From Desulfobacteraceae bacterium (lineage in GTDB: Bacteria > Desulfobacterota > Desulfobacteria > Desulfobacterales > SURF-7), in assembly GCA_003599865.1 (NCBI GenBank), contig QZKS01000007.1:1-64000 (forward strand): a stretch of DNA of 64,000 nucleotides, in the 5' to 3' direction. Of the stretch, positions 1 to 64,000 are shown one piece after another. The notes beneath the pieces are model-generated. The model was not told the DNA's origin. It saw only the letters and a program-made list of their open reading frames with translations, and searched no databases. The translations under genes and the position numbers were made by a program. Numbering within the stretch: the stretch's first letter is position 1; each line of letters opens with the position of its first letter.

Positions 1-87
1 GTCCCCTTCATCGGGCATGCAGGACCGGGCGGAGAGGACGATGTGATTAAAAAACCAATGAATTCTATTAATTCAGAAAAGGTATAA
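1..87 (+). CDS. Possible 3' end of a gene entering from the left edge
   Basis: Frame 1 is open from the first base to a TAA at 85-87 and gives 28 residues ending INSEKV. The other two forward frames close earlier (a TGA at 44-46 and a TAA near 48). The piece is too short to assign a family. It would be convergent with the HD-domain gene that follows. It could equally be non-coding. Confidence 0.3.
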   Translation, partial: VPFIGHAGPGGEDDVIKKPMNSINSEKV

Positions 88-150
88 TAAAAGAAAACCG
101 TAAAAGCAAGGGGAGATACCGATTTTCCCAGGGGGGCGAATAAAGGCATT

Positions 151-843
151 TCAACTGTATCCATTGTACTCTTCCAGGAAACGATTGAAAAAATACACCA
201 TGAAATGATGGCGTTTTTCCGCAATCCGGGTTCCTTCCGCCGTCAATATGCGGTCTTTAATTTTACATAATTTGGTGATAAATTCCCGATAACCCGTATC
301 TTCTTTTGAATAGGGCGTTGTGTTCCGGATATCGCTATCCGTATTATGAAGCCTCGCTCCGAGTTCTCCGGCAAAAAGATAGGCTCTGGCAATGCCGACA
401 GCACCGATGGCATCCAGTTTATCCGCATCAAACAGAATTTTTGCTTCAATCGTTTCCGGTTTCCGATTTCCTCTGAAACGGTGTGTTCTGATGGCATGGA
501 CGATATTTGATTTTTGATCGTCGGACAATGGAAGATCCTGGATGATATCCTTTCCCATCTCTGCACCTTTTTCCGCATGACAGATTTGTCCGTTTGATCG
601 ATCCTGGTGACATCGGCCGATGTCATGAAGACTGGCTGCAATAAGAAGCACAGTCATATCGGCATGTTCAATGGGGCCGATCTGTTCACACAAACGGATT
701 ACCCGAAGCGTATGGTCCCAGTCATGGCTTCCCCTGGCATGGCTGAAAAGCTGCTCTGCTTTTTCCCGCACCCATTTCACAGGATCAATATAAGGCGGAT
801 TTTCCGGTTTTTCATGAGTTGTTTCAGTAAGTGTGCGTTTCAT
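151..843 (-). CDS. HD-domain metal-dependent phosphohydrolase (YedJ-like)
   Basis: A soluble protein of about 230 residues with the HD superfamily signature in order: DWDH near residues 41-44, the metal-binding pair in SLHDIGR (H73, D74), and a late DADKLDAIG (about 139-145). This arrangement is typical of YedJ-type HD hydrolases, which act on phosphate esters or nucleotides; the substrate cannot be told from sequence. The ATG at 843 is used here. An in-frame TTG at 870 would add nine residues, and neither start has a clear Shine-Dalgarno. It appears monocistronic, facing away from the crotonase gene. Confidence 0.8.
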   Translation of the reverse strand: MKRTLTETTHEKPENPPYIDPVKWVREKAEQLFSHARGSHDWDHTLRVIRLCEQIGPIEHADMTVLLIAASLHDIGRCHQDRSNGQICHAEKGAEMGKDIIQDLPLSDDQKSNIVHAIRTHRFRGNRKPETIEAKILFDADKLDAIGAVGIARAYLFAGELGARLHNTDSDIRNTTPYSKEDTGYREFITKLCKIKDRILTAEGTRIAEKRHHFMVYFFNRFLEEYNGYS

Positions 844-1070
844 CGGTCTTATTTTTTTATGGATTGACAAAAAACAGGGCGCACCTGATAGAAGAATTGG
901 TCAGGCAAACCCACTCCGGTTTATGATTCCATCCCATGACGGTTATATATGGTAGTGGAAATGATTTCAACATTGAAAATTTTCTTGACTATTTGCAACG
1001 GGAAGATAGTACAATACGGTTGTTTTGTTCGCCTGCACAGAGTTCATGAAACCATCACAAGGAGAAACCC

Positions 1071-1793
1071 ATGACACAGCCTGTTTTATTTGAAGTGAAA
1101 GATCATGTCGCGATCATTACCTTGAATCGGCCGGAGAAAAGAAATGCCATCAGTCAGCAGCTTTTGATTGATCTGTACAATCATCTTGAGAAGATAGCCA
1201 ATGACCCGGAGATTCGGGTCGGCATTATTACCGGCGCCGGCGATACGTTCTGTGCCGGCCTTGATCTTTCGCGGCTGATGACGGACAATCTGATGGATCC
1301 AAGGGGTGATGGCAAGGATCTGTTGGATATTTTTGCCAATCTGGACAAGCCGATCATTGGCGCAATCAATGGTCATGCCATCACAGGCGGTTTTGAACTG
1401 GCCCTGAATTGTGATTTTCTGATCGCCTCGGAAAATGCTTCTTTTGCCGACACCCATGCCAAGGTCGGCATTCATCCCGGATGGGGAATGACACAGCTGC
1501 TGCAGAAAGCTGTCGGTGTCCGCATGGCGAGGCAGATGTCGTTTACCTGTACATTCTATTCCGCGCAGAAGATGCTGGCTGTCGGCCTGGTGAACGAGGT
1601 GGTGCCGAAAGATCAGCTCATGAAACGGTGCATGGAAATCGCTATCGATATTGCCTCCGTGAATCAGGGTATGCTTAGGGTGGTGAAAAACCTGATTGAA
1701 CTGGGAAATGAGGGGACACTGGAAAATGGGCTTCATCTGGAGCGGAAAGGATTTCAGGATTTTTTGCGGAAAAGCGGCGTTTTGAAAATATAA
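1071..1793 (+). CDS. Enoyl-CoA hydratase/isomerase family protein (crotonase fold)
   Basis: A 240-residue crotonase-fold protein, probably cytoplasmic and acting on an acyl-CoA thioester. The CoA/oxyanion segments are visible: ITGAGDTFCAGLDL (about 53-66) and AINGHAITGGFEL (about 98-110), which keeps the first catalytic Glu (E109). The second Glu of classical hydratases (rat E164 position) lines up with H129 in FADTHAKVGIHPG, so simple hydration is not assured and isomerase or hydrolase activity is possible. The start follows an AAGGAGAAA Shine-Dalgarno. A weak promoter-like pair (TTGACT near 985, TACAAT near 1010, 19-base spacer) lies upstream. The Sir2 gene follows 43 bases on, possibly co-transcribed, which would pair an acyl-CoA enzyme with a deacylase. 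Confidence 0.88.
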   Translation: MTQPVLFEVKDHVAIITLNRPEKRNAISQQLLIDLYNHLEKIANDPEIRVGIITGAGDTFCAGLDLSRLMTDNLMDPRGDGKDLLDIFANLDKPIIGAINGHAITGGFELALNCDFLIASENASFADTHAKVGIHPGWGMTQLLQKAVGVRMARQMSFTCTFYSAQKMLAVGLVNEVVPKDQLMKRCMEIAIDIASVNQGMLRVVKNLIELGNEGTLENGLHLERKGFQDFLRKSGVLKI

Positions 1794-1836
1794 ATTTCAA
1801 CAAGCTGCTGATGGGATATGAAAAAGGAGTGGCAGA

Positions 1837-2655
1837 ATGGGGCAATGGAAACAGGAACTGGAAAAAGCGGCAACAATTCTATCCAGAGCGACAAGGGTGA
1901 CGGTCTCCACCGGAGCCGGTATCTCAGCGGAAAGCAGCATCCCGACCTTTCGGGACCCCGGAGGACTCTGGGATCAGATCAATCCCATGGAAGCCGGTAC
2001 CGCAAAGGGGCTCTTGCGGGCGTTTCAAACCAAATCCCGGATCATTGTTCCCATCCTGATGACCATGCTGGATCGATTTGAAAAAGCAGAACCCAATGCA
2101 GGCCATAAGGCGCTGTTCGATCTGGAAAAAATGGGAATTGTCCGGACGGTAATCACCCAGAATGTTGATAACCTCCATAAAGAAGCCGGAACAACCGATT
2201 TGATTGAGGTGCACGGCAATCTTTTCAAAATGGTCTGTTTATCCTGCGGATGGGAAAGGGAGGTTGACCGGAAACCGTATATCGAGATGATCCGTAACCG
2301 GTTATCCATGATTGATGTTTATGATCTGGATGCGCTGCTCAGTCTGGCGGTTATCTGCGATCAATGCAGATCCGTCATGCGGCCGGATGTCGTAATGTTC
2401 GGTGAGGCCGTAAAATCCATGCCCCGTGCTTTTCGTGTTTCGGCGGAATCGGATGTGATGCTGGTTCTGGGAACCTCAGGAGTCGTATTCCCTGCTGCGT
2501 CATTCCCGGTGGAGGCCAAAAAGGCCGGTGCCGGGGTTATTGTGATCAATCCGACGGAAAACGGATTCAGACATTGTTCAGACATCTATATTCCCATGAA
2601 AGCCGGTGATGCATTGCCTGCCATTGTCGGGAAAATAACAGGATGTTCCGGATAA
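1837..2655 (+). CDS. cobB: Sir2-family NAD-dependent protein deacylase
   Basis: A sirtuin of 272 residues that removes acyl groups from lysines using NAD. Motifs in order: the NAD-binding STGAGISAESSIPTFRD (about 24-40), TQNVDNLH (about 108-114), the catalytic His in EVHGNL (H126), and four structural-zinc cysteines (C134, C137, C174, C177). A helical insert of about 30 residues (MIRNRLSMIDVYDLDALL) separates the two zinc Cys pairs. A GGAG Shine-Dalgarno lies just before the ATG. It sits directly behind the crotonase gene. In an acyl-CoA-rich anaerobe, reversing lysine acylation of metabolic enzymes is a reasonable but inferred role. Confidence 0.93.
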   Translation: MGQWKQELEKAATILSRATRVTVSTGAGISAESSIPTFRDPGGLWDQINPMEAGTAKGLLRAFQTKSRIIVPILMTMLDRFEKAEPNAGHKALFDLEKMGIVRTVITQNVDNLHKEAGTTDLIEVHGNLFKMVCLSCGWEREVDRKPYIEMIRNRLSMIDVYDLDALLSLAVICDQCRSVMRPDVVMFGEAVKSMPRAFRVSAESDVMLVLGTSGVVFPAASFPVEAKKAGAGVIVINPTENGFRHCSDIYIPMKAGDALPAIVGKITGCSG

Positions 2656-2859
2656 CGGACCCGGGTTTTGGGGATCCTATTTTCATTCCAGTATGAACAG
2701 TGCATAAGATAAATCATATCCTGTTTGACAAGTCAGCACTCTTTATTGTATGTCTCCGCAGAACTGTTTGGACCATTCTTTCTATTCCCTTATTATCTTT
2801 CTGAGATTGCTCCGGGCCTGATTATGGTTTGATTCATTCACAATGAAAAAGAAATAACT

Positions 2860-4245
2860 ATGAAACCTATTGTTGCGATCGTCGGAAGACCCAATGTCGG
2901 AAAATCAACCCTCTTTAACAGAATTACCCGAAAAAAGGATGCGCTGGTCGACAACTATCCCGGAGTGACTCGTGATCGGCATTATGGAGATGCGACATGG
3001 AATGATGTTGCATTCTCCATTGTGGATACCGGCGGCTTTGCCAGAGATGAAGAAGATGTATTTGCAGAAAAGATCCGGTCTCAAATTGGTCTGGCCATTG
3101 ATGATGCGGATGTCGTTGTTCTTGTTCTGGATGGCAAAGGCGGAATTTCACCATTTGATTCGGAACTGATCGGACTGCTCAGAAAGGTATCCATTCCTGT
3201 TTTTTATGTGGTCAATAAGATTGACGGAGAAGAAAAAGAATCGGAATTATATGATTTTTATCAGTTAGGACTGGATGACCTGTATCCGGTATCTGCTGAG
3301 CATGGTTATGGAATACCCGATTTTCTGGATAAGCTGGTATCGGTATTGCCGTCTTCCCGTCAAGATGATCCGGTAGAAGAAGAAATCAGCATCGCGGTAA
3401 TTGGAAGACCCAATGCAGGAAAATCGTCGCTGATCAATAAGATTCTGAGAGAAGACCGGCTAGTGGTCAGCAATGTCCCCGGCACGACAAGGGATTCGAT
3501 CGATTCCCTGTGTGAAATATCCGGAAAACAGTATCGCCTGATTGATACCGCCGGTATCAGGCGAAAAGGAAGGGTCTCCGAAAAACTTGAAAAATTTTCG
3601 ATTATCAAGGCGCTGCGAAGTCTTGACCGATGTGATGTTGCCTTGATTGTAATCGATGCGGCAGAAGGAATAACCGAACAGGACATCCATGTGGCGGGCT
3701 ATGCCCATGAACGGGGTTGCGGGAGTATTTTTCTGTTAAACAAATGGGATCTTGTTGAAAAGGAAAATAAAACCGAAAAACGGTATTATGAGCAGTTGAG
3801 AATGGATGCAAAATTTTTATACTTTGCTCCGGCAGTGACGATCTCGGCTTTGACGGGGCTGAGGGTTTCGAAAATTTTTCAGTTGGTGGAAGCGGTCTAT
3901 CAACAGTATGCTACCCGTATCGGAACCGGCATGATCAATCGTATTATCGAACGGGCAATTGAAAAAAATGAACCTCCCATGCACAAGGGCAAACGTCTGA
4001 AATTTTATTACACTTCTCAAGTATCAACCAAACCGCCGACATTTGTTGTGTTTGCCAATTATCCCGATGCGGTTCATTTTTCCTATCAGCGCTATCTGGT
4101 GAACCAGATCCGGGAACACGCCGGTTTGGATAAAACGCCGATCCGTCTGTATTTCCGGCTCAGAACAGGCCGGATTGATTTTTCCGAAAGAAAGAAAAAA
4201 GAAAACTTTTCGGATAAAAGCAAGAAAAGTAAGCGGATGGGATGA
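2860..4245 (+). CDS. der: Ribosome-associated tandem GTPase Der (EngA)
   Basis: A 461-residue protein with two GTPase domains and a C-terminal KH-like domain, the normal Der architecture and length. G1 motifs [12 protein letters not shown] (about 8-19) and [12 protein letters not shown] (about 182-193), G3 motifs DTGG and DTAGIRRKG, and G4 motifs NKID and NKWD are all present. Der is needed for maturation of the large ribosomal subunit. The C-terminus ends in a lysine-rich tail. A TTGACA (2725-2730) about 130 bases upstream may be a -35 element, but its -10 is poor. It converges on the small Cys protein gene 27 bases away. Confidence 0.98.
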
Positions 4246-4272
4246 GCTTCCGATCTGACCGAAGATAGGCTT

Positions 4273-4614
4273 TTATAGAAAAACAACCTGATTGATCTGT
4301 TCTTTTTCCATGATCGTTTTTTGGATTGTCTTTCTGGCAGCCTCCTCCTTGATCGGCAGGACTTCCGAAACAGCAATTCCATTTTTTCCCGTTTTCTGCT
4401 TCCAACTCAGGATCGTCCCATAAACAACCGCATAGGTGCAGCCGCCGGCGCCGCAGCAGGTGGAGTCAAAAACAGCATAACCCGTCAGATAGAGGATTTC
4501 CTCATCACCATGGGGGAGCCTGCTTTCAGCTGTCAATACATATCGGCCGCCGATAGCCTGAACCTCCCTGTTCAGATTTTCGTGGCAATATTCTTTGATC
4601 TCTTTCTGTTCCAT
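4273..4614 (-). CDS. Small conserved-looking Cys-containing protein, function unknown
   Basis: A protein of 113 residues with no recognised family, signal peptide or membrane span. The striking feature is a Gly/Cys segment STCCGAGGCTY (about 51-61, C53, C54, C59), which could bind a metal or cluster or form a redox-active pair. The C-terminus is a charged helix. Its ATG lies five bases after the acyl-CoA ligase stop, so it is almost certainly the last gene of the acyl-CoA dehydrogenase-ligase operon. A role tied to acyl-CoA metabolism is inferred from that position only. Confidence 0.75.
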   Translation of the reverse strand: MEQKEIKEYCHENLNREVQAIGGRYVLTAESRLPHGDEEILYLTGYAVFDSTCCGAGGCTYAVVYGTILSWKQKTGKNGIAVSEVLPIKEEAARKTIQKTIMEKEQINQVVFL

Positions 4615-4619
4615 GCCGG

Positions 4620-6317
4620 TTATCGCAAGGCTTTCTTATCTACTTTTCCGACTGCCGTCAACGGGATGGCATCCACAATTTCGATAACTTTCGGAACTTT
4701 GTATGGAGCCATATTGTCACGGCAGTATTGGGTTAATTCCTGTTTAAAGGCCTGGACATCTTTTTTCCCGGCTTTTTTGGTCAACTGGATGACGGCTTTT
4801 ACAATGTCATTCCCGGGACGTTTTTCATCTTTGACACCGACAATCGCACAGAATTCAATATCCGGAAATTGATACAGGGTTTCCTCGACCTCTCTTGAAA
4901 ATACCTTGTATCCTCCTACAATCAGCATATCCTTGGATCGGTCGACAATATACAGATATCCGTCCGCATCCATTCTGGCGATATCCCCGGTGTAGAGCCA
5001 GGTTTTGTTTTGAAATTCTTTTAATGTCTTTCCGGTTTCCTCCGGTTTATTGTGATATCCCTTCATGATCTGAGGGCCTCTGGCGATCAGCTCTCCTTCT
5101 TCTCCCGGATGGACTTCTCTGGTACCGCCTTCAAGATCGACGAGCTTGATCATGGTATTCTGAATCGGGATACCCACGGAACCGATTTTCTTTTTGCCAT
5201 GAATCGGATTCATGGTAAGCAGCGGGCTTGATTCCGTCATGCCGTATACTTCCATGATTTTTCCCTTTCCGATAATGGATTCGATGGCATGGATTCCTTC
5301 AACGGAGAAGGGCGCAGCCCCGGAAACACAGATTTTGAGTGATGAAAAGTCAAGGGTTTTGAAAGAAGGGTTATCCATCAGCATATGATACAAGGTAGGG
5401 ACATAGGCCATTACCGTTGGTTTTTTGGAAGCGATTTCCTTGCAGATGTGCTTTGTATTCCTGGGATCCGGGATCAGGCACTGGGTATTGGCCGTGCAGA
5501 GTGCAAGCATTCCAAAGGCAAGGCCGGCAAGGTGAAAAAAGGGAAAGCCTGAACACAGGATATCCTTACCGATTTCAAAACCTGTCCATTCCTTGGCATG
5601 GATATTATTGGCTACCAGGTTCCGGTGGGTCAGGACCGTTCCTTTGGGCAAGCCGGTTGTCCCACCGGTATACTGGATCAGGCAGGTATCCTCCGGTGTG
5701 ATTTTGATCTGGTGTGATGCCGCAACCGGTTCTGATACAATGTTTTGAAACAGCATGACCTCTTTACCGGGAATGGGGACCAATTTACCGGAAGGAATTT
5801 TTTTCAAAAGGTTGCCGAGTATCCGTTTGATCGCCGGCAGGTATGTTCCGACATTGGCAAGCAAAATATGTTTCACGTTCGGGATGCTGTTTTGAATTTT
5901 TAAAAGCCGCTCTTCAAAAAGCGCATCCATGATGACAATGCACCCGGCTCCGGAATCATTGATCTGATAGGCCATTTCCTTGGGTGTCAGCAAGGGGGAT
6001 ATGCCGGTAACCGCACAACCGGCACGCAAAGCTCCGGCAAGAGCGATGGGGTATTCGGGAATGTTGGGAAGATCAATGCCGACGACATCTCCCGGGCCGT
6101 AACCATTCCGGTTCAGAAAGGATGCAAAATTCCGGGACAATGCATCCAATTCGGCAAAGGTCAGCATTTTTCCCATGTAGTAAAGAGCCGGTCTTTCCGG
6201 AGAATGGGTCAAGCCCTCTTCCAGAAGATCAACATAGGTTTTTTCCGGAATCCGGATTTCCGGTGATACATGATCATCATAGTGTGCAAGCCACGGTTTT
6301 GGATCATCTTCAGACAT
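4620..6317 (-). CDS. AMP-forming acyl-CoA synthetase (long-chain fatty-acid-type CoA ligase)
   Basis: A 565-residue ANL-superfamily enzyme that adenylates a carboxylic acid and transfers it to CoA. The P-loop-like YTGGTTGLPKG (about 217-227), EVYGMTESSP, the YTGDIARMDADGY segment and the C-terminal lysine in TAVGKVDKKAL are all present, so it appears catalytically complete. The N-terminal segment AHYDDHVSPEI is typical of long-chain fatty-acid ligases, but aromatic or medium-chain acids cannot be excluded. It lies between the acyl-CoA dehydrogenase (upstream, 44-base gap) and the small Cys protein (downstream, 5-base gap), which suggests one operon for acid activation and beta-oxidation. Confidence 0.93.
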   Translation of the reverse strand: MSEDDPKPWLAHYDDHVSPEIRIPEKTYVDLLEEGLTHSPERPALYYMGKMLTFAELDALSRNFASFLNRNGYGPGDVVGIDLPNIPEYPIALAGALRAGCAVTGISPLLTPKEMAYQINDSGAGCIVIMDALFEERLLKIQNSIPNVKHILLANVGTYLPAIKRILGNLLKKIPSGKLVPIPGKEVMLFQNIVSEPVAASHQIKITPEDTCLIQYTGGTTGLPKGTVLTHRNLVANNIHAKEWTGFEIGKDILCSGFPFFHLAGLAFGMLALCTANTQCLIPDPRNTKHICKEIASKKPTVMAYVPTLYHMLMDNPSFKTLDFSSLKICVSGAAPFSVEGIHAIESIIGKGKIMEVYGMTESSPLLTMNPIHGKKKIGSVGIPIQNTMIKLVDLEGGTREVHPGEEGELIARGPQIMKGYHNKPEETGKTLKEFQNKTWLYTGDIARMDADGYLYIVDRSKDMLIVGGYKVFSREVEETLYQFPDIEFCAIVGVKDEKRPGNDIVKAVIQLTKKAGKKDVQAFKQELTQYCRDNMAPYKVPKVIEIVDAIPLTAVGKVDKKALR

Positions 6318-6361
6318 GCCGGTTCTCCCCGATAAGTGAATGGTTTATGGAAGATAAAAGT

Positions 6362-7570
6362 TTATAGCCCCATACATTTTGCAATGATGCCTTTCATGAT
6401 TTCATTGGTTCCGGCAAAGATGGACATGACGCGGACATCTCTCAGGTCTTTTACCACCGGGCATGTTTCCAGGGTTCCGATGTCTCCCAGAAGGTTCAGG
6501 CTGGTTTCCGCTGTTTTTCTCGCCAGGTCCGTTGTCCAATATTTTGCCATGCATGTCTCCATGACGATATTTTGTCCCTCCATGTGGTCGGCGATCAGCT
6601 TATCGATGAAAACCCGGCAGACTTTTACTTCTGCGGCCATTTCAACCAGCGCAAACTGCACCGACTGAGATCTGGAAATGGGGTTGCCGGCATGCTTTTT
6701 TTCCCGAAATAGATTCAGGGTGACATCCAGAATCTTTTCAGCGGCAGCCATACCCATAATCGCACAGACCAGCCTTTCCTGCTGGAGTTTTTCCATCAGC
6801 ATGATAAACCCCGAACCTTGTTCTCCGAGCCGGTTTGTTTTCGGTATCCGGCAGTTGTTGAAAAACAACTCAGCGGTATCCTGACTTCTCAGGCCCATTT
6901 TATCCAGTTGGCGCCCTTTTTGAAAACCCGGCGTTCCGGATTCAACCAGATAAAGAGAAATGGCATAATGAGGATTTTCAACAAGGGGGTCCCTTGCAGC
7001 TACAATCACAAGATCGGAATTGATGCCATTGGAAATAAAGGTTTTGGAACCATTGATGACAACCTCATCACCCTCGCAGACCGCTGTCGTTTTCATGGAT
7101 GCCAGATCGCTTCCTGCATCAGGTTCCGTCATGGCAACGGCGGTAATGCTGTCTCCGGACACACAACCGGGAAGGTATTTCTTTTTTTGCGCATCCGTTC
7201 CATACGTATTGATATAGGGAACAATAATGTCGCTGTGCAATGGGGCTGCCAGACCGGCTTCCGATATGCGTGACAGCTCCTCAATGACGATCACGGAATA
7301 CAGGAAATCGCCACCGGGTCCGCCATATTCCTTTGAAATGCCGGTGCAGAGAAATCCCTTTTCCCCCATCTGTTTCCATGCGGACTTGGGGACGATCTTA
7401 TTTTGTTCCCACTGCTTGCAGCAGGGTTGTATTTCTTTGGCTAAAAATGAGCGTAACCGCTCCCTGAACCGGCTATGGCTGTCTGTATATTGCAGAAGCG
7501 AGGCCATATATTGTAACCTCCTTTTTGAATCATCTGAACAGGCGTTTTCCCTATCGTTTGTTTCCATCAT
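6362..7570 (-). CDS. Acyl-CoA dehydrogenase
   Basis: A flavoprotein of 402 residues with the standard N-domain, beta-domain and C-domain. AMTEPDAGSDLASMKT marks the substrate/FAD site in the middle and SIFAGTNEIMKG the C-terminus. The residue before the C-terminal GT is Ala, not the catalytic Glu of medium-chain enzymes; a Glu in KLQQERL matches the catalytic position of long-chain and isovaleryl-CoA dehydrogenases, so it belongs to that subgroup. Two adjacent ATGs open the frame. It is the first gene of the minus-strand operon with the CoA ligase and faces away from rarA. Electrons would go to an ETF that is not in this window. Confidence 0.93.
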   Translation of the reverse strand: MMETNDRENACSDDSKRRLQYMASLLQYTDSHSRFRERLRSFLAKEIQPCCKQWEQNKIVPKSAWKQMGEKGFLCTGISKEYGGPGGDFLYSVIVIEELSRISEAGLAAPLHSDIIVPYINTYGTDAQKKKYLPGCVSGDSITAVAMTEPDAGSDLASMKTTAVCEGDEVVINGSKTFISNGINSDLVIVAARDPLVENPHYAISLYLVESGTPGFQKGRQLDKMGLRSQDTAELFFNNCRIPKTNRLGEQGSGFIMLMEKLQQERLVCAIMGMAAAEKILDVTLNLFREKKHAGNPISRSQSVQFALVEMAAEVKVCRVFIDKLIADHMEGQNIVMETCMAKYWTTDLARKTAETSLNLLGDIGTLETCPVVKDLRDVRVMSIFAGTNEIMKGIIAKCMGL

Positions 7571-7696
7571 GCGATGGAATTATCATAGATGCTCGGATCA
7601 TAACAAGTCAAGACAGAATTTCAGATCCCCATCCTTTTCCGGTTCCGGTGATGAAAAGATTGTTTCAGCCAAACTATTTTCTATGCTGTCAAATTT

Positions 7697-9166
7697 TTGT
7701 ATGATACATTTTTCAGTGATCATTTTTATGGAATTGATGAAAATGAATTGGAGTTCTTAACAGAAGAAACAGGTTCACTCGTGGATATTTTTCAATTTCA
7801 TGCAGAAAAGCAGGCGGATGGATCGGCTCCTCTGGCAGAGAGGATGCGGCCGCGAAACCTGGATGAGTTTTTTGGACAGACCCACATTACCGGAGAAGGG
7901 GCTCTGATCCGTCATGCAATTGAGACCGATCAGATTTTTTCCATGATTTTCTGGGGACCTCCGGGGTGCGGGAAAACCAGTCTTGCCTCCATTATTGCCC
8001 GGGAAACCCATTCCCATTTTGTCCGGATTTCTGCTGTTCTGTCCGGTGTGCAGGCTATACGGTCCGTAATCGAGGATGCGGAAAGACAGCGGGCCATGTT
8101 TCGTAAAAAAACAATTCTTTTTGTGGATGAGATTCATCGATTCAACAAAGCCCAGCAGGACGCTTTTTTGCAGCATGTGGAGAGCGGACTGATTACCCTG
8201 ATCGGAGCAACCACTGAAAATCCGTCATTTGAGGTCATTCCCGCACTGGTTTCCCGTTGCAGGGTAATCGTTTTATATCCGCTCTCATATGATGATATTT
8301 CCAGAATCATCCGGAGAGCACTGGCTGAAGAAGAAAGGGGAGTGGGTAAAAAGTCCGTCCGGATTGAAGAAAAAGCCCTGGATTACCTGATTACATCGTC
8401 GGATGGTGATGTGCGGGCAGCCTTGAACAATCTTGAGGTTGCATCGTCTCTGGCAACCTTTGGAGAAAAGAGAGATGATGTTCCGGGCGAGGACGGCATT
8501 ACAATTTGTTTGCATGATCTGGAAAAGGCAATTCAACAGAAAGCCTTGCGGTATGATAAAAATGGCGAAGAACACTATAATCTGATATCCGCATTTCACA
8601 AGAGTTTGCGCGGCAGTGATCCGGATGCAGCATCATACTGGCTGATGCGAATGATTGAATCCGGCGAGGATCCGCTGTACATTGGGAGGAGGATGGTCCG
8701 GTTTGCATCAGAGGATGTGGGAAACGCAGACCCCAATGCATTGAATGTCGCTCTTGGCGCAGTTGAGGCCTTCCGGTTTCTCGGACACCCGGAAGGCGAT
8801 CTGGCACTTCTGCAGGCGGCAATTTATCTGGCAACGGCTCCCAAAAGCAACAGCCTGTATCAAACCATAAAACAGGTTTCTCAAATTATTCAGGAAACCG
8901 GCTCTCTGCCGGTACCCCATCATATTCGAAATGCACCTAACAGGCTGATGAAGGACTTGGGTTATGGAAAGGGATATCGTTATGCACACGATTATCCGGA
9001 AGCTTTTTCACCGCAGACCTATTTGCCGAAAGAACTGGAAGGGCATATTTACTATACCCCTACCCAGAGAGGCTATGAAAAGATGATTAAACAGCGACTT
9101 GACAGATGGCGGGAACTGAAGGACAAAAAACGACGGGAAGATGACCCCCCTTCTGAAAGAGCTTGA
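7697..9166 (+). CDS. rarA: Replication-associated recombination protein RarA (MgsA/WRNIP1 family AAA+ ATPase)
   Basis: An AAA+ clamp-loader-like ATPase acting at stalled replication forks. LAERMRPRNLDEFFGQ marks the true start of the family domain, followed by Walker A GPPGCGKTSLA, Walker B ILFVDEIHRF, and the C-terminal tetramerisation region with KSLRGSDPDAASYWLMRM and IGRRMVRFASEDVG. The frame opens with an ATG at 7697, but that adds about 50 residues before the conserved part and has no Shine-Dalgarno. An in-frame GTG at 7781 is a credible alternative start. It is divergent from the acyl-CoA dehydrogenase gene, with about 125 bases between them. Confidence 0.95.
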   Translation: MYDTFFSDHFYGIDENELEFLTEETGSLVDIFQFHAEKQADGSAPLAERMRPRNLDEFFGQTHITGEGALIRHAIETDQIFSMIFWGPPGCGKTSLASIIARETHSHFVRISAVLSGVQAIRSVIEDAERQRAMFRKKTILFVDEIHRFNKAQQDAFLQHVESGLITLIGATTENPSFEVIPALVSRCRVIVLYPLSYDDISRIIRRALAEEERGVGKKSVRIEEKALDYLITSSDGDVRAALNNLEVASSLATFGEKRDDVPGEDGITICLHDLEKAIQQKALRYDKNGEEHYNLISAFHKSLRGSDPDAASYWLMRMIESGEDPLYIGRRMVRFASEDVGNADPNALNVALGAVEAFRFLGHPEGDLALLQAAIYLATAPKSNSLYQTIKQVSQIIQETGSLPVPHHIRNAPNRLMKDLGYGKGYRYAHDYPEAFSPQTYLPKELEGHIYYTPTQRGYEKMIKQRLDRWRELKDKKRREDDPPSERA

Positions 9167-9218
9167 CAAAAGGGATGAATATATTAAAAAAGACAGGAAG
9201 GTAATTTCCCGGACATGC

Positions 9219-9234
9219 GTGTAATGTATTACAC
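9219..9234. promoter_or_regulatory. 16-base inverted repeat upstream of the TRAP operon
   Basis: GTGTAAT and ATTACAC form exact 7-base arms around a two-base centre. The element lies about 105 bases before the TRAP binding-protein start, in the space after rarA. Its size and symmetry fit a dimeric repressor operator such as those of GntR- or TetR-type regulators. No regulator gene lies next to it, and the assignment is inference. Confidence 0.4.
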
Positions 9235-9339
9235 ATTATATGAATTGTTTTTTTGTCATTCAGATTATGAACAGCGTTTCTGGTTTTAAACCTGAATGTC
9301 GTATAAAGGAACGGAGTATTCCAGGTGAGGCGACGAACC

Positions 9340-10380
9340 ATGAAAAAATCAGTTCTGATCATTTGTGCTATATTGGTTGGCGTCGGTGTTTCCTGCATGG
9401 AAGCAAAAGGAAGCGACAGGCCAACGGTTACCATTAAGATCGCGACACTTGCACCAAAGGGTTCAGCCATGATGAACGTTCTGGAGGAACTGAGGGATCG
9501 GATCCGGAAAGAGACGGACAATGAGGTGTATTTTAAAATTTATCCCGGTGCGATCCAGGGCGATGAAAAAGATGTGCTGACCAAGATCAGGCTGGGGCAA
9601 CTTCATGGCGGTGCTTTTACCAGCAATGGGATGGGTAGAATTGTTCCGGAGGTCAGGGTCACGGATATTCCTTTTTTGTTTAAAAATTACGAAGAGGTTG
9701 CTTATGTCCGGTCCAAGTTAAAAGACAAAATGGAAAAGCTGTTTGATGAAAAGGGTTTTGCCGTTGTTGCCTGGGCGGATATCGGATTTGTTCATGTTTT
9801 TTCAAAAGAGCCGGTTACCGCGGATAACCTGGGAAACTTAAAAGTATGGGTATGGGGTGACGATGTTTTAAGCATGACAATATGGAAAACAGTCGGTGTA
9901 ACACCGATTTCACTTTCCATTACCGATGTGCTGACGTCTCTTTCAACAAAATTGATTGATACGGCGCCATCCACACCGTTTGGAGCCGTGGCCTTCAGAT
10001 GGTATACAAAATTTAATTATATTTCCGAAATTCCATCCACAGACCCCTCTTCCGCACTCCTTGTTTCCAAAGAAACCTGGGAAAAAATTTCACCGGAAAG
10101 CAAAGAAAAAATTGCCGGAATCGCGGAATGGTATCACAAGACGATTACCACCACCAACCGAAAGGCAAACGCAGACAGTCTGAAAATTTTAAGAGAGGCG
10201 GGCATCAAGGTTGCTCCGGCAACAGAAGAGAATATTCAGTTTGTTACGGACATGCAATTGAAAACCAGAGAGGCACTGGTCGGCAAACTTTACTCCCGGG
10301 AGCTTTTAGAGGAAGTACTGGGATATCTTGATGAATACAGAAAAATGCATCCGGAAAGCGATTACATTCGAATCCAATAA
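9340..10380 (+). CDS. dctP: TRAP transporter solute-binding protein (DctP family)
   Basis: A periplasmic binding protein of about 346 residues with an N-terminal signal peptide (MKKSVLIICAILVGVGVS) and the DctP fold: TVTIKIATLAPKGS at the start of the mature part, NEVYFKIYPGAIQGDEKDV, and the signature around FKIRL-like KIRLGQLHGGAF. The usual ligands are dicarboxylates or other organic acids. The ATG at 9340 is preferred, with a GGTGAGG nine bases upstream. An in-frame GTG at 9325 is possible but would put charged residues before the signal peptide. It is first in a tight operon with the two TRAP permease genes. Confidence 0.93.
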   Translation: MKKSVLIICAILVGVGVSCMEAKGSDRPTVTIKIATLAPKGSAMMNVLEELRDRIRKETDNEVYFKIYPGAIQGDEKDVLTKIRLGQLHGGAFTSNGMGRIVPEVRVTDIPFLFKNYEEVAYVRSKLKDKMEKLFDEKGFAVVAWADIGFVHVFSKEPVTADNLGNLKVWVWGDDVLSMTIWKTVGVTPISLSITDVLTSLSTKLIDTAPSTPFGAVAFRWYTKFNYISEIPSTDPSSALLVSKETWEKISPESKEKIAGIAEWYHKTITTTNRKANADSLKILREAGIKVAPATEENIQFVTDMQLKTREALVGKLYSRELLEEVLGYLDEYRKMHPESDYIRIQ

Positions 10381-10389
10381 GGGAAACAT

Positions 10390-10950
10390 ATGATCTGCCA
10401 TGAATGTGGAAAAGTCCTTAACGATAATACCAGGATATGCCCGGTCTGTAATGTCGTATTGCTTGAAACCGGGGGTTTTTTTGATAAACTTGCAAAAATA
10501 GAAGGATATTTGTTGTCAACATGTCTGGCAATCATGGTGATCATGGTTCTTTTTCAGATTTTCCTCCGTAACTTTTTTTCAAGCGGTATTGCCGGAGGCG
10601 ATGCTATTGTAAGGCATATGCTTTTATGGGTCGGATTTTTGGGTGCCGGTCTCGCAACCAGGGGCGGGATGCATATTCGAATCGATATTGCATCCAAAAT
10701 TCTTTCCCCAAAGGGTATGCAGGTTGCCCGGGTGTTTACCGATATTTTCTCTGTAATCGTGGGCAGTCTTCTGGTTTACGCTTCCTTTAATTTTGTCAAG
10801 CTTGAATATAAAGCTGCCGATGAACTGCTGTTCATGCATTTCCCCATATGGATGATGGAAAGTATCATACCGATTGGTTTTTCGATTATCACCCTCCGTT
10901 TTGCATCAAAGGGAATTCAAAACTTTCTCAGGCTGGTAAAGGAAACATAA
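10390..10950 (+). CDS. dctQ: TRAP transporter small permease (DctQ) with an N-terminal zinc ribbon
   Basis: The 186-residue protein has two parts. Residues 1-22 form a rubredoxin-like zinc ribbon with C3-x2-C6 and C17-x2-C20 (CHEC and CPVC). From about residue 30 on it is a normal four-helix DctQ subunit (GYLLSTCLAIMVIMVLFQ, LRNFFSSGIAGGDAI, LLWVGFLGAGLATRGGMHI). DctQ proteins normally lack any Cys-rich N-terminus. The ribbon would lie on the cytoplasmic side if the usual topology holds, and may bind zinc or sense redox. The start at 10390 has AAGGGAAAC just before it, and the ribbon is in frame with no break, so a frameshift artefact is unlikely. Confidence 0.9.
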   Translation: MICHECGKVLNDNTRICPVCNVVLLETGGFFDKLAKIEGYLLSTCLAIMVIMVLFQIFLRNFFSSGIAGGDAIVRHMLLWVGFLGAGLATRGGMHIRIDIASKILSPKGMQVARVFTDIFSVIVGSLLVYASFNFVKLEYKAADELLFMHFPIWMMESIIPIGFSIITLRFASKGIQNFLRLVKET

Positions 10951-10951
10951 A

Positions 10952-12229
10952 TTGACAACGCTGATTGTATTTGTGATCATTCTAATGGCACTGATGGGCG
11001 CTCCTGTTTTTATTGTTATTTCCGCATTTGCCATGCTTGGTTTTTATGAAACGGGAATTCCACTGGCAGCGATCATCGTTGATATTTACAGCAATTTTTC
11101 CAGTCAGCCGCTTCTGTACACCATCCCATTATTTACTTTTGCCGGATACATTCTTGCAGAAAGCAAAACCTCGATCCGGCTGGTGAATTTTTCCATGGCA
11201 ATTCTGGGTTGGCTTCCGGGCGGGTTGTCCATTGTCGCACTGGTAACATGTGCTTTCTTTACCGCCTTTACCGGGGCTTCCGGAGTCACCATTATTGCTC
11301 TCGGCGGGTTATTGTATCCGGCACTTATCAAAGAAAAATATCCTGATAATTTTTCTCTCGGATTACTCACTTCATCCGGAAGCCTTGGACTTCTGTTTCC
11401 TCCCAGTCTCCCCATCATCTTGTTTGGTGTAGTATCGGAGACAAGTATTAATCAATTGTTTGCCGCAGGGCTCATCCCCGGTGTTTTCCTTATTCTGCTT
11501 CTTTCCCTATACAGTATTTTTATCGGGAAACGGTCTGAAGTCAGCCAGAAAAGATTTCATTTATCAGAAGTGGTAAAGGCGGCAAATCAGGCAAAATGGG
11601 AACTTTTTATTCCCGTCATTGTTGTTGTGGGAATATATGGAGGCTTTTTTACCCTGGGTGAGATTGCATCGATCACCGTTGCCTATTCCCTGATTATTGA
11701 GGTTTTTATTCATAAAGACATCCGGATTGTTCAAATTCCGTCCATCATGAAAAGAAGCATGATACTGGTGGGAGGAATACTGGTTATTTTGGGAGCCGCA
11801 TATGGTTTAACGAACTATATGATTGATGCTGAGATCCCAATGGTGATTCTGGATTTCATGCAGCAATACATCACCTCGAAAGTGGTGTTCCTGCTTACCT
11901 TGAATATTTTTCTTCTGATCGTGGGATGTGTCCTGGATATTTTTTCAGCGATCCTGGTAACGGTTCCGTTAATCCTTCCGATCGCAGCAAGTTACGATAT
12001 CAATCCGGTTCACCTTGGTATTATCTTTCTGACAAACCTGGAGATCGGATATTCAACACCACCTGTTGGCATGAACCTGTTCATTTCATCCTTTCGGTTC
12101 AGCAAATCGGTTCTCTCGCTTTATAAAGCGACGATTCCATTTCTGATTATTCTAGTGATTGCGCTTATGTGCATTACATACATGCCGCAACTCAGCCTGT
12201 GGCTTGTGGAGCATTTTCATATCAAATAG
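10952..12229 (+). CDS. dctM: TRAP transporter large permease (DctM)
   Basis: A membrane protein of 425 residues with about a dozen hydrophobic helices and DctM landmarks: MGAPVFIVISAFAMLGFY, TAFTGASGVTIIALGG, SSGSLGLLFPPSLPIILFG and IGYSTPPVGMNLFISS. It forms the Na+-driven channel part with DctQ. The start is a TTG one base after the dctQ stop, with AAAGGAAAC as Shine-Dalgarno inside the end of dctQ. A MoaD-like gene follows 15 bases after its stop. Confidence 0.95.
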   Translation: MTTLIVFVIILMALMGAPVFIVISAFAMLGFYETGIPLAAIIVDIYSNFSSQPLLYTIPLFTFAGYILAESKTSIRLVNFSMAILGWLPGGLSIVALVTCAFFTAFTGASGVTIIALGGLLYPALIKEKYPDNFSLGLLTSSGSLGLLFPPSLPIILFGVVSETSINQLFAAGLIPGVFLILLLSLYSIFIGKRSEVSQKRFHLSEVVKAANQAKWELFIPVIVVVGIYGGFFTLGEIASITVAYSLIIEVFIHKDIRIVQIPSIMKRSMILVGGILVILGAAYGLTNYMIDAEIPMVILDFMQQYITSKVVFLLTLNIFLLIVGCVLDIFSAILVTVPLILPIAASYDINPVHLGIIFLTNLEIGYSTPPVGMNLFISSFRFSKSVLSLYKATIPFLIILVIALMCITYMPQLSLWLVEHFHIK

Positions 12230-12244
12230 CAAAAGACATGATCA

Positions 12245-12484
12245 ATGAAAATCAGTGTGAATCTTTTTGCGACACTATCCCGGTTTAAACCGGAAAATAC
12301 AGGAAAAGATCCCTGGGAAATGGAGTGTGCAGAAGGAATTACCATAGAAGCGTTATTGGGTTTATTGGAAGTGCCTTCTGCCAAAGCGAGGATTATTTTT
12401 GTCAATAATGTCCACGCAAATATGGAAACAGTCCTGAAAGACGGAGATCAGGTCGGGATATTTCCCCCGGTAGGCGGCGGATAG
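12245..12484 (+). CDS. MoaD/ThiS-family ubiquitin-like sulfur carrier
   Basis: A beta-grasp protein of 79 residues that begins MKISVNLFATLSRF and ends in VGGG, so the C-terminal Gly-Gly required for thiocarboxylation is present (followed by one further Gly). In known cases such proteins carry sulfur for molybdopterin or tungstopterin synthesis, and dedicated copies accompany AOR-family enzymes. Here the AOR gene lies 1.4 kb downstream on the other strand, which supports a pterin role. It sits 15 bases behind dctM and 31 bases before the hydrolase, so it is probably co-transcribed with both. Confidence 0.88.
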   Translation: MKISVNLFATLSRFKPENTGKDPWEMECAEGITIEALLGLLEVPSAKARIIFVNNVHANMETVLKDGDQVGIFPPVGGG

Positions 12485-12515
12485 CAGATGCGGGAAAAAC
12501 CGCGAAAGTGTAATC

Positions 12516-13289
12516 ATGATTGAAAATACAATGGATGGTCTTTTTTATGTCGCTGGAAGATGGCCGCTGGTTGAAACAAAGCCTGTGATTGTTTTTATTC
12601 ATGGATCCGGAGGGTCACATGTATTATGGGACAGACAGATTGAGGCTTTATTGCCATATGCCAACACCATTGCAATGGATCTGCCCGGGCATGGCAAGAG
12701 CTACGGAGATGCAAAGGATACGATTCAAGATATCGCAAATGTGGTTCATCAATTTGTTCAGAAGCTCAAGATCAATCGTCCCATTATTTGCGGCCTCAGC
12801 ATTGGAGGGGCGGTTTGCCTTCAGCTGCTTATTGACAAGGGGGATGATTTTCAAGGAGGCATCCTGGTCAACACCGGTGCTCGTCTAAAAGTGATGCCCG
12901 CCATTATTGAATCGCTGAGGAAAGATTATACTGCTGCCATTGAGGCTACCGGGGTGATAGCCGTTTCCGACAAGACCGATCCTCGGCGGATAGCGCTGTT
13001 ACTGGAAGCGATGAAAGAGTGCAAGGCGGATTCGGCTATTAAAGACTTTCAGGCTTGTGATTCATTTAATGTCATGGATAAGCTTAACCATATTCACGTT
13101 CCGGTTCTGGTGCTGACAGCCCGGGACGACAAACTGACCCCTCCGAAATATGGTGACTATCTGGCAAAAAATATTCATCAGGCACAAATGGTTCAGATTC
13201 CGGATGCCGGGCATTTGTCACCTCTTGAAAAAGAGGACGAAGTCAATCAGGCCATCATTCAATTCATTACAACGTTGACAACGAAATAA
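12516..13289 (+). CDS. Alpha/beta-hydrolase fold protein
   Basis: A 257-residue serine hydrolase. It has the oxyanion segment FIHGSGGSHVLW (about 27-38), the nucleophile elbow GLSIGG (S95), a likely catalytic Asp in TARDDKLTP and the His in DAGHLSPLE (about 234). No signal peptide is seen. Esterase, lactonase or thioesterase activity is possible; the substrate is unknown. It is last in the run dctP-dctQ-dctM-moaD-hydrolase and converges on the AOR-partner gene 30 bases away, which hints that an imported ester or acid is processed before AOR. Confidence 0.88.
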   Translation: MIENTMDGLFYVAGRWPLVETKPVIVFIHGSGGSHVLWDRQIEALLPYANTIAMDLPGHGKSYGDAKDTIQDIANVVHQFVQKLKINRPIICGLSIGGAVCLQLLIDKGDDFQGGILVNTGARLKVMPAIIESLRKDYTAAIEATGVIAVSDKTDPRRIALLLEAMKECKADSAIKDFQACDSFNVMDKLNHIHVPVLVLTARDDKLTPPKYGDYLAKNIHQAQMVQIPDAGHLSPLEKEDEVNQAIIQFITTLTTK

Positions 13290-13319
13290 AGAGACATCAT
13301 CTTTGGAATGAATTTTCCC

Positions 13320-13916
13320 TTACTGTTTTTCCGTGATGATGAGGTAAACGGTCTTGTTTTTCCATTCATAGGATAAAAAGTCTTCAACTTTCAAATCCAT
13401 TTCATTGATCATCTCTTTTTTACAGACAGTCGGAAACCTCTCTTGATGGCAGAGAATAAAATCCTGAAAAGAGCTCCCCTTTATTAGCACACCCTTTTTC
13501 AAAAGCCCGGGACCCAATTCTTTGGCAATCGTATTAAAAAGTTTTAATGTGAACGTTATTTTTTGCTCATGAGAAACAGCTGACTGCGGTTCATATGAAA
13601 TATTTTTTCGCAGCCCGGAGTAGAATCCGGACTTTCGAAATGTTGCACCGACAAGCCCCGGCATGGCAGCAGACAGGGCAAGCGTGGAATTTTGTTGTAA
13701 CAAGGTTTTTTGGACATCGTCGACAGCCTTTCCGTCCAGGAAAATGGTTTGAATGCGATGGGTGATATATTCCGGGGTGATTCCCATCTCATTTGCCAGG
13801 AAATCATAGATAGAAGCCCCTGAGATGGCTGATCCCATGATTCCCTGGACAAACAATTGATCAAAAAAAGAAAGTTGATCGGTAACGATATGGACAACAA
13901 TATCTTGTTTCATCAT
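13320..13916 (-). CDS. Unknown protein encoded directly downstream of AOR
   Basis: A protein of 198 residues with no family I recognise, no signal peptide and no membrane helix. The N-terminus MKQDIVVHIVTDQLSFFDQ looks like a beta strand and helix start; a middle part rich in Ala, Gly and Leu (STLALSAAMPGLVGATFRKS) is the most conserved-looking segment. It starts six bases after the AOR stop, so the two genes are one transcript. A role as an AOR maturation or electron-transfer accessory protein is inferred from position only; it lacks a Cys motif for an Fe-S cluster. Confidence 0.8.
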   Translation of the reverse strand: MMKQDIVVHIVTDQLSFFDQLFVQGIMGSAISGASIYDFLANEMGITPEYITHRIQTIFLDGKAVDDVQKTLLQQNSTLALSAAMPGLVGATFRKSGFYSGLRKNISYEPQSAVSHEQKITFTLKLFNTIAKELGPGLLKKGVLIKGSSFQDFILCHQERFPTVCKKEMINEMDLKVEDFLSYEWKNKTVYLIITEKQ

Positions 13917-13922
13917 CCTTTA

Positions 13923-15659
13923 CTACCAGTTGAAAACCTGATCCAGTTCATCTCCCGATATATCAAACGTGACATTATGGGGTGGCAGCGGTTCTTTTGA
14001 GAAAAAGGCAGGAAGCCTGTCATGAACATTCGTAAAACCGGCACGTTTGTTAAAATCCCTTTCATAGTCGAGTATTTTTTTGCCAAGGGCGACAACATCG
14101 TCTGCTGTCAGATTCTGCCCGGTAAAGCTGGATAGCACATCAAGCATGTCCTGGAAGGTATCTTGCTGATCCAGTATGGCAAAGGCGATGAAGAGACAAT
14201 ATCCTGTTGCATCAATGGCTGCTGTGGCGATTTGCAGATTCCGTGAAAGCTCCACCTGGCCTTTGGGTTTCAGTGGATCTACGTCACCGCCGACCTTCAG
14301 GATATTTGCGGTGACAGCATATCCTGCGGTATGATCCGCACCCATCGGCGTTGTTGCATAGGTAACCGCAATCCCCTGAACCGCCCTGGGATCATATGCC
14401 GGCATGGATTGTCCTTTTACGGTGGGAACCCGTTCCACCCCAAAAACCTTTCCGGTAACTTCAGCGCCACTGCCAAGGATGCGTCCGAGATGAGAACCTT
14501 TGCCGACCTCTTTGACAAGGTTAATCGCAGCCTGAGCATCTCCGAATTTTGCGATTCCGGCTTCCATGGCAATCCCGATGGTCACTCCCATCTCAATCGT
14601 GTCAATGCCGAAATCGTCATCAAGCCGGTCGAGCTGGGCAATCGCATCCAGGTCGTCTATTCCGCAATTTCCGCCATGAGCCCATATGGTTTCGTATTCC
14701 GGTTGCTTGGTCAGGAACTGTCCTTCCTTGTTCAGGTAGGTCCCTGAACATTGAATCACACACCCTCTGTGGCAACCATGGGTGGCTTTGCCACCGCGGC
14801 TTGTTTCCGTTTCAGCCAGCATCTCACCACTGATTTTGGAGGCTCCCGTAAATTGGCCTGTTGAAAAGTTATTCACAGGGTATGCGCCCGCTTCGTTAAT
14901 GATATTTGTCAATACATTGGTTCCATAGGCCGGAAGACCTTCTCCGGTGACAGGGTGCTTTTTCAATCCCTGTACGAATTTTTTATTGGCTTCCTTAAAC
15001 TTTTCCGGATCCTTGGGCTGCCTGGGTTTCATTCCGGAATCATCCAGTATGATAACTTTGACGCCCTTTGATCCCATAACCGCGCCAACTCCGCCACGAC
15101 CTGCATGGCGAGTCGGTCTTGTTTCCATATCCGTAAATGCGATAGAAGCAACCGGCATTTTCATTTCACCGGCAGGACCGATTGAGATATAAGCCGATTT
15201 ATCGCCATAGGTGGTTTTGATTTTATTGATCAAGTCATAATTACCCAGCATTTTAAGGGAATGATCTTCGGTGATTTCCACTTTGTCTTTGTTGATGAAG
15301 ATTTTATATGTGGATTCCTTTTTGGGCTTTCCTTCTATAACAATCGCAGCATATCCGAGTCTTGCCAGAACCTGAGATGCCTGGCCACCGGAGTTCGCTT
15401 CTTTTATGCCTCCGGTTAAGGGACTTTTACATCCGACGGATATTCTGCCGGATTGCGCAGCGGCAGATCCGCTTAACAGTCCCGGGGCGATGACAAGTTT
15501 ATTGTCCTCCCCTAATGGATGGCATGTTGGTGGAACCTCCGAGGCGATAATCGCCGATGTCATTCCACGCCCCCCTAAACCATGATATTCGCCAAGTTCT
15601 TGAACGGAAGCTTTTGGCTCGTTTCCTGCGCCCATGTTTATTCTCAAAATCTTTTCCAT
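13923..15659 (-). CDS. aor: Aldehyde:ferredoxin oxidoreductase family protein (tungsten/molybdenum bis-pterin enzyme)
   Basis: A 578-residue AOR-family enzyme, which oxidises aldehydes to acids (or the reverse) with ferredoxin and a W/Mo-bis-pterin plus a [4Fe-4S] cluster. Visible signatures are the N-terminal YHGLGGRGMTSAI, RHAGRGGVGAVMGSKGVK in the pterin-binding region, the Cys cluster HGCHRGCVIQCSG, and the fourth Cys in DATGYCLF. All cluster cysteines appear present. It is co-transcribed with the unknown gene downstream and faces the MoaD-like gene on the other strand, which probably supplies pterin sulfur. The substrate cannot be told; FOR, GOR and WOR relatives share these motifs. Confidence 0.95.
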   Translation of the reverse strand: MEKILRINMGAGNEPKASVQELGEYHGLGGRGMTSAIIASEVPPTCHPLGEDNKLVIAPGLLSGSAAAQSGRISVGCKSPLTGGIKEANSGGQASQVLARLGYAAIVIEGKPKKESTYKIFINKDKVEITEDHSLKMLGNYDLINKIKTTYGDKSAYISIGPAGEMKMPVASIAFTDMETRPTRHAGRGGVGAVMGSKGVKVIILDDSGMKPRQPKDPEKFKEANKKFVQGLKKHPVTGEGLPAYGTNVLTNIINEAGAYPVNNFSTGQFTGASKISGEMLAETETSRGGKATHGCHRGCVIQCSGTYLNKEGQFLTKQPEYETIWAHGGNCGIDDLDAIAQLDRLDDDFGIDTIEMGVTIGIAMEAGIAKFGDAQAAINLVKEVGKGSHLGRILGSGAEVTGKVFGVERVPTVKGQSMPAYDPRAVQGIAVTYATTPMGADHTAGYAVTANILKVGGDVDPLKPKGQVELSRNLQIATAAIDATGYCLFIAFAILDQQDTFQDMLDVLSSFTGQNLTADDVVALGKKILDYERDFNKRAGFTNVHDRLPAFFSKEPLPPHNVTFDISGDELDQVFNW

Positions 15660-16081
15660 GGTTTTCCTCCCTTTATGAAATGAAATTGATCAAAGATACC
15701 GGGAAACGATTTTCAAACACTTTATAATAAAAAGTCTCTTTTGCAGCACTGATTCCTCTGCGGCATTCAGATCGGAATTTAGCGAAAATCCGGAAATTTT
15801 TAATTCTTGCCTGAATCCGATACGGTTTTGATTATGGTATTTAATATATTTTACTTTTCAAGGTTCAGCGTTATTTCTGCGCTTAGAGGTCAGCAATTTT
15901 ATGTCGCAGATTTTTAAATTGATTGGTCGCCAAAACACCTACCATGTGTTTTGTTTTTTATCAAGATTGAAACGAATTTTCTCTTTCCTTGACATGGCGT
16001 GCCTGATCAGGCATGTTGCCGGTTATTTTTCAGGGCAGCCCCGGAATGTTGGTTTTATCTATTTTACTTCAAGGAGAGAGA
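15660..16081. other. Intergenic region between aor and the thioesterase gene
   Basis: About 420 bases, AT-rich, holding the divergent control regions of aor (minus) and the thioesterase gene (plus). A TTGACA at 15989-15994 is followed six bases later by the perfect 14-base palindrome TGCCTGATCAGGCA (16000-16013), which may be an operator over a promoter, though no good -10 box is seen. No RNA gene or convincing small ORF was found in the rest. Confidence 0.35.
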
Positions 16082-16480
16082 ATGGAAAACAAACCGTATC
16101 ATTTATCAGTTCAGATTTACTATGAGGATACAGATCACTCAGGGGTTGTTTATCATGCCAATTTTTTAAAGTATTTTGAACGGGCAAGAGAGCATGTCAT
16201 CGGGACGGATGCACTTGCCGGATTATGGAAAGAAAAAGGGCTTGGTTTTGCAGTCTATAAAGCGGATTTGATGTATTCCGAGGGAGTGGAGTTTGGGGAG
16301 ACGATTGATATTCGATCAACCTGCACACTGGATAGCGAATATCGAATGATCTGGACCCATGAAGCCTGGCGGAAAGGAGGAAAAAAACCGGCGGTTTCCT
16401 GTACATTGCATCTGGTGTGTCTGGATAAAAATAAAAAATTAATTCAAATTCCTCCCATTCTTGAGAAACAAAGCATGTAA
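16082..16480 (+). CDS. Acyl-CoA thioesterase, YbgC/4-hydroxybenzoyl-CoA thioesterase family (hot-dog fold)
   Basis: A single hot-dog domain of about 132 residues. The family motif YYEDTDHSGVVYHANFLKYF is at residues 13-32 and contains the catalytic Asp in the DTDHSGVVYH context. Such enzymes hydrolyse short- or branched-chain acyl-CoA, or aryl-CoA, thioesters. The ATG at 16082 has an AAGGAGAG Shine-Dalgarno 4 bases ahead; a longer frame from 16013 lacks one and would add a hydrophobic leader not seen in the family. No tol-pal genes are adjacent, although tolQ begins at the far right of the window. Confidence 0.9.
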   Translation: MENKPYHLSVQIYYEDTDHSGVVYHANFLKYFERAREHVIGTDALAGLWKEKGLGFAVYKADLMYSEGVEFGETIDIRSTCTLDSEYRMIWTHEAWRKGGKKPAVSCTLHLVCLDKNKKLIQIPPILEKQSM

Positions 16481-16526
16481 GTCTTCACCAAATAGGGGAG
16501 GGCAGCGAGGCTCAGAAGGGAACTGA

Positions 16527-18053
16527 CTATTCCGGAAACTCTTTGTTGATTGCAAAAAAACAGTCCATGTTCTCAAGAAAAAGATCCACAAGATGAGGAT
16601 CAAAATGTTTACCACGTTCGTTTCTGATTTTTTCCACCACCTGATCTCTGGCCCATGCTTTTTTATATACACGGCTGTGGCTTAGGGCATCAAAAACATC
16701 CGCGAGGCCGGTTATTCTTCCATAAATATGGATTTGTTCTCCTTTTAAACCCTGAGGATAACCGCTTCCATCCCAATGCTCGTGATGCTGTTGCGCAACA
16801 ATGGTCGCGGCTTTCAGGATTTTTCGTTTCGAACTTTTCAGGATTTCATGACCGATTCCGCTATGGCTTCGTATCACAGCATACTCATCGAGTGTAAGTG
16901 CTTCCGGTTTATTTAAGATTGCATCCGGAATTCCGATTTTTCCAACGTCATGCATGGGGGATGCTAATTTCAGAAGCTCGGCTTCCTGTTCATCAATACC
17001 TGCCAATAGAGCCATCTGAAAGGAAAACTCGGCAACTCTTCGTACATGGTTTACCAGACCCTTTGATCGGGTATCCACGAGTTCGCCAAGCGTAAAAATA
17101 ATCTCCTTTTGCGTATCAACAATTTCCTGCGATAAGTATATATTGTCATAAACGATTGCGACATTGGATGAAAAGATTCGGATCAGATCTTTTTCAAGTT
17201 CTGTCAGATTTTTACAGCCATTCAAATAAATTAAATTTTGAGCGCCTGTTTTTGTCCGGAAATATCCGATGTAGGCATCGTCGATAAACAGACCCTTTTT
17301 CCTCTCCATAGAAAGGGTTAAATGGGTTTTAATGGGTTCGGGGAGTGTTGTCGGAGTATCCTGGGCTACCATTTTTTTAAAATCACCGGTTCCGGCCAGG
17401 ATAGAGAATTGATTGTTTTGATAAAGGGCCGCAAATCCGGAAACCTTTGAATTAAAATTATCTTTATCAAGATTCAGGATGGATGCCATCTGTTTCAGAA
17501 CGCCTGCCGTAAAGTTTTCCAGGGAGTTATTGCTGAAAATATGTTCCGATGATTGGATTACCAGCTCCAGGACTCGCCGTGTTTTATCAATTGTGATGAG
17601 ATCTTTATAGGCACGAAGGGAGGCGGTTACTGTTGTGTATAGCTTTCGGGAGGTAAGTTCTGTTTTTTCTTTATATTCATTAATGTCATATTCCATAATG
17701 ACATTTTGTTCAGGTGCTTTACCGGGTTGACCGGTCCGGAGAATGATACGGATAAACTTGTTTTGCAATGTGGTTCTTATGAACTGGACAACATCCAGTC
17801 CCGCATTCTCAGTTTCCATAACCACATCTAAGAGGATGATAGCGATATCAGGGTGCTTTTTAACCAGTTCTTTTGTTTCTTTTCCGGAATAGGCACTAAA
17901 AAATTCAAGACCTCGACTGTCAAAAAAGTAGTCTGAAAGAACCATTTTTGTGATTTGATGAACTTCTTCTTCATCGTCAGCAACCAGTATTTTCCAAGGG
18001 TTTTCAACTTCTTCTTTCAATTTTTCTCCCGGGTTACTTTGTAACAGGGTCAA
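16527..18053 (-). CDS. Response regulator with DUF3369 and HD-GYP domains (predicted cyclic-di-GMP phosphodiesterase)
   Basis: 508 residues in three parts: a receiver domain (KILVADDEEE at 21-30, phospho-acceptor D76 in ILLDVVME), a central DUF3369/GAF-like sensory region (about 165-310), and a C-terminal HD-GYP domain. The HD pair (H368, D369 in MHDVGKIGIP), HHEHWDG and the GYP triad (431-433) are intact, so activity on cyclic-di-GMP is expected. It is divergent from the secreted-repeat/CsgG-like locus across a 628-base spacer, a typical position for a gene that tunes matrix production. A partner kinase is not adjacent. Confidence 0.93.
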   Translation of the reverse strand: MTLLQSNPGEKLKEEVENPWKILVADDEEEVHQITKMVLSDYFFDSRGLEFFSAYSGKETKELVKKHPDIAIILLDVVMETENAGLDVVQFIRTTLQNKFIRIILRTGQPGKAPEQNVIMEYDINEYKEKTELTSRKLYTTVTASLRAYKDLITIDKTRRVLELVIQSSEHIFSNNSLENFTAGVLKQMASILNLDKDNFNSKVSGFAALYQNNQFSILAGTGDFKKMVAQDTPTTLPEPIKTHLTLSMERKKGLFIDDAYIGYFRTKTGAQNLIYLNGCKNLTELEKDLIRIFSSNVAIVYDNIYLSQEIVDTQKEIIFTLGELVDTRSKGLVNHVRRVAEFSFQMALLAGIDEQEAELLKLASPMHDVGKIGIPDAILNKPEALTLDEYAVIRSHSGIGHEILKSSKRKILKAATIVAQQHHEHWDGSGYPQGLKGEQIHIYGRITGLADVFDALSHSRVYKKAWARDQVVEKIRNERGKHFDPHLVDLFLENMDCFFAINKEFPE

Positions 18054-18681
18054 TATGTTGAATATCTATTGCAGGATATGTTCGATTTCATTAAATAGAT
18101 TTTATTCCCCGCAAATTTACTTATGAGGCAGAAACATAAACGTATCCCACAGGTACCGTTCTATCAGGATTGGTGAGATCGAGATCGGCGCATTGCCGGA
18201 TCATTATCGCCTACGTTATGATGTCAATGTATTTGACATCTTTTTTACCAATTATTTAGAAAAAAAGCAATTTGTTATATTTTCCATATCCGGAATGGAT
18301 AGTTGCTGATGTTTTTTCCCGGTATCAGGACATCAGTATCGCAACCCCATAAAATTGAACCATTATTTTCTTTCCATTTGAACAAAATTGAGGTAATGAT
18401 ATCTACACGATATACTGAAGGGGCAACTTGCGCGTTATTCATAGTAAAATTATAATTTAAATTTCAAACCATAAGAAGGAGCCTTTCCAATTCCAAATGA
18501 TTATAAAAAGACTCAAGTGAAAAATTTCATATCTTACGGGTAATTCATTTCATTGCATTTTTAAAATCACTGGAGTATACATCAAGCCGTACTGGCAATA
18601 ATCAAGATACACAAGGTATCATCATAATTGAATCTGCAAAGCCAGATTTCAAACGTAAACAAAAATTAGGAGGGAAAAATC
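18054..18681. other. Long divergent control region between the HD-GYP gene and the secreted-repeat gene
   Basis: 628 bases without a convincing gene. It ends in a strong AGGAGG Shine-Dalgarno (18668-18673) before the repeat-protein ATG. A TTGACA at 18233-18238 is the best -35 candidate, with only weak -10 matches downstream, and no sigma-54 (GG-N10-GC) box with full consensus was found. The unusual length for this dense genome suggests complex regulation or a long 5' leader for the repeat-protein message. Confidence 0.5.
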
Positions 18682-19395
18682 ATGAAGAAAGCAATCACAA
18701 TCGTAATTGGAATTCTTTTTCTAACCGCTTCCATTTCTTTCGCAGATTCGGAAGTATCCGGCAAAGTAATCAACAAAGCAAACGTGAAAAAATCCGCCAA
18801 TATTGCCATGGGCGAAGATGCAACCGCAAGTATGGGTTCTGTTAAGCTGAAAGACTCCAATGTCTCTGGAACGGTAGTCAATAAGGCAGATGTGAAAAAG
18901 TCCGCCAATATTGCAATTGGCCAAAAAGCCAAAGCCAACATGGGATCGGTAACCATGAAAGATTCCGATGTATCCGGCAAAGTAATCAACAAGGCCGATA
19001 TTAACAAATCTGCTAATATCGCAGCCGGCCAGCGTGCCACAGCCAACATGGGATCTGTGACCATGAAAGATTCTGATGTATCCGGAAAAGTTGTCAACAA
19101 GGCTGATGTGAAAAAGTCTGCCAACATCGCAATGGGTCAGGGTGCCACAGCCAATATGGGTGCCGTAACCATGAAAGGTTCCGACGTTTCCGGCAAGGTT
19201 ATCAACAAGGCCGAAGTTAAAAAATCCGCCAACATCGCAATAGGTGAAGATGCCACAGCCAACATGGGTGCTGTAACCATGAAAGATTCCAATGTTTCCG
19301 GTAAGGTCATCAATAAGGCTGATGTCAATAAATCCGCCAATATCGCAGCTGGAAAAGACAGTGAGGCAAGCATGGGTTCTGTAACCATGGAGTAA
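18682..19395 (+). CDS. Secreted protein made of six 36-residue repeats (candidate fibre or matrix subunit)
   Basis: 237 residues: a 21-residue signal peptide ending SISFA, then exactly six tandem 36-residue repeats and nothing else. The repeat core reads V-S-G-K-V-I-N-K-A-D-V-K-K-S-A-N-I-A, then G-x-x-A-x-A-x-M-G-S-V with little variation. It is low in aromatics and has no Cys. Short regularly spaced Gly/Asn/Ser/Ala strands are typical of beta-solenoids and of curli-type amyloids, though the spacing differs from CsgA. There is no membrane anchor or sorting signal. It heads a cluster with a CsgG-like lipoprotein and two small secreted proteins, so export as a surface polymer is inferred. The start has a strong AGGAGG. 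Confidence 0.88.
   Translation: MKKAITIVIGILFLTASISFADSEVSGKVINKANVKKSANIAMGEDATASMGSVKLKDSNVSGTVVNKADVKKSANIAIGQKAKANMGSVTMKDSDVSGKVINKADINKSANIAAGQRATANMGSVTMKDSDVSGKVVNKADVKKSANIAMGQGATANMGAVTMKGSDVSGKVINKAEVKKSANIAIGEDATANMGAVTMKDSNVSGKVINKADVNKSANIAAGKDSEASMGSVTME
18745..19392 (+). repeat. Six tandem 108-base coding repeats
   Basis: The mature part of the secreted protein consists of six in-frame units of 108 bases with no spacer. Protein units are highly alike, while third-codon positions differ, so the array is old enough to have drifted under selection for protein sequence. Units start at residues 22, 58, 94, 130, 166 and 202. Confidence 0.92.
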
Positions 19396-19415
19396 TTAAG
19401 ACTGTAATACCAAAA

Positions 19416-19456
19416 TTTCCCGGAATCGGAAGACCGTTTTTCCCGGTTCCGGGAAA
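19416..19456 (+). other. Stem-loop just after the repeat-protein gene
   Basis: TTTCCCGGAA and TTCCGGGAAA are exact 10-base arms around a 21-base loop, 20 bases after the stop codon. No T-run follows on the plus strand, so it is more likely an mRNA 3' stabiliser or processing element than a simple terminator. Such an element would let the subunit message be far more abundant than the downstream export genes. Confidence 0.5.
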
Positions 19457-19680
19457 AAAAGCAATTTATCTTTTCCTTTAAACGGTAACGAGAATCACAT
19501 ATTATTTAGGCAGATTTTTTTAAAACCAGTTGGGCCTGTAACGCCGGTATCAAACTCTGCGTGTTATATTAAGAGTGACGGATGAAAATAGGTAATATCC
19601 GGAATGTCAGCCTTGGATATTATTTTATGAATGTTTTTTGATGCGGTATTTTCGTTACCCGATGGGAAAAGGAGGGTGTC

Positions 19681-20034
19681 ATGAAAAATCAATCTTATCT
19701 TGTGATCACAATCACGCTATTCTTACTGTTGGCAACGAGTGTCGGGGGGATGTGTGGTGATCTGGATGATGGTATGGCGATTGACGATAGTATTAATAGT
19801 TATGATGATCTTGGGGATCCGGAACAGAATATCAATTTTATTAAGTTGAATGCAAAGAGTAGTGCGAAACGACAGCAAAAATCGATTGATAAAGGTGTTA
19901 TTGACAAAGACAGTTCCAGTGGAAGCGGAAGTGGTGCCATGAATAGTGTTGTTATGGGAGCCGGATCAAATGTTAAGGGCGATATCATAATTATTGATGA
20001 GTCAAAAGGGGATAAAACACAGGTTGTCGAGTAA
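19681..20034 (+). CDS. Small secreted protein in the CsgG-like locus, function unknown
   Basis: 117 residues with a signal peptide (hydrophobic run LVITITLFLLLATSVGG, cleavage near MCG-DL). The mature part is acidic, then has a Ser/Gly stretch (SSSGSGSGAMNS) and a C-terminal SVVMGAGSNVKGDIIII whose MG-A-G-x-N pattern recalls the repeats of the upstream protein. It could be a nucleator or minor subunit, as CsgB is to CsgA; this is inference. A strong AAGGAGGGTG precedes the ATG. It lies between the repeat protein and the CsgG-like gene, all on the same strand. Confidence 0.75.
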   Translation: MKNQSYLVITITLFLLLATSVGGMCGDLDDGMAIDDSINSYDDLGDPEQNINFIKLNAKSSAKRQQKSIDKGVIDKDSSSGSGSGAMNSVVMGAGSNVKGDIIIIDESKGDKTQVVE

Positions 20035-20148
20035 TTATCGGTTTCCCTTCATGCCTTGGATATTATTAAAATAAATTGAGCAAGAAGACAGAATCAAGTA
20101 TTTTGCCGATGGAAACGCTAACGTCATAGTGATAATATAGGGAGAAAA

Positions 20149-21522
20149 ATGAAATATTTATCGGGGGAAATTATTCAATTGAAATGGATTCGGTCGGTAC
20201 TTTTTACAATACCCGTCCTTTTGGTTCTGATTTCCTGCGCCAGTGTAGACCCAAGGCAAGTGGATGTGGAAATTAAGGAAGAGCCGCCTGAGGTCAAGAT
20301 AACATCCTTTACCGAGGCATTGACCCAGCTTGGCAAAATGACGGAAATTTATGCAACGGAGGAATTGAGGGTTCAAAGCAAGGATATTGCAGACAATACC
20401 GGCACATCCGGGGCAACCGGCGGAGAAATTCCCCGGGATGTGACGGAGATGCTGCAAAGCACCCTTAATTCCATTGGCGGGAAGGTTAGATTTATTCCAT
20501 ATAATCCAGCCTTTATACAGAATCAAATGGTGACGGGTTATTCTACGTTTGAGAACAAGATGATCCCGGATGTGGTGATTACCGGCGGTATTACTGAGTT
20601 TGACAGGGGACTCGAAACCCGAGGCAGCAATGTGGATGCCGGTATTGCCGCAGATTTTACTCATGCGCCATCGTGGGCGCCATCCAATTCGGTAGCCGCA
20701 GATTATGGTTCCGGAGAAAAATATGGTTTGGCGAGTATTACACTTGATTTTAATATGATTGATTTTCAGTCAATGGCCGGCATTGCGAAGATGCAGACTG
20801 TAAACTCAATGAAGGTTTCCAAAGCGGTCAGTGAAAAAGAGTTGGCCATAACCCTTTTGGGACCGACCTTCGGATTGAAGGGATCCATTAAAAAAGTTCA
20901 GGGAAGGCATGCTGCAGTAAGACTTCTGGTGCAACTCAGCATGATGCAGATTATCGGCAAATATCTTATGGTGCCTTACTGGACCCTGCTGCCGGATGTA
21001 TCTCCTGATCCGGTTGTAATGGACGCCTTGAAAAAGGCCTATTTTGCTATGGATGAGGTGGATCGAATTATTAAAGTGCAGGAATTTTTATTCATTCAGG
21101 GCTATGATGTCAGCATTACCGGTGAGCTTGATCAAGCCACGCTTTCAGCACTCCAGAAGGTCAAACCTGGAGCCAATACCATTGACAGGGATACATATCT
21201 TGCCGTGTTTTTATCGATTCCGATTAATGATGATACCTATGAAAGACGTATGGAGCTGAACAAGGCATATGCAGCTCTCGCCCGGGAACCGGAAATTGCA
21301 CCGGAACCGGTAGTTACACCACAGCCGGCGCCTAAGAAGGTAACAAAGTCGGCTCCTGAGCCGGCTCAGGAACCTCAGGAAGTTGCGAGTGCTCCACCAG
21401 CTCCAAAAACAGAGAAAAAAGCCCCTGCAGAAACCAAAACATCTTCAGCAGAAGAGGAAAAAAGGCGCTCTGCATTAAAAGACGGTTTGGGCGGCAGAAT
21501 GCTGTCTGAAGATGAGTGGTAG
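20149..21522 (+). CDS. CsgG-like outer-membrane lipoprotein with peptidoglycan-binding-like domain
   Basis: 457 residues. A lipoprotein signal ends in a lipobox VLIS-C (C30). Residues about 60-290 follow the CsgG/HfaB pattern: PDVVITGGITEFDRGLETRG, a strand-rich part with SITLDFNMIDFQSM, and a C-terminal helix HAAVRLLVQLSMMQIIGKYL that matches where CsgG has its last helix. Residues about 310-350 (VQEFLFIQGYDVSITGELDQ) resemble a PG_binding_1 unit, and the tail is Pro/Ala/Lys-rich with an acidic end. CsgG forms the nonameric curli export pore; a similar pore is inferred here. The next gene starts four bases after the stop. Confidence 0.75.
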   Translation: MKYLSGEIIQLKWIRSVLFTIPVLLVLISCASVDPRQVDVEIKEEPPEVKITSFTEALTQLGKMTEIYATEELRVQSKDIADNTGTSGATGGEIPRDVTEMLQSTLNSIGGKVRFIPYNPAFIQNQMVTGYSTFENKMIPDVVITGGITEFDRGLETRGSNVDAGIAADFTHAPSWAPSNSVAADYGSGEKYGLASITLDFNMIDFQSMAGIAKMQTVNSMKVSKAVSEKELAITLLGPTFGLKGSIKKVQGRHAAVRLLVQLSMMQIIGKYLMVPYWTLLPDVSPDPVVMDALKKAYFAMDEVDRIIKVQEFLFIQGYDVSITGELDQATLSALQKVKPGANTIDRDTYLAVFLSIPINDDTYERRMELNKAYAALAREPEIAPEPVVTPQPAPKKVTKSAPEPAQEPQEVASAPPAPKTEKKAPAETKTSSAEEEKRRSALKDGLGGRMLSEDEW

Positions 21523-21526
21523 TGGA

Positions 21527-21910
21527 ATGAACAAAAAAATGAAAAGATGCGTTCAATGGGTTTTAATAGCCCTCATTATATCCGTTTCATCCGTCTGGGC
21601 AGGAAACCGGGCAATGGTAGAGCAGAGAACCAAAGAACTGGATGAAACGAATAAACAGGCGGTTGGTCAGCTCCCTGATTTACCTAAAAATGGAACTGTT
21701 AACATCAAGGCAAAAGCGAGATATAAAGAGGGAAGCATCCAGTTTGATGTCTATGATAAAAAGATATCCGATAGTGAGGGAAAAGAGTTACGATTGGACA
21801 GCGACAGAAATCTTGATACAGGATCTGTTAAAGAAGGAACTATTTATATCAATCAAACAAAAGACATAGAAAATGGGGAGAAACAAGAAAATGATCCCAA
21901 AGACAATTAA
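21527..21910 (+). CDS. Small secreted protein co-encoded with the CsgG-like lipoprotein
   Basis: About 127 residues with a signal peptide (VQWVLIALIISVSSVWA) and a charged mature part containing two strand-like stretches, NGTVNIKAKARYKEGSIQF and KEGTIYINQTK. No family is recognised. The ATG at 21527 follows the CsgG-like stop by four bases; an in-frame ATG at 21512 would overlap that gene. Its last 20 bases overlap the next gene, so these three are translationally linked. Its place suggests a periplasmic accessory factor, in the position that CsgE or CsgF would fill in curli operons, but no similarity to those was seen. Confidence 0.75.
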   Translation: MNKKMKRCVQWVLIALIISVSSVWAGNRAMVEQRTKELDETNKQAVGQLPDLPKNGTVNIKAKARYKEGSIQFDVYDKKISDSEGKELRLDSDRNLDTGSVKEGTIYINQTKDIENGEKQENDPKDN

Positions 21911-22640
21911 GTATTTTATATTGGTAACAGTTTGTATCGGAGTAATGGCTCCTTCCGGTTGGACGGGTAATAAAAGAATCATGACAATACGAGCTGCCAA
22001 GGTCATGGCTGAAAGGGCGATTGTCGAATCAATTTACGGATTGAAATTGAAGGCAACAGAAGAAGTGAAAGATATGATTCCCGCCAGTTTCGAAGGATCG
22101 ACAGAGACAAAGACCCTGGCCAAGATCAAGGGGATCAGCTATGATGATATTGTATATGATCAGGAAAAGGATATTGCCAAGGTAACTGCATCCGTGGCTT
22201 TGGATACCATTACCAATGTTGACGGGAAGGTAATGAATTTAAAAAACAAGGTTTATAAGAGAGTCGGATTTGCTACCTCCACTCCGGAGATGGCCGGTCC
22301 GATAAGAGCTCTTCGCGCTGCGGAGCTGGATGCATACAAACAATTGATCAAACAGATTGTCGGTTTTACATTGGAGAGCCAGACCAAGGTAGAAAATTAT
22401 ATGTTGAAATCCGATCTGGTAAAAACAAAAGTCCTGGCAACCCTGTACCTTGCCGAAGTCACGGATTACGGTTGGGATAAACACAATGATGCCTTTGTAA
22501 AAATGTCACTGAATGTGAGTGAGATATCTGAAGTTCTGGGAGAGGGTATTGTTGACGGTGGCCAGGTTATTGAGGTTGAGGGCCAGGGAGCCCAGGAGGA
22601 TGATTTCTCCGCTACCAAAAAACCGGCGAAAAAAGAGTAA
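21891..22640 (+). CDS. LPP20/FlgT-N-like periplasmic protein
   Basis: About 249 residues with a signal peptide (YFILVTVCIGVMAPSGW) and the alternating helix-strand layout of LPP20/FlgT-N domains: RAAKVMAERAIVESIYGLKL early, a strand pair DIAKVTASVAL, and a second copy-like RALRAAELDAYKQLIKQIVG with strands at the end, so two related domains in tandem are likely. Such domains associate with outer-membrane pores and flagellar collars in other bacteria. The ATG at 21891 is preferred over 21873 because GGGGAG lies ten bases upstream. A terminator-like structure follows, which closes the locus. Confidence 0.75.
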   Translation: MIPKTIKYFILVTVCIGVMAPSGWTGNKRIMTIRAAKVMAERAIVESIYGLKLKATEEVKDMIPASFEGSTETKTLAKIKGISYDDIVYDQEKDIAKVTASVALDTITNVDGKVMNLKNKVYKRVGFATSTPEMAGPIRALRAAELDAYKQLIKQIVGFTLESQTKVENYMLKSDLVKTKVLATLYLAEVTDYGWDKHNDAFVKMSLNVSEISEVLGEGIVDGGQVIEVEGQGAQEDDFSATKKPAKKE

Positions 22641-22673
22641 TATAAAACAGTTGTAATGGTTATTTGTATACTG

Positions 22674-22731
22674 CGGTTTTGAGGCAATTGCATACGTCAC
22701 AAAGTATCGGATTGTTTCAAAACCGTTTTTT
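22674..22731 (+). terminator. Rho-independent-type terminator closing the CsgG-like locus
   Basis: CGGTTTTGA (22674-22682) pairs with TCAAAACCG (22717-22725), with weaker pairings inside the long loop (CAAT/ATTG, ATAC/GTAT), followed by TTTTTT. It lies 34 bases after the LPP20-like stop and separates the locus from the B12-binding-like gene. Confidence 0.6.
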
Positions 22732-22752
22732 ATTGTGAATTGAAGCTGCTAT

Positions 22753-23271
22753 ATGAAAGACGGTAAAAGAGCACTGCGGGCACGCTTGCTTGATCTCGTA
22801 ACCGATTGGGATCGGATGGATCGGACATTTCCTTCTCACAATGAATTGGAATCGATCGGAAGGGCACTCCTGGAATGGAAAAAGGAGGAGAATATACAGG
22901 GCCTTTGGGATGTTCCTCCTCTGATTATATCCACAACCATCGATGATGGCTTGGGACAGGGCTTGCGGATTGTCAATCTGTATTCAGAGGTTGCCGGGCT
23001 TGTGGTGATGCCGATCGGACTGCTCCAGCCGTTAGAAAAGATCATCGCCGCGTGCAATAAAAACTGCCCGGATATACTGGGATTGACTGTTTTGCAATTT
23101 GATTCTGAAGAAATGCTCATTGAAATCAAAAGGGGAATTTCACCGGATATAAAAATAATTGCCGGTGGTCCGGTTTTTACTGCCGACTCAGATTTTGCTG
23201 AACGAGTGGGTATTCATTTTGTTGCCAAAAATGTGGCCGCTTATTTGAGGTATCTTTTGCAGAACGTATGA
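22753..23271 (+). CDS. B12-binding-domain-like protein with altered cobalamin motif
   Basis: 172 residues. After a short helical N-terminus (1-50) the pattern of a cobalamin-binding Rossmann-like domain follows: STTIDDGLGQGLRIVNLY, VAGLVVMPIG, DILGLTVLQFDSEEML and IKIIAGGPVFTAD, which ends in the AGGP turn common in B12-binding domains of radical SAM proteins. The DxHxxG motif is changed to D65-G-L67-G-Q-G70, so the lower-axial His is absent and base-off/His-on cobalamin binding is unlikely. No catalytic domain is attached. It is convergent with the M48 protease gene six bases away. Confidence 0.65.
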   Translation: MKDGKRALRARLLDLVTDWDRMDRTFPSHNELESIGRALLEWKKEENIQGLWDVPPLIISTTIDDGLGQGLRIVNLYSEVAGLVVMPIGLLQPLEKIIAACNKNCPDILGLTVLQFDSEEMLIEIKRGISPDIKIIAGGPVFTADSDFAERVGIHFVAKNVAAYLRYLLQNV

Positions 23272-23276
23272 CCGGA

Positions 23277-25037
23277 TCATTGTACATGCGCTTTTTGAAA
23301 TTTAATGATTTGTTTTTCATATAGTTCCCGATCATTTTCCGTTGCCAGTGAAAGCGCCATTTTTTCTGTTGTCAGGGCTTCCTGAACAAATCCATTAACA
23401 AAATAGGCTTCTGCCAGCGTATCCAGAATATACGCTTCCTGTTTCAGTTCAACCGCTTTTTTTGCCAGGGAAAGGGCTTTCTCGTGGTTTTGACATTCCG
23501 GTGTGTTGCTGGTCGCCAAAATCCAGGCAAGATTATTCAGTATTTCCGGAGATTCGGGATTTTCAATCAGAATTTTTTCGTATGATTGAATGACATGACC
23601 ACAATTTCTCATCATGACTGTTTCGTAAAGATGATGATTCAGTCTTTTTCCGGTACTGCCAAAATTCAGATCATAGGCAGCTGCGCCCACCAGAATCATC
23701 CCGGATAGAAAAAGGGCCATGCTTATTTTAACCTTGCGATGATGTGCATGAATCCATTTTGGATCGGCTTCACATTTTGTTAAATAACCAATTCGTTCCG
23801 AAATACTGAAATGATGCCAGTTGGGCCTGTCCGGCGCCAGGCCGCTGATAATGGAAATTTTGTTCAGAGATGATATCAACGGTTTTGCGCTGTCCATTAA
23901 TTCATAGACGCTGATATCTGCCTGGCGTTCAAAATTCCGCATAAAAAAACCGAAGAAAAAACGGAAATAGGCAATAAAAAACAGGATCAGAAACAAGCTG
24001 ATCAAAATGGAATACACCGACGCCTGTTGCAGACCAATAGATGTAAAAAAATCAGCCAATGGTTCTATATAGATGAGAAGATAGATCAGCAGGTCAAACC
24101 CGGCAAAGGAAATCAACATATAACCTGCAAAAAAGATGAGATAGAAGAGAAGATGCCTGTGTTTTACATGACCGATTTCATGAGCTATGACAGCTTCCAG
24201 TTCTTGTGGGTCCAGAAATTGTAAAAGCGCCGGTGTTACCAGTATATATCGAAATTTTTTGACAAGCCCCATGACGCCGGCAGTAATCATTCGGCCGCCG
24301 AATAAAGGCCATCGCAGAATGTCGGCAACCGGAACATTGGCTTTTTTGCAAATGGTTTCGATCTGTGTTCGATGAAAGCCGGGGGGGAGGGGCCTGCAAC
24401 CCCAGAATTTCTGGATGACCAGAGGGGCTGTGATTGCCGCTATTGTCAGAAAGAAAAGAAAATATACGGACTGACCAAGCGGTGTTGAAAGTACCGCTTT
24501 CGGTAATTTGAAGGGTAGCAGATCAATGATGTCTGCAATGCCGGACAACAAAAACCAGGGAAGAATAACAGGAATGGAAAAAGAGATATTGGATTGGATG
24601 TATTCTTTTCTGGAGATGGCCGGGTCATTGAGAAGTTCATGACATCGATAGGCATAAAACCAAATGACGATCAGATAGGCAAGAAACAGGCTGATGAAGA
24701 TCAGCGCTGTGAGTGTCGGGATTGATTTCAGCACCAAGGTATCCATCATCCACCTTGGCAGTGACAGGGCATAGATATGAATAGCAAAAAACATAACTGC
24801 CGCAATGCTTTGTCTTGTCATCAGTGCGTCAAACCGCTGAGCAAGCTGCGGTGATTTCCGGACCCGGATCTGATTTTCAAGATTTCGAAAAAGATAGCGC
24901 GTAAAATAAGTGAAGGAAAGAAACAGCAGAAACGATATCGACAAGGTTTCAATCGCAGTTAGATTCGCTTTTTCAGGGGGTTGATAGGTGCTGTATATCA
25001 GCAGGACAATAATAAAATAAAGAAAATTTCCAAACAT
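23277..25037 (-). CDS. Membrane M48 peptidase with C-terminal TPR domain
   Basis: About 586 residues. Several N-terminal membrane helices precede an M48 zinc protease domain with HEIGH (H286, E287, H290) in AVIAHEIGHVKHRH and the third ligand in FERQADISVYEL. A tetratricopeptide-like tail (ILNNLAWILAT, YILDTLAEAYFVNGFVQEAL) completes it. HtpX-like M48 proteins of this kind act in membrane protein quality control. The frame stays open upstream to 25106, but that would overlap queH by 62 bases; the ATG at 25037, seven bases after the queH stop, is the likely start. It is the last gene of the maf-yggS-queH run. Confidence 0.9.
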   Translation of the reverse strand: MFGNFLYFIIVLLIYSTYQPPEKANLTAIETLSISFLLFLSFTYFTRYLFRNLENQIRVRKSPQLAQRFDALMTRQSIAAVMFFAIHIYALSLPRWMMDTLVLKSIPTLTALIFISLFLAYLIVIWFYAYRCHELLNDPAISRKEYIQSNISFSIPVILPWFLLSGIADIIDLLPFKLPKAVLSTPLGQSVYFLFFLTIAAITAPLVIQKFWGCRPLPPGFHRTQIETICKKANVPVADILRWPLFGGRMITAGVMGLVKKFRYILVTPALLQFLDPQELEAVIAHEIGHVKHRHLLFYLIFFAGYMLISFAGFDLLIYLLIYIEPLADFFTSIGLQQASVYSILISLFLILFFIAYFRFFFGFFMRNFERQADISVYELMDSAKPLISSLNKISIISGLAPDRPNWHHFSISERIGYLTKCEADPKWIHAHHRKVKISMALFLSGMILVGAAAYDLNFGSTGKRLNHHLYETVMMRNCGHVIQSYEKILIENPESPEILNNLAWILATSNTPECQNHEKALSLAKKAVELKQEAYILDTLAEAYFVNGFVQEALTTEKMALSLATENDRELYEKQIIKFQKAHVQ

Positions 25038-25044
25038 GTTTTTG

Positions 25045-25608
25045 TTATATATCCGGATTTTTATTGGGTTGTTTTTTCGGATTTTTGAAAAAACGATCCT
25101 TCTCACTGTAGATGCACCCGCAGTATTGTTGCCGATACATCTCCATACGCTTTGACTCTTCTATTCCCTGCTTCCATCCTTCCCGAAAGTCATGGTAGAA
25201 AAAGTTGATTCCGACAGATCTGCCGATATTCTCACCCATACTCTTGATGAGTTCGTGGTTTTGGGATTTGCTGTAAAGGAGGGTCGTGGAAAAACAGTCG
25301 AATTTTCCTGTTTTGGCTACAATGGCGGCAGATTTCAGTCTCCAGTGATAGCATAGTCTGCACCGGTCGGATTCCCGGAATACAACATCCTGAAAAAACT
25401 GTTCTATATTATACTCTTCCTGAACGATCAATTCTAGTTGAATGGTCTTGGCATAGGTTTCAAGCGTCTCTAATCGTTTTGCGCATTCCGTATATGGATG
25501 GATATTGCTTTTGAAGAAGTACCCCATGACATCCATGTTTTCTTTTTTTAAAACTTGAATGGGGTATATGGAGCAAGGGCCACAGCATGTATGCAAAAGA
25601 ATTTTCAT
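25045..25608 (-). CDS. queH: Epoxyqueuosine reductase QueH (DUF208)
   Basis: 187 residues that carry the QueH signature: LLHTCCGPCS at the N-terminus (C8, C9, C12), CRLCYHWR in the middle, FSTTLLYSKSQNH, and YCGCIYSE near the C-terminus, which together ligate a [4Fe-4S] cluster plus a further iron. QueH reduces epoxyqueuosine to queuosine in tRNA, as an oxygen-independent alternative to QueG. It is about the family's usual length. Its ATG overlaps the yggS stop by four bases. Confidence 0.95.
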   Translation of the reverse strand: MKILLHTCCGPCSIYPIQVLKKENMDVMGYFFKSNIHPYTECAKRLETLETYAKTIQLELIVQEEYNIEQFFQDVVFRESDRCRLCYHWRLKSAAIVAKTGKFDCFSTTLLYSKSQNHELIKSMGENIGRSVGINFFYHDFREGWKQGIEESKRMEMYRQQYCGCIYSEKDRFFKNPKKQPNKNPDI

Positions 25609-26300
25609 TCTCTTTCCCCAAAGATTGCTGTTCCGATTCGGATCAGGGTAGCCCCCTCCCGGATGGCGACCTCAAAATCACCAGTCATTCCCATGGACAA
25701 TTCGTTCATTTCGACATTCGGAATATTTTCTTCCCGAATCATATCCCTCAACTTCCGCAGATTCTGGAAATAGGGTGCAACCCGTTCCGGTGAATTATAT
25801 ACGGGGGGAATGGTCATCAGACCTTTGATTTTGACATGATTCAAACAGCTGATGGACCTTGTAAGGTCAAGTACATCATTAGGAGATACACCGGATTTGG
25901 AGGCCTCCATTCCCACGTTAACCTGGAGAAGGATATTCTGTAATTTATTATTTTTTTGGGCCTGCCGATCCAGCTCAGCAGCCAGTTTAAGGGAATCAAC
26001 CGTATGAATCAGGTCAAATAATCTTACCGCATATTTGGCTTTGTTGCTTTGCAGGTGTCCAATAAAATGCCAGGTGACGGATGGATCGGCAATGGTATCT
26101 ATTTTTTGTTTTGCCTCTTGAATGTAGTTTTCACCAAAGATGGACAGACCACTATGAATGCCGGCTTTGATGGTTTCAGCCGGGACGGTTTTTGAAACCG
26201 CAATAAGTGTGATGTCATCCGACCTGCGACCGCAAGAACAAAGCGCATTCTGTATGCGATTCCGGATATCATCAACGCGCTTTTGCAGTATGGAGTTCAT
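25605..26300 (-). CDS. yggS: YggS/PLPBP family pyridoxal-phosphate homeostasis protein
   Basis: 231 residues with the fold-III PLP-binding barrel. The PLP lysine lies in ITLIAVSKTVP; also visible are GENYIQEA, WHFIGHLQSNKAK, HTVDSLKLA, and LSMGMTGDFEVAIREGATLIRIGTAIFG, all hallmarks of the family. It controls free PLP and is not a racemase. Stop and queH start overlap by four bases; maf lies six bases upstream. Confidence 0.96.
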   Translation of the reverse strand: MNSILQKRVDDIRNRIQNALCSCGRRSDDITLIAVSKTVPAETIKAGIHSGLSIFGENYIQEAKQKIDTIADPSVTWHFIGHLQSNKAKYAVRLFDLIHTVDSLKLAAELDRQAQKNNKLQNILLQVNVGMEASKSGVSPNDVLDLTRSISCLNHVKIKGLMTIPPVYNSPERVAPYFQNLRKLRDMIREENIPNVEMNELSMGMTGDFEVAIREGATLIRIGTAIFGERE

Positions 26301-26306
26301 GATTTT

Positions 26307-26912
26307 TCAGGAAACCTGTTTCATTTTGATGACACCTTCCTGCAACAGATGCTCAAGTACCTCACAAACCGGAAGTCCCACAACATTGGTATATGAGCCA
26401 TTGATTTGTCGAACAAGGAATGTACCAAGCCCTTGAATTGCATAGGCGCCTGCTTTGTCAAAGGGCTCTTTGGTGTGGACATACCATTCAATTTCCAGGT
26501 CTGTAAGTTTTTTAAAGCATACGTCTGTCCGGACTGCGTCTGAAAAAAAATGGTTCTCTTCAACACATTGAATGGAATAGCCGGTATATACCTGATGGGT
26601 CCGGCCACTGAGATTCTGTAACATCCTTCTTGCCTCATCCGGTGAATCCGGTTTGCCGAGAACATGGTTGTCAATCATTACGATGGTATCGGCACCAATT
26701 ACCCAACTTCCGGTATGCATCCCGGCAATTTCAGAGGCTTTGGATTCCGCTAATGTTTTAACATAGGTGTCCGGACGGGTCATGACTACGGAGTTTTCAT
26801 CAAAACTGCTTGGTATAACCGAGAATACCAATTCCGCCTGTTCTAAAAGATATCGTCTCCGGGGTGACTGGGATGCCAGAATAAGAGGCTTATTATGATA
26901 TGTGTATTGCAT
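26307..26912 (-). CDS. maf: Maf-family nucleotide pyrophosphatase
   Basis: 201 residues with LASQSPRRRYLLEQ at the N-terminus (residues 12-25), GADTIVMI, and the middle GRTHQVYTGYS. These fit the dTTP/UTP/m7GTP pyrophosphatase family that prevents incorporation of odd nucleotides and affects septation. It is the first gene of a tight minus-strand operon with yggS, queH and the M48 protease, and is divergent from the Rossmann/Cys gene. Confidence 0.95.
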   Translation of the reverse strand: MQYTYHNKPLILASQSPRRRYLLEQAELVFSVIPSSFDENSVVMTRPDTYVKTLAESKASEIAGMHTGSWVIGADTIVMIDNHVLGKPDSPDEARRMLQNLSGRTHQVYTGYSIQCVEENHFFSDAVRTDVCFKKLTDLEIEWYVHTKEPFDKAGAYAIQGLGTFLVRQINGSYTNVVGLPVCEVLEHLLQEGVIKMKQVS

Positions 26913-27023
26913 GAGAATTTAGTATCAGATAGGTTATGGATTTACAAGAATCAAGGGATAAAAAACCGGGAAAAAAAAGGGGGAAGGTTGCGTCCTCAGG
27001 ATAGTAACCAAAGAGTTCAAAGT

Positions 27024-27668
27024 ATGTGGGTGATCGGTGGCGGACAATTTGGGAAAAAAGCCGTTCAACGATTGCTCCGTGAGAACCCAGTGATCGACAT
27101 AACGGTGGTTGAGAAGGATCCGGCACAATGCCGGTTTTTTACCGGATTATCCGTTGTCTGTCGCAATCAGGATGCTGTTCTGTTTTTAACAGAAAATCTC
27201 TTTCAGGAAGATGTGCCGGACTGGATCATACCAATGGTTCCCTTTCATCTGGCCTTTGAATGGATAAAACAGGCGCTATCCCCTGAGCTGCATTTTGTTC
27301 CCCTGTCCGTTTCCGAGGAAATCATGCGGCGATTCCCTAATGCAAGCAGAGGCGGTACCGGAAGGTTTTATACCAGCCTTGCGGATTTCATATGCCCGGA
27401 TGATTGCCCTGCATTGGATCATGTCTGTACCGTCCGTAAAAAACCGAGGCCTTATTTTTTATATGAAAAGATTAAAACGGAGATATTGCCTGGTTTCCAT
27501 ACGATCGTCATTCAGAGCCATCAGATTTTGCCTGGAATCGGGGGATATCGGCCAGCGGAACTGTATAAAGCATATCATGACATCAAAAACATCAGGGAAC
27601 CGATTCTGCTCAGCACGGCTTGTAGATGTCATGGAGTTGTGGATATATTTAAAACGTGTTCATATTGA
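27024..27668 (+). CDS. Rossmann-like protein with Cys clusters, function unknown
   Basis: About 214 residues from the ATG at 27024; the open frame extends to 26895 but that part overlaps maf and has no Shine-Dalgarno, so the later start is preferred. MWVIGGGQFGKKAVQRLL with VVEKDPAQC is a dinucleotide-binding or TrkA-N-like beginning. A Cys motif FICPDDCPALDHVC (C124, C128, C135) and late Cys (C200, C202, C212) could hold a metal or an Fe-S cluster. The combination of a nucleotide-binding start and Cys cluster suggests a redox or regulatory protein, but I do not recognise a named family. Confidence 0.7.
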   Translation: MWVIGGGQFGKKAVQRLLRENPVIDITVVEKDPAQCRFFTGLSVVCRNQDAVLFLTENLFQEDVPDWIIPMVPFHLAFEWIKQALSPELHFVPLSVSEEIMRRFPNASRGGTGRFYTSLADFICPDDCPALDHVCTVRKKPRPYFLYEKIKTEILPGFHTIVIQSHQILPGIGGYRPAELYKAYHDIKNIREPILLSTACRCHGVVDIFKTCSY

Positions 27669-27855
27669 AAAAAGTTCCCAGAAAGAGTATAAAAGATCAT
27701 TCATGTTCACATCCAGGTAATTTCGGAAAACCAACCTCGAATCATTGCTTTTCATTCTGTTCAAGCGATTTTTTCATATTTTTATTTTTTGCTTTCCGGG
27801 AGCGATCACATTACCTGTGAGGGAAAAATATTGAATCCGGAAAAAGGGGGGGTAC

Positions 27856-28722
27856 ATGACGGATCTGAAAAAAGCATATGACTGCATGATCGAGAGCATG
27901 GGGGTCCCGGGATTGCAGATTCCATTGACAGCCGTAAAGTTTTTTCGGGGAAATGACATCATCCCGGAAACGGTATTGAACTGCCGGCCCCAGGGGCTGA
28001 CCATTACAAGTTGTCAGGCCGCCAGGCAGGCAGGTCTCGGGGATGGCGTGTGTCTTACCCGGGAGACGATCGGATGTGTTGCCGCAGCCATAACCTTTGG
28101 ATTGGTAGGTCAGGATGAAGACATACCCCTTGAAGGCTCCCGGGTATACATCGACATCATGAAAGAGCATTATGAAAACAGGAAAGCATTTACACCTCCC
28201 AGTCCCAAGGATTTTACAGATGGAATTGTCTATGCCTGTAAAGCAGCAGGGCGGGAAGAGTTTGCTCTTTTCGGCAAGGAGGATGTGGGACGATATAAAG
28301 ATGTTGAGACGGCAAAATCGGCAATCCGTCAGATGTCGGCCATTCAACCACCGGATACCCGGGCGGTGTTCTTTTTTTCTTATGATTTTGAGGAAGGGAA
28401 TCTCATACCGGATGTTGTCGTGTTGAGTGTTCGTCCGGTGGAACTGACAAGGGTGATTCAGGCCTATCAGTATAATACCGGAAAAAGAGTGAATGCCAGT
28501 ATGGGAGGGCTTCGGGTCGTGAATTCGGATTTGATTGTAAGGCCTTATCTTACTCAGGAAATCAATGTATCAACCTACTGTCTTGGGGCAAGATTGATTG
28601 CAGAATATGAGGGGGATCGAATGGGGATTGGAATGCCTTATGGCGTTTTCCTGGAAGTTTCAAAAGGGATGAAGGATTCCCGTACAGGATTCCCGTTTCA
28701 TCAATATCCGGGTGCCTGTTAA
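27856..28722 (+). CDS. DUF169 family protein
   Basis: 288 residues of the DUF169 family, which is common in anaerobes and has no settled function. The N-terminal QIPLTAVKFFRGNDI, the Cys-containing CQAARQAGLGDGVCLTRE and GCVAAAITFGL, and the C-terminal ISTYCLGARL-like NVSTYCLGARLIAEYEGD fit that family. Four or more conserved-looking cysteines may bind a cofactor. A Gly-rich AAAGGGGGGG lies just before the ATG. The DsrC-cysteine desulfurase fusion follows 15 bases after the stop, so the two are probably co-expressed, and a sulfur-related role is inferred. Confidence 0.88.
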   Translation: MTDLKKAYDCMIESMGVPGLQIPLTAVKFFRGNDIIPETVLNCRPQGLTITSCQAARQAGLGDGVCLTRETIGCVAAAITFGLVGQDEDIPLEGSRVYIDIMKEHYENRKAFTPPSPKDFTDGIVYACKAAGREEFALFGKEDVGRYKDVETAKSAIRQMSAIQPPDTRAVFFFSYDFEEGNLIPDVVVLSVRPVELTRVIQAYQYNTGKRVNASMGGLRVVNSDLIVRPYLTQEINVSTYCLGARLIAEYEGDRMGIGMPYGVFLEVSKGMKDSRTGFPFHQYPGAC

Positions 28723-28737
28723 AATGGTATTGGAACC

Positions 28738-30171
28738 GTGCTGAATAATTATATAAAAACGTTTATTAACCAGATGGCGAGGCGAACCGGAATCGACTTG
28801 ACGGACAGGCACAAGCGGATTCTGGAATTTGTTTATCTGTATTATGAAAAACATCGTGTCGGTCCCATGTATCGGAATATTGAGCGATATACCGGCGCAA
28901 CACAAGCAGACCTGGAAAGACTTTTCCCGAACGGCCTTAATTCGGTATACACCTGGGTCGGAATCCCGATCCAGTCAACGGATGATCTTTGTAAGCCGAT
29001 TGCGAATGTAAAGGTGGATGGAAATCGAGACGTGTATCTTGACCATAACGCCACAACCTATCTTCGCAAAGAGATTGTTGAGGTTTTACAGGATTATTAT
29101 GGCAGCAAAACAGGGTATGGAAATCCTTCCAGCAGCACATTTCTTGGCAAAAAGACATTTGATGCCATCCGGACTGCCAGAAAAGAGGTTGCCGAATGTT
29201 TAAAGGCAGAAACCTCTGAAATTATTTTTACCGGTAGTGGATCAGAGGCGAACAATATGGCTGTAAAAGGGATCGGTTTTAAATATATTGAGACCAAAGG
29301 CCACATTATAACCTCTCAGATAGAGCATCCTTCGATCATTGAACCTGTCCAGTTCCTCGGCATGCTTGGTTTTGATATTACATTTCTGGACCCGGACCGG
29401 AACGGTTTGATCACGGCGGACGCTGTGAAAGAATCACTACGTTCCGATACGGTGCTGGTTGCCATTATGGCGGTGAATAACGAGATCGGAACCATCAATC
29501 CGGTTGCTGAAATCGGAGAAATATGCAGGCTTGCGGAAGTTCCCTTTATGGTGGATGCTGTTCAGGCCTTTGGCAAAATCGATCTTTTCCCAAAACAGAT
29601 GGGTATCACCATGATGTCTCTTTCCGGGCATAAAATTTATGCCCCAAAGGGAGTCGGTGCTCTTTATGTGGATGAAAAAATATCATTAATACCGTTAATC
29701 CATGGAGGATCACAGGAATTCAATCATCGAGCGGGTACGGAGAATGTGGGGCATATCATTGCACTCGGCAAAGCAGCCGGACTCGCTTATCGGGAAATGA
29801 AATCCGAAATGAAACGGATTGAAAAAATCAGGGATTACTTTATGGATCAGCTTCATACGTATTGTCCGGATTGTATCCTGAACGGGTCTTTAAAACATCG
29901 CACTCCGACAAACCTCAATATCGGGTTTCCGGGTATTGACAGTGGAGCCCTTTTGCTGAGTTTAAACCGGATCGGAATTTATGTTTCAGCCGGGTCCGCA
30001 TGCAGTTCCGGCAGCAAGGAGGCATCTCCTGTTGTGAAGGCCATCGGGGTTGATACAGATCGATACGGGATCATACGTTTTAGTTTCGGCCTTAAAACAA
30101 CGCAAAAAGATGTTGATTATCTCTTTGCTTATCTTCCCGGCATCCTAAATCAAATCAGGCATAACGGTTAA
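28738..30171 (+). CDS. Fusion of a DsrC/TusE-like domain with a cysteine desulfurase (NifS/IscS type)
   Basis: 477 residues, GTG start. Residues 15-90 align with DsrC/TusE: LTDRHKRILEFVYLYYEKHR, VGPMYRNIERYTGA and LERLFPNGLNSVYTWVGIP match the DsrC helical core. The last-but-one Cys of DsrC (CysB) is replaced (SVYTWVG), while a Cys at the CysA region remains (C85 in TDDLCKP), as in TusE. From about 97 on is a complete class-V desulfurase: DHNATT, TGSGSEANN, the PLP lysine K299 in SGHKIYAPKG, and the catalytic C422 in SAGSACSSGS. The enzyme would pass persulfide from C422 to its own DsrC domain. It follows DUF169 by 15 bases. Confidence 0.92.
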   Translation: MLNNYIKTFINQMARRTGIDLTDRHKRILEFVYLYYEKHRVGPMYRNIERYTGATQADLERLFPNGLNSVYTWVGIPIQSTDDLCKPIANVKVDGNRDVYLDHNATTYLRKEIVEVLQDYYGSKTGYGNPSSSTFLGKKTFDAIRTARKEVAECLKAETSEIIFTGSGSEANNMAVKGIGFKYIETKGHIITSQIEHPSIIEPVQFLGMLGFDITFLDPDRNGLITADAVKESLRSDTVLVAIMAVNNEIGTINPVAEIGEICRLAEVPFMVDAVQAFGKIDLFPKQMGITMMSLSGHKIYAPKGVGALYVDEKISLIPLIHGGSQEFNHRAGTENVGHIIALGKAAGLAYREMKSEMKRIEKIRDYFMDQLHTYCPDCILNGSLKHRTPTNLNIGFPGIDSGALLLSLNRIGIYVSAGSACSSGSKEASPVVKAIGVDTDRYGIIRFSFGLKTTQKDVDYLFAYLPGILNQIRHNG

Positions 30172-30268
30172 AGCTCCATCGCAATGAATTGCTTCCATCT
30201 ACAGATATATGATGTGGATGCGTTCATACTTTATTGAATTTTGAATATGAACGGTGAAATTTTTTTTC

Positions 30269-30297
30269 TTGAAAAAGGAGTGTTGATTTACTATTAT
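30269..30297 (+). promoter_or_regulatory. Sigma-70-type promoter for the hybrid kinase
   Basis: TTGAAA (30269-30274) and TATTAT (30292-30297) are separated by 17 bases, about 160 bases before the kinase start. The rest of the spacer after the desulfurase gene (30172-30456) is AT-rich and shows nothing else. Confidence 0.5.
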
Positions 30298-30456
30298 ACT
30301 GCAAGCTTGATAATTACTTCAAAAGGCTTGAGCCGGGTTTCAGCTTTCAAGACCTTTTTCCCCATGCATTTTTAGGAAATATCCCCGAAAAATAAGATTA
30401 TATGAGGTATCTGCAGTTACTTTTGGACGCGTATATTTTTTACCCATGGAGGTAAA

Positions 30457-32385
30457 ATGAATATTGGATTCAAGGATCTGCCAGTGAGAGATAAAACGTT
30501 TTTTTTTGCCGGATTAATTGGCCTTATATTCATCACTTTTACCATCCTCTTCGTAAGCGTAATCAATTTTGTTGAGGCGAAATGGCTTCAGACCATCCTG
30601 TTTTTGTTCTTTTCTTTGATTTTCCCAATTGCCGTATTTCATATTCTCCAGAAATACAGCCTGATTTTCATCAGGCCTGTAAATGAACCGGCAGAACATG
30701 ACGGTTTTATTACTGGTCCAAAAGATACTACCGCTCGTGCATGTTCTTTTTACAATGATGAATTTCACAGTATGTCCCAAGCCTTTCATGAAATGTTGGA
30801 TCAAATACAACAACAGGATATGGAAATAAAAAAAAAGGAAAGAGAATACAATCAGCTTTACGAGGAATCTCAAAAGGTGGAAAAAATATACCGCTCTCTT
30901 ATCCATTCATCTGCCGATCCCATCATGATTTATGATATACAGGGTCAGATAACCTATATCAGTCCTGCTTTCACCTCAACCTTTCAATGGACCATGGCGG
31001 AAGCGCTTCAGATGGATGCGAGGTTTGTACCTCCATCAGAGCTTCCGGCTCTGCAATCAATTTTTACGGATCTGATACGCAATAACAGAACATTTAATGA
31101 ATATGAAACAAAACGGTACACTAAAAACGGTGAAATGCTGGAAGTGAATATCAGCGCTTCCTGCTTTGATGATCATATGGGAAAACCCGCTGGTATTCTG
31201 ATGATTCTGAGGGATGTGTCAGAGCGGAACCGGTTGGAATCCCAGCTGATCCAATCTCAGAAAATGGAAGCGATTGGTACCCTTGCAGGAGGAATCGCCC
31301 ATGATTTTAATAATATCCTGGGTGCGATGATGGGTTACGCTGAAATGATGCTGATGGATATTGATGAGAATTCAGTCCAGTACAATTATCTGCAGCAGGT
31401 CATGTCTGCAGGAATGCGGGCAAAAGATCTGGTCAAGCAGATTCTTACCTTCAGCCGTCAGAAAGAACAGGATCGTAAGCCCATGATGCTGGATAAAGTT
31501 GTTGCAGAGGCACTGAACCTTCTCCGGGCATCTTTGCCGACAACGATCGATATCCGTATAAAATTGGATTCCGTTCAAGGAAGTATTATGGCAGATCCCA
31601 CACAGGTGCATCAAATTTTAATGAACTTATGCACCAATGCGGCACATGCCATGGAAAACAAGGGTGTATTAGAGGTTGCTCTGGAAGATGATGAGGTGAT
31701 GAATGACCGGAAGAAAAATGACCTGGAACCTGGTGAATATATCAAGCTTGCAGTGAAAGATACGGGAAAGGGAATGGATCAGGCAATCATTAAGAGAATA
31801 TTTGAGCCGTATTTCACAACAAAGGAACAAGGGAAAGGGACCGGTATGGGATTGGCCGTTGTTCATGGTATTGTCAAATCATATGGCGGGACCATTCGCG
31901 TTCATAGTGATATCGGTGTGGGTACGGTTTTTGAGGTTTTTTTTCCGAAGGTCAAAACCCATATTGACTCAAAAACAAAAGATCTCAAACCATTGCCGAC
32001 CGGCAGTGAACGGATTCTGTTTGTGGATGATGAAAAGGCCCTGGTTGATCTTGGTGGCAGCATGCTGGAACGACTTGGTTATCAAGTGATTACGCGCACA
32101 TCACCGTTGGAGGCTGTGGAGGCGTTTAAGAATAATCCCAACAGTTTTGATCTTGTTATAACCGATATGACAATGCCTCAGATGACGGGAGATATTCTTG
32201 CCAGAGAAATCATGAAAATCAAACCGGACATCCCTGTGATCTTGTGTACCGGATACAGCGAGCTGATGACGGAGGAAAAAGCCTCTGCTTCAGGGATCCG
32301 TGATTTTTTTATGAAACCCTTTGTTTTACGGGATCTGGCAGGTACGATCCGCACCGTTCTTGATTTATCGGAAAGAGGTTCCTGA
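30457..32385 (+). CDS. Membrane-bound hybrid histidine kinase (2 TM - PAS - HisKA - HATPase - REC)
   Basis: 642 residues. Two N-terminal hydrophobic helices (FFFAGLIGLIFITFTILFV and a second near 45-65) are followed by a PAS domain (about 145-265, DPIMIYDIQGQITYISPAF), a HisKA domain with phospho-acceptor H282 in GGIAHDFNN, an HATPase domain (MNLCTNAAHAM, DTGKGMD, GKGTGMGLAVVHG) and a C-terminal receiver (ILFVDDEKA, D570 in VITDMTMP, K in MKPF). It starts with a GGAGGT Shine-Dalgarno. No dedicated DNA-binding partner is adjacent. The signal is unknown. Confidence 0.95.
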   Translation: MNIGFKDLPVRDKTFFFAGLIGLIFITFTILFVSVINFVEAKWLQTILFLFFSLIFPIAVFHILQKYSLIFIRPVNEPAEHDGFITGPKDTTARACSFYNDEFHSMSQAFHEMLDQIQQQDMEIKKKEREYNQLYEESQKVEKIYRSLIHSSADPIMIYDIQGQITYISPAFTSTFQWTMAEALQMDARFVPPSELPALQSIFTDLIRNNRTFNEYETKRYTKNGEMLEVNISASCFDDHMGKPAGILMILRDVSERNRLESQLIQSQKMEAIGTLAGGIAHDFNNILGAMMGYAEMMLMDIDENSVQYNYLQQVMSAGMRAKDLVKQILTFSRQKEQDRKPMMLDKVVAEALNLLRASLPTTIDIRIKLDSVQGSIMADPTQVHQILMNLCTNAAHAMENKGVLEVALEDDEVMNDRKKNDLEPGEYIKLAVKDTGKGMDQAIIKRIFEPYFTTKEQGKGTGMGLAVVHGIVKSYGGTIRVHSDIGVGTVFEVFFPKVKTHIDSKTKDLKPLPTGSERILFVDDEKALVDLGGSMLERLGYQVITRTSPLEAVEAFKNNPNSFDLVITDMTMPQMTGDILAREIMKIKPDIPVILCTGYSELMTEEKASASGIRDFFMKPFVLRDLAGTIRTVLDLSERGS

Positions 32386-32513
32386 ATAAGCCTGCTTTCT
32401 CAATTCTTTTTGAACACTCCTTTGTTTCCATCCGGCAAATCGTATAAAAAATAAACTGTTCGAACCATATGAAAGAGATAGAGCAGAATCTTGTTCTTGG
32501 TATTGAAAAGGAA

Positions 32514-32545
32514 AAAGCAGAAGCAACACATGTTGCTTCTGCTTT
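32514..32545. terminator. Perfect 15-base inverted repeat downstream of the hybrid kinase
   Basis: AAAGCAGAAGCAACA and TGTTGCTTCTGCTTT flank two bases. It lies about 130 bases after the kinase stop. No T-run follows on the plus strand (AAAA instead), so it may act as a terminator only weakly, or as a stabilising hairpin for the short ORF that starts right after it. Confidence 0.45.
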
Positions 32546-32559
32546 AAAAGGAGGTGATG

Positions 32560-32673
32560 ATGAAAGGGATTACAACAATCATTTTTGAATTAAGCACAAT
32601 TTATGCCGGCAATAGGGGGGAGGATTTTTTTATCAGAAGAATTGTATGTACGACATTTATAAAAGCGGTGTGA
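32560..32673 (+). CDS. Possible short ORF (37 codons) with a perfect Shine-Dalgarno
   Basis: AAAAGGAGGTGATG, nearly the full anti-Shine-Dalgarno complement, precedes an ATG at 32560. The 37-residue product starts MKGITTIIFELSTIYAGN and ends FIKAV, with no known family. It sits directly behind an exact hairpin. It could be a small protein or leader peptide, or chance. Confidence 0.3.
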   Translation: MKGITTIIFELSTIYAGNRGEDFFIRRIVCTTFIKAV

Positions 32674-32940
32674 ATTAAATTGGTTTTATTGTGTATGGGA
32701 GTTCACACTTTGTTGTGAAATGAAATCACCAAAGATATGGAGAACAGGTTCGCTTCCATTTTTTATTTGAATATCGATGTGTATTATTTTTAATGATGCA
32801 TTTCTTGACATGATGGATCGGAATATCTATATCCCATTATATGCTTCAGGTATGAAGTATGAGAAAAAGACCGAAAGCAAAAATTAATGTGTCTGTTTCC
32901 AAGTGGTTCATGTAATAAATAGAAAGGGACGGGTGTAGAT

Positions 32941-34614
32941 TTGTTGATCGTTAATGTACTTATTCAGACTCTTGGTGGTCTTGGATTGTTTATTCTCGGC
33001 ATGACGACGATGACCGAAGGTCTTCAGATGACGGCCGGCGATCGGATAAAAAAAATACTGGGGGCAGTGTCATCCAACAGAATTATAGGATTTATAAGCG
33101 GAGCGGCGGTTACCGCGATTATCCAGTCTTCCTCCGCTACAACCGTGATGCTGATCAGTTTCGTGGGCGCCGGAATGATGACACTCCAGCAGGCGGTGGG
33201 GGTGATTCTGGGGGCCAATGTTGGAACAACAATCACTGCCCAGATGATCGCTTTTAAATTAACGAACATTGCATTACCTGCAATCGCAATCGGTGTTGCG
33301 CTGAAATTTTTTTCAAAGAAAAAACAGCGGCGATATGTTGGGGAAGTAATACTCGGATTCGGGCTTTTATTTTATGGAATGACGGTAATGAATCATGGAC
33401 TCATACCGATAAAAGGGGATCCGGTATTCGTCAGTTTTTTTACAAAATTTGATACTTCTACGATTGCCGGCCTTCTTTTATGTGTTTCTACAGGAGCGAT
33501 TTTAACAGTTATTGTACAATCCTCTTCCGCGACCATCGGACTCACAATGGCTCTTGCCACTCAGGGATTGTTGAGCTTTCCGACCTCCATTGCACTTGTC
33601 CTTGGTGAAAATATCGGAACGACGATTACCGCCCAGCTTGCAACAATAGGCGCCAAAAACGCAGATTCATACAGAGTGGCGAGGGCACACGGAATGTTCA
33701 ATGTGATCGGCGTGATTATCGTTCTGTGTTTTTTCCCTTTTTTCATTCAATTCGTTGCGTTTTTGACACAATGGCTGGGCGCAGGGTCTTTAGACCAGAT
33801 TATGGAAGGTGATCGTGTCAACATCGGACGGTATATTGCAAATGGCCACTCCCTGTTCAATATCCTCAATGCGATGTTTTTTTTAATTTTTTTGCCCTGG
33901 TTGATCAAGGTATCCATCTTTCTGTCCCCTGATAAAAGCGATGATTCAGCCGCCTTGAGTCTGCCCAGCTTTGATCAGCGATTTCTCGATAATACAATTG
34001 CAGCATTGGCCAGCGCAAGGGGAGAGGTGATCCGAATGACGGATGTGGCGAAGCAGATGTTTGAAAATACGATTCAATTTTTTGAAAACAAGGATATGAA
34101 AAAAGTGAGTCAATGGACTCGGTACGAACAGCATCTGGATGCTGTGCAGAGGGAGATCAATTCATATTTAATTGCAATTTATCAGAGTGACGTCAACCAG
34201 TCCGAAGCAAAAGAAATATCCGGCTTGATGCGTATCACCAATAATCTTGAACGAATTGGGGATTCAATTGAAAATATTGCGTTAATGATTGAAAAGATCA
34301 ATGAAAACAAGATCACATTTTCGACATGGGCCATAGGTGATATTAAAAATATTTCTTCACAGGTGATGGCCTTTATCCTGCTGATAGCGGACGGTATGCA
34401 TGGCATGCCGCAAGGATTTATGGAAAAAGCGCAAGAAATTGAAGATAATATCGATTTTATGCGGGAAGAAATGCGTCAGGATCATATCGAACGGCTTGGA
34501 TCCAGCGAATGTGATATCGATGCCGGTCTTTTATTCAGTGATATACTCTCCAATTTCGAAAAAATGGGTGATTACTGTTATAATATCGCGCAGTCTATTG
34601 CCGGGGTAAAATAA
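32941..34614 (+). CDS. Na+/phosphate symporter family protein with C-terminal PhoU-like domain
   Basis: 557 residues with two inverted NptA/Na_Pi_cotrans repeats. The paired QSSSATT (about 61-67) and QSSSATIG (about 185-192) motifs define the family, with GVILGANVGTTITAQ and VLGENIGTTITAQLA between. From about residue 345 on a helical PhoU-like domain follows (ARGEVIRMTDVAKQMFEN, LERIGDSIENIA). It imports phosphate or a related anion with sodium. The frame begins with TTG at 32941 (a second TTG follows), preceded by AAAGGGACGGG. No pst/pho genes are next to it. Confidence 0.93.
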   Translation: MLIVNVLIQTLGGLGLFILGMTTMTEGLQMTAGDRIKKILGAVSSNRIIGFISGAAVTAIIQSSSATTVMLISFVGAGMMTLQQAVGVILGANVGTTITAQMIAFKLTNIALPAIAIGVALKFFSKKKQRRYVGEVILGFGLLFYGMTVMNHGLIPIKGDPVFVSFFTKFDTSTIAGLLLCVSTGAILTVIVQSSSATIGLTMALATQGLLSFPTSIALVLGENIGTTITAQLATIGAKNADSYRVARAHGMFNVIGVIIVLCFFPFFIQFVAFLTQWLGAGSLDQIMEGDRVNIGRYIANGHSLFNILNAMFFLIFLPWLIKVSIFLSPDKSDDSAALSLPSFDQRFLDNTIAALASARGEVIRMTDVAKQMFENTIQFFENKDMKKVSQWTRYEQHLDAVQREINSYLIAIYQSDVNQSEAKEISGLMRITNNLERIGDSIENIALMIEKINENKITFSTWAIGDIKNISSQVMAFILLIADGMHGMPQGFMEKAQEIEDNIDFMREEMRQDHIERLGSSECDIDAGLLFSDILSNFEKMGDYCYNIAQSIAGVK

Positions 34615-34721
34615 GAGTTATGGTTGTATCGTAATAGAATGAAAAATAGAGGTATCCGCTGTTTCCAATAAAAATGACATGTGGAAGAGGTGCAATATTT
34701 CAGGGATAGAAATAAAACAGC

Positions 34722-34753
34722 CCGAAAGGAAAGTTGATTGGGATTCCTTTCGG
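34722..34753 (-). terminator. Terminator hairpin between the symporter and LysM genes
   Basis: CCGAAAGGAA and TTCCTTTCGG are exact 10-base arms around 12 bases. On the minus strand the hairpin is followed by CTGTTTTATT, so it best serves the LysM gene, which ends at 34804; it may also stop transcripts from the convergent symporter gene. Confidence 0.6.
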
Positions 34754-34803
34754 ACTTGTTTATGTGTTTCAGCAGAACCGTTCAGGACGATTCATGTATC
34801 CAT

Positions 34804-35943
34804 TTATCGTGCAGGCGTACGAATGCCGACCCCCGGTGTTAATTCACCTTTTGATTTCGTAATGAGAACAGTTGATGTTTCGTTTTCGGTGTGCAGAACA
34901 GCGATGGCGCCGACATCAATTTTTTTGATGAAATCGCCAAGATCTTCCTTTGAATATATGCTGTAGTGCTGACCGGGCATTACGCCGTCATTACTCCCTT
35001 TATTGATAAAGGCGATTTCGCCCTCAGCAAATATTTTTTTATGTTCTTCTTCCGTAATGATATTTCCATCCAGCCCGACGGGACTATCGGTTAGTGTGAT
35101 TTTTGGTGAGCGTTTTTTATAGGGGATTAAAAGATCATCAATACGAAGGGCACGAAACGCTTTGGAGACACGAGCTTCCGCCCGCAGGGGGTCATTTTGC
35201 AATATTTCGGTGATTTCAACAATCCCTTTTATATTGTGCTGCATACCGATGTACTCTTTTGTGACGGTATCCATTATGGGGTCTTTTCGTATGTCAATTA
35301 CGGCGTAGAGTGTACCGGGGATCAGCGCGGGCGCGCCTTTTTCTTTTTGTTGCAGATAGACGATATCATCTTCGCTGATCAGGGATTTCTTGTCTTTTGC
35401 CTTAAATATATAAGCAAGTGGAGTTTCCGGCTCCTTTTTGATGAATCCTATCCTGTCGATTTGCGTGTACTGGAATGAAGGTTGTTCGATTTCCGGTTTT
35501 TTTTCAGTTAGGACTTCTTCCTCCGGTGTCTCAATGATTTCTTCCGGTGGAGCGGGCGGTTTTGGCGGCTCCTGGATGGCTACGGGAGTCGTCTCCTGAA
35601 CCGTCTCAACAACGACCTCTTCTTCCTTTTCCGGGACCTGAGTAATGGAAATTACACCGTCTTTCTTATAAATGCGAAGACGGTTGCCGGGATAAATCAA
35701 GTGTGGATTCAGCACCTGGCTGTTTTTTGACCAAAGCTCCGGCCAGGCCCGTGGTGAATCAAAAAAATGTTTTGAGATATCCCAGAGGGTATCACCTTTT
35801 TTTACGGTATAATAAAAAACGGTTTCCTGCTCGACTTCCGATGCGGCCCCTTCGTCCGAGGCTGTACACGGTTGAATGGACAGAAATAACAAGACAAATG
35901 TGCATACGGCTGTTATAAAAATGGATCGGATGATGGAAAGCAT
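34804..35943 (-). CDS. Secreted LysM-domain protein
   Basis: 379 residues. A signal peptide (IFITAVCTFVLLFLSIQPCTA) is followed by one LysM domain (about 45-95: YTVKKGDTLWDISKHFF to IYPGNRLRIY), a Pro/Glu-rich linker (about 105-150) and a C-terminal part of unknown fold (DRIGFIKKEPETPLAYIF, DDIVYLQQKE, IAFINKGSNDGVMPGQHYSI). This design occurs in proteins that bind peptidoglycan in the periplasm and hold envelope complexes in place. No catalytic domain is seen. It is monocistronic and convergent with the symporter gene. Confidence 0.88.
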   Translation of the reverse strand: MLSIIRSIFITAVCTFVLLFLSIQPCTASDEGAASEVEQETVFYYTVKKGDTLWDISKHFFDSPRAWPELWSKNSQVLNPHLIYPGNRLRIYKKDGVISITQVPEKEEEVVVETVQETTPVAIQEPPKPPAPPEEIIETPEEEVLTEKKPEIEQPSFQYTQIDRIGFIKKEPETPLAYIFKAKDKKSLISEDDIVYLQQKEKGAPALIPGTLYAVIDIRKDPIMDTVTKEYIGMQHNIKGIVEITEILQNDPLRAEARVSKAFRALRIDDLLIPYKKRSPKITLTDSPVGLDGNIITEEEHKKIFAEGEIAFINKGSNDGVMPGQHYSIYSKEDLGDFIKKIDVGAIAVLHTENETSTVLITKSKGELTPGVGIRTPAR

Positions 35944-36219
35944 AATTTGCCCCTATTTTGTTGGTGAATATTTCTAAAGTGTATTGAAGCAAGCAATTAA
36001 TACCCTTTATAACAATTATCTGTCAAGCCTTTCAACATATTATCTTTATTTTTCACATGGGGCACAGCATTCTTTCGCCGGTAGCAGATCATGCAAAAAA
36101 CAGGAGGCCACGACATGAAGGCTGGAGAAAATAGTTGATTTTATAGTTTTTTGTTTCATATTAAACCGTTAATGGTTTTTGGCGTTCCGGAATCAATTGG
36201 GATGGGAGGAGGTCGGTGG

Positions 36220-36789
36220 ATGGTCGCAATAAACAATATCGTGAATCTGCTTTTTGAAGCCAGAATGTTGAAGGAGATCAGGCGCTCAGGATATCGATTC
36301 CTGGGCTCGGGAAATGAGAATGTGGCGGAGCATACCTTTATCGTAACCTTTATTTTGTATGTAATGGCACAGATGGTTCCCGGCGTGGACGCGTTGAAAT
36401 TGATATCCATGGGATTGCTACATGACCTGGCAGAGTCGCGGATAGGTGATTTGGATATGATTCAGAAGCAGTATGTCACCGCAGATGAGAATAAGGTTAT
36501 CCGGCATATGGTGGAAGGTCTTCCCTTTGGCGCATCCATCAAAGCGCTTGCGGAAGAGTTTAATGCCGGAGAAACGACCGAGTCAAAATTGGCCCGTGAT
36601 GCAGATCAGCTGGCGTTTATTCTTGATTTAAAGACCATGAAGGACAGAGGGTATGTGCCGGCATCCTGGTGGCTGGATGCTGTGAAAAAGCGGCTGAAGA
36701 CAGAAGCCGGCAGGCAAATTGGGGCGGGTATTATGAATGTCGGATGGGATGAGTGGTGGCGGAAAAATATTCTTGACATATCGGAATAA
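36220..36789 (+). CDS. HD-domain hydrolase, HDDC2/YfbR-like 5'-deoxynucleotidase
   Basis: About 189 residues from the ATG at 36220, which has a perfect AGGAGGT (36207-36213) six bases upstream; the frame is open further upstream to 36151 but without a better start. Motifs are NVAEHTFIVTF, LLHDLAESRIGDL and RDADQLAFILDL, in the order and spacing of HDDC2/YfbR-type enzymes that remove phosphate from deoxynucleoside monophosphates. The second Asp-rich motif is complete. It sits alone, upstream of sdhC, with 266 bases between. Confidence 0.88.
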   Translation: MVAINNIVNLLFEARMLKEIRRSGYRFLGSGNENVAEHTFIVTFILYVMAQMVPGVDALKLISMGLLHDLAESRIGDLDMIQKQYVTADENKVIRHMVEGLPFGASIKALAEEFNAGETTESKLARDADQLAFILDLKTMKDRGYVPASWWLDAVKKRLKTEAGRQIGAGIMNVGWDEWWRKNILDISE

Positions 36790-36796
36790 AGGGGTT

Positions 36797-36811
36797 AGTA
36801 ACAATGTTACT
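36797..36811. promoter_or_regulatory. Palindrome AGTAACA-A-TGTTACT before sdhCAB
   Basis: A 15-base element with 7-base arms starts 8 bases after the HD-gene stop. It shares the core GTAACAATGTT with the left arm of a second element at 36957. A further half-like GTAACGAT occurs near 36839. Together they look like operators for one regulator of the sdh operon. Confidence 0.4.
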
Positions 36812-36956
36812 GGCACTCACGTTCAGAATCTGCTTTCGGGTAACGATTGGAATGGGATCACAGGGCCTTTCCGGAAATTGTTTGATAATAAGGCAAACTG
36901 GACAGGATGCTGTCTCACCAGGATATTTCCATGAACATCCCAGAAGCATGTGAATA

Positions 36957-36987
36957 ATCGGTAACAATGTTTCGGATTGTTACCGAT
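36957..36987. promoter_or_regulatory. Perfect 12-base inverted repeat in the sdhC upstream region
   Basis: ATCGGTAACAAT and ATTGTTACCGAT flank GTTTCGG, 69 bases before the sdhC start. No T-run follows. It may be an operator pair, an RNA hairpin in the sdh leader, or the terminator of the HD gene without a U tract. Confidence 0.5.
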
Positions 36988-37055
36988 CACCTTGCCGATA
37001 TAGGACAATGATATTCGGACAAAATGAAAACACTTTTGATGACATGGAGTTTAAA

Positions 37056-37697
37056 ATGAATTGGCTGGCAGACGTCATTGGATCTTCCATTGGCAAAAAA
37101 ATGTTGATGGCACTGACCGGACTGGGCTTTTGTGTTTTCCTTTTCGGCCATCTTGCGGGAAACATGACGATCTATGGGGGAAAGGATGCCTTTAACTCGT
37201 ATGCGGAACATCTGCATTCCCTTGGTCCTCTTCTTACGGTTGCTGAAATAGGGCTGCTGCTTTTTGCAACGGTTCATGTCCTGAGCGGTACACTTCTTTT
37301 TCTCGGCAACCTTAAGGCCAGGCCCCAGCGGTATGCGATGAAAAAAAGTGCGGGTGGTCGAACTGTGGGCTCCCGGACCATGCCCTACACCGGTTTTCTG
37401 GTGCTTTTGTTTGTTGTTTTTCATCTCATGAATTTCCATTTTGTAGATAAAACCAATACAACAATTTTTCAGATTGTGAATAATGCTTTTTCCGACCCCA
37501 TTTACGTCGGCATCTATGTTGCGGCAATGATTATGGTTGGGATTCATGTAAGCCACGGGTTCTGGAGCGCGTTTCAAACCCTGGGCGCCAATCATCCGAA
37601 ATATATGCCGTTCATTAAAGGGCTGAGTATCGGTTTTAGTCTGATTGTCGGCATGGGATTTGGCTTTTTACCGATATATTTTTTGTTTCTGTCATAA
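37056..37697 (+). CDS. sdhC: Succinate dehydrogenase/fumarate reductase cytochrome b subunit
   Basis: About 213 residues with five hydrophobic helices, the single-subunit diheme type found with epsilon- and delta-proteobacterial and Bacillus enzymes. Helix I is MLMALTGLGFCVFLFGHLAG, and His residues in FLFGHLAGN, AEHLHSLG, TVHVLSG, FHLMNFHF and IHVSHGFWSA supply haem ligands. It anchors SdhAB in the membrane and exchanges electrons with menaquinone. The ATG at 37056 follows GGAGTTTAAA and gives the family start MNWLADVIGSSIGKKML; earlier in-frame ATGs at 37008 and 37044 are less likely. Gene order is C-A-B. Confidence 0.92.
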   Translation: MNWLADVIGSSIGKKMLMALTGLGFCVFLFGHLAGNMTIYGGKDAFNSYAEHLHSLGPLLTVAEIGLLLFATVHVLSGTLLFLGNLKARPQRYAMKKSAGGRTVGSRTMPYTGFLVLLFVVFHLMNFHFVDKTNTTIFQIVNNAFSDPIYVGIYVAAMIMVGIHVSHGFWSAFQTLGANHPKYMPFIKGLSIGFSLIVGMGFGFLPIYFLFLS

Positions 37698-37709
37698 AAA
37701 GGAAAAAAC

Positions 37710-39623
37710 ATGCAGCTTGATTCGAAAGCTCCGGGAGGACCTCTTCCGGAAAAATGGGATAAACATCTTTTTGAGTTGAAACTGGTGAATCCCGCAAACA
37801 AGAGAAAGTTTGAAATCATCGTGGTCGGAACAGGCCTTGCAGGAGGTTCTGCTTCTGCTACATTGGCGGAATTGGGATACAATGTGAAAACGTTTTGTAT
37901 CCAGGATAGTCCGAGAAGAGCGCACAGTATTGCAGCTCAGGGAGGGATCAACGCTGCCAAGAATTATTCCAATGACGGAGATAGCATCCGGCGCCTTTTC
38001 TACGATACGATTAAGGGCGGTGACTATCGATCCAGAGAAGCCAATGTATATCGTCTTGCGCAGGTCAGCAACAATATTATTGATCAGTGTGTTGCGCAGG
38101 GGGTTCCGTTTGCACGCGAATATGGCGGGCTCCTGGCAAATCGCAGTTTCGGCGGAGCGCAGGTGTCGCGAACGTTTTATGCAAGGGGCCAGACCGGCCA
38201 ACAGCTTCTGATCGGAGCATACAGTGCTTTATCCAGACAGATCGCCGTCGGCAAAGTAACGATGTTTACGCGCAGGGATATGCTTGATCTCGTTCTGGTC
38301 AATGGCAAAGCCCGGGGGATTGTAACCCGAAACCTGGTGAACGGCAGTATTGAAACCCACGTTGCGGATGCGGTCGTTCTGGCAACCGGAGGGTATGGCA
38401 ACACCTTCTATCTTTCCACAAATGCTATGGCCAGCAATGTTTCCGCTGCTTTCAACGCATATAAAAAAGGCGCTTTTTTTGCCAATCCCTGTTACACCCA
38501 GATTCATCCGACCTGTATTCCAGTGCATGGGACCTATCAATCCAAGTTGACCCTGATGAGTGAAAGTCTGCGTAATGACGGCCGTGTATGGGTTCCCAAG
38601 AATCCTGGTGATAAGCGCCATCCAGGTCAAATTCCGGAATCGGAAAGGGATTATTACCTTGAAAATAAATATCCCAGTTTCGGAAATCTCGTTCCAAGGG
38701 ACGTTGCCTCCCGAAATGCAAAGCTTCAGTGTGATCTTGGCAAGGGGGTCGGAGAAACCGGCCTTGCCGTATATCTTGACTTTCAGGATGCGATCCGGAG
38801 AGATGGCAAGGCGGTGATTGCCAAAAAATACGGCAATCTGTTTCAGATGTATGAAAAAATTACGGCCGATAATCCATATGAAACCCCCATGATGATCTAT
38901 CCGGCAGTCCACTATACAATGGGCGGACTCTGGGTTGATTATAATCTGATGAGTACAATTCCGGGTCTGTTCGTGCTTGGGGAAGCAAATTTTTCCGATC
39001 ATGGTGCGAATCGATTGGGCGCCAGTGCCCTGATGCAGGGACTTGCAGATGGATACTTTGTCATACCGTATACGATTGGTGGATACCTGGCCGGAACAAA
39101 GCTTGAAAAAGTGAGTGCAGATGATACTGCTTTCAAGGCGGCTGTGGAAGCGGTCGAGATGCGGATCAAAAAAATGCTGTCCATTGGCGGAAAAAGAACG
39201 GTGGATGATTTTCATCGGCAATTGGGTAATATCATGTGGGAATACTGCGGCATGGCAAGAACAGACAACGGACTTGCCAAAGCAAAGGACTTAATTGCGG
39301 ATCTGCAGGTAGAATTCTGGGAAAATGTTCTGGTATCCGGATCAGGGAGTCAGTTTAATCAGAGCCTTGAAAAGGCAGGTCGCGTTGCGGATTTCATAGA
39401 GTTCGGTAAACTCATGGTGACTGACGCAATGGCTCGAAAGGAATCCTGTGGCGGACATTTTAATGAAGATTATCAGACAGAAGAAAATGAAGCCAAACGG
39501 GATGATGAGAATTTTTGTCATGTCGCTGCCTGGGAATATGCAGGAGATGAAAATGAACCCAATTTTCATAAGGAAGCATTGCATTTTGAAAATGTTGAGT
39601 TGACGCAAAGGAGTTATAAGTGA
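37710..39623 (+). CDS. sdhA: Succinate dehydrogenase/fumarate reductase flavoprotein subunit
   Basis: 637 residues with covalent-FAD chemistry. The FAD-binding [19 protein letters not shown] (about 31-49), the FAD-linked His region [22 protein letters not shown] in the substrate region, MGGLWVDY and [19 protein letters not shown] are all present, so the subunit looks complete. It is of the type with a long C-terminal Asp/Glu tail ([19 protein letters not shown]). In a sulfate reducer it may work as a succinate:quinone reductase or fumarate reductase; direction is not set by sequence. The sdhB start overlaps its stop by four bases. Confidence 0.97.
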
Positions 39624-40387
39624 CACAGCAAAACAGCAGCAAAAATATTAATCTGACATTAAAGGTCTGGCGCCAGGTCGGACCGAATGTTAAAGGCCGC
39701 CTTGAAACCTATCAGGCCAATCATATTTCAACGGATATGTCTTTTCTGGAAATGCTTGATGTCGTAAACGAAGAGCTGATTTTAAACCACAGGGATCCCA
39801 TTGCTTTTGACCATGATTGCCGGGAGGGTATTTGCGGAATGTGCGGGGCGATGGTCAATGGTAGAGCCCATGGGCCTGAAAAAGGTACAACCCTTTGTCA
39901 GTTGCATATGAGGCATTTCTCTGATCAAGACACAGTCATTATTGAGCCCTGGAGATCAAGAGCATTTAGAATCATCAAGGACCTTGTTGTGGATCGGAGT
40001 GCATTTGATAAAATTATTCAGGCCGGTGGATACATTTCGGTCAGTGCCGGGGGAACTCCTGATGCCAACGTGATTCCGGTTCCGCAGGAGGCCGCGGAAA
40101 AAGCAATGGATGCTGCGGCATGTATCGGATGCGGTGCCTGTGTTGCATCATGTCCGAACGCATCGGCGATGCTTTTTGTCGGCGCAAAGGTATCTCACCT
40201 GGCGCTTCTTCCTCAGGGCATTCCGGAAGCGGCCATACGGGCACTTGCAATGGTCAAGAAGATGGATGATTGCGGTTTCGGAAATTGCACCAACGAGACG
40301 GAATGTGAGGCAGAGTGCCCCAAAGAGATTTCCATTACCAACATCGCACGGTTAAACCGTGAATATATAAAGGCTGGGCTTTTATAA
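39620..40387 (+). CDS. sdhB: Succinate dehydrogenase/fumarate reductase iron-sulfur subunit
   Basis: 255 residues with three Fe-S clusters: a plant-type [2Fe-2S] region ([17 protein letters not shown] and later LCQLH), and [15 protein letters not shown] plus [18 protein letters not shown] for the remaining two. The start is GTG, overlapping the sdhA stop, with CAAAGGAG before it. It links the flavin to the quinone site in SdhC. A stem-loop follows the stop. Confidence 0.97.
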
Positions 40388-40423
40388 GAGTCGCGGAATT
40401 TTTCAACCGGTTTCGCGGCTCTT
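40386..40423 (+). terminator. Stem-loop after sdhB
   Basis: AAGAGTCGCGGAA pairs with TTTCGCGGCTCTT (two non-Watson-Crick positions), beginning at the stop codon. Only a weak T-stretch follows (TTTATT about 6 bases on), so termination may be partial or Rho-assisted. Confidence 0.5.
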
Positions 40424-40588
40424 GCCGCCGTTTATTCAATATACTTAAAAAACAGTTTGTTTCATAAAAAAGAATCTGTTATAGTATACCCATCATAATT
40501 CTGAAAGATTAATCCATACCAGCTTCATTCAATAACCGGACGTACAATCCAACCAAGTGGTTTTTTTTATTCTGTCAAGGATGAAAAG

Positions 40589-41965
40589 ATGGTTTGTCAT
40601 CATAACATATCATCAACAATCAGAATCCTTTGTCTGGATGGAGATGATGAAACCATCCGGAAATATCAAGATTGTTTTTCTTCAAAATCATATGCAGCAT
40701 ATTATGCACAAAAAGCAGAACAAGGATTTGCGCTGGCAAAAAAAGAAATTCCGGACTTGATCTTTTACGATATACAGCTTGCCGGCAAAAAAGATTTTTC
40801 AGTATATCAACAGATTGAAACGAATTCATTTCTACGGCAATCGGTTATCATTCTGGTTTCCACATCCGTAAAGGAACTTCAGGATTGGATACAGGGAGCG
40901 GATTTGCCGGGAGTGCATGATTATCTGATCAAGCCGATTCAAAAGGATGAACTGATTCTGAAAGTCAACATGTCTATACGGGCCAAACACCTTCAGGATA
41001 ATTTTTTGAAATCCAATCAGAAATTAGATAAGGCGCTGCGATATATTAAACGGATCAAAGCGGATCTTGAGAGGGCAAATTCGGAATCTCTGTCGGGAAG
41101 AGCCATGCTGGAAAATTCACTCAGGCAGATATCGCTCATCATCGACGACAGGTCCAGAATCAATCAAAAACTGGAGAAACTATCCGAGACACATCAACAG
41201 AGTGTAACCGGTATGGTTGACATTCTTTCCGCCATGATGGATGCAAACAACAGATATCACCGGGGTCATTCCAGAAAAGTGGCAGAAATTGCCTGTTTTA
41301 TCGCAAAAGAATTCGACCTGCCGGATCAGACGATACGGTATATTGAGATGGCCTCTCTTCTTTATGAGTTAGGGCGTCTGTCTCTTCCTGACAAAATGGC
41401 CCGGAAAATTCCTTATGATTATTCTTCAGCGGAAAGAGCATTTATTCGGAATCAACCGGTTGAGACAGCGGCACTTCTTAACCGGTTTTCCGGTTTTCAG
41501 GAGGTTTCACGGATTATCAGACACTTTCATGAAAACTGCGATGGAACGGGAACTCCGGATGGGTTGAAACGGAATGAAATCCCCATTGGTTCAAGGATCC
41601 TCGCCGGTGCCGATCTGTATGATTATCTGGTCTATCGAAGAAAAGTAAACGATTTGCATGATGTTTTTCAATTGATTGAAAAAGAGGTCAATACCAGGCT
41701 GGATGCACAGGTTGTGCATGTTCTCCATCAATACGCAAAAGACCATCCGGTGAATAGTCTGGAAAGAGCGAGACAGGTTAAAATGTATGAATTGGAACCC
41801 GGTATGGAACTGGCCGCAGGAATATATACGCAAAGCGGTGCAAAATTGTTACCCATGAATACCATCCTCCGGAAAGATCTGATTCTGCAACTGGCTCAAT
41901 ATGCAGAACGTGAAGCATTGGAAGAAAACGTATTTATCAAGGATGCTTCATCATCCAATGGATAA
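40589..41965 (+). CDS. Response regulator with degenerate HD-GYP domain
   Basis: 458 residues: a receiver domain (phospho-acceptor D61 in LIFYDIQL, K115 in LIKPIQ), a coiled-coil linker (about 140-205), and a C-terminal domain with HD-GYP layout. The catalytic HD pair is Y259-E260 (SLLYELGRLSLP) where active proteins have HDIGK, and GYP reads G-T-P (321-323). HRGHS and RHFHENCDG are kept, so only part of the metal site survives. It is probably a cyclic-di-GMP sensor or scaffold and not an enzyme. It precedes motA by 145 bases on the same strand, which suggests a link to motility control. Confidence 0.85.
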   Translation: MVCHHNISSTIRILCLDGDDETIRKYQDCFSSKSYAAYYAQKAEQGFALAKKEIPDLIFYDIQLAGKKDFSVYQQIETNSFLRQSVIILVSTSVKELQDWIQGADLPGVHDYLIKPIQKDELILKVNMSIRAKHLQDNFLKSNQKLDKALRYIKRIKADLERANSESLSGRAMLENSLRQISLIIDDRSRINQKLEKLSETHQQSVTGMVDILSAMMDANNRYHRGHSRKVAEIACFIAKEFDLPDQTIRYIEMASLLYELGRLSLPDKMARKIPYDYSSAERAFIRNQPVETAALLNRFSGFQEVSRIIRHFHENCDGTGTPDGLKRNEIPIGSRILAGADLYDYLVYRRKVNDLHDVFQLIEKEVNTRLDAQVVHVLHQYAKDHPVNSLERARQVKMYELEPGMELAAGIYTQSGAKLLPMNTILRKDLILQLAQYAEREALEENVFIKDASSSNG

Positions 41966-42110
41966 TTACTCACAACACGAGAAATAATACGCCTCTCTGC
42001 AATGATACTCTGTCCGCAGATGGTTTAAAAAGTATCACTCGGGTCGGAAAACCATTCCTGTCATGAAAAGGGTAATGGATCTATACAATCAGTGAAAAGA
42101 AAAGGTAATT

Positions 42111-42893
42111 ATGGATATCGCAACTATTATCGGGATCGTCTCAGGTATCGGATTCATCATAATCACCATATTAATGAACAGCGGTCTCGGGCTCTTTATT
42201 GATCCTGCTTCTATTATGATTGTAGTGGGAGGTACGGTAGCATCAACGCTTATAGCATTTCCCCTTTCCGAATTTCTCATGGTGATCGGACTAACGATGA
42301 GGGTATTTATTTTTAAGATCGAAAAACAGCAGGATTTGATTACACTTCTTGTGGATATTTCCAATAAAGCAAGAAAGGGCGGGCTTCTTTCCATTGAGGG
42401 AGAGATCAAAAATGTAAAGGATCCGTTTCTTGGTAAAGCGCTACAGATGACCGTAGATGGTGTGCAAAGCTCTGCGATTTCTGCCATTATGCAAAAACAG
42501 ATGAACTTGGTAGAAAAGAAGCACAAAACCGGCATTCGAATTTTTTCTTCCATGGCGGCTTATTCTCCGGCATTCGGTATGGTCGGAACCCTGATTGGTT
42601 TGGTCCAGATGCTCGCATCCCTTGACGACCCATCTACAATTGGACCGAAAATGGCCGTAGCGATGATTACCACATTTTATGGTGCAATTTTGGCTAATCT
42701 TTTTTTTACTCCCATGAGTGATAAATTGAAGTTACGGAGTGAAGAAGAACTTGGCAACATGAATTTATTGTATGAAGGAGTAATGTCAATCCGGGAAGGA
42801 GAGCATCCGCGTCTCCTGGAAGACAAACTGAATGTTTACCTATCCATGAGTGCCAAAGTGGATAAGAAGGAAGGTGGAGACAAGGAGAAGTGA
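42111..42893 (+). CDS. motA: Flagellar motor stator protein MotA/PomA
   Basis: 260 residues with four membrane helices. Helix I starts MDIATIIGIVSGIGFIII; GLGLFIDPASIMIVVGGT and SSMAAYSPAFGMVGTLIGLVQML are the MotA/PomA signatures, and the cytoplasmic loop with charged residues lies between helices II and III. The Na+- or H+-driven stator needs MotB, which is encoded 31 bases downstream. The sequence is closer to the PomA style than to enterobacterial MotA. No other flagellar gene occurs in the window. Confidence 0.93.
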   Translation: MDIATIIGIVSGIGFIIITILMNSGLGLFIDPASIMIVVGGTVASTLIAFPLSEFLMVIGLTMRVFIFKIEKQQDLITLLVDISNKARKGGLLSIEGEIKNVKDPFLGKALQMTVDGVQSSAISAIMQKQMNLVEKKHKTGIRIFSSMAAYSPAFGMVGTLIGLVQMLASLDDPSTIGPKMAVAMITTFYGAILANLFFTPMSDKLKLRSEEELGNMNLLYEGVMSIREGEHPRLLEDKLNVYLSMSAKVDKKEGGDKEK

Positions 42894-42924
42894 AACCGAA
42901 TTGATTCAATGACAGGAATAATAT

Positions 42925-43767
42925 ATGGCGGATCAAGACGAAAAGAAAAATAAATCAGATTCGGAAAACGCCCCGGCTCAGCAACCGATTCAAAAGGGCA
43001 GCACTGAAGAGGCAAGCCCAGGTGCACCGGCCTGGATGGCGACTTTCGCCGATATGGTGACCTTATTGATGTGTTTTTTCGTACTGTTGTTTGCCATGAG
43101 TTCAACGCAGCAGGAATCTTTTAAAGAATTGGTAGAGTCCCTGAAGAGTGCTCTGGGTGTTCAACAGGTGCCGGAAGCAGGAACAAGAGAGGGCCTTACC
43201 ATGCATAAGATTCCGGCTGAAGAGGAGAAGAAAGAGGATGAAGGAGATGCGGTTGACGAGGCAGGGGGCATGGTTCAGAAAGAGCTGGACGAAATTGTTT
43301 CCGATGTTAAAGAGCTGATTATGTTTAATCAGCTGGGCGGAATGGTAAAGGTGGAGGGAGATGAAATGGGGGCTAAAATCACCATTTCCGATGTACTCCT
43401 GTTTCCTCCGGGAGAGGCTAAGATGTCCCGTGGCGGCCTGCAGGTAATGAAAAAAATAGCCAATATTTTATCCCAGTTTCGATATCAAATTCGAATCGAA
43501 GGGCACACGGACAACACGCCGATCAATACAGCAAGATTTCCTTCCAATTGGGAATTATCGGCAGACAGGGCCTGTGAAGTGGTCAGGTTTTTAATCACCC
43601 AGGGCATAAACCCCGGTTTGATGTCAGCCGTCGGATTTGCTGAATTTCGTCCGGTTGCCACCAATGATACAGACGAAGGCCGGGCTGAGAACAGGCGTGT
43701 GGAAGTGATATATGAACGGCAGAGTATCTTGAGTGCCGTTTCCGGAGAAAAGCAACCAAACGAATAA
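42925..43767 (+). CDS. motB: Flagellar motor protein MotB/PomB (OmpA-like peptidoglycan-binding domain)
   Basis: 280 residues: a short charged N-terminus, one membrane helix with the ion-binding Asp (PAWMATFADMVTLLMCFFV), a Glu/Lys-rich plug and linker (about 90-120), and a C-terminal OmpA-like domain with IEGHTDNTPI and NWELSADRACEVVRF. Such proteins fix the stator to peptidoglycan. It pairs with motA. Confidence 0.93.
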   Translation: MADQDEKKNKSDSENAPAQQPIQKGSTEEASPGAPAWMATFADMVTLLMCFFVLLFAMSSTQQESFKELVESLKSALGVQQVPEAGTREGLTMHKIPAEEEKKEDEGDAVDEAGGMVQKELDEIVSDVKELIMFNQLGGMVKVEGDEMGAKITISDVLLFPPGEAKMSRGGLQVMKKIANILSQFRYQIRIEGHTDNTPINTARFPSNWELSADRACEVVRFLITQGINPGLMSAVGFAEFRPVATNDTDEGRAENRRVEVIYERQSILSAVSGEKQPNE

Positions 43768-43941
43768 TCACTTTTCGGGTAGGATGAACTATATTAATCT
43801 TGCTGTAAAAAAAATAAGCTGATACCAGCATATCATAGAAATAGGAAGCTCTGTGCCTGATTCAAAAATGATGGTAAGGGGCTTTTTTTTAATGAACAAT
43901 GTTGACCGGTTTGATCGAAACAGATGATGTGAGGAGGATGG

Positions 43942-45027
43942 ATGCAAGACCTGTATGGCTGGATTGACCAGATTATTGTCTATTTTGGTGATAATACCTA
44001 TTTACAATTCATATTGAAAATTTTGATTGCGATAGCAACGTCATTGATTATCTGGGGGGTGTTTAAAAGGGTTCTCTCTTCGATTGAGAAAAAGTCTGAT
44101 CAGAGAAGTCGAATTCAGCTTGATGAAAGAGTAATCGGGGTGATCCGCAAAGGTGGATTTTACGCTTTGTTGCTTGTCACCGGCACATATCTGATCCGTC
44201 TTTTTGAGATTACAATGATTGAGAAGGCTTTTTATGCGGTATTAATCCTGCTTGTTTCCCAGCCGGTAAAAGAGTTTGTTTTGATTTCCCTTGATTATCT
44301 CAAGAAAAATGTGGCCAGCAAGACGGAAACATTAATTGATGACATCATATTTGACTTGTTGAGCCGTTTTATCGGGGTTGTAATTATTGCCCTGGCCATC
44401 ATACTTTCCCTTGATATGCTGGGAGTCAATGTCCTGCCATTTGTAGCCGGTGCCGGAGTTGCCGGTATTGCCATCGGTTTTGCTGCAAAGGACACGTTGT
44501 CCAATTTAATCGCCGGAGTGCTTCTCATTATTGATCGGCCTTTTGAAATCGGTGATCGCATTGAAGTCTGGAGCGCACCTTCCGGATCAGCGACCTGGGG
44601 AGATGTGATTGATATCGGTATTCGCGCCACAAAAATCAAGACAACGGATAATATCATCATTATTATTCCGAACAATGAGATTATGAAAAGAGACATTGTA
44701 AACTACACCATTCAGTCACAACATATCCGTGTTCGGGTTAATATCGGTGTTGCATATGATACGAATATTGAAAAAGCAAAGAACGTGATCATTCAGGTCG
44801 CGGAGTCAGCGGATTGGATATTGAAGAATCCGCCTCCAAAAGTCGTTGTCCGGAATTTTGGTGAGTCATCTATTGATTTGCAGTTACGGGTCTGGATTGA
44901 CAATGCAAGAAAAAGAATGGATACGATTTCATTTGTCATCGATCATCTGAAAGCGGCTTTTGATAAAGAGGGCATTGAGATTCCATTTCCCCGAAGGGAC
45001 ATTATCATCACCCATCGCGAAAAATAA
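43942..45027 (+). CDS. MscS-family mechanosensitive channel
   Basis: 361 residues. Four hydrophobic helices lead to the pore helix and beta-domain typical of MscS: VLPFVAGAGVAGIAIGFAAK, DTLSNLIAGVLLIIDRPFEI, and GDVIDIGIRATKIKTTDN. It protects against osmotic down-shock or regulates ion flux. The start follows GAGGAGGATGG. It is separated from motB by 174 bases. Confidence 0.92.
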   Translation: MQDLYGWIDQIIVYFGDNTYLQFILKILIAIATSLIIWGVFKRVLSSIEKKSDQRSRIQLDERVIGVIRKGGFYALLLVTGTYLIRLFEITMIEKAFYAVLILLVSQPVKEFVLISLDYLKKNVASKTETLIDDIIFDLLSRFIGVVIIALAIILSLDMLGVNVLPFVAGAGVAGIAIGFAAKDTLSNLIAGVLLIIDRPFEIGDRIEVWSAPSGSATWGDVIDIGIRATKIKTTDNIIIIIPNNEIMKRDIVNYTIQSQHIRVRVNIGVAYDTNIEKAKNVIIQVAESADWILKNPPPKVVVRNFGESSIDLQLRVWIDNARKRMDTISFVIDHLKAAFDKEGIEIPFPRRDIIITHREK

Positions 45028-45137
45028 ATTTTCTTGATTTGTACTTATACGGAGTGTAACCTTTTGGTTTTTAATATCACACTCGGCTTTCCGGGTATTG
45101 GCAATATATCGAAAAATAGTAATGATTATTATCGGTT

Positions 45138-45815
45138 ATGAAACTGACGCTGCAAGAAACAGCAAAACGGCTTGACCTTCCCACTGGTATGGTTGAACGA
45201 TGGATTCGGCAAGGACGAATCCCCATACGAAAAAGCGGGGAAGATTGCTACTTTGAAGAGACCGTTCTGGAAAAATGGGCGGCAACTCATAATCTTGCTT
45301 TTTCAAAGAAGGAAGATGAATTGCGGGAGGCAGATATTAAAAAACCGGTTTCCCTTCGGTCAGCCATGGAGAATGGGGGGGTTTTTCATGGCGTTCCGGG
45401 GAAAAATGCGGAAGAGATTTTTGAGAAGATCATATCCAGGTATGACTTTTTGAGCGAAACAAACAAGGAGCTTTTGCTGCAACGCCTTATGGAACGGGAA
45501 AGTCTGACATCCACCGGTATCGGAAACGGAATCGCCATACCCCATCCCCGCTCTCCATTGAATGAGGCCATAAAACAACCGGCAATATCCACCTGTTTTC
45601 TGGAGAACCCAATTGACTTTAAAGCTTTGGATGGCAAGCCGGTATTTGTCCTGTTCCTGATGATCAGTACATCCATTCAAACCCATCTTCATCTCTTGTC
45701 CAGACTTTCATTCTGTTTGCGAGATCCGTCATTCGTGTCATTTCTGGCTTCTCTGCCGGACAAAAATAGGCTGTTGGAGAAAATCGCACTGTTTGATCGC
45801 ATAGACAATCAATAG
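45138..45815 (+). CDS. Fusion of an excisionase-type HTH domain and a PTS IIA (nitrogen-type) domain
   Basis: 225 residues. The N-terminus (1-50) is a MerR/excisionase-like helix-turn-helix (TLQETAKRLDLPTGMVERWI). After a linker, residues 75-220 form a PTS EIIA-2 domain with the phospho-acceptor His in GIAIPHPRSP (H136). PtsN-like EIIA proteins signal carbon and nitrogen status; joined to a DNA-binding domain it could be a phosphorylation-switched regulator. No EI or HPr is nearby. It ends 11 bases before the ClC channel gene and is likely co-transcribed. Confidence 0.85.
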   Translation: MKLTLQETAKRLDLPTGMVERWIRQGRIPIRKSGEDCYFEETVLEKWAATHNLAFSKKEDELREADIKKPVSLRSAMENGGVFHGVPGKNAEEIFEKIISRYDFLSETNKELLLQRLMERESLTSTGIGNGIAIPHPRSPLNEAIKQPAISTCFLENPIDFKALDGKPVFVLFLMISTSIQTHLHLLSRLSFCLRDPSFVSFLASLPDKNRLLEKIALFDRIDNQ

Positions 45816-45826
45816 GCCAAAAAAAT

Positions 45827-47557
45827 ATGGGAAAAATCAGACCATGGCGATACCCGGCAAAATGGGGGCTGTTTCGTATCGACGATCGTCTGCTGTTGAT
45901 TGTCATCGGTGCGGTAGTCGGAAGCTGCAGCGGGATTGCCGCACTTTTGCTGAATCGGTCTCTGATTGCGATTCTGGAGACGTTGCACGACTACAGACAC
46001 TATTGGTGGGCATTTGTGCTTCCGGCCACTGGTGCTGCGGTATCTTCATTATTTTTGAAAAAAATTATCAAGGAAGATGCAGGGCATGGTGTTCCGGAGG
46101 TGATTTACAGTGTTTCCCGACGTGGCGGGTTGCTTCGGTTGAGATCCAGCTTCTCCCGATTGATATCATCCTGTCTTACGATTGGAAGCGGCGGATCGGC
46201 AGGCCCTGAGGCTCCGGTTGTCATGAGCGGCGCCGCCATTGGATCGAATATCGCAAGATTTTTTGCATTGAATGATCGGCAGCGGATTACGCTGGTCGGA
46301 TGTGGCGCCGCAGGAGCCATCTCGTCAATTTTTAATGCGCCGATTGCCGGCATGGTTTTTTCCATTGAGGTGATCATCGGCGAGTGGTCGGCCGTCAATA
46401 TCATTCCGATCGCGATTGCCGCTGTTGCCGGGACAGAGGTCAGCCGTGTGCTTCAGGGAAATCAGATAGCTTTTTCCCACAGACAGTTCAACCTCGGAAC
46501 CATCGATATTGTTGCCGGCATTGGAATTGCAGTTGTTACGGCAACGTTATCAATTGTTTTGACCCGGTTGCTGAGAAAGATGCATAAGGTATCGGGTCAA
46601 ACCAACATACCGTTGTGGTCGAAAGCCGCACTGGGAGGCTGCGCCGTCGGTATGATCGGTATTTTTTTTCCGGATGTTCTGGGAGAGGGGTACCATTCCA
46701 TTCGCAGTATGATAGAGGGTGCCTACCCCGGTGGAATCGCAATTGTTTCTTTTTTAATGCTCGCAAAAATTCTGGCAACGTCTTTTACACTCGGATGGGG
46801 CGGATCAGGCGGTATCTTTGCCCCATGTCTGGTGATCGGCAGTTTTGCCGGGATTGCCTGGCATCGGTTGATCGTCTTTATTTTTCCTTCCATTGCATGG
46901 GCGAACGAAGGCTGTTTTGCCTTGATCGGCATGGCCGGAATGATCAGCGGGATCCTCCAGGCGCCGCTCACGGCAATTTTTTTAATTGTCGAAATAACCG
47001 GCGGCTATGAGGTGATTCTCCCCTTGATTCTGGTATCGGCAATTTCAGCAACCCTGTGCCATTATTTTGAACCGGCATCTTTTTATTTAAGAGATCTGGT
47101 GGAAAGACGGCAGCTGCTGAGACCGGGTACGGATGGAAGGGTTCTGGCGGATCTGCGTGTCGGGGAGCTTCTTGAAAGAGATTGCATAGTGGTCGGACGG
47201 CATATGCTTTTAAGGGATTTTGTTGAGATCGTAAAAAAATCTCATCGGAATTATTTCCCTGTCGAGGATGAACACACAGGGAAGTTCATCGGCATGATTC
47301 ATCTGGACCATATCCGGCCCTATCTGTTTGATTCAGTGATGTATGACACGGTTTTTCTGGAACAGATTATGGAAACGGATGTTGTAAAAGCCTATCTTGA
47401 CAATGATCTGAACGATATCCTCAGAGACATGGATACATTGAATTTATATAGTATTCCCGTGATTTCCGATGGCCGGTTTGTCGGAATGATTTCCAAGGCA
47501 ACGATTCTGGATCAGTATCGCAAGGAGCTGTTGGTGCAGACAACCCATTGGACATGA
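45827..47557 (+). CDS. ClC-family chloride channel/antiporter with CBS domains
   Basis: 576 residues. About 440 form the ClC core, with GSGGSAGPEAP (the GxGxPE ion-pathway motif, about 122-132), GCGAAGAISSIFNAPIAG, and WGGSGGIFAPCLVIG; the tail holds two CBS domains (about 445-570; FVEIVKKSHRNYFPVEDEH, SIPVISDGRFVGMIS), which often bind adenosyl ligands. Transport of chloride or fluoride with protons is expected. It is downstream of the HTH-EIIA gene. Its stop (TGA) abuts the convergent kinase stop. Confidence 0.95.
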   Translation: MGKIRPWRYPAKWGLFRIDDRLLLIVIGAVVGSCSGIAALLLNRSLIAILETLHDYRHYWWAFVLPATGAAVSSLFLKKIIKEDAGHGVPEVIYSVSRRGGLLRLRSSFSRLISSCLTIGSGGSAGPEAPVVMSGAAIGSNIARFFALNDRQRITLVGCGAAGAISSIFNAPIAGMVFSIEVIIGEWSAVNIIPIAIAAVAGTEVSRVLQGNQIAFSHRQFNLGTIDIVAGIGIAVVTATLSIVLTRLLRKMHKVSGQTNIPLWSKAALGGCAVGMIGIFFPDVLGEGYHSIRSMIEGAYPGGIAIVSFLMLAKILATSFTLGWGGSGGIFAPCLVIGSFAGIAWHRLIVFIFPSIAWANEGCFALIGMAGMISGILQAPLTAIFLIVEITGGYEVILPLILVSAISATLCHYFEPASFYLRDLVERRQLLRPGTDGRVLADLRVGELLERDCIVVGRHMLLRDFVEIVKKSHRNYFPVEDEHTGKFIGMIHLDHIRPYLFDSVMYDTVFLEQIMETDVVKAYLDNDLNDILRDMDTLNLYSIPVISDGRFVGMISKATILDQYRKELLVQTTHWT

Positions 47558-49540
47558 TCAGATCTGATCCAGAACGTCCCGGATTGTATTTGCGATTTCC
47601 TCCATGGATACCGGTTTGAATACAAATTTATGGATACCCAGGCTCTTTGCTTTTTCATCATTCATGTTTTCACTGAATCCGGTACATAAGACAATGGGGA
47701 TATCCGGCCTGATTTTGATAATCTCATGGGCCAGTTGATCACCCGTCATATTCGGCATGGTCATATCGGTAATGACCATGTCAAATTCAGACGGATGTGT
47801 CTGAAACACATGGAGCGCTTCGACACTTCCTGTGCGTGTCGTGACTTTATACCCTAATCTTTCAAGCATCTGCTGTTCAATCAGTACGATTTCCTTTTCA
47901 TCATCCACCAGAAGGATATGTTCCGTTCCGGCAGGCAGCTTTTTCTTGGTGGCGGTAATCTGTATCTCCGTATCATCAACAACAGGGAAAAATACACTGA
48001 ATGTTGAACCTTGACCGATTTGACTTTCAACGGTTATGGCACCATTGTGGTTGTTGACGATTCCATGAACAACAGAAAGTCCCAGGCCGGTTCCTTTTCC
48101 TTTTTCCTTGGTCGTGAAATAGGGGTCAAAAATTCGTTCAATGGTACTCCGGTTCATACCGATTCCCGTGTCGGTAACTTCCAGTTTCGCATAAGAGCCT
48201 GGCGGTATACCGGTAATTTTTCCTGCATCCTGAGCTTGAATCTCAATGGGGGAAAGGTTCACGGTAAGAGTGCCGCCGTTTCGCTGCATCGCATGATACG
48301 CATTGGTGCATAGATTCATGATAACCTGGTGGATCTGTGTAGGATCGGCCAGGATCGGCTTACACTTTTGAATATTGGTAATTATTTCAATGGTGGTTGG
48401 AATGGATGATCGGAGAAGTCTGAGCGCTTCATGGACAATCATGTGGATCTTGATGGGAATATTAACCTGTTCGGTCTGCCGGCTGAAAGTGAGGATTTGT
48501 CCGACCAGATCTCTGGCCCGTTCCCCTGCTTTTAAGATGGCCTGTATGTTCTGCCTTGAGGCGTTTTTCCCTTCAGACAGGTCCACAAGAGTCAGTTCCG
48601 CATAACCGATTACAGAAGACAGTATGTTATTAAAATCATGTGCTATCCCTCCTGCCAGCGTTCCGATGGATTCCATTTTTTGCGCCTGACGCAGTTGTGT
48701 TTCAAGCCGTTGTTTTTCAATTTCAGCCTGCTTGAGATCTCCAATATCCATTGCCGATACCATCACTGCATTCTTTCCCTGGTATTCGATTTTTTCTGTC
48801 CGGAAATTAACCCATTTTTCGGACCCTTTCCGGGAAACGAGCATGAGTTCATGACTGTTTTTGATAAAAGAATCGCTCAGGTTTGTGATCGTGTTGTCCT
48901 GGTAAATGTGCTTGAAGTCGGGATGGATAATGTCGCTGAATTTCAGATCGGCAAGAGCCGGCAAAGAAGCTTCCATCATCTGTTCTGCGGCCGGATTGGC
49001 ATAAATCCATCGGTCATCCTGATAAATGATAATGGCCACCGGCGCGGATTCGGTAAAGGTTCGGAATTTTTTTTCACTCTGGATCAGGTTGATATTCGCG
49101 TTTTCGAGCTGGGTGGTTCTTTTCTCGACTTCAGCCTCCAGCCGGAGATGGTAGCGTTTGTTTTCCCGAATGAGGTTTGCCCGCTCAATGGCTTTGTCAA
49201 CTGCATGGAGAAGAACGGAAAAATCCTGTATTGGCTTCAGGATGTAATCCCATGCCCCGAGACGCAGTGCTTCAATAACATCCCGGATAACCCCTGTACC
49301 GGAGCAGACAATGGTGGGCGTGTCCGGAGCATTTTCGGTTGCCCAAGCCAGAATATCAAGTCCGTCAATTCCCGGCATGTGCAGATCTACGAGAACAAGA
49401 TCCGGTTTCCGTTCTTTCAGGAGAAGCAGGCCCTCACGGCCGTCCGATGCTTCAATGGTTTGATAGTCATAGTCTTCTAAAAAATGGGAGTAACTATTCC
49501 GGATGGCTTGTTCATCATCAATAACCAGTATTGTGTGCAA
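47558..49540 (-). CDS. Hybrid histidine kinase with N-terminal receiver (REC - PAS - HisKA - HATPase - REC)
   Basis: 660 residues without membrane helices. Order: receiver (TILVIDDEQA, LVLVDLHMPGIDG), coiled coil, PAS domain (about 155-270, AVIIYQDDRWIYANPAA), HisKA with His in GGIAHDFNNILSSVIGYAE, HATPase (VIMNLCTNAYHAM, DTGIGMN, GKGTGLGLSVVHG), and a second receiver (ILLVDDEKE, VITDMTMPNMTG, FKPVS). It closely resembles the kinase at 30457 in its core. Its start lies 15 bases after the small response-regulator gene, so the pair forms a phosphorelay operon. Confidence 0.95.
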   Translation of the reverse strand: MHTILVIDDEQAIRNSYSHFLEDYDYQTIEASDGREGLLLLKERKPDLVLVDLHMPGIDGLDILAWATENAPDTPTIVCSGTGVIRDVIEALRLGAWDYILKPIQDFSVLLHAVDKAIERANLIRENKRYHLRLEAEVEKRTTQLENANINLIQSEKKFRTFTESAPVAIIIYQDDRWIYANPAAEQMMEASLPALADLKFSDIIHPDFKHIYQDNTITNLSDSFIKNSHELMLVSRKGSEKWVNFRTEKIEYQGKNAVMVSAMDIGDLKQAEIEKQRLETQLRQAQKMESIGTLAGGIAHDFNNILSSVIGYAELTLVDLSEGKNASRQNIQAILKAGERARDLVGQILTFSRQTEQVNIPIKIHMIVHEALRLLRSSIPTTIEIITNIQKCKPILADPTQIHQVIMNLCTNAYHAMQRNGGTLTVNLSPIEIQAQDAGKITGIPPGSYAKLEVTDTGIGMNRSTIERIFDPYFTTKEKGKGTGLGLSVVHGIVNNHNGAITVESQIGQGSTFSVFFPVVDDTEIQITATKKKLPAGTEHILLVDDEKEIVLIEQQMLERLGYKVTTRTGSVEALHVFQTHPSEFDMVITDMTMPNMTGDQLAHEIIKIRPDIPIVLCTGFSENMNDEKAKSLGIHKFVFKPVSMEEIANTIRDVLDQI

Positions 49541-49555
49541 AGCTCTATTTCCGTT

Positions 49556-49945
49556 TTATTGGGTTGTTAAAAAAAATTCTCGAATGGCGTTTGCGATGAG
49601 ATTTAAGTCCGGCAAGGGTTTTAAAAAAACATGCTCCGGTTTCATCCCGGCGTCTATGAGTTCTTGCGATATCTGATATCCGACAGATCCGGTATGGATA
49701 ATAAATTTCATATGGGGATTGATTTGATGCGCATTTTTGATCAATACATCACCATTCATCCCAGGCAACCGGAGGTCAATGATTCCGACATCATAATGAT
49801 GAAGGGCGATTAGTTTCAGCGCTTCCTCACCACTGTCTGCAGAGGTTACATGATAGTTAAAATCATCCAGAAATTCCAGTAAACTCCTGCGTATGGAGGG
49901 TTCATCATCAACCACCAAGACCTTTATCGATGAAGAATGGGGCAT
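49556..49945 (-). CDS. Single-domain response regulator
   Basis: About 129 residues, only a receiver domain: IKVLVVDDEPSIRRSL at the start, phospho-acceptor Asp in GIIDLRLPGMNG, and K in FLKPLPDL. The start is fixed by AGGAG just before the ATG at 49945; the frame is open upstream to 50137 but that part has no receiver similarity. It lies directly before the hybrid kinase and probably exchanges phosphate with it. Confidence 0.9.
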   Translation of the reverse strand: MPHSSSIKVLVVDDEPSIRRSLLEFLDDFNYHVTSADSGEEALKLIALHHYDVGIIDLRLPGMNGDVLIKNAHQINPHMKFIIHTGSVGYQISQELIDAGMKPEHVFLKPLPDLNLIANAIREFFLTTQ

Positions 49946-50164
49946 GATCACTCCTGTGGATCTTCTGATTGGACAAGGGACAGCAATATCATAAAATACA
50001 ACCAATATATCGCTTCCGCGGAGAAATAAATATCCAGATGATTTTCTTGCATTTATATATGAAAAGTGAAGATCCGTCAAGGCGGATGACGCCATGCATT
50101 CCGCCATGAGTTGCCGCTCTACAGGATTCATACCCATCGGAAAAAGTCGTGAAACCGGTATGGA

Positions 50165-50950
50165 CTATTGGATGACATGTTCCAGGTGGATGGTTTTTTT
50201 TAATATTTTCTGGGCAGTCAGTTTAAATTGATCGGTGATGTCCGAAACATAAAATTTTGATTGCCCATTTTTAGAAAGAGACGCTTCAATTTCAGGAGAA
50301 TTTTGAATATAGGTTTTGATCCGGGAGGCAATGGAAATGGAAGAGTCGATGATATTAACGCGTTTCCCGATTTTGTGCTGGATAATATCTTTTAAGAGTG
50401 GATAATGGGTGCAACCAAGAATCAGGGTATCGATTTGTTTGCCTTTTAACGGGAGCAGGTATTTTTTGACAATCATTCTTGTCTCGGGCTTTGATAGCCA
50501 TCCTTCCTCAACAAGGGGTACGAGCAAAGGGCAGGCACTTGAATAAACATGAGCTTCCGGGTGTTGTTCCATAATTTTTTGTTCATAAATGTTGCTGCTG
50601 ATGGTGGCTCGTGTCCCAATCACACCGATCTTATATTTCCGGGTGGTGGACAATGCTTTTTCAATCGCCGGCGTAATGACTTCGAATATGGGGAGTTTGT
50701 ATGCTTCGGACAGTTGATGTGTGGCAAAACTGGATGCGGTGTTGCAGGCAATAATGATCATTTTTGCACCCATCCGGACTAAAAAATCCGTATTTTCAAA
50801 AGAATACCCGATTACGGTTTTACGGCTCTTGGTGCCATAGGGCGTCCTTGCCGTATCTCCGAAATAAACAATATCATATTCCGGAAGCTGTTTCATCACA
50901 GCTCTCACAACCGTAAGCCCGCCCAAACCTGAATCAAAAATACCAATCAT
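50165..50950 (-). CDS. murI: Glutamate racemase
   Basis: 261 residues with the two catalytic Cys motifs: IIIACNTASS (about 66-75) and ILGCTHYPLL (about 177-186), plus GIFDSGLGGLTVV and YFGDTARTPYG at the N-terminus. It makes D-glutamate for peptidoglycan. It is monocistronic, and ends 219 bases from the response regulator start. Confidence 0.97.
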   Translation of the reverse strand: MIGIFDSGLGGLTVVRAVMKQLPEYDIVYFGDTARTPYGTKSRKTVIGYSFENTDFLVRMGAKMIIIACNTASSFATHQLSEAYKLPIFEVITPAIEKALSTTRKYKIGVIGTRATISSNIYEQKIMEQHPEAHVYSSACPLLVPLVEEGWLSKPETRMIVKKYLLPLKGKQIDTLILGCTHYPLLKDIIQHKIGKRVNIIDSSISIASRIKTYIQNSPEIEASLSKNGQSKFYVSDITDQFKLTAQKILKKTIHLEHVIQ

Positions 50951-51134
50951 ATCGAACCTGTTTAACGCTTTTATTTGGTTGGATGAATTAAAAATTTCAG
51001 TTTTCCGCTTTTCCGAAACATGATAAAGTAGATTTCATTATCCGATTGCGGTTGTCCTATTCATTGCAGAATGTCTTGTATCGTCAGTTTGAAACTTTTG
51101 CAAAGCCTTTTCAAGAAAAAAAAGGATTATCAAG

Positions 51135-51413
51135 ATGGACCGGAATTGTAAATTACCCTCCATGAATCAGGCGATATTTCATTTAAATCTGGAAGTGGAA
51201 GATACATCCCTTTATCTTCTTTGTTGCAGTCTTGCCGACGCCGGAGAAACCATTTCCTTCAGAGATCTTTTATCCGTATGGAATGGAGATCGGAAAAGCC
51301 TGGAAAAAAGCATAAGGGTATTGGAAAATTCACGGATTCTGGCTGTGCATGGCACAGCTGAAAAAGGAGATGAAACATACACATTGCTTCCTGTTGAAAA
51401 ATGGAAAATATGA
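51135..51413 (+). CDS. Small protein with a possible winged-helix fold, function unknown
   Basis: 92 residues. The pattern of short helix, helix, SIRVLENSRILAV and a final strand pair (ETYTLLPVEKW) fits a small winged-helix domain, but there is no family match that I can name. AAAGGATTATCAAG precedes the ATG. It is convergent with the YkgJ-type gene two bases away. Confidence 0.55.
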   Translation: MDRNCKLPSMNQAIFHLNLEVEDTSLYLLCCSLADAGETISFRDLLSVWNGDRKSLEKSIRVLENSRILAVHGTAEKGDETYTLLPVEKWKI

Positions 51414-51415
51414 TA

Positions 51416-51820
51416 TCAATGCTTTTTGGAAAGTTCATCCTCAACGATCGTTTTGATGACCTCGTCCGGAAAATCAGTATGGATTCCAGGGCATGAACCC
51501 GCCATGATTTCCCAGTTCCGGATGTCCGCCAGAACCGGCCTTATAAATGGCCATTCACGGCACATCTTTGGTTTTACCGGATGGATGGTGCAGATCTCGT
51601 CCCAGAAGATACAATATCCCTTTTTATTTTGTCGGATGACAGGTCTTTTCCCTGATATCTGACAATACTCCTCGATAAATGTATCCGGGCTGGTGTGGAT
51701 AAACCTGGAAATTGCCTCGACATCGTCCGGTGTCAGATAGGTTCCTCCATAACCCTTGCAACAGTCACCGCATTTCTTGCATTGGAAGATTGTCGATGCT
51801 TTTATGATATCATATGTCAT
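51416..51820 (-). CDS. YkgJ-family cysteine cluster protein
   Basis: 134 residues with the YkgJ CxxCxxCC signature FQCKKCGDCCKG (C14, C17, C20, C21) and the second Cys group in GYCIFWDEICTIHPVKPKMC. The family probably binds a zinc or Fe-S centre; its function is not established. Its start overlaps the recR end by 11 bases, so it belongs to the dnaX-ybaB-recR operon. Confidence 0.9.
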   Translation of the reverse strand: MTYDIIKASTIFQCKKCGDCCKGYGGTYLTPDDVEAISRFIHTSPDTFIEEYCQISGKRPVIRQNKKGYCIFWDEICTIHPVKPKMCREWPFIRPVLADIRNWEIMAGSCPGIHTDFPDEVIKTIVEDELSKKH

Positions 51821-52409
51821 ACCGGGACTCCATTGCTCTTTTTAACGTAACCTGATCCACATATTTCAAGTCCCCTCCGACAGGGACACCGGAAGCAATC
51901 CGTGAAATTCTGACCGGGAGTTTTGCAAGCAGGTTGATCAGATAGGAGGCGGTAGACTCCCCTTCAACATTTGTGCTGGTCGCAATAATGATTTCTTTTA
52001 TCTTTTCTTTTTTCACCTTTGAGAGCAATTCCTGAATCCGGAGATCGTCCGGTCCGATTCCATCCATAGGAGATAGTACCCCCTGAAGAATATGATACAG
52101 GCCATTGTATGCTCCTGATCTTTCGAGTGCCGCCATATCCGTCGGCTGTTCTACGATGCATAAAAGTTCCTGATTTCTGGATGGATCACTACAGATTCGG
52201 CATACCTCTTTATCACTCATGGCAAAGCATCGCCCGCAAAGTCTGCTTTTTTCTTTTAATTCAAGGATGCTTTGAGCCAGCATTTTGACTTCTGTTGCGG
52301 GTGCTCTCAGCAGATGCATGGTCAGGCGTTCGGCTGTTTTTTCCCCAATCCCGGGAAGCCTGGAAAAATTTCGAATTACATTTACGATGGATTTGGGGTA
52401 GTGATTCAT
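51810..52409 (-). CDS. recR: Recombination protein RecR
   Basis: 199 residues: an N-terminal helix-hairpin-helix (FSRLPGIGEKTAERLTMHLL), a C4 zinc finger (CGRCFAMSDKEVCRIC), and a Toprim domain (LLCIVEQPTDMAALERS, TNVEGESTASYL). It works with RecF/RecO in gap repair. Downstream of ybaB and dnaX in the usual order. Confidence 0.97.
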   Translation of the reverse strand: MNHYPKSIVNVIRNFSRLPGIGEKTAERLTMHLLRAPATEVKMLAQSILELKEKSRLCGRCFAMSDKEVCRICSDPSRNQELLCIVEQPTDMAALERSGAYNGLYHILQGVLSPMDGIGPDDLRIQELLSKVKKEKIKEIIIATSTNVEGESTASYLINLLAKLPVRISRIASGVPVGGDLKYVDQVTLKRAMESRYDI

Positions 52410-52452
52410 GCCTGATCCGTCATCTGTTTCAAGAACCCTTGAATAGGGTTGA

Positions 52453-52764
52453 CTACATTAAGCCCGGAATGTTTAATCCGCCGGTAAGTTTTCCCATCTC
52501 TGATGAAACCATTTCCTGAGATTTGGTGAGCGCATCATTGACGGCGGCCAGAATCAAATCCTGCAGCATTTCCACATCCTCGGGGTCTACAACCTCTTTT
52601 TCAATGGTAATGGATACAATTTGCTGTTTGCCATTGGCAACGGCTTTTACCATTCCGCCGCCTGCGGCAGCTTCGACTGTTTTTTTACCCAGCTCCTCCT
52701 GCATTTTCATCATTTTTGCCTGCAGTTGCTGGGCCTGCTTCATCATGTTTCCCATGCCTTTCAT
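52453..52764 (-). CDS. ybaB: YbaB/EbfC-family nucleoid-associated protein
   Basis: 103 residues with [18 protein letters not shown] at the start and the [18 protein letters not shown] and [16 protein letters not shown] segments of the family. It forms a DNA-binding dimer. It lies between dnaX (three bases upstream) and recR (43 bases downstream). Confidence 0.95.
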
Positions 52765-52767
52765 GGA

Positions 52768-54459
52768 TCAATCCTCCTGTAATACTTTGACGTCAACAAT
52801 ATTTCCATTAAAGATCTCAATCGCATCCATAACCAAAGGATGTTGGACTGCCTCATCCTTGAGCCGTCTTTCCTGGTTCATTTTTTCCTTCCGGTCATTG
52901 TCTGTGTCTATTTTCATATCCAGCACAAGACCCATCTGTTTCTGGAAAAAGCTGCAACAGATCTCGGCCAGGGCGGCTTTTTTGGTGTTCATCCGATTCA
53001 GATTAAACGAGCTGTCTTTTACGGTGATAAAAATTTTATCATCGCTTATCTGGGACATGACACTGTTTGAAAGGGTGGGAGCCAGTGATGGAATGTCTTT
53101 GCACATCACCGTACGCAACGCTTCCCAGATCCGTTCGGGGTCTTTGGAGAGAATGGCATTGGGCTTATCGCCTTCGGTAGTTTTTTTGGGGACGGCCGGT
53201 TTTTCCTCATGCTTATTCTTTTGCTTATCGTGTTCTGTATATTGAGGTGTGGTGGGTCTCTCTTGTTCATGTGATTTTTCAAAACAATCATCCGGCCGGC
53301 CCGGTGCCCTGTTCATCCATTCCGTTCTGAGCCGGTCCAATTTCCGGATCAGGGTTTCGATCGGGACAGACGGTGCGATCTGAGCCATCTTGATTACCGC
53401 TATTTCAAACGCCACTTTGGGTTGCGAGGAAAATCGGATGGCGGACTCTTCTTTGAGAAAGGTATCCAGTATCTGACTGAGCTGCATTTCCGTGATCCCT
53501 TCAACCTGCTGTTTCATCATGGTGATTTCATGTGCAGGCGTATTTACCAGGTCGGTTTCCCGTTTGCCCATCCGAACCACCAGAAGGTTTCGAAAATGTT
53601 CGATCAGATCCGAATATACTTTTTTCAGGTCTTTTCCCTGGATATATATTTCATCCAGAAATGATAAAAAATCCGGAATGTTTTTTTGCAGAACAGCACC
53701 GGACAGCTCAAAAATATTTTTTCGGCTGGTAATACCAAGGAGTTCCGGCACCGTTTCCGGATCAACCCGATCGGTGGTGCATCCCAGAATCTGGTCCAGC
53801 AGGCTTAACGCATCCCGCATGCACCCGCCGGCTTCTCTGGCAATCAGGCTTAAGCTTTCTTCCTCAATGGCTATTCCTTCTTTATCACACAGGGCTGCCA
53901 TATGACGGATGATTGTTTCCAGTCGGATTCGTTTCAGGTCATGCCGCTGACATCTCGACAGGATGGTTACCGGTATTTTATGCGGTTCCGTGGTCGCGAA
54001 GAGAAACATGACATGGGCTGGAGGCTCCTCAAGTGTTTTCAGGAGAGCATTGAAAGCCGCGATGCTCAGCATATGCACTTCATCGATAATATAAATTTTA
54101 TAAGGACTGTGCTGGGGCATATACTTGATGTTTTCACGCAGGTCCCGGATCTGGTCGACACTGTTATTGGAAGCCCCGTCTATTTCAAACACATCGGCGG
54201 CATTTCCGGATGTGATTTCTTTACAGGATTTACAGCTATTGCAGGGATTGGCGGATGTTCGCTCACGGCAGTTCATGGCTTTTGCCAGGATACGGGCGAT
54301 GGTTGTCTTGCCGGTTCCCCGCGGGCCGGAAAACAAGATGGCATGGGCGACTCTGTCGGAAGATATGGCGTTGATCAGCGTGCGGGTGACATGCTCCTGA
54401 CCGATAACCTGTTCAAATGTCAGTGGACGGTATTTCCGCGCTAAAACAAGATATGACAT
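52768..54459 (-). CDS. dnaX: DNA polymerase III gamma/tau subunit
   Basis: About 563 residues from the ATG at 54459 (MSYLVLARKYRPLTFEQVIG), which is the family start; the frame is open to 54501. It has Walker A FSGPRGTGKTTIAR, a zinc module with CNSCKSC, and Walker B IIDEVHMLSIAAFNALLKTL. The C-terminal part (from about 360) is the tau-type extension with a charged Lys/Glu/Gln linker. It loads the sliding clamp. No programmed frameshift site was judged. Confidence 0.96.
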   Translation of the reverse strand: MSYLVLARKYRPLTFEQVIGQEHVTRTLINAISSDRVAHAILFSGPRGTGKTTIARILAKAMNCRERTSANPCNSCKSCKEITSGNAADVFEIDGASNNSVDQIRDLRENIKYMPQHSPYKIYIIDEVHMLSIAAFNALLKTLEEPPAHVMFLFATTEPHKIPVTILSRCQRHDLKRIRLETIIRHMAALCDKEGIAIEEESLSLIAREAGGCMRDALSLLDQILGCTTDRVDPETVPELLGITSRKNIFELSGAVLQKNIPDFLSFLDEIYIQGKDLKKVYSDLIEHFRNLLVVRMGKRETDLVNTPAHEITMMKQQVEGITEMQLSQILDTFLKEESAIRFSSQPKVAFEIAVIKMAQIAPSVPIETLIRKLDRLRTEWMNRAPGRPDDCFEKSHEQERPTTPQYTEHDKQKNKHEEKPAVPKKTTEGDKPNAILSKDPERIWEALRTVMCKDIPSLAPTLSNSVMSQISDDKIFITVKDSSFNLNRMNTKKAALAEICCSFFQKQMGLVLDMKIDTDNDRKEKMNQERRLKDEAVQHPLVMDAIEIFNGNIVDVKVLQED

Positions 54460-54574
54460 GAATAGAACCTTTTTTCTGTCTTTTTTGTCAGCCGGAAACA
54501 CCTTCTTTTAAAGGTTAGGAAGCCAAGACATGTTTGAGATCAAGGAACCTGAATTGCTCTGGTATTAAAAATGA

Positions 54575-54665
54575 TGGCGGAGAGAGAGGGATTCGAACCC
54601 TCGGTGCCTGTTAGAGCACACACGATTTCCAGTCGTGCACCTTCAGCCAACTCGGCCATCTCTCC
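54575..54665 (-). tRNA. tRNA-Ser (anticodon GGA)
   Basis: A 91-base cloverleaf on the minus strand. The acceptor GGAGAGA pairs with TCTCTCC, with CCA encoded. The anticodon loop reads CTGGAAA, so the anticodon is GGA for Ser (UCC/UCU). A long variable arm and the GGTTCGAATCC T-loop fit class II tRNA-Ser. Confidence 0.95.
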
Positions 54666-54851
54666 GCAACAGCTGTTTGTCTGTATTCACAAACGGCATT
54701 CCTTATCCCTTTTTCTTTTCCAAAAATCAAGTTCTTTTTGGGTGAAAACAGGTTTCCGGCATTGGAAAAAACCTTACATGATTTAGGGATATTTGAAAAG
54801 CTTCGTTTTGAACTGTTTTGCGGCTTCAGGATTTCCAATGAGTTGAAGGAG

Positions 54852-54941
54852 CGGAGAGGGTGGGATTCGAACCCACGATCCCGTTATTAACAGGATACCG
54901 CTTTTCGAGAGCGGGGCCTTCAGCCGCTCGGCCACCTCTCC
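54852..54941 (-). tRNA. tRNA-Ser (anticodon CGA)
   Basis: A 90-base cloverleaf on the minus strand. Acceptor GGAGAGG pairs with CCTCTCC; the anticodon loop is CTCGAAA, so the anticodon is CGA for Ser (UCG). Unlike its neighbour, no CCA is encoded (the next bases are CTC). The long variable arm and GGTTCGAATCC T-loop are present. Confidence 0.95.
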
Positions 54942-55123
54942 ATGCATGCCGATCAACACCTGATGGTTGTTTTCAATATCGGTTTTGGAAAATGCTGTCA
55001 ATGATCGAATTCATTGCGCTTCTGAAAAATACTGAAATTAGCCTTGAACAATATTTTTCTTTTTAGTATCAGTTCATGATTTGATATTCTGGCAGTTAAA
55101 ATCATATTCTCAAGGAAAATATC

Positions 55124-56464
55124 ATGGCAACGGTCTTACCATTCAATGGAATTCTTTATAATCAGGAAATAATAGGCGACTTGTCAGCGGTCGTAACACC
55201 ACCTTATGATGTGATTTCTCCCGAAGAGCAGATACAATTTTATGAACGGCATCCCAACAATGTGGTCCGGCTGGATTTCGGGAAAAAAACGGCGGATGAT
55301 GATGAGAAAAACAATGTGAATACCCGGGCGGCCGGTTTTTTTAAAGATTGGATTGCGCAAGGGATTCTTCAGCGGGATTCAGAACCTTCCTTGTACCTGA
55401 CAACCGTTGCCTTTCAATTGGGAGACTGTTTGATTACCCGCTACGGAATGATCGCCCTCGTAGGTCTGGAGCCGTTTGAGAAGAGAATCGTACTCCCCCA
55501 TGAAAAAACATTCAGCAAGGTGAAATCGGAAAGATTTGATTTAATAAAGGCCTGTCATGCGAATTTCAGCCAGATTTTTTCATTGTATTCGGATCAGGAA
55601 GGTATTTTACACCTGCTAAAAGAAGCGGCCCTTGATTCGAAACCCCTTTTCGATATCCTGGATGACAAGAAAGACCGTCACAGGATGTGGCGGATTACGG
55701 AACCTGCTGTCCACCGCAAGGTGCAAAAGCTTATGGAAGACAAACGGCTGTTTATTGCCGATGGGCATCACCGGTATGAAACCGCCTTGAATTATCGGGC
55801 GTGGCGTTCAAAGAATGATCCTGATTTTACGGACAATCACCCGGCCAATTATGTGATGATGTACCTGTGCAGCATGGAAGATCCCGGACTGGTTATATTG
55901 CCGGCACACCGAATGCTTCATGATGTGGATTCCCAAATCATGAAAATCCTTCCCGGCAAACTGGAACAGTATTTTGAGATAACGAGGATTCCATTTGCCG
56001 GTAAGGACCAGTCAAAGGCGCGGAAAACCCTGATCGACATGCTGGGGGCCCATGAATCCGGGAATGCTCTCGGCGCATATATTAAAGGGTCGGATGCTTT
56101 TCTGTATCTGTCCCTGAAGCAGGGGGTCATGGAAACGACTTTTGGTCACACCATTCCGGAATCATTAAGACATCTGGATGTAACCGTCCTCACCAGACTT
56201 GTTTTAATGGAGATTCTCGGCTTTGACGGGAATCGTCTGGACAATGAACATCTGATATCTTATACAAGCAGCGCGGAAAAAGCCATTGATACGGTGGCCT
56301 CAGGCAAGAGCGATATGTGCTTTATCCTGAATCCGACAAAAATTGATCAGGTCCGGCAGATAGCCGAAGAAGGGCAGATCATGCCCAGAAAGACAACCTA
56401 TTTTTACCCAAAGGCTCTGACAGGTCAGGTTTTGAACCAACTGGATCGATCGGATGCCGGTTAA
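55124..56464 (+). CDS. DUF1015 family protein
   Basis: 446 residues of the DUF1015 family: ATVLPFNGILYNQEIIGDL, VVTPPYDVISPEEQIQFY at the start and ADGHHRYETALNYR in the middle (about 207-220). The family is widespread in anaerobes and bacteria, without an assigned function; a nucleotide- or serine-related kinase role has been proposed for related folds. It is convergent with the methyltransferase gene (four-base overlap of the ends). Confidence 0.92.
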   Translation: MATVLPFNGILYNQEIIGDLSAVVTPPYDVISPEEQIQFYERHPNNVVRLDFGKKTADDDEKNNVNTRAAGFFKDWIAQGILQRDSEPSLYLTTVAFQLGDCLITRYGMIALVGLEPFEKRIVLPHEKTFSKVKSERFDLIKACHANFSQIFSLYSDQEGILHLLKEAALDSKPLFDILDDKKDRHRMWRITEPAVHRKVQKLMEDKRLFIADGHHRYETALNYRAWRSKNDPDFTDNHPANYVMMYLCSMEDPGLVILPAHRMLHDVDSQIMKILPGKLEQYFEITRIPFAGKDQSKARKTLIDMLGAHESGNALGAYIKGSDAFLYLSLKQGVMETTFGHTIPESLRHLDVTVLTRLVLMEILGFDGNRLDNEHLISYTSSAEKAIDTVASGKSDMCFILNPTKIDQVRQIAEEGQIMPRKTTYFYPKALTGQVLNQLDRSDAG

Positions 56465-57219
56465 GGCTTGAACATATTTTCAACTTCGTCTGTGTAAATC
56501 CCCCGGTCTTGATAAACCATCAGCGGATTCAATATCTTTAATCCGTGTCGACCGCCCTTTATTCCTTCAACAAGAACAAGTTTCGCCTCTGCCCCCTGGC
56601 TGGAATGGATTGTCCGGATTCGTTTGGGTTCAATACCGGTTTTCCGCATGATAAACAGCAAGTCAACGGTGCGATCCGATGGATATATAGTGAAAAATTT
56701 TCCGGAGGTCCGGAGGATTTTTTCGGTTATGATGAGTATCTCCTCCAGCTTAATTTTAATTTCATGACGTGCGACAGCCCGTTGGGAATTCGGGTTGATT
56801 CTTCCCGTGTCTTTTTTTCGATAGGGAGGGTTGCTGATGACTATATCCACAGGGCCGGATAATCGGTCACAGGTTATCGTTTTCATGTCCGTACAAAGGA
56901 TTTGAATTCTTTTTTCCATTTTGTTTTCGATAACATTTTCCATCGCCATATCCGCCAGGTCAGGTTGTATTTCCACTCCCCAGTATCGGGTATCCGGGTT
57001 TCGGTGCGCCAGTATCAGGGGCAGGATTCCGCATCCCGTGCCAAGATCCACGATCGTGCTGAGGGGTTTGATTTCTGAAAAATCAGCCAGAAGAACAGCA
57101 TCAATGGAAAATCGATATCCTTTTTTATCCTGTTTTACGGAAATCCGGCCATTAAAAAAGGTGTCGGGTACAAATTGATTCATAGCGTTTGTATTTGCAA
57201 ACCGATGTCCGGAAGTCAA
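56461..57219 (-). CDS. TrmN6-like tRNA1(Val) (adenine37-N6)-methyltransferase family protein
   Basis: 252 residues if the TTG at 57219 is used, or about 240 from an ATG at 57183; neither has a strong Shine-Dalgarno. SAM-binding IVDLGTGCGILPLIL and the DIVISNPPYRK motif mark an N6-adenine methyltransferase of the TrmN6/YfiC type, and GYRFSIDAVLLADF is a family signature. Its TTG start would abut the stop of the upstream DciA-like gene. Confidence 0.85.
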   Translation of the reverse strand: MTSGHRFANTNAMNQFVPDTFFNGRISVKQDKKGYRFSIDAVLLADFSEIKPLSTIVDLGTGCGILPLILAHRNPDTRYWGVEIQPDLADMAMENVIENKMEKRIQILCTDMKTITCDRLSGPVDIVISNPPYRKKDTGRINPNSQRAVARHEIKIKLEEILIITEKILRTSGKFFTIYPSDRTVDLLFIMRKTGIEPKRIRTIHSSQGAEAKLVLVEGIKGGRHGLKILNPLMVYQDRGIYTDEVENMFKP

Positions 57220-57534
57220 TTATACAGATCCGATTTTGAATTTTATTTCCGTGACCATCTCTTTTCCAAGAGCGGTGTTCAGTTTCCGGATAATATCCTG
57301 TTTTAAAAATTGAAGCTGCTGCATCCATGGAGAGCTGGTTACATGCACAAGGAGAACATGGCCTTTAAATGCTGCCGGACGGGCATTCTCCGCAATGGTC
57401 GGTCCGATCGTTTCGCTCCACAGAGACCAGATCCTCGTCATCTCAATATCCGGCCGGTTTGAGCGACACGTATTCAGAATGCCGCTGATCAGGGTTCCGA
57501 CATGGGACAGTTCTTGGTTCTTTTTGTTGGTCAT
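57220..57534 (-). CDS. DUF721/DciA-like protein
   Basis: About 104 residues from an ATG at 57534, which has GAGG five bases ahead (frame open to 57579). The core IWSLWSETIGPTIAENARP and LLVHVTSSPWMQQLQFLK are DUF721 signatures. In other bacteria DciA helps load the replicative helicase. It abuts the methyltransferase gene. Confidence 0.85.
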   Translation of the reverse strand: MTNKKNQELSHVGTLISGILNTCRSNRPDIEMTRIWSLWSETIGPTIAENARPAAFKGHVLLVHVTSSPWMQQLQFLKQDIIRKLNTALGKEMVTEIKFKIGSV

Positions 57535-57876
57535 ACATGGCCTCATCGTAAAACGAATATGGGTTTTCAGAAATGTCATTCACTGTTTTTTTATTTATCC
57601 GTTCAGCTTTCATGTGAATGGATTTCCAAGGGTAATCGCACTGACGATAAAAGGGTTTTTACTTGACTTGACTCCTGATGTAAATTAGAAACAATTAAGA
57701 TTGGCAAAAAAACCGGATAAAATGAAAAATTGATTTTACGCAATCAAACTTTTTTCATAATGCCGATCGCCAGCGGTAAGAACACGGAGAGTGTCAGTCC
57801 ACAGAAATTTTTTTTCCGTTTCGTTTATCAGATGGTTTCAAAATTCAATAATGATTATTAAAAATTAGGAAAAGAC
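57535..57876. other. Divergent spacer between the DciA-like gene and hflK
   Basis: 342 bases. A promoter-like TTGACT (57663-57668), 17-base spacer and TAGAAA (57686-57691) point toward hflK, whose AGGAAAAG Shine-Dalgarno closes the spacer. Nothing else was seen. Confidence 0.4.
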
Positions 57877-58926
57877 ATGAGTTGGGATTGGGAAAAACTT
57901 CAACAGCAAAACCGTCAGCATCGCCAACAGGGATCCGGAGGGGGTATGCCTCCACAAATGGATGACTTGATGGAGAAACTGAAAAATTTTAAATTTACCG
58001 GCGGACCGGTCATCATTATCATTGTTGCAGCGGCCATTTTTCTGGCCACTTCTATGGTGTATACCGTTGGTGTTGATGAGGTCGGTATCGTGCAGTTTTT
58101 TGGTAAATATGTCCGCAACACAACACCGGGTCTCCATTTCAAACTGCCGGCAGGGATAGAAAAGGTGACAAAAGTCAGAATCCGGCATGTTTTTAAGGAA
58201 GAATTCGGATTCAAAACAATCAGAACAGCACGATCACAGGCGCCATCGGAAAGCGAGAATATAACCGAATCGCTGATGCTGACCGGAGATTTGAATGTGG
58301 CTCTTGTACCTTGGATTGTTCAATATAAGGTAAAAGATCCATTCAATTATCTGTTCAAGGTCCAGGATGTCACCCGGCTGTTGAGGGATTTATCCGAGGC
58401 CTCGATGCGGCTGGTTATCGGAGATCGGAGCATCAACGAGGTCATCAGCAAGCGGGAAGAGATTGCGATTGAGGCTAGAGAGGTCTTACAAAAGGAACTG
58501 GATCATGCAGAAACCGGGATACTGGTAACAACCGTTGAAATGAAAAAGACCAATGTTCCCGGACCGGTTCAACCGGCCTTTAATGAGGTGAATCAGGCAA
58601 CCCAGGAAAAAGAAAAGATGATATATCAGGCCAAAGAGGATTATAACAAGGCCATACCGGCTGCAAGAGGGGAGGCGGAGAGGACGATCCGGGCGGCTGA
58701 AGGTTATGCCCTGGAGCGTATCAACAGGGCAGATGGTGATGCCAAGAGATTCGTCGCCCTGTATCAGGAGTATGTTAAAGCAAAGGATGTTACCAAAAGG
58801 CGGATTTATCTGGAAATGATGAAAGAGCTTCTTCCCAAACTGGGAGACAAATACATCATCGACTCTGACCAGAAAAATGTATTGCCCTTATTGAATTTAG
58901 GAAAACAAAGTGGTGTCGTGAAATGA
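57877..58926 (+). CDS. hflK: FtsH protease modulator HflK
   Basis: 349 residues. A Gln/Gly-rich N-terminus is followed by one membrane helix (VIIIIVAAAIFLATSMVYTV, about 46-65) and an SPFH/band-7 domain (GVDEVGIVQFFGKYVR, GLHFKLPAGIEKV). The C-terminal coiled coil is Ala/Glu-rich. With HflC it forms a large complex around FtsH. The hflC start overlaps its stop (ATGA). Confidence 0.95.
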   Translation: MSWDWEKLQQQNRQHRQQGSGGGMPPQMDDLMEKLKNFKFTGGPVIIIIVAAAIFLATSMVYTVGVDEVGIVQFFGKYVRNTTPGLHFKLPAGIEKVTKVRIRHVFKEEFGFKTIRTARSQAPSESENITESLMLTGDLNVALVPWIVQYKVKDPFNYLFKVQDVTRLLRDLSEASMRLVIGDRSINEVISKREEIAIEAREVLQKELDHAETGILVTTVEMKKTNVPGPVQPAFNEVNQATQEKEKMIYQAKEDYNKAIPAARGEAERTIRAAEGYALERINRADGDAKRFVALYQEYVKAKDVTKRRIYLEMMKELLPKLGDKYIIDSDQKNVLPLLNLGKQSGVVK

Positions 58927-59885
58927 AAATAAACAATATTATCCTCATACTGGTTGTTGTTTTTGGTATTGTTCTTTATGCCTCTGCATTTATTGTCGAC
59001 GAGACGGAACAGGTGGTTGTCACCCGATTTGGAAAGGTGGTCGGAGCCCCGAAATTGGATCCGGGGCTTAATTTTAAAATCCCGATTATAGATATTGCCA
59101 ATTTTTTTCCCAAAAATCTGCAGCAATGGGATGGCGAGTCCGGACAGATCCCCACCCTTGACAAAACGTATATCTGGGTGGATACCTTTGCCAGATGGCG
59201 GATTGTTGATCCGGTAAAGTTTTTTCAGACCGTAGGCAATACCTTGAACGCCATGGGACGGCTTGATGACATCATTGATTCCGCGGTTCGGAATTTCGTT
59301 ACCTCTTACGATCTGATCGAGAGCGTCCGGAACGGGAACCGAAAGATGGTGTTTGATTTAGAGGGACAGGATACGCTGATTGTTGTGGATGGGAAAAAGT
59401 CACCGGTCGCGAGCTACCGAGTCAATTTCGGAAGGGGTAAAATCACACAAGGGATACGGGAGCAGGCGCAGCCGAAACTGGTTGAATTCGGGATTGAGCT
59501 TGTCGATGTCAAGATCAAGCGGGTCAACTATGTGGAAGAGGTCAGGCAAACAGTTTATGATAGAATGATCGCCGAACGAAAACAGATTGCAGAAAAATTT
59601 CGATCTGAAGGGCGTGGTGAGGCAAGAAAATGGCTTGGTAAAAAAGAAAAGGATTTAAACCAGATCACCTCAGAGGCATACAAGGCTGCACAGGAAATTA
59701 AAGGGCAGGCTGACGCAACCGTCACCAGAACACTTGCAGAAGCTTATGGGAAAGACCCGGAGTTTTATTCCTTTATCAAGACACTCGAGATATACAACAG
59801 TTCTCTTGATGCGAAAAGTTCCGTAGTATTGTCAACCGACTCTGAATTTTTAAAATACTTTAAAAATTATTCAGGTACTCGTTGA
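58923..59885 (+). CDS. hflC: FtsH protease modulator HflC
   Basis: 320 residues: an N-terminal membrane helix (IILILVVVFGIVLYASAFIV), an SPFH domain starting ETEQVVVTRFGKVVGAPKLD, and the conserved YDRMIAERKQIAEKFRSEG with a C-terminal coiled coil ending in a YNSSLDAKSSVVLSTDSEF stretch. It pairs with HflK, overlapping by four bases. A bidirectional terminator follows. Confidence 0.96.
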   Translation: MKINNIILILVVVFGIVLYASAFIVDETEQVVVTRFGKVVGAPKLDPGLNFKIPIIDIANFFPKNLQQWDGESGQIPTLDKTYIWVDTFARWRIVDPVKFFQTVGNTLNAMGRLDDIIDSAVRNFVTSYDLIESVRNGNRKMVFDLEGQDTLIVVDGKKSPVASYRVNFGRGKITQGIREQAQPKLVEFGIELVDVKIKRVNYVEEVRQTVYDRMIAERKQIAEKFRSEGRGEARKWLGKKEKDLNQITSEAYKAAQEIKGQADATVTRTLAEAYGKDPEFYSFIKTLEIYNSSLDAKSSVVLSTDSEFLKYFKNYSGTR

Positions 59886-59903
59886 CATATCCGCCATCAG
59901 CAT

Positions 59904-59950
59904 AAAAAAGCAGAAAGCACCTGCATAGATGCATGTGCTTTCTGCTTTTT
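59904..59950. terminator. Bidirectional terminator between hflC and the small ribosomal-protein gene
   Basis: AAAAAGCAGAAAGCAC (left) pairs with GTGCTTTCTGCTTTTT (right), with inner pairing of TGCAT/ATGCA. T-runs follow on both strands, so it can end hflC on the plus strand and the small gene on the minus strand. Confidence 0.75.
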
Positions 59951-59979
59951 AACAAATCGTAAAGAATAGCGGTATAGTC

Positions 59980-60078
59980 TTACTTACCTTTTCTTCTCTG
60001 ATGTCGTGTACGGGCCAGAAGCTTTTTGTGTTTATGTTTTGTCATCTTTTTTCTTCTTTTTTTGATTACGCTACCCAA
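59980..60078 (-). CDS. AURKAIP1/COX24-domain small ribosomal protein (32 residues)
   Basis: A 33-codon frame with TTG start, preceded six bases earlier by a perfect GGAGGTGG (60083-60090 on the other strand). The product starts MGSVIKKRRKKMTKHKHKK, and continues LLARTRHQRRKGK, almost all Lys, Arg and His. This is the AURKAIP1/COX24 (mitochondrial mS38-like) motif found in bacterial small-subunit ribosomes, where very short basic proteins of this kind have been reported. Short length and the TTG start make it easy to miss. Confidence 0.88.
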   Translation of the reverse strand: MGSVIKKRRKKMTKHKHKKLLARTRHQRRKGK

Positions 60079-60196
60079 CAGACCACCTCCAATCTTGACG
60101 AATCCTTGTTAAAATAATAAAGTGTAACGTTAACACGTTTAGGGAATATCTGTCTACCTTTTTTTAAATAAAGAATCAATAGAAAATTTAAACTTT

Positions 60197-60724
60197 ATGG
60201 ATACCTTCACTCCGGATCAAATTCAAATTGTAAATGACGCTGTGGCCATGTCGGAGGAGGTTGTCTGCAATTATTATAAAATGTCTGCAAATCAGTGGTT
60301 ACGGCATCGGTATGATGTCAAAACGCTTGCGGATTTAGATCATACGGAAATTATTCATGGCCCTTTTGCTCAAATCATCCGGTACAAGGGGCGTCGCAAA
60401 AACACGATGCTTGGTTCCTCAACATATGATTTCTATAAGATTTGTATCCAGGACCATGCGATTCTTGCTGCCCTGAAAAGTTCTGCGGAATTGGCATTAT
60501 TCCCCTTTACGCTTTATATCATCACCCATGAATTGGTTCATATTGTGAGATTTGCTAAATTTCTTACGGGATTTGACGCATCACCGGATGAAAAAATTAA
60601 AGAGGAATCGCGTGTTCATGAAAAAACCCATGAGATCCTGCACCCTCTTGGTGTAGCAGGTATGGAGAGCGCATTCCGGTTTTATAGAAAATGGCGTAAC
60701 CATACGGAAAATTTAATTATATAG
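60197..60724 (+). CDS. Unknown protein with an HExxH zinc-protease-like motif
   Basis: 175 residues, no signal peptide. THELVHIVRF (H111, E112, H115) is a metalloprotease-type HExxH; a possible third ligand is among E137, H141 and H145 in EESRVHEKTHEIL. The protein is otherwise unfamiliar. The start region has no good Shine-Dalgarno. It lies between the ribosomal-protein gene (divergent) and fmdB. Confidence 0.75.
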   Translation: MDTFTPDQIQIVNDAVAMSEEVVCNYYKMSANQWLRHRYDVKTLADLDHTEIIHGPFAQIIRYKGRRKNTMLGSSTYDFYKICIQDHAILAALKSSAELALFPFTLYIITHELVHIVRFAKFLTGFDASPDEKIKEESRVHEKTHEILHPLGVAGMESAFRFYRKWRNHTENLII

Positions 60725-60751
60725 TATTTTAAAAAACTATTTTCAGGATGC

Positions 60752-60779
60752 TTGACAAATGGCTTTCGCTGATTATTTT
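60752..60779 (+). promoter_or_regulatory. Sigma-70-type promoter upstream of the FmdB gene
   Basis: TTGACA (60752-60757), 16 bases, TATTTT (60774-60779), about 80 bases before the fmdB ATG and just after the HExxH gene. No heat-shock CIRCE element was found between here and groES. Confidence 0.5.
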
Positions 60780-60860
60780 AGTTCAGGTTTTACCGGGCCG
60801 GAAAACCTGAGCCCGATTCTTGCGTTTTGCTAAAGAAGTTTTTTTTCAGGAGATAGAAAA

Positions 60861-61133
60861 ATGCCGATTTATGAATATGAGTGTACAGCGTGCGGAGTTC
60901 ATGAAGAAGTCATTCAGAAATTTTCTGACAAGCCATTGACCACATGCTCCAAATGTTCCGGAAAACTGCATAAGTTGATTTCACAAAGCTCTTTTCATTT
61001 AAAGGGCTCTGGCTGGTATGTCACGGACTATACAAGCAACGCGAAGAAATCGGAAACTGCTGCGAAAAGCGACGAGACAAAAACGACCGAGAAAAAGAAA
61101 ACCGAGAACAGCAACACAACGTCTGCAGAATGA
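60861..61133 (+). CDS. FmdB-family zinc-ribbon protein
   Basis: 90 residues. MPIYEYECTACGVHEEVIQK with C8, C11 and TTCSKCSG (C29, C32) gives a zinc ribbon, followed by GSGWYVTDY and a Lys/Glu/Thr-rich disordered tail (from about 58). These proteins regulate or act in C1 and formamide/formate metabolism in some bacteria, but the function is mostly unknown. It precedes groES by about 240 bases. Confidence 0.92.
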   Translation: MPIYEYECTACGVHEEVIQKFSDKPLTTCSKCSGKLHKLISQSSFHLKGSGWYVTDYTSNAKKSETAAKSDETKTTEKKKTENSNTTSAE

Positions 61134-61374
61134 ATTTCAGTTTTTTGCAGTCATTGTCTTCATCAGCTTCCGGCAAGTTGCTTTAGGGTCGGGACTGATG
61201 ATTATGGCTTTGGAAATTGTTGTTATAAAAAGCCGACACTCGACGATGTTCATCCTTTACAAGTTGAAAAACATGATTATTTTTTCCGGAAAATATTTTT
61301 GGGATTTCGGTTGCTTCACGGCAACCAAATATTAGCAGTAACCTGATTAAATGAGTGAGAAAAGGAGAGGGAAT

Positions 61375-63332
<1,958 letters not shown>

Positions 63333-63382
63333 GTACCGCTTGAATAGTATCCCTGAATTGCGTTTCGCAGATAGATTCATAG

Positions 63383-63420
63383 TACCCCCGTACAGAGATT
63401 GTGCGGGGGTATCCTTTTTC
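63383..63420 (+). terminator. Rho-independent terminator of groESL
   Basis: TACCCCCG (63383-63390) pairs with CGGGGGTA (63404-63411), extended inward by TAC/GTG, followed by TCCTTTTT. Confidence 0.8.
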
Positions 63421-63445
63421 AAGGAGGAGAATTTCTGTAAATTCC

Positions 63446-63472
63446 TTGACACATCTGATGGGCTCATATAGT
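63446..63472 (+). promoter_or_regulatory. Promoter-like sequence upstream of tolQ
   Basis: TTGACA (63446-63451), a 15-base spacer and TATAGT (63467-63472). The spacer is shorter than ideal; TAGTTT at 17 bases is an alternative. It lies about 220 bases before the tolQ start. Confidence 0.4.
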
Positions 63473-63690
63473 TTATGAAAGGTAAAAAAATGAAAAAATA
63501 TACAATATATAGAAGGATTAAATAGTCATATTGGTATATCTTGATGTTGGCGGGCAAAAAAATATCCGTTTTTTTTCATGAAACAGGGCCTTCTTTTTTT
63601 TGTGAAATGCTCTAACAGATGCCGGATAAGAATTGGAATAGCGTTTAAAAAATAATTTTTTACCCAGAATAAGCAAACCGGAGATATAAT

Positions 63691-64000
63691 ATGTCACCAG
63701 ACCAGTTCAGTATTATTGAGATGTTTGCCAATGCAAGTACGATCGTTCAGCTTGTATTGCTGCTGCTCATCTTTTTCTCCATCGGTTCATGGACCATTAT
63801 TTTTTTAAAATATAACTATATCCGTAAGGCCTTTAATGAGTCTGCTTTTTTTATTGATTATTTTTGGAAAAGCCGTGATCTTTCCGATGCCTTTGCGCAG
63901 GCAAAAAAACTGGAAGCAAGTCCGGTTGCTCGGATTTTTCGCATCGGTTATATGGAACTGAAGAAGTTGAATCGATCCGGTGTTCCGATTGCACAGACTT
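63691..64000 (+). CDS. tolQ: TolQ/ExbB-family proton channel protein, 5' part only
   Basis: The first 103 residues, running off the right edge. MSPDQFSIIEMFANASTIVQ is followed by a membrane helix (LVLLLLIFFSIGSWTIIFLK) and the charged cytoplasmic segment typical of TolQ (ASPVARIFRIGYMELKKLN). CCGGAG precedes the ATG. TolQ works with TolR, TolA, TolB and Pal in envelope integrity; ExbB cannot be excluded without the rest, but the N-terminus is more TolQ-like. Confidence 0.88.
   Translation, partial: MSPDQFSIIEMFANASTIVQLVLLLLIFFSIGSWTIIFLKYNYIRKAFNESAFFIDYFWKSRDLSDAFAQAKKLEASPVARIFRIGYMELKKLNRSGVPIAQT

Follow-up and report, generated by a model that had tools for sequence, protein, structure and literature searches.

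We analysed a window of 64,000 nucleotides (the whole stretch of DNA under study) and found in it five plus-strand open reading frames with secreted products, in agreement with the original prediction. Gene 1 (18682..19395, + strand, 237 aa) is the repeat gene, a candidate fibre subunit gene, with a signal peptide at 18682-18744 and a mature part of six 36-residue repeats that runs up to the C-terminus (18745-19392). It is followed directly 3' by a strong RNA hairpin (19416..19456, + strand), which lies 5' of gene 2 (19681..20034, + strand), an open reading frame for a small secreted protein of 117 aa. Gene 3 (20149..21522, + strand) encodes a CsgG-like outer-membrane lipoprotein of 457 aa, gene 4 (21512..21910, + strand) a small secreted accessory protein of 132 aa, and gene 5 (21873..22640, + strand) a secreted, tandem-duplicated LPP20/FlgP-like protein of 255 aa. 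The start codon of gene 5 that is conserved in relatives lies at 21891, while its reading frame opens at 21873. The coordinates also bear out the predicted overlap of genes 3, 4 and 5.

The gene 1 product comprises a signal peptide and repeats only. Tandem Repeats Finder recovered a 108-bp unit at 18744-19347 (5.6 copies, 78% matches), which shows the six proposed repeats to be real. The mature protein lacks F, Y, W, H, C and P altogether, is strongly basic (predicted pI 9.6-9.7) and is rich in Lys and Asn. Aromatic, Cys and Pro residues were nearly absent from the repeats, and protein length ranged from 3 to 39 repeats across loci; in many loci a second repeat protein was present that is longer (up to 39 repeats). 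The AlphaFold model was a confident all-beta solenoid (mean pLDDT 92.6), a result to be read with the fact that AlphaFold often yields confident solenoids for tandem repeats, whatever their role. The modelled strands begin directly after the signal peptide and reach the last residues, and each 36-residue repeat probably folds into two coils of ~18 residues. As the mature protein consists of repeats only, both ends would be open edges and the subunits are therefore expected to stack end to end. The protein may polymerise, possibly as a functional amyloid.

Foldseek returned no significant match to the repeat model (best E 4e-3). Structural matches to beta-helices, an ice-binding protein and enzymes acting on polysaccharides among them, reached a VIA Z of up to 12.8 at 3–14% identity, and we took them as generic solenoid likeness and not as specific kinship. 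Pfam matches of the repeat proteins to many unrelated families were summed weak repeat matches; a CsgE match in four repeat-protein members was set aside on the same ground, CsgE being absent from the genomes, and likeness to YadA heads and pentapeptide repeats was too weak. The beta-helix matches and the basic, Lys- and Asn-rich composition would suit a soluble secreted solenoid that binds ice, mineral, metal or polysaccharide and does not polymerise. We consider this improbable, as the matches are generic and without Foldseek significance, and a dedicated CsgG-type export route together with an operonic half-repeat protein would be unusual for a soluble protein.

The gene 3 lipoprotein carries a lipobox Cys30 (codon at 20236), a CsgG-fold channel domain (residues ~47-289, 20287-21015), a helical peptidoglycan-binding-like domain (residues ~288-379, 21010-21285), a disordered Pro/Ala-rich linker and a conserved C-terminal tail, GGRMLSEDEW (21490-21519), with the motif GRxLxxx[ED]W. 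Cys30 was invariant among 55 relatives, and in none of the 47 lipoboxes found was the Cys followed by Asp. The C-terminal peptidoglycan-binding-like unit had been predicted, and PG_binding_1 (Pfam) was matched by 16 of the 55 family members.

The likeness to CsgG was detected only with the 55-member family and with the AlphaFold model; searches of Pfam and PDB sequences with the window lipoprotein or an 8-member profile did not find CsgG. The 55-member profile aligned to the CsgG alignment over 231 columns (hhalign 95.7%, E 8.8e-9), against E 0.14 for a control alignment. In the proposed HMM check, 20/55 members weakly matched Pfam CsgG (best E 2.9e-4; the window protein itself fell below threshold) and 20/55 matched HfaB. 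The channel model matched 6l7a with a Foldseek E of 4.4e-11 and the CsgG pore with a VIA Z of 16.0 over 209 residues (rmsd 6.0). CsgG pore-state structures were the top matches (Z 16.0–15.0), and the next fold followed at Z 10.6, with FlgT among the second-best. Four long strands in the model (142-169, 181-205, 211-236 and 240-250) agree with the two membrane hairpins of the CsgG fold. By profile and fold, the lipoprotein is thus a CsgG homologue, as originally proposed, and we infer that it forms an oligomeric pore. In E. coli CsgG, Tyr51, Asn55 and Phe56 form an aromatic eyelet (PMC6957492). No aromatic residue was found in the corresponding loop of 50/55 family members; the eyelet loop is replaced by a shorter Gly/Ser/Thr-rich one, and pore gating must therefore differ.

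The gene 2 protein combines an acidic N-terminal part (DLDDG.. DD) with a C-terminal stretch, 'MNSVVMGAGSNVKGDIIII', that resembles half a repeat. The claim that this tail recalls the repeats found modest support (hhalign P = 3.6e-4), and 12 of the 44 members of its family, A8, scored over the 99% shuffled null for repeat likeness. In most loci, a member of family A8 immediately precedes the channel gene. A8 members did not match holdfast families, and gene 2 did not align to CsgF. The product is a candidate nucleator, cap or anchor subunit. The gene 4 protein, with a mature start at GNRAMVEQ.. (alignment A4), had no match in Pfam, and its family is present at about half of the related loci; it is a putative accessory protein.

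LPP20 was detected in 38/42 members of the gene 5 family (best E 2.2e-10), and the window protein scored 22.9 bits, just short of the cut-off of 25.9. Among PDB entries, gene 5 matched FlgP-type lipoproteins (E 6.6e-5 to 4e-3), and its two halves align to one another (E 5.9e-5), indicating a tandem duplication; it did not align to CsgE. Of the earlier label "LPP20/FlgT-like", the LPP20 part held, and in place of the FlgT part "FlgP-like" is more exact because of these matches to solved FlgP-type lipoproteins. The LPP20-like gene tracks the [ED]W tail of the channel (39/40 vs 0/8), an association that could reflect shared descent instead of contact. The gene 5 product is likely a periplasmic ring or adaptor.

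The FlgP likeness of gene 5, together with FlgT among the second-best folds of the channel model, also raises the idea that the CsgG-like and LPP20-like proteins build an H-ring or basal-disk-like structure (cf. FlgO, FlgP, FlgT), with the repeat protein as an unrelated passenger. This is the least probable of the explanations that we considered: CsgG is a much closer match to the channel model than FlgT is (Z 16.0 vs 10.6), no flagellar genes were conserved next to the channel gene, and the repeat and channel genes co-occur among genomes.

The hairpin had a folding energy of -24.7 kcal/mol, lower than all 20 shuffles, and recurred after the repeat gene at the matching position in 22/22 loci tested, compared with 1/15 and 3/20 control intergenic stretches. 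It is a possible processing or attenuation site yielding excess subunit mRNA. No Rfam families were found within the region, and sigma-70 sites were present at no more than chance level.

The locus recurred in about 50 loci, mostly of Desulfobacterota plus one Nitrospirota clade. In 35/50 loci a repeat gene lay ≤3 kb upstream of the channel gene, and four further loci had one downstream in the same orientation; together these make up 39 of the 44 loci having enough flanking DNA. No repeat gene was detected nearby in the other five, though one of these (L096) encodes a diverged repeat protein just upstream of the channel. The channel was present in 19 of the 21 genomes that carry the repeat family (p 1.5e-21 across 291 genomes), and the window's genome combines a single channel gene with several repeat genes. 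In the tree, the Nitrospirota form one clade within the family; the other phylum labels of the bins are too unreliable for counting transfers. The survey of co-occurrence that had been suggested thus found the gene order in dozens of genomes, mostly Desulfobacterota, and given this recurrence the locus is more than chance. The two points on which the original prediction was to stand or fall, a CsgG match with a pore fold in the lipoprotein and a repeat gene beside it in relatives, were both found. A DUF2807 'head GIN' adhesin-like gene is a further component of many clusters.

CsgG-dependent export is known mainly from curli and the Caulobacter holdfast anchor. With curli (csg, type VIII secretion) the locus shares a CsgG-fold lipoprotein channel, a secreted open-ended repeat protein with a predicted beta-solenoid fold, and an operon with small secreted helpers. 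In contrast to curli, neither CsgE, CsgF nor curlin repeats (Curlin_rpt) were found in the genome and 20 relatives (21 genomes), while the E. coli control matched, in line with the absence noted earlier; the repeat-family profile did not align to CsgA either. The subunit repeat is also different (36 residues long, with neither aromatics nor the N..Q pattern of curlin), and the channel lacks the Tyr/Asn/Phe eyelet, has an extra PG-binding-like domain and the [ED]W tail, and is accompanied by an LPP20-like protein in place of CsgE. FapC of Pseudomonas, also secreted, is a repeat-built amyloid with a solenoid-like cross-beta fold, as the repeat protein may be, and was an insignificant fold match to the repeat model (Foldseek E 5e-2); Fap export runs through a different outer-membrane pore. 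Gene 5 shares its domain with the FlgP/LPP20 basal-disk and H-ring lipoproteins but differs in being a tandem duplication without a lipobox, linked to CsgG-like channel and repeat genes and not to flagella.

HfaB was the nearest named NCBIfam family of the channel (20/55 members, best E 8.3e-5), although the window protein, at 14.2 bits, is far under the curated cut-off of 300. Caulobacter HfaA-HfaB-HfaD shares a CsgG-like channel with the locus and pairs it with a small curlin-like protein and a surface protein. HfaB takes HfaA and HfaD to the cell surface, where they anchor the holdfast (PMC6707917). The exported repeat protein could likewise remain attached to the cell as a short stalk or adhesin tethering polysaccharide or a surface, without a free fibre. 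Single long stalks would fit the widely varying repeat number, and a mechanical anchor would fit the peptidoglycan-binding-like domain; the frequent, adhesin-like DUF2807 gene also speaks for this reading. However, no genes for holdfast or polysaccharide synthesis appeared among the conserved neighbours, the subunit lacks any cap or non-repeat domain that could halt stacking, and the tandem LPP20 protein and the PG-binding-like domain are additional to HfaABD. We regard such an anchor as rather unlikely, if the strongest of the alternatives.

We favour, with a probability of roughly 0.65, a CsgG-type channel that exports uncapped beta-solenoid subunits which stack into a surface fibre. In this view the operon would supply both a CsgG-type (type VIII-like) outer-membrane secretion system and the fibre subunit that it exports. 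After Sec transport to the periplasm, the repeat protein would cross the oligomeric CsgG-like lipoprotein channel unfolded and, at the cell surface, fold into an uncapped beta-solenoid; end-to-end stacking of the subunits would yield a thin, basic, aromatic-free fibre. The gene 2 protein, with one coil-like stretch, may nucleate or anchor this fibre. At the mouth of the channel, the tandem LPP20/FlgP-like protein would assemble into a periplasmic ring, an unrelated protein doing a CsgE-like job, perhaps held by the [ED]W tail of the channel, whose peptidoglycan-binding-like domain would tether it to the cell wall. The hairpin 3' of the subunit gene may keep subunit mRNA above channel mRNA.

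The broader proposal, which we judge to be evenly balanced, is a separate and widespread CsgG-dependent class in which a wall-tethered, eyelet-less channel with a tandem LPP20 ring exports polymerising solenoids as a new fibre. Its observed parts are short and very long proteins nearly free of aromatic, Cys and Pro residues, in Desulfobacterota and Nitrospirota and with no CsgE/CsgF found in 21 genomes. We found no description of such a system in the papers searched on CsgG, LPP20, Geobacter, Desulfo- and new amyloid families; the long second repeat protein, the conserved hairpin, the link between [ED]W tail and LPP20, the aromatic-, Cys- and Pro-poor repeats and the eyelet-less channel are new here.

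A system that retains the channel but has another substrate, adaptor and eyelet would reveal which components type VIII secretion cannot do without. An aromatic-free subunit would escape UV absorbance and perhaps standard screens. Geomonas sp. Red32 is a likely cultured carrier of the locus, which makes the system testable. The matrix proteins of sulfate reducers, Geobacter-like metal reducers and Nitrospirota are poorly known; the locus would provide these organisms with a surface fibre or anchor, and many sediment and subsurface bacteria probably build such a previously undescribed structure.

We found all five consecutive plus-strand genes of the locus as open reading frames in the predicted order: a repeat protein gene (gene 1, 18682-19395), a small secreted protein gene of family A8 (gene 2, 19681-20034), the channel lipoprotein gene (gene 3, 20149-21522), another small secreted protein gene (gene 4, 21512-21910) and an LPP20/FlgP-like protein gene (gene 5, 21873-22640), with genes 3, 4 and 5 overlapping as originally described. 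The source genome is a 5.0-Mb draft of 100 contigs (97% complete), and its closest relatives are Desulfobacterales bins. A small B12-binding-domain protein is encoded after the operon (22753-23271), and likewise in L020, L021 and L023, three related loci.

The gene 3 protein, searched alone against Pfam, matched no family. In the 55-member gene 3 family, 20 proteins matched Pfam CsgG (best E 2.9e-4), 16 matched PG_binding_1 (best E 1.5e-5) and 8 matched DUF4384; NCBIfam HfaB likewise had 20 matching members (best E 8.3e-5). Profile alignment of the 55 members with 11 CsgG sequences covered 231 columns at a probability of 95.7% (E 8.8e-9); the control comparison with the operon's LPP20-like family gave E 0.14. 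In the AlphaFold model (mean pLDDT 82), residues 142 to 250 hold four long strands and are followed by a helix. The model's top Foldseek matches in the PDB were 25 CsgG chains (best E 4.4e-11), and VIA-align of residues ~47-289 gave Z 16.0-13.7 for CsgG entries, with FlgT, DUF330 and PelC next (Z 10.6 or less). The CsgG-like lipoprotein of the original prediction is thus borne out by both profile and structures; sequence and model give good support to CsgG homology and fold, and a CsgG-type pore would follow by homology. Past the CsgG domain, the protein has a PG-binding-like domain of helical fold and a Pro/Ala-rich linker that is disordered; it closes with the conserved tail GRxLxxx[ED]W, whose last two residues are EW in 32/55 and DW in 10/55 family members. 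A divergent channel-family clade (L045, L046, L047 and L048) lacks the [ED]W tail, and a search at E 1e-10 detected no repeat family in their genomes.

Gene 1 encodes, as predicted, a signal peptide and six 36-residue repeats with nothing beyond them; its DNA is a 108-bp tandem repeat (5.6 copies, 78% matches). The AlphaFold model (mean pLDDT 92.6) is all-beta, each 36-residue unit contributing four to five short strands, the first directly behind the signal peptide and the others continuing to the last residues. Because the conserved glycines are spaced 17 + 19 residues, the sequence suggests that each repeat forms two coils of ~18 residues. Foldseek gave no significant match in the PDB, and VIA-align recovered generic beta-helices (Z up to 12.8); tandem repeats commonly yield confident solenoid models, so the gene 1 model calls for caution. 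Across 26 repeat proteins, F + Y + W amount to ~0.14%, Cys and Pro to zero, Asn to 14% and Lys to 11%, and the mature gene 1 product lacks F, Y, W, H, C and P altogether. The pore eyelet of E. coli CsgG consists of Tyr51, Asn55 and Phe56 (PMC6957492), whereas the gene 3 counterpart, DNTGTSGATGGEIPRD, is shorter by about five residues, and 50 of the 55 family members carry no aromatic residue in the corresponding stretch. A link between this non-aromatic stretch and substrates nearly free of aromatics would be speculative.

Many loci have a second, longer repeat protein, reaching 1453 aa and 39 repeats in locus L101. The window's genome has a single channel gene and an extra, unlinked repeat-family copy (74% identical) on contig C83 (L017:3233-3943), an isolated short repeat gene that is flanked by two TetR-type regulator genes and has no channel gene close by. 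Repeat-family ORFs also lie at the ends of contigs C72 and C97 (L018:1-801 and L019:28-1128), one with a signal peptide and the other with a C-terminal end, and may together represent a single long repeat gene.

The species-genome scan recovered 50 loci, mostly in Desulfobacterota; the others are four Nitrospirota, which form a single clade, and a few bins that carry the label Gammaproteobacteria or Campylobacterota. The repeat gene stands beside the lipoprotein gene in 39/44 loci (a denominator omitting six loci without a repeat gene that are cut by contig ends): within 3 kb upstream of the channel gene in 35/50, whereas in four others (L065, L067, L082 and L092) it follows the channel gene on the same strand. 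One of the five loci lacking it, L096, encodes a diverged protein of 36-residue repeats on the upstream side. Among 291 genomes of the order, 27 had the channel, 21 the repeat family and 19 both (Fisher p 1.5e-21, which overstates independence as the species are related). A divergent Crp/Fnr-type regulator gene adjoins the channel gene in 6 loci, among those without a repeat gene directly upstream (L065, L075, L076). Four neighbour families recurred, none adjoining the window's operon: a 100-aa protein that has a single hydrophobic segment (L059:5989-6291; 22 loci), a DUF2807 'head GIN' protein (L058:10593-11264; 22 loci), a small secreted protein matching no Pfam family (L058:5850-6236; 14 loci) and a DegP-like trypsin/PDZ protease (L057:222-1865; 11 loci).

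A strong hairpin lies 3' of the repeat-gene stop codon in 22/22 loci with a long enough gap (19416-19456 in the window), each below 20 shuffles and differing in sequence among loci; controls gave 1/15 gene 2-to-channel stretches and 3/20 stretches upstream of the repeat gene. The hairpin's likeliest role would be to raise subunit mRNA over the rest.

In most loci, gene 2 immediately precedes the channel gene. Its tail does recall the repeats (MNSVVMGAGSNVKGDIIII resembles the repeat stretch MGSVTMKDSNVSGKVVN; hhalign P 3.6e-4), and 12/44 A8 tails score above the 99% null for repeat likeness. Gene 4 has no known relatives beyond these loci. The LPP20 likeness proposed for gene 5 holds in 38/42 family members; the protein also matches FlgP-type solved structures, and its halves align mutually (E 5.9e-5). 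It is present in 39/40 loci with a channel [ED]W tail versus 0/8 without (p 2.4e-8), an association that shared descent could cause. The mature N-termini of genes 4 and 5 (the latter read from its conserved start, 21891-22640) are alike, GNRAMVEQ and GNKRIMTI, possibly a docking or sorting motif.

The predicted lack of a CsgE, CsgF or curlin pattern extended to the window's genome and 20 relatives, with a positive E. coli control. No alignment was obtained between gene 5 and E. coli CsgE, gene 2 and CsgF, or gene 1 and CsgA. Gene 3 scores 14 bits against an HfaB cut-off of 300. Given this score and the missing CsgE, CsgF and curlin repeats, we consider the system not to be curli and a holdfast-anchor identity putative at most. 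We found no description of such a system in the open-access papers searched, most subscription papers lying outside that search.

The original observation stands, and within the reach of sequence and models its interpretation is supported. By computation, the channel is a CsgG homologue with a conserved pairing to the repeat family. The locus probably works like a CsgG-dependent exporter, for which we infer export and polymerisation, amyloid character and helper roles.
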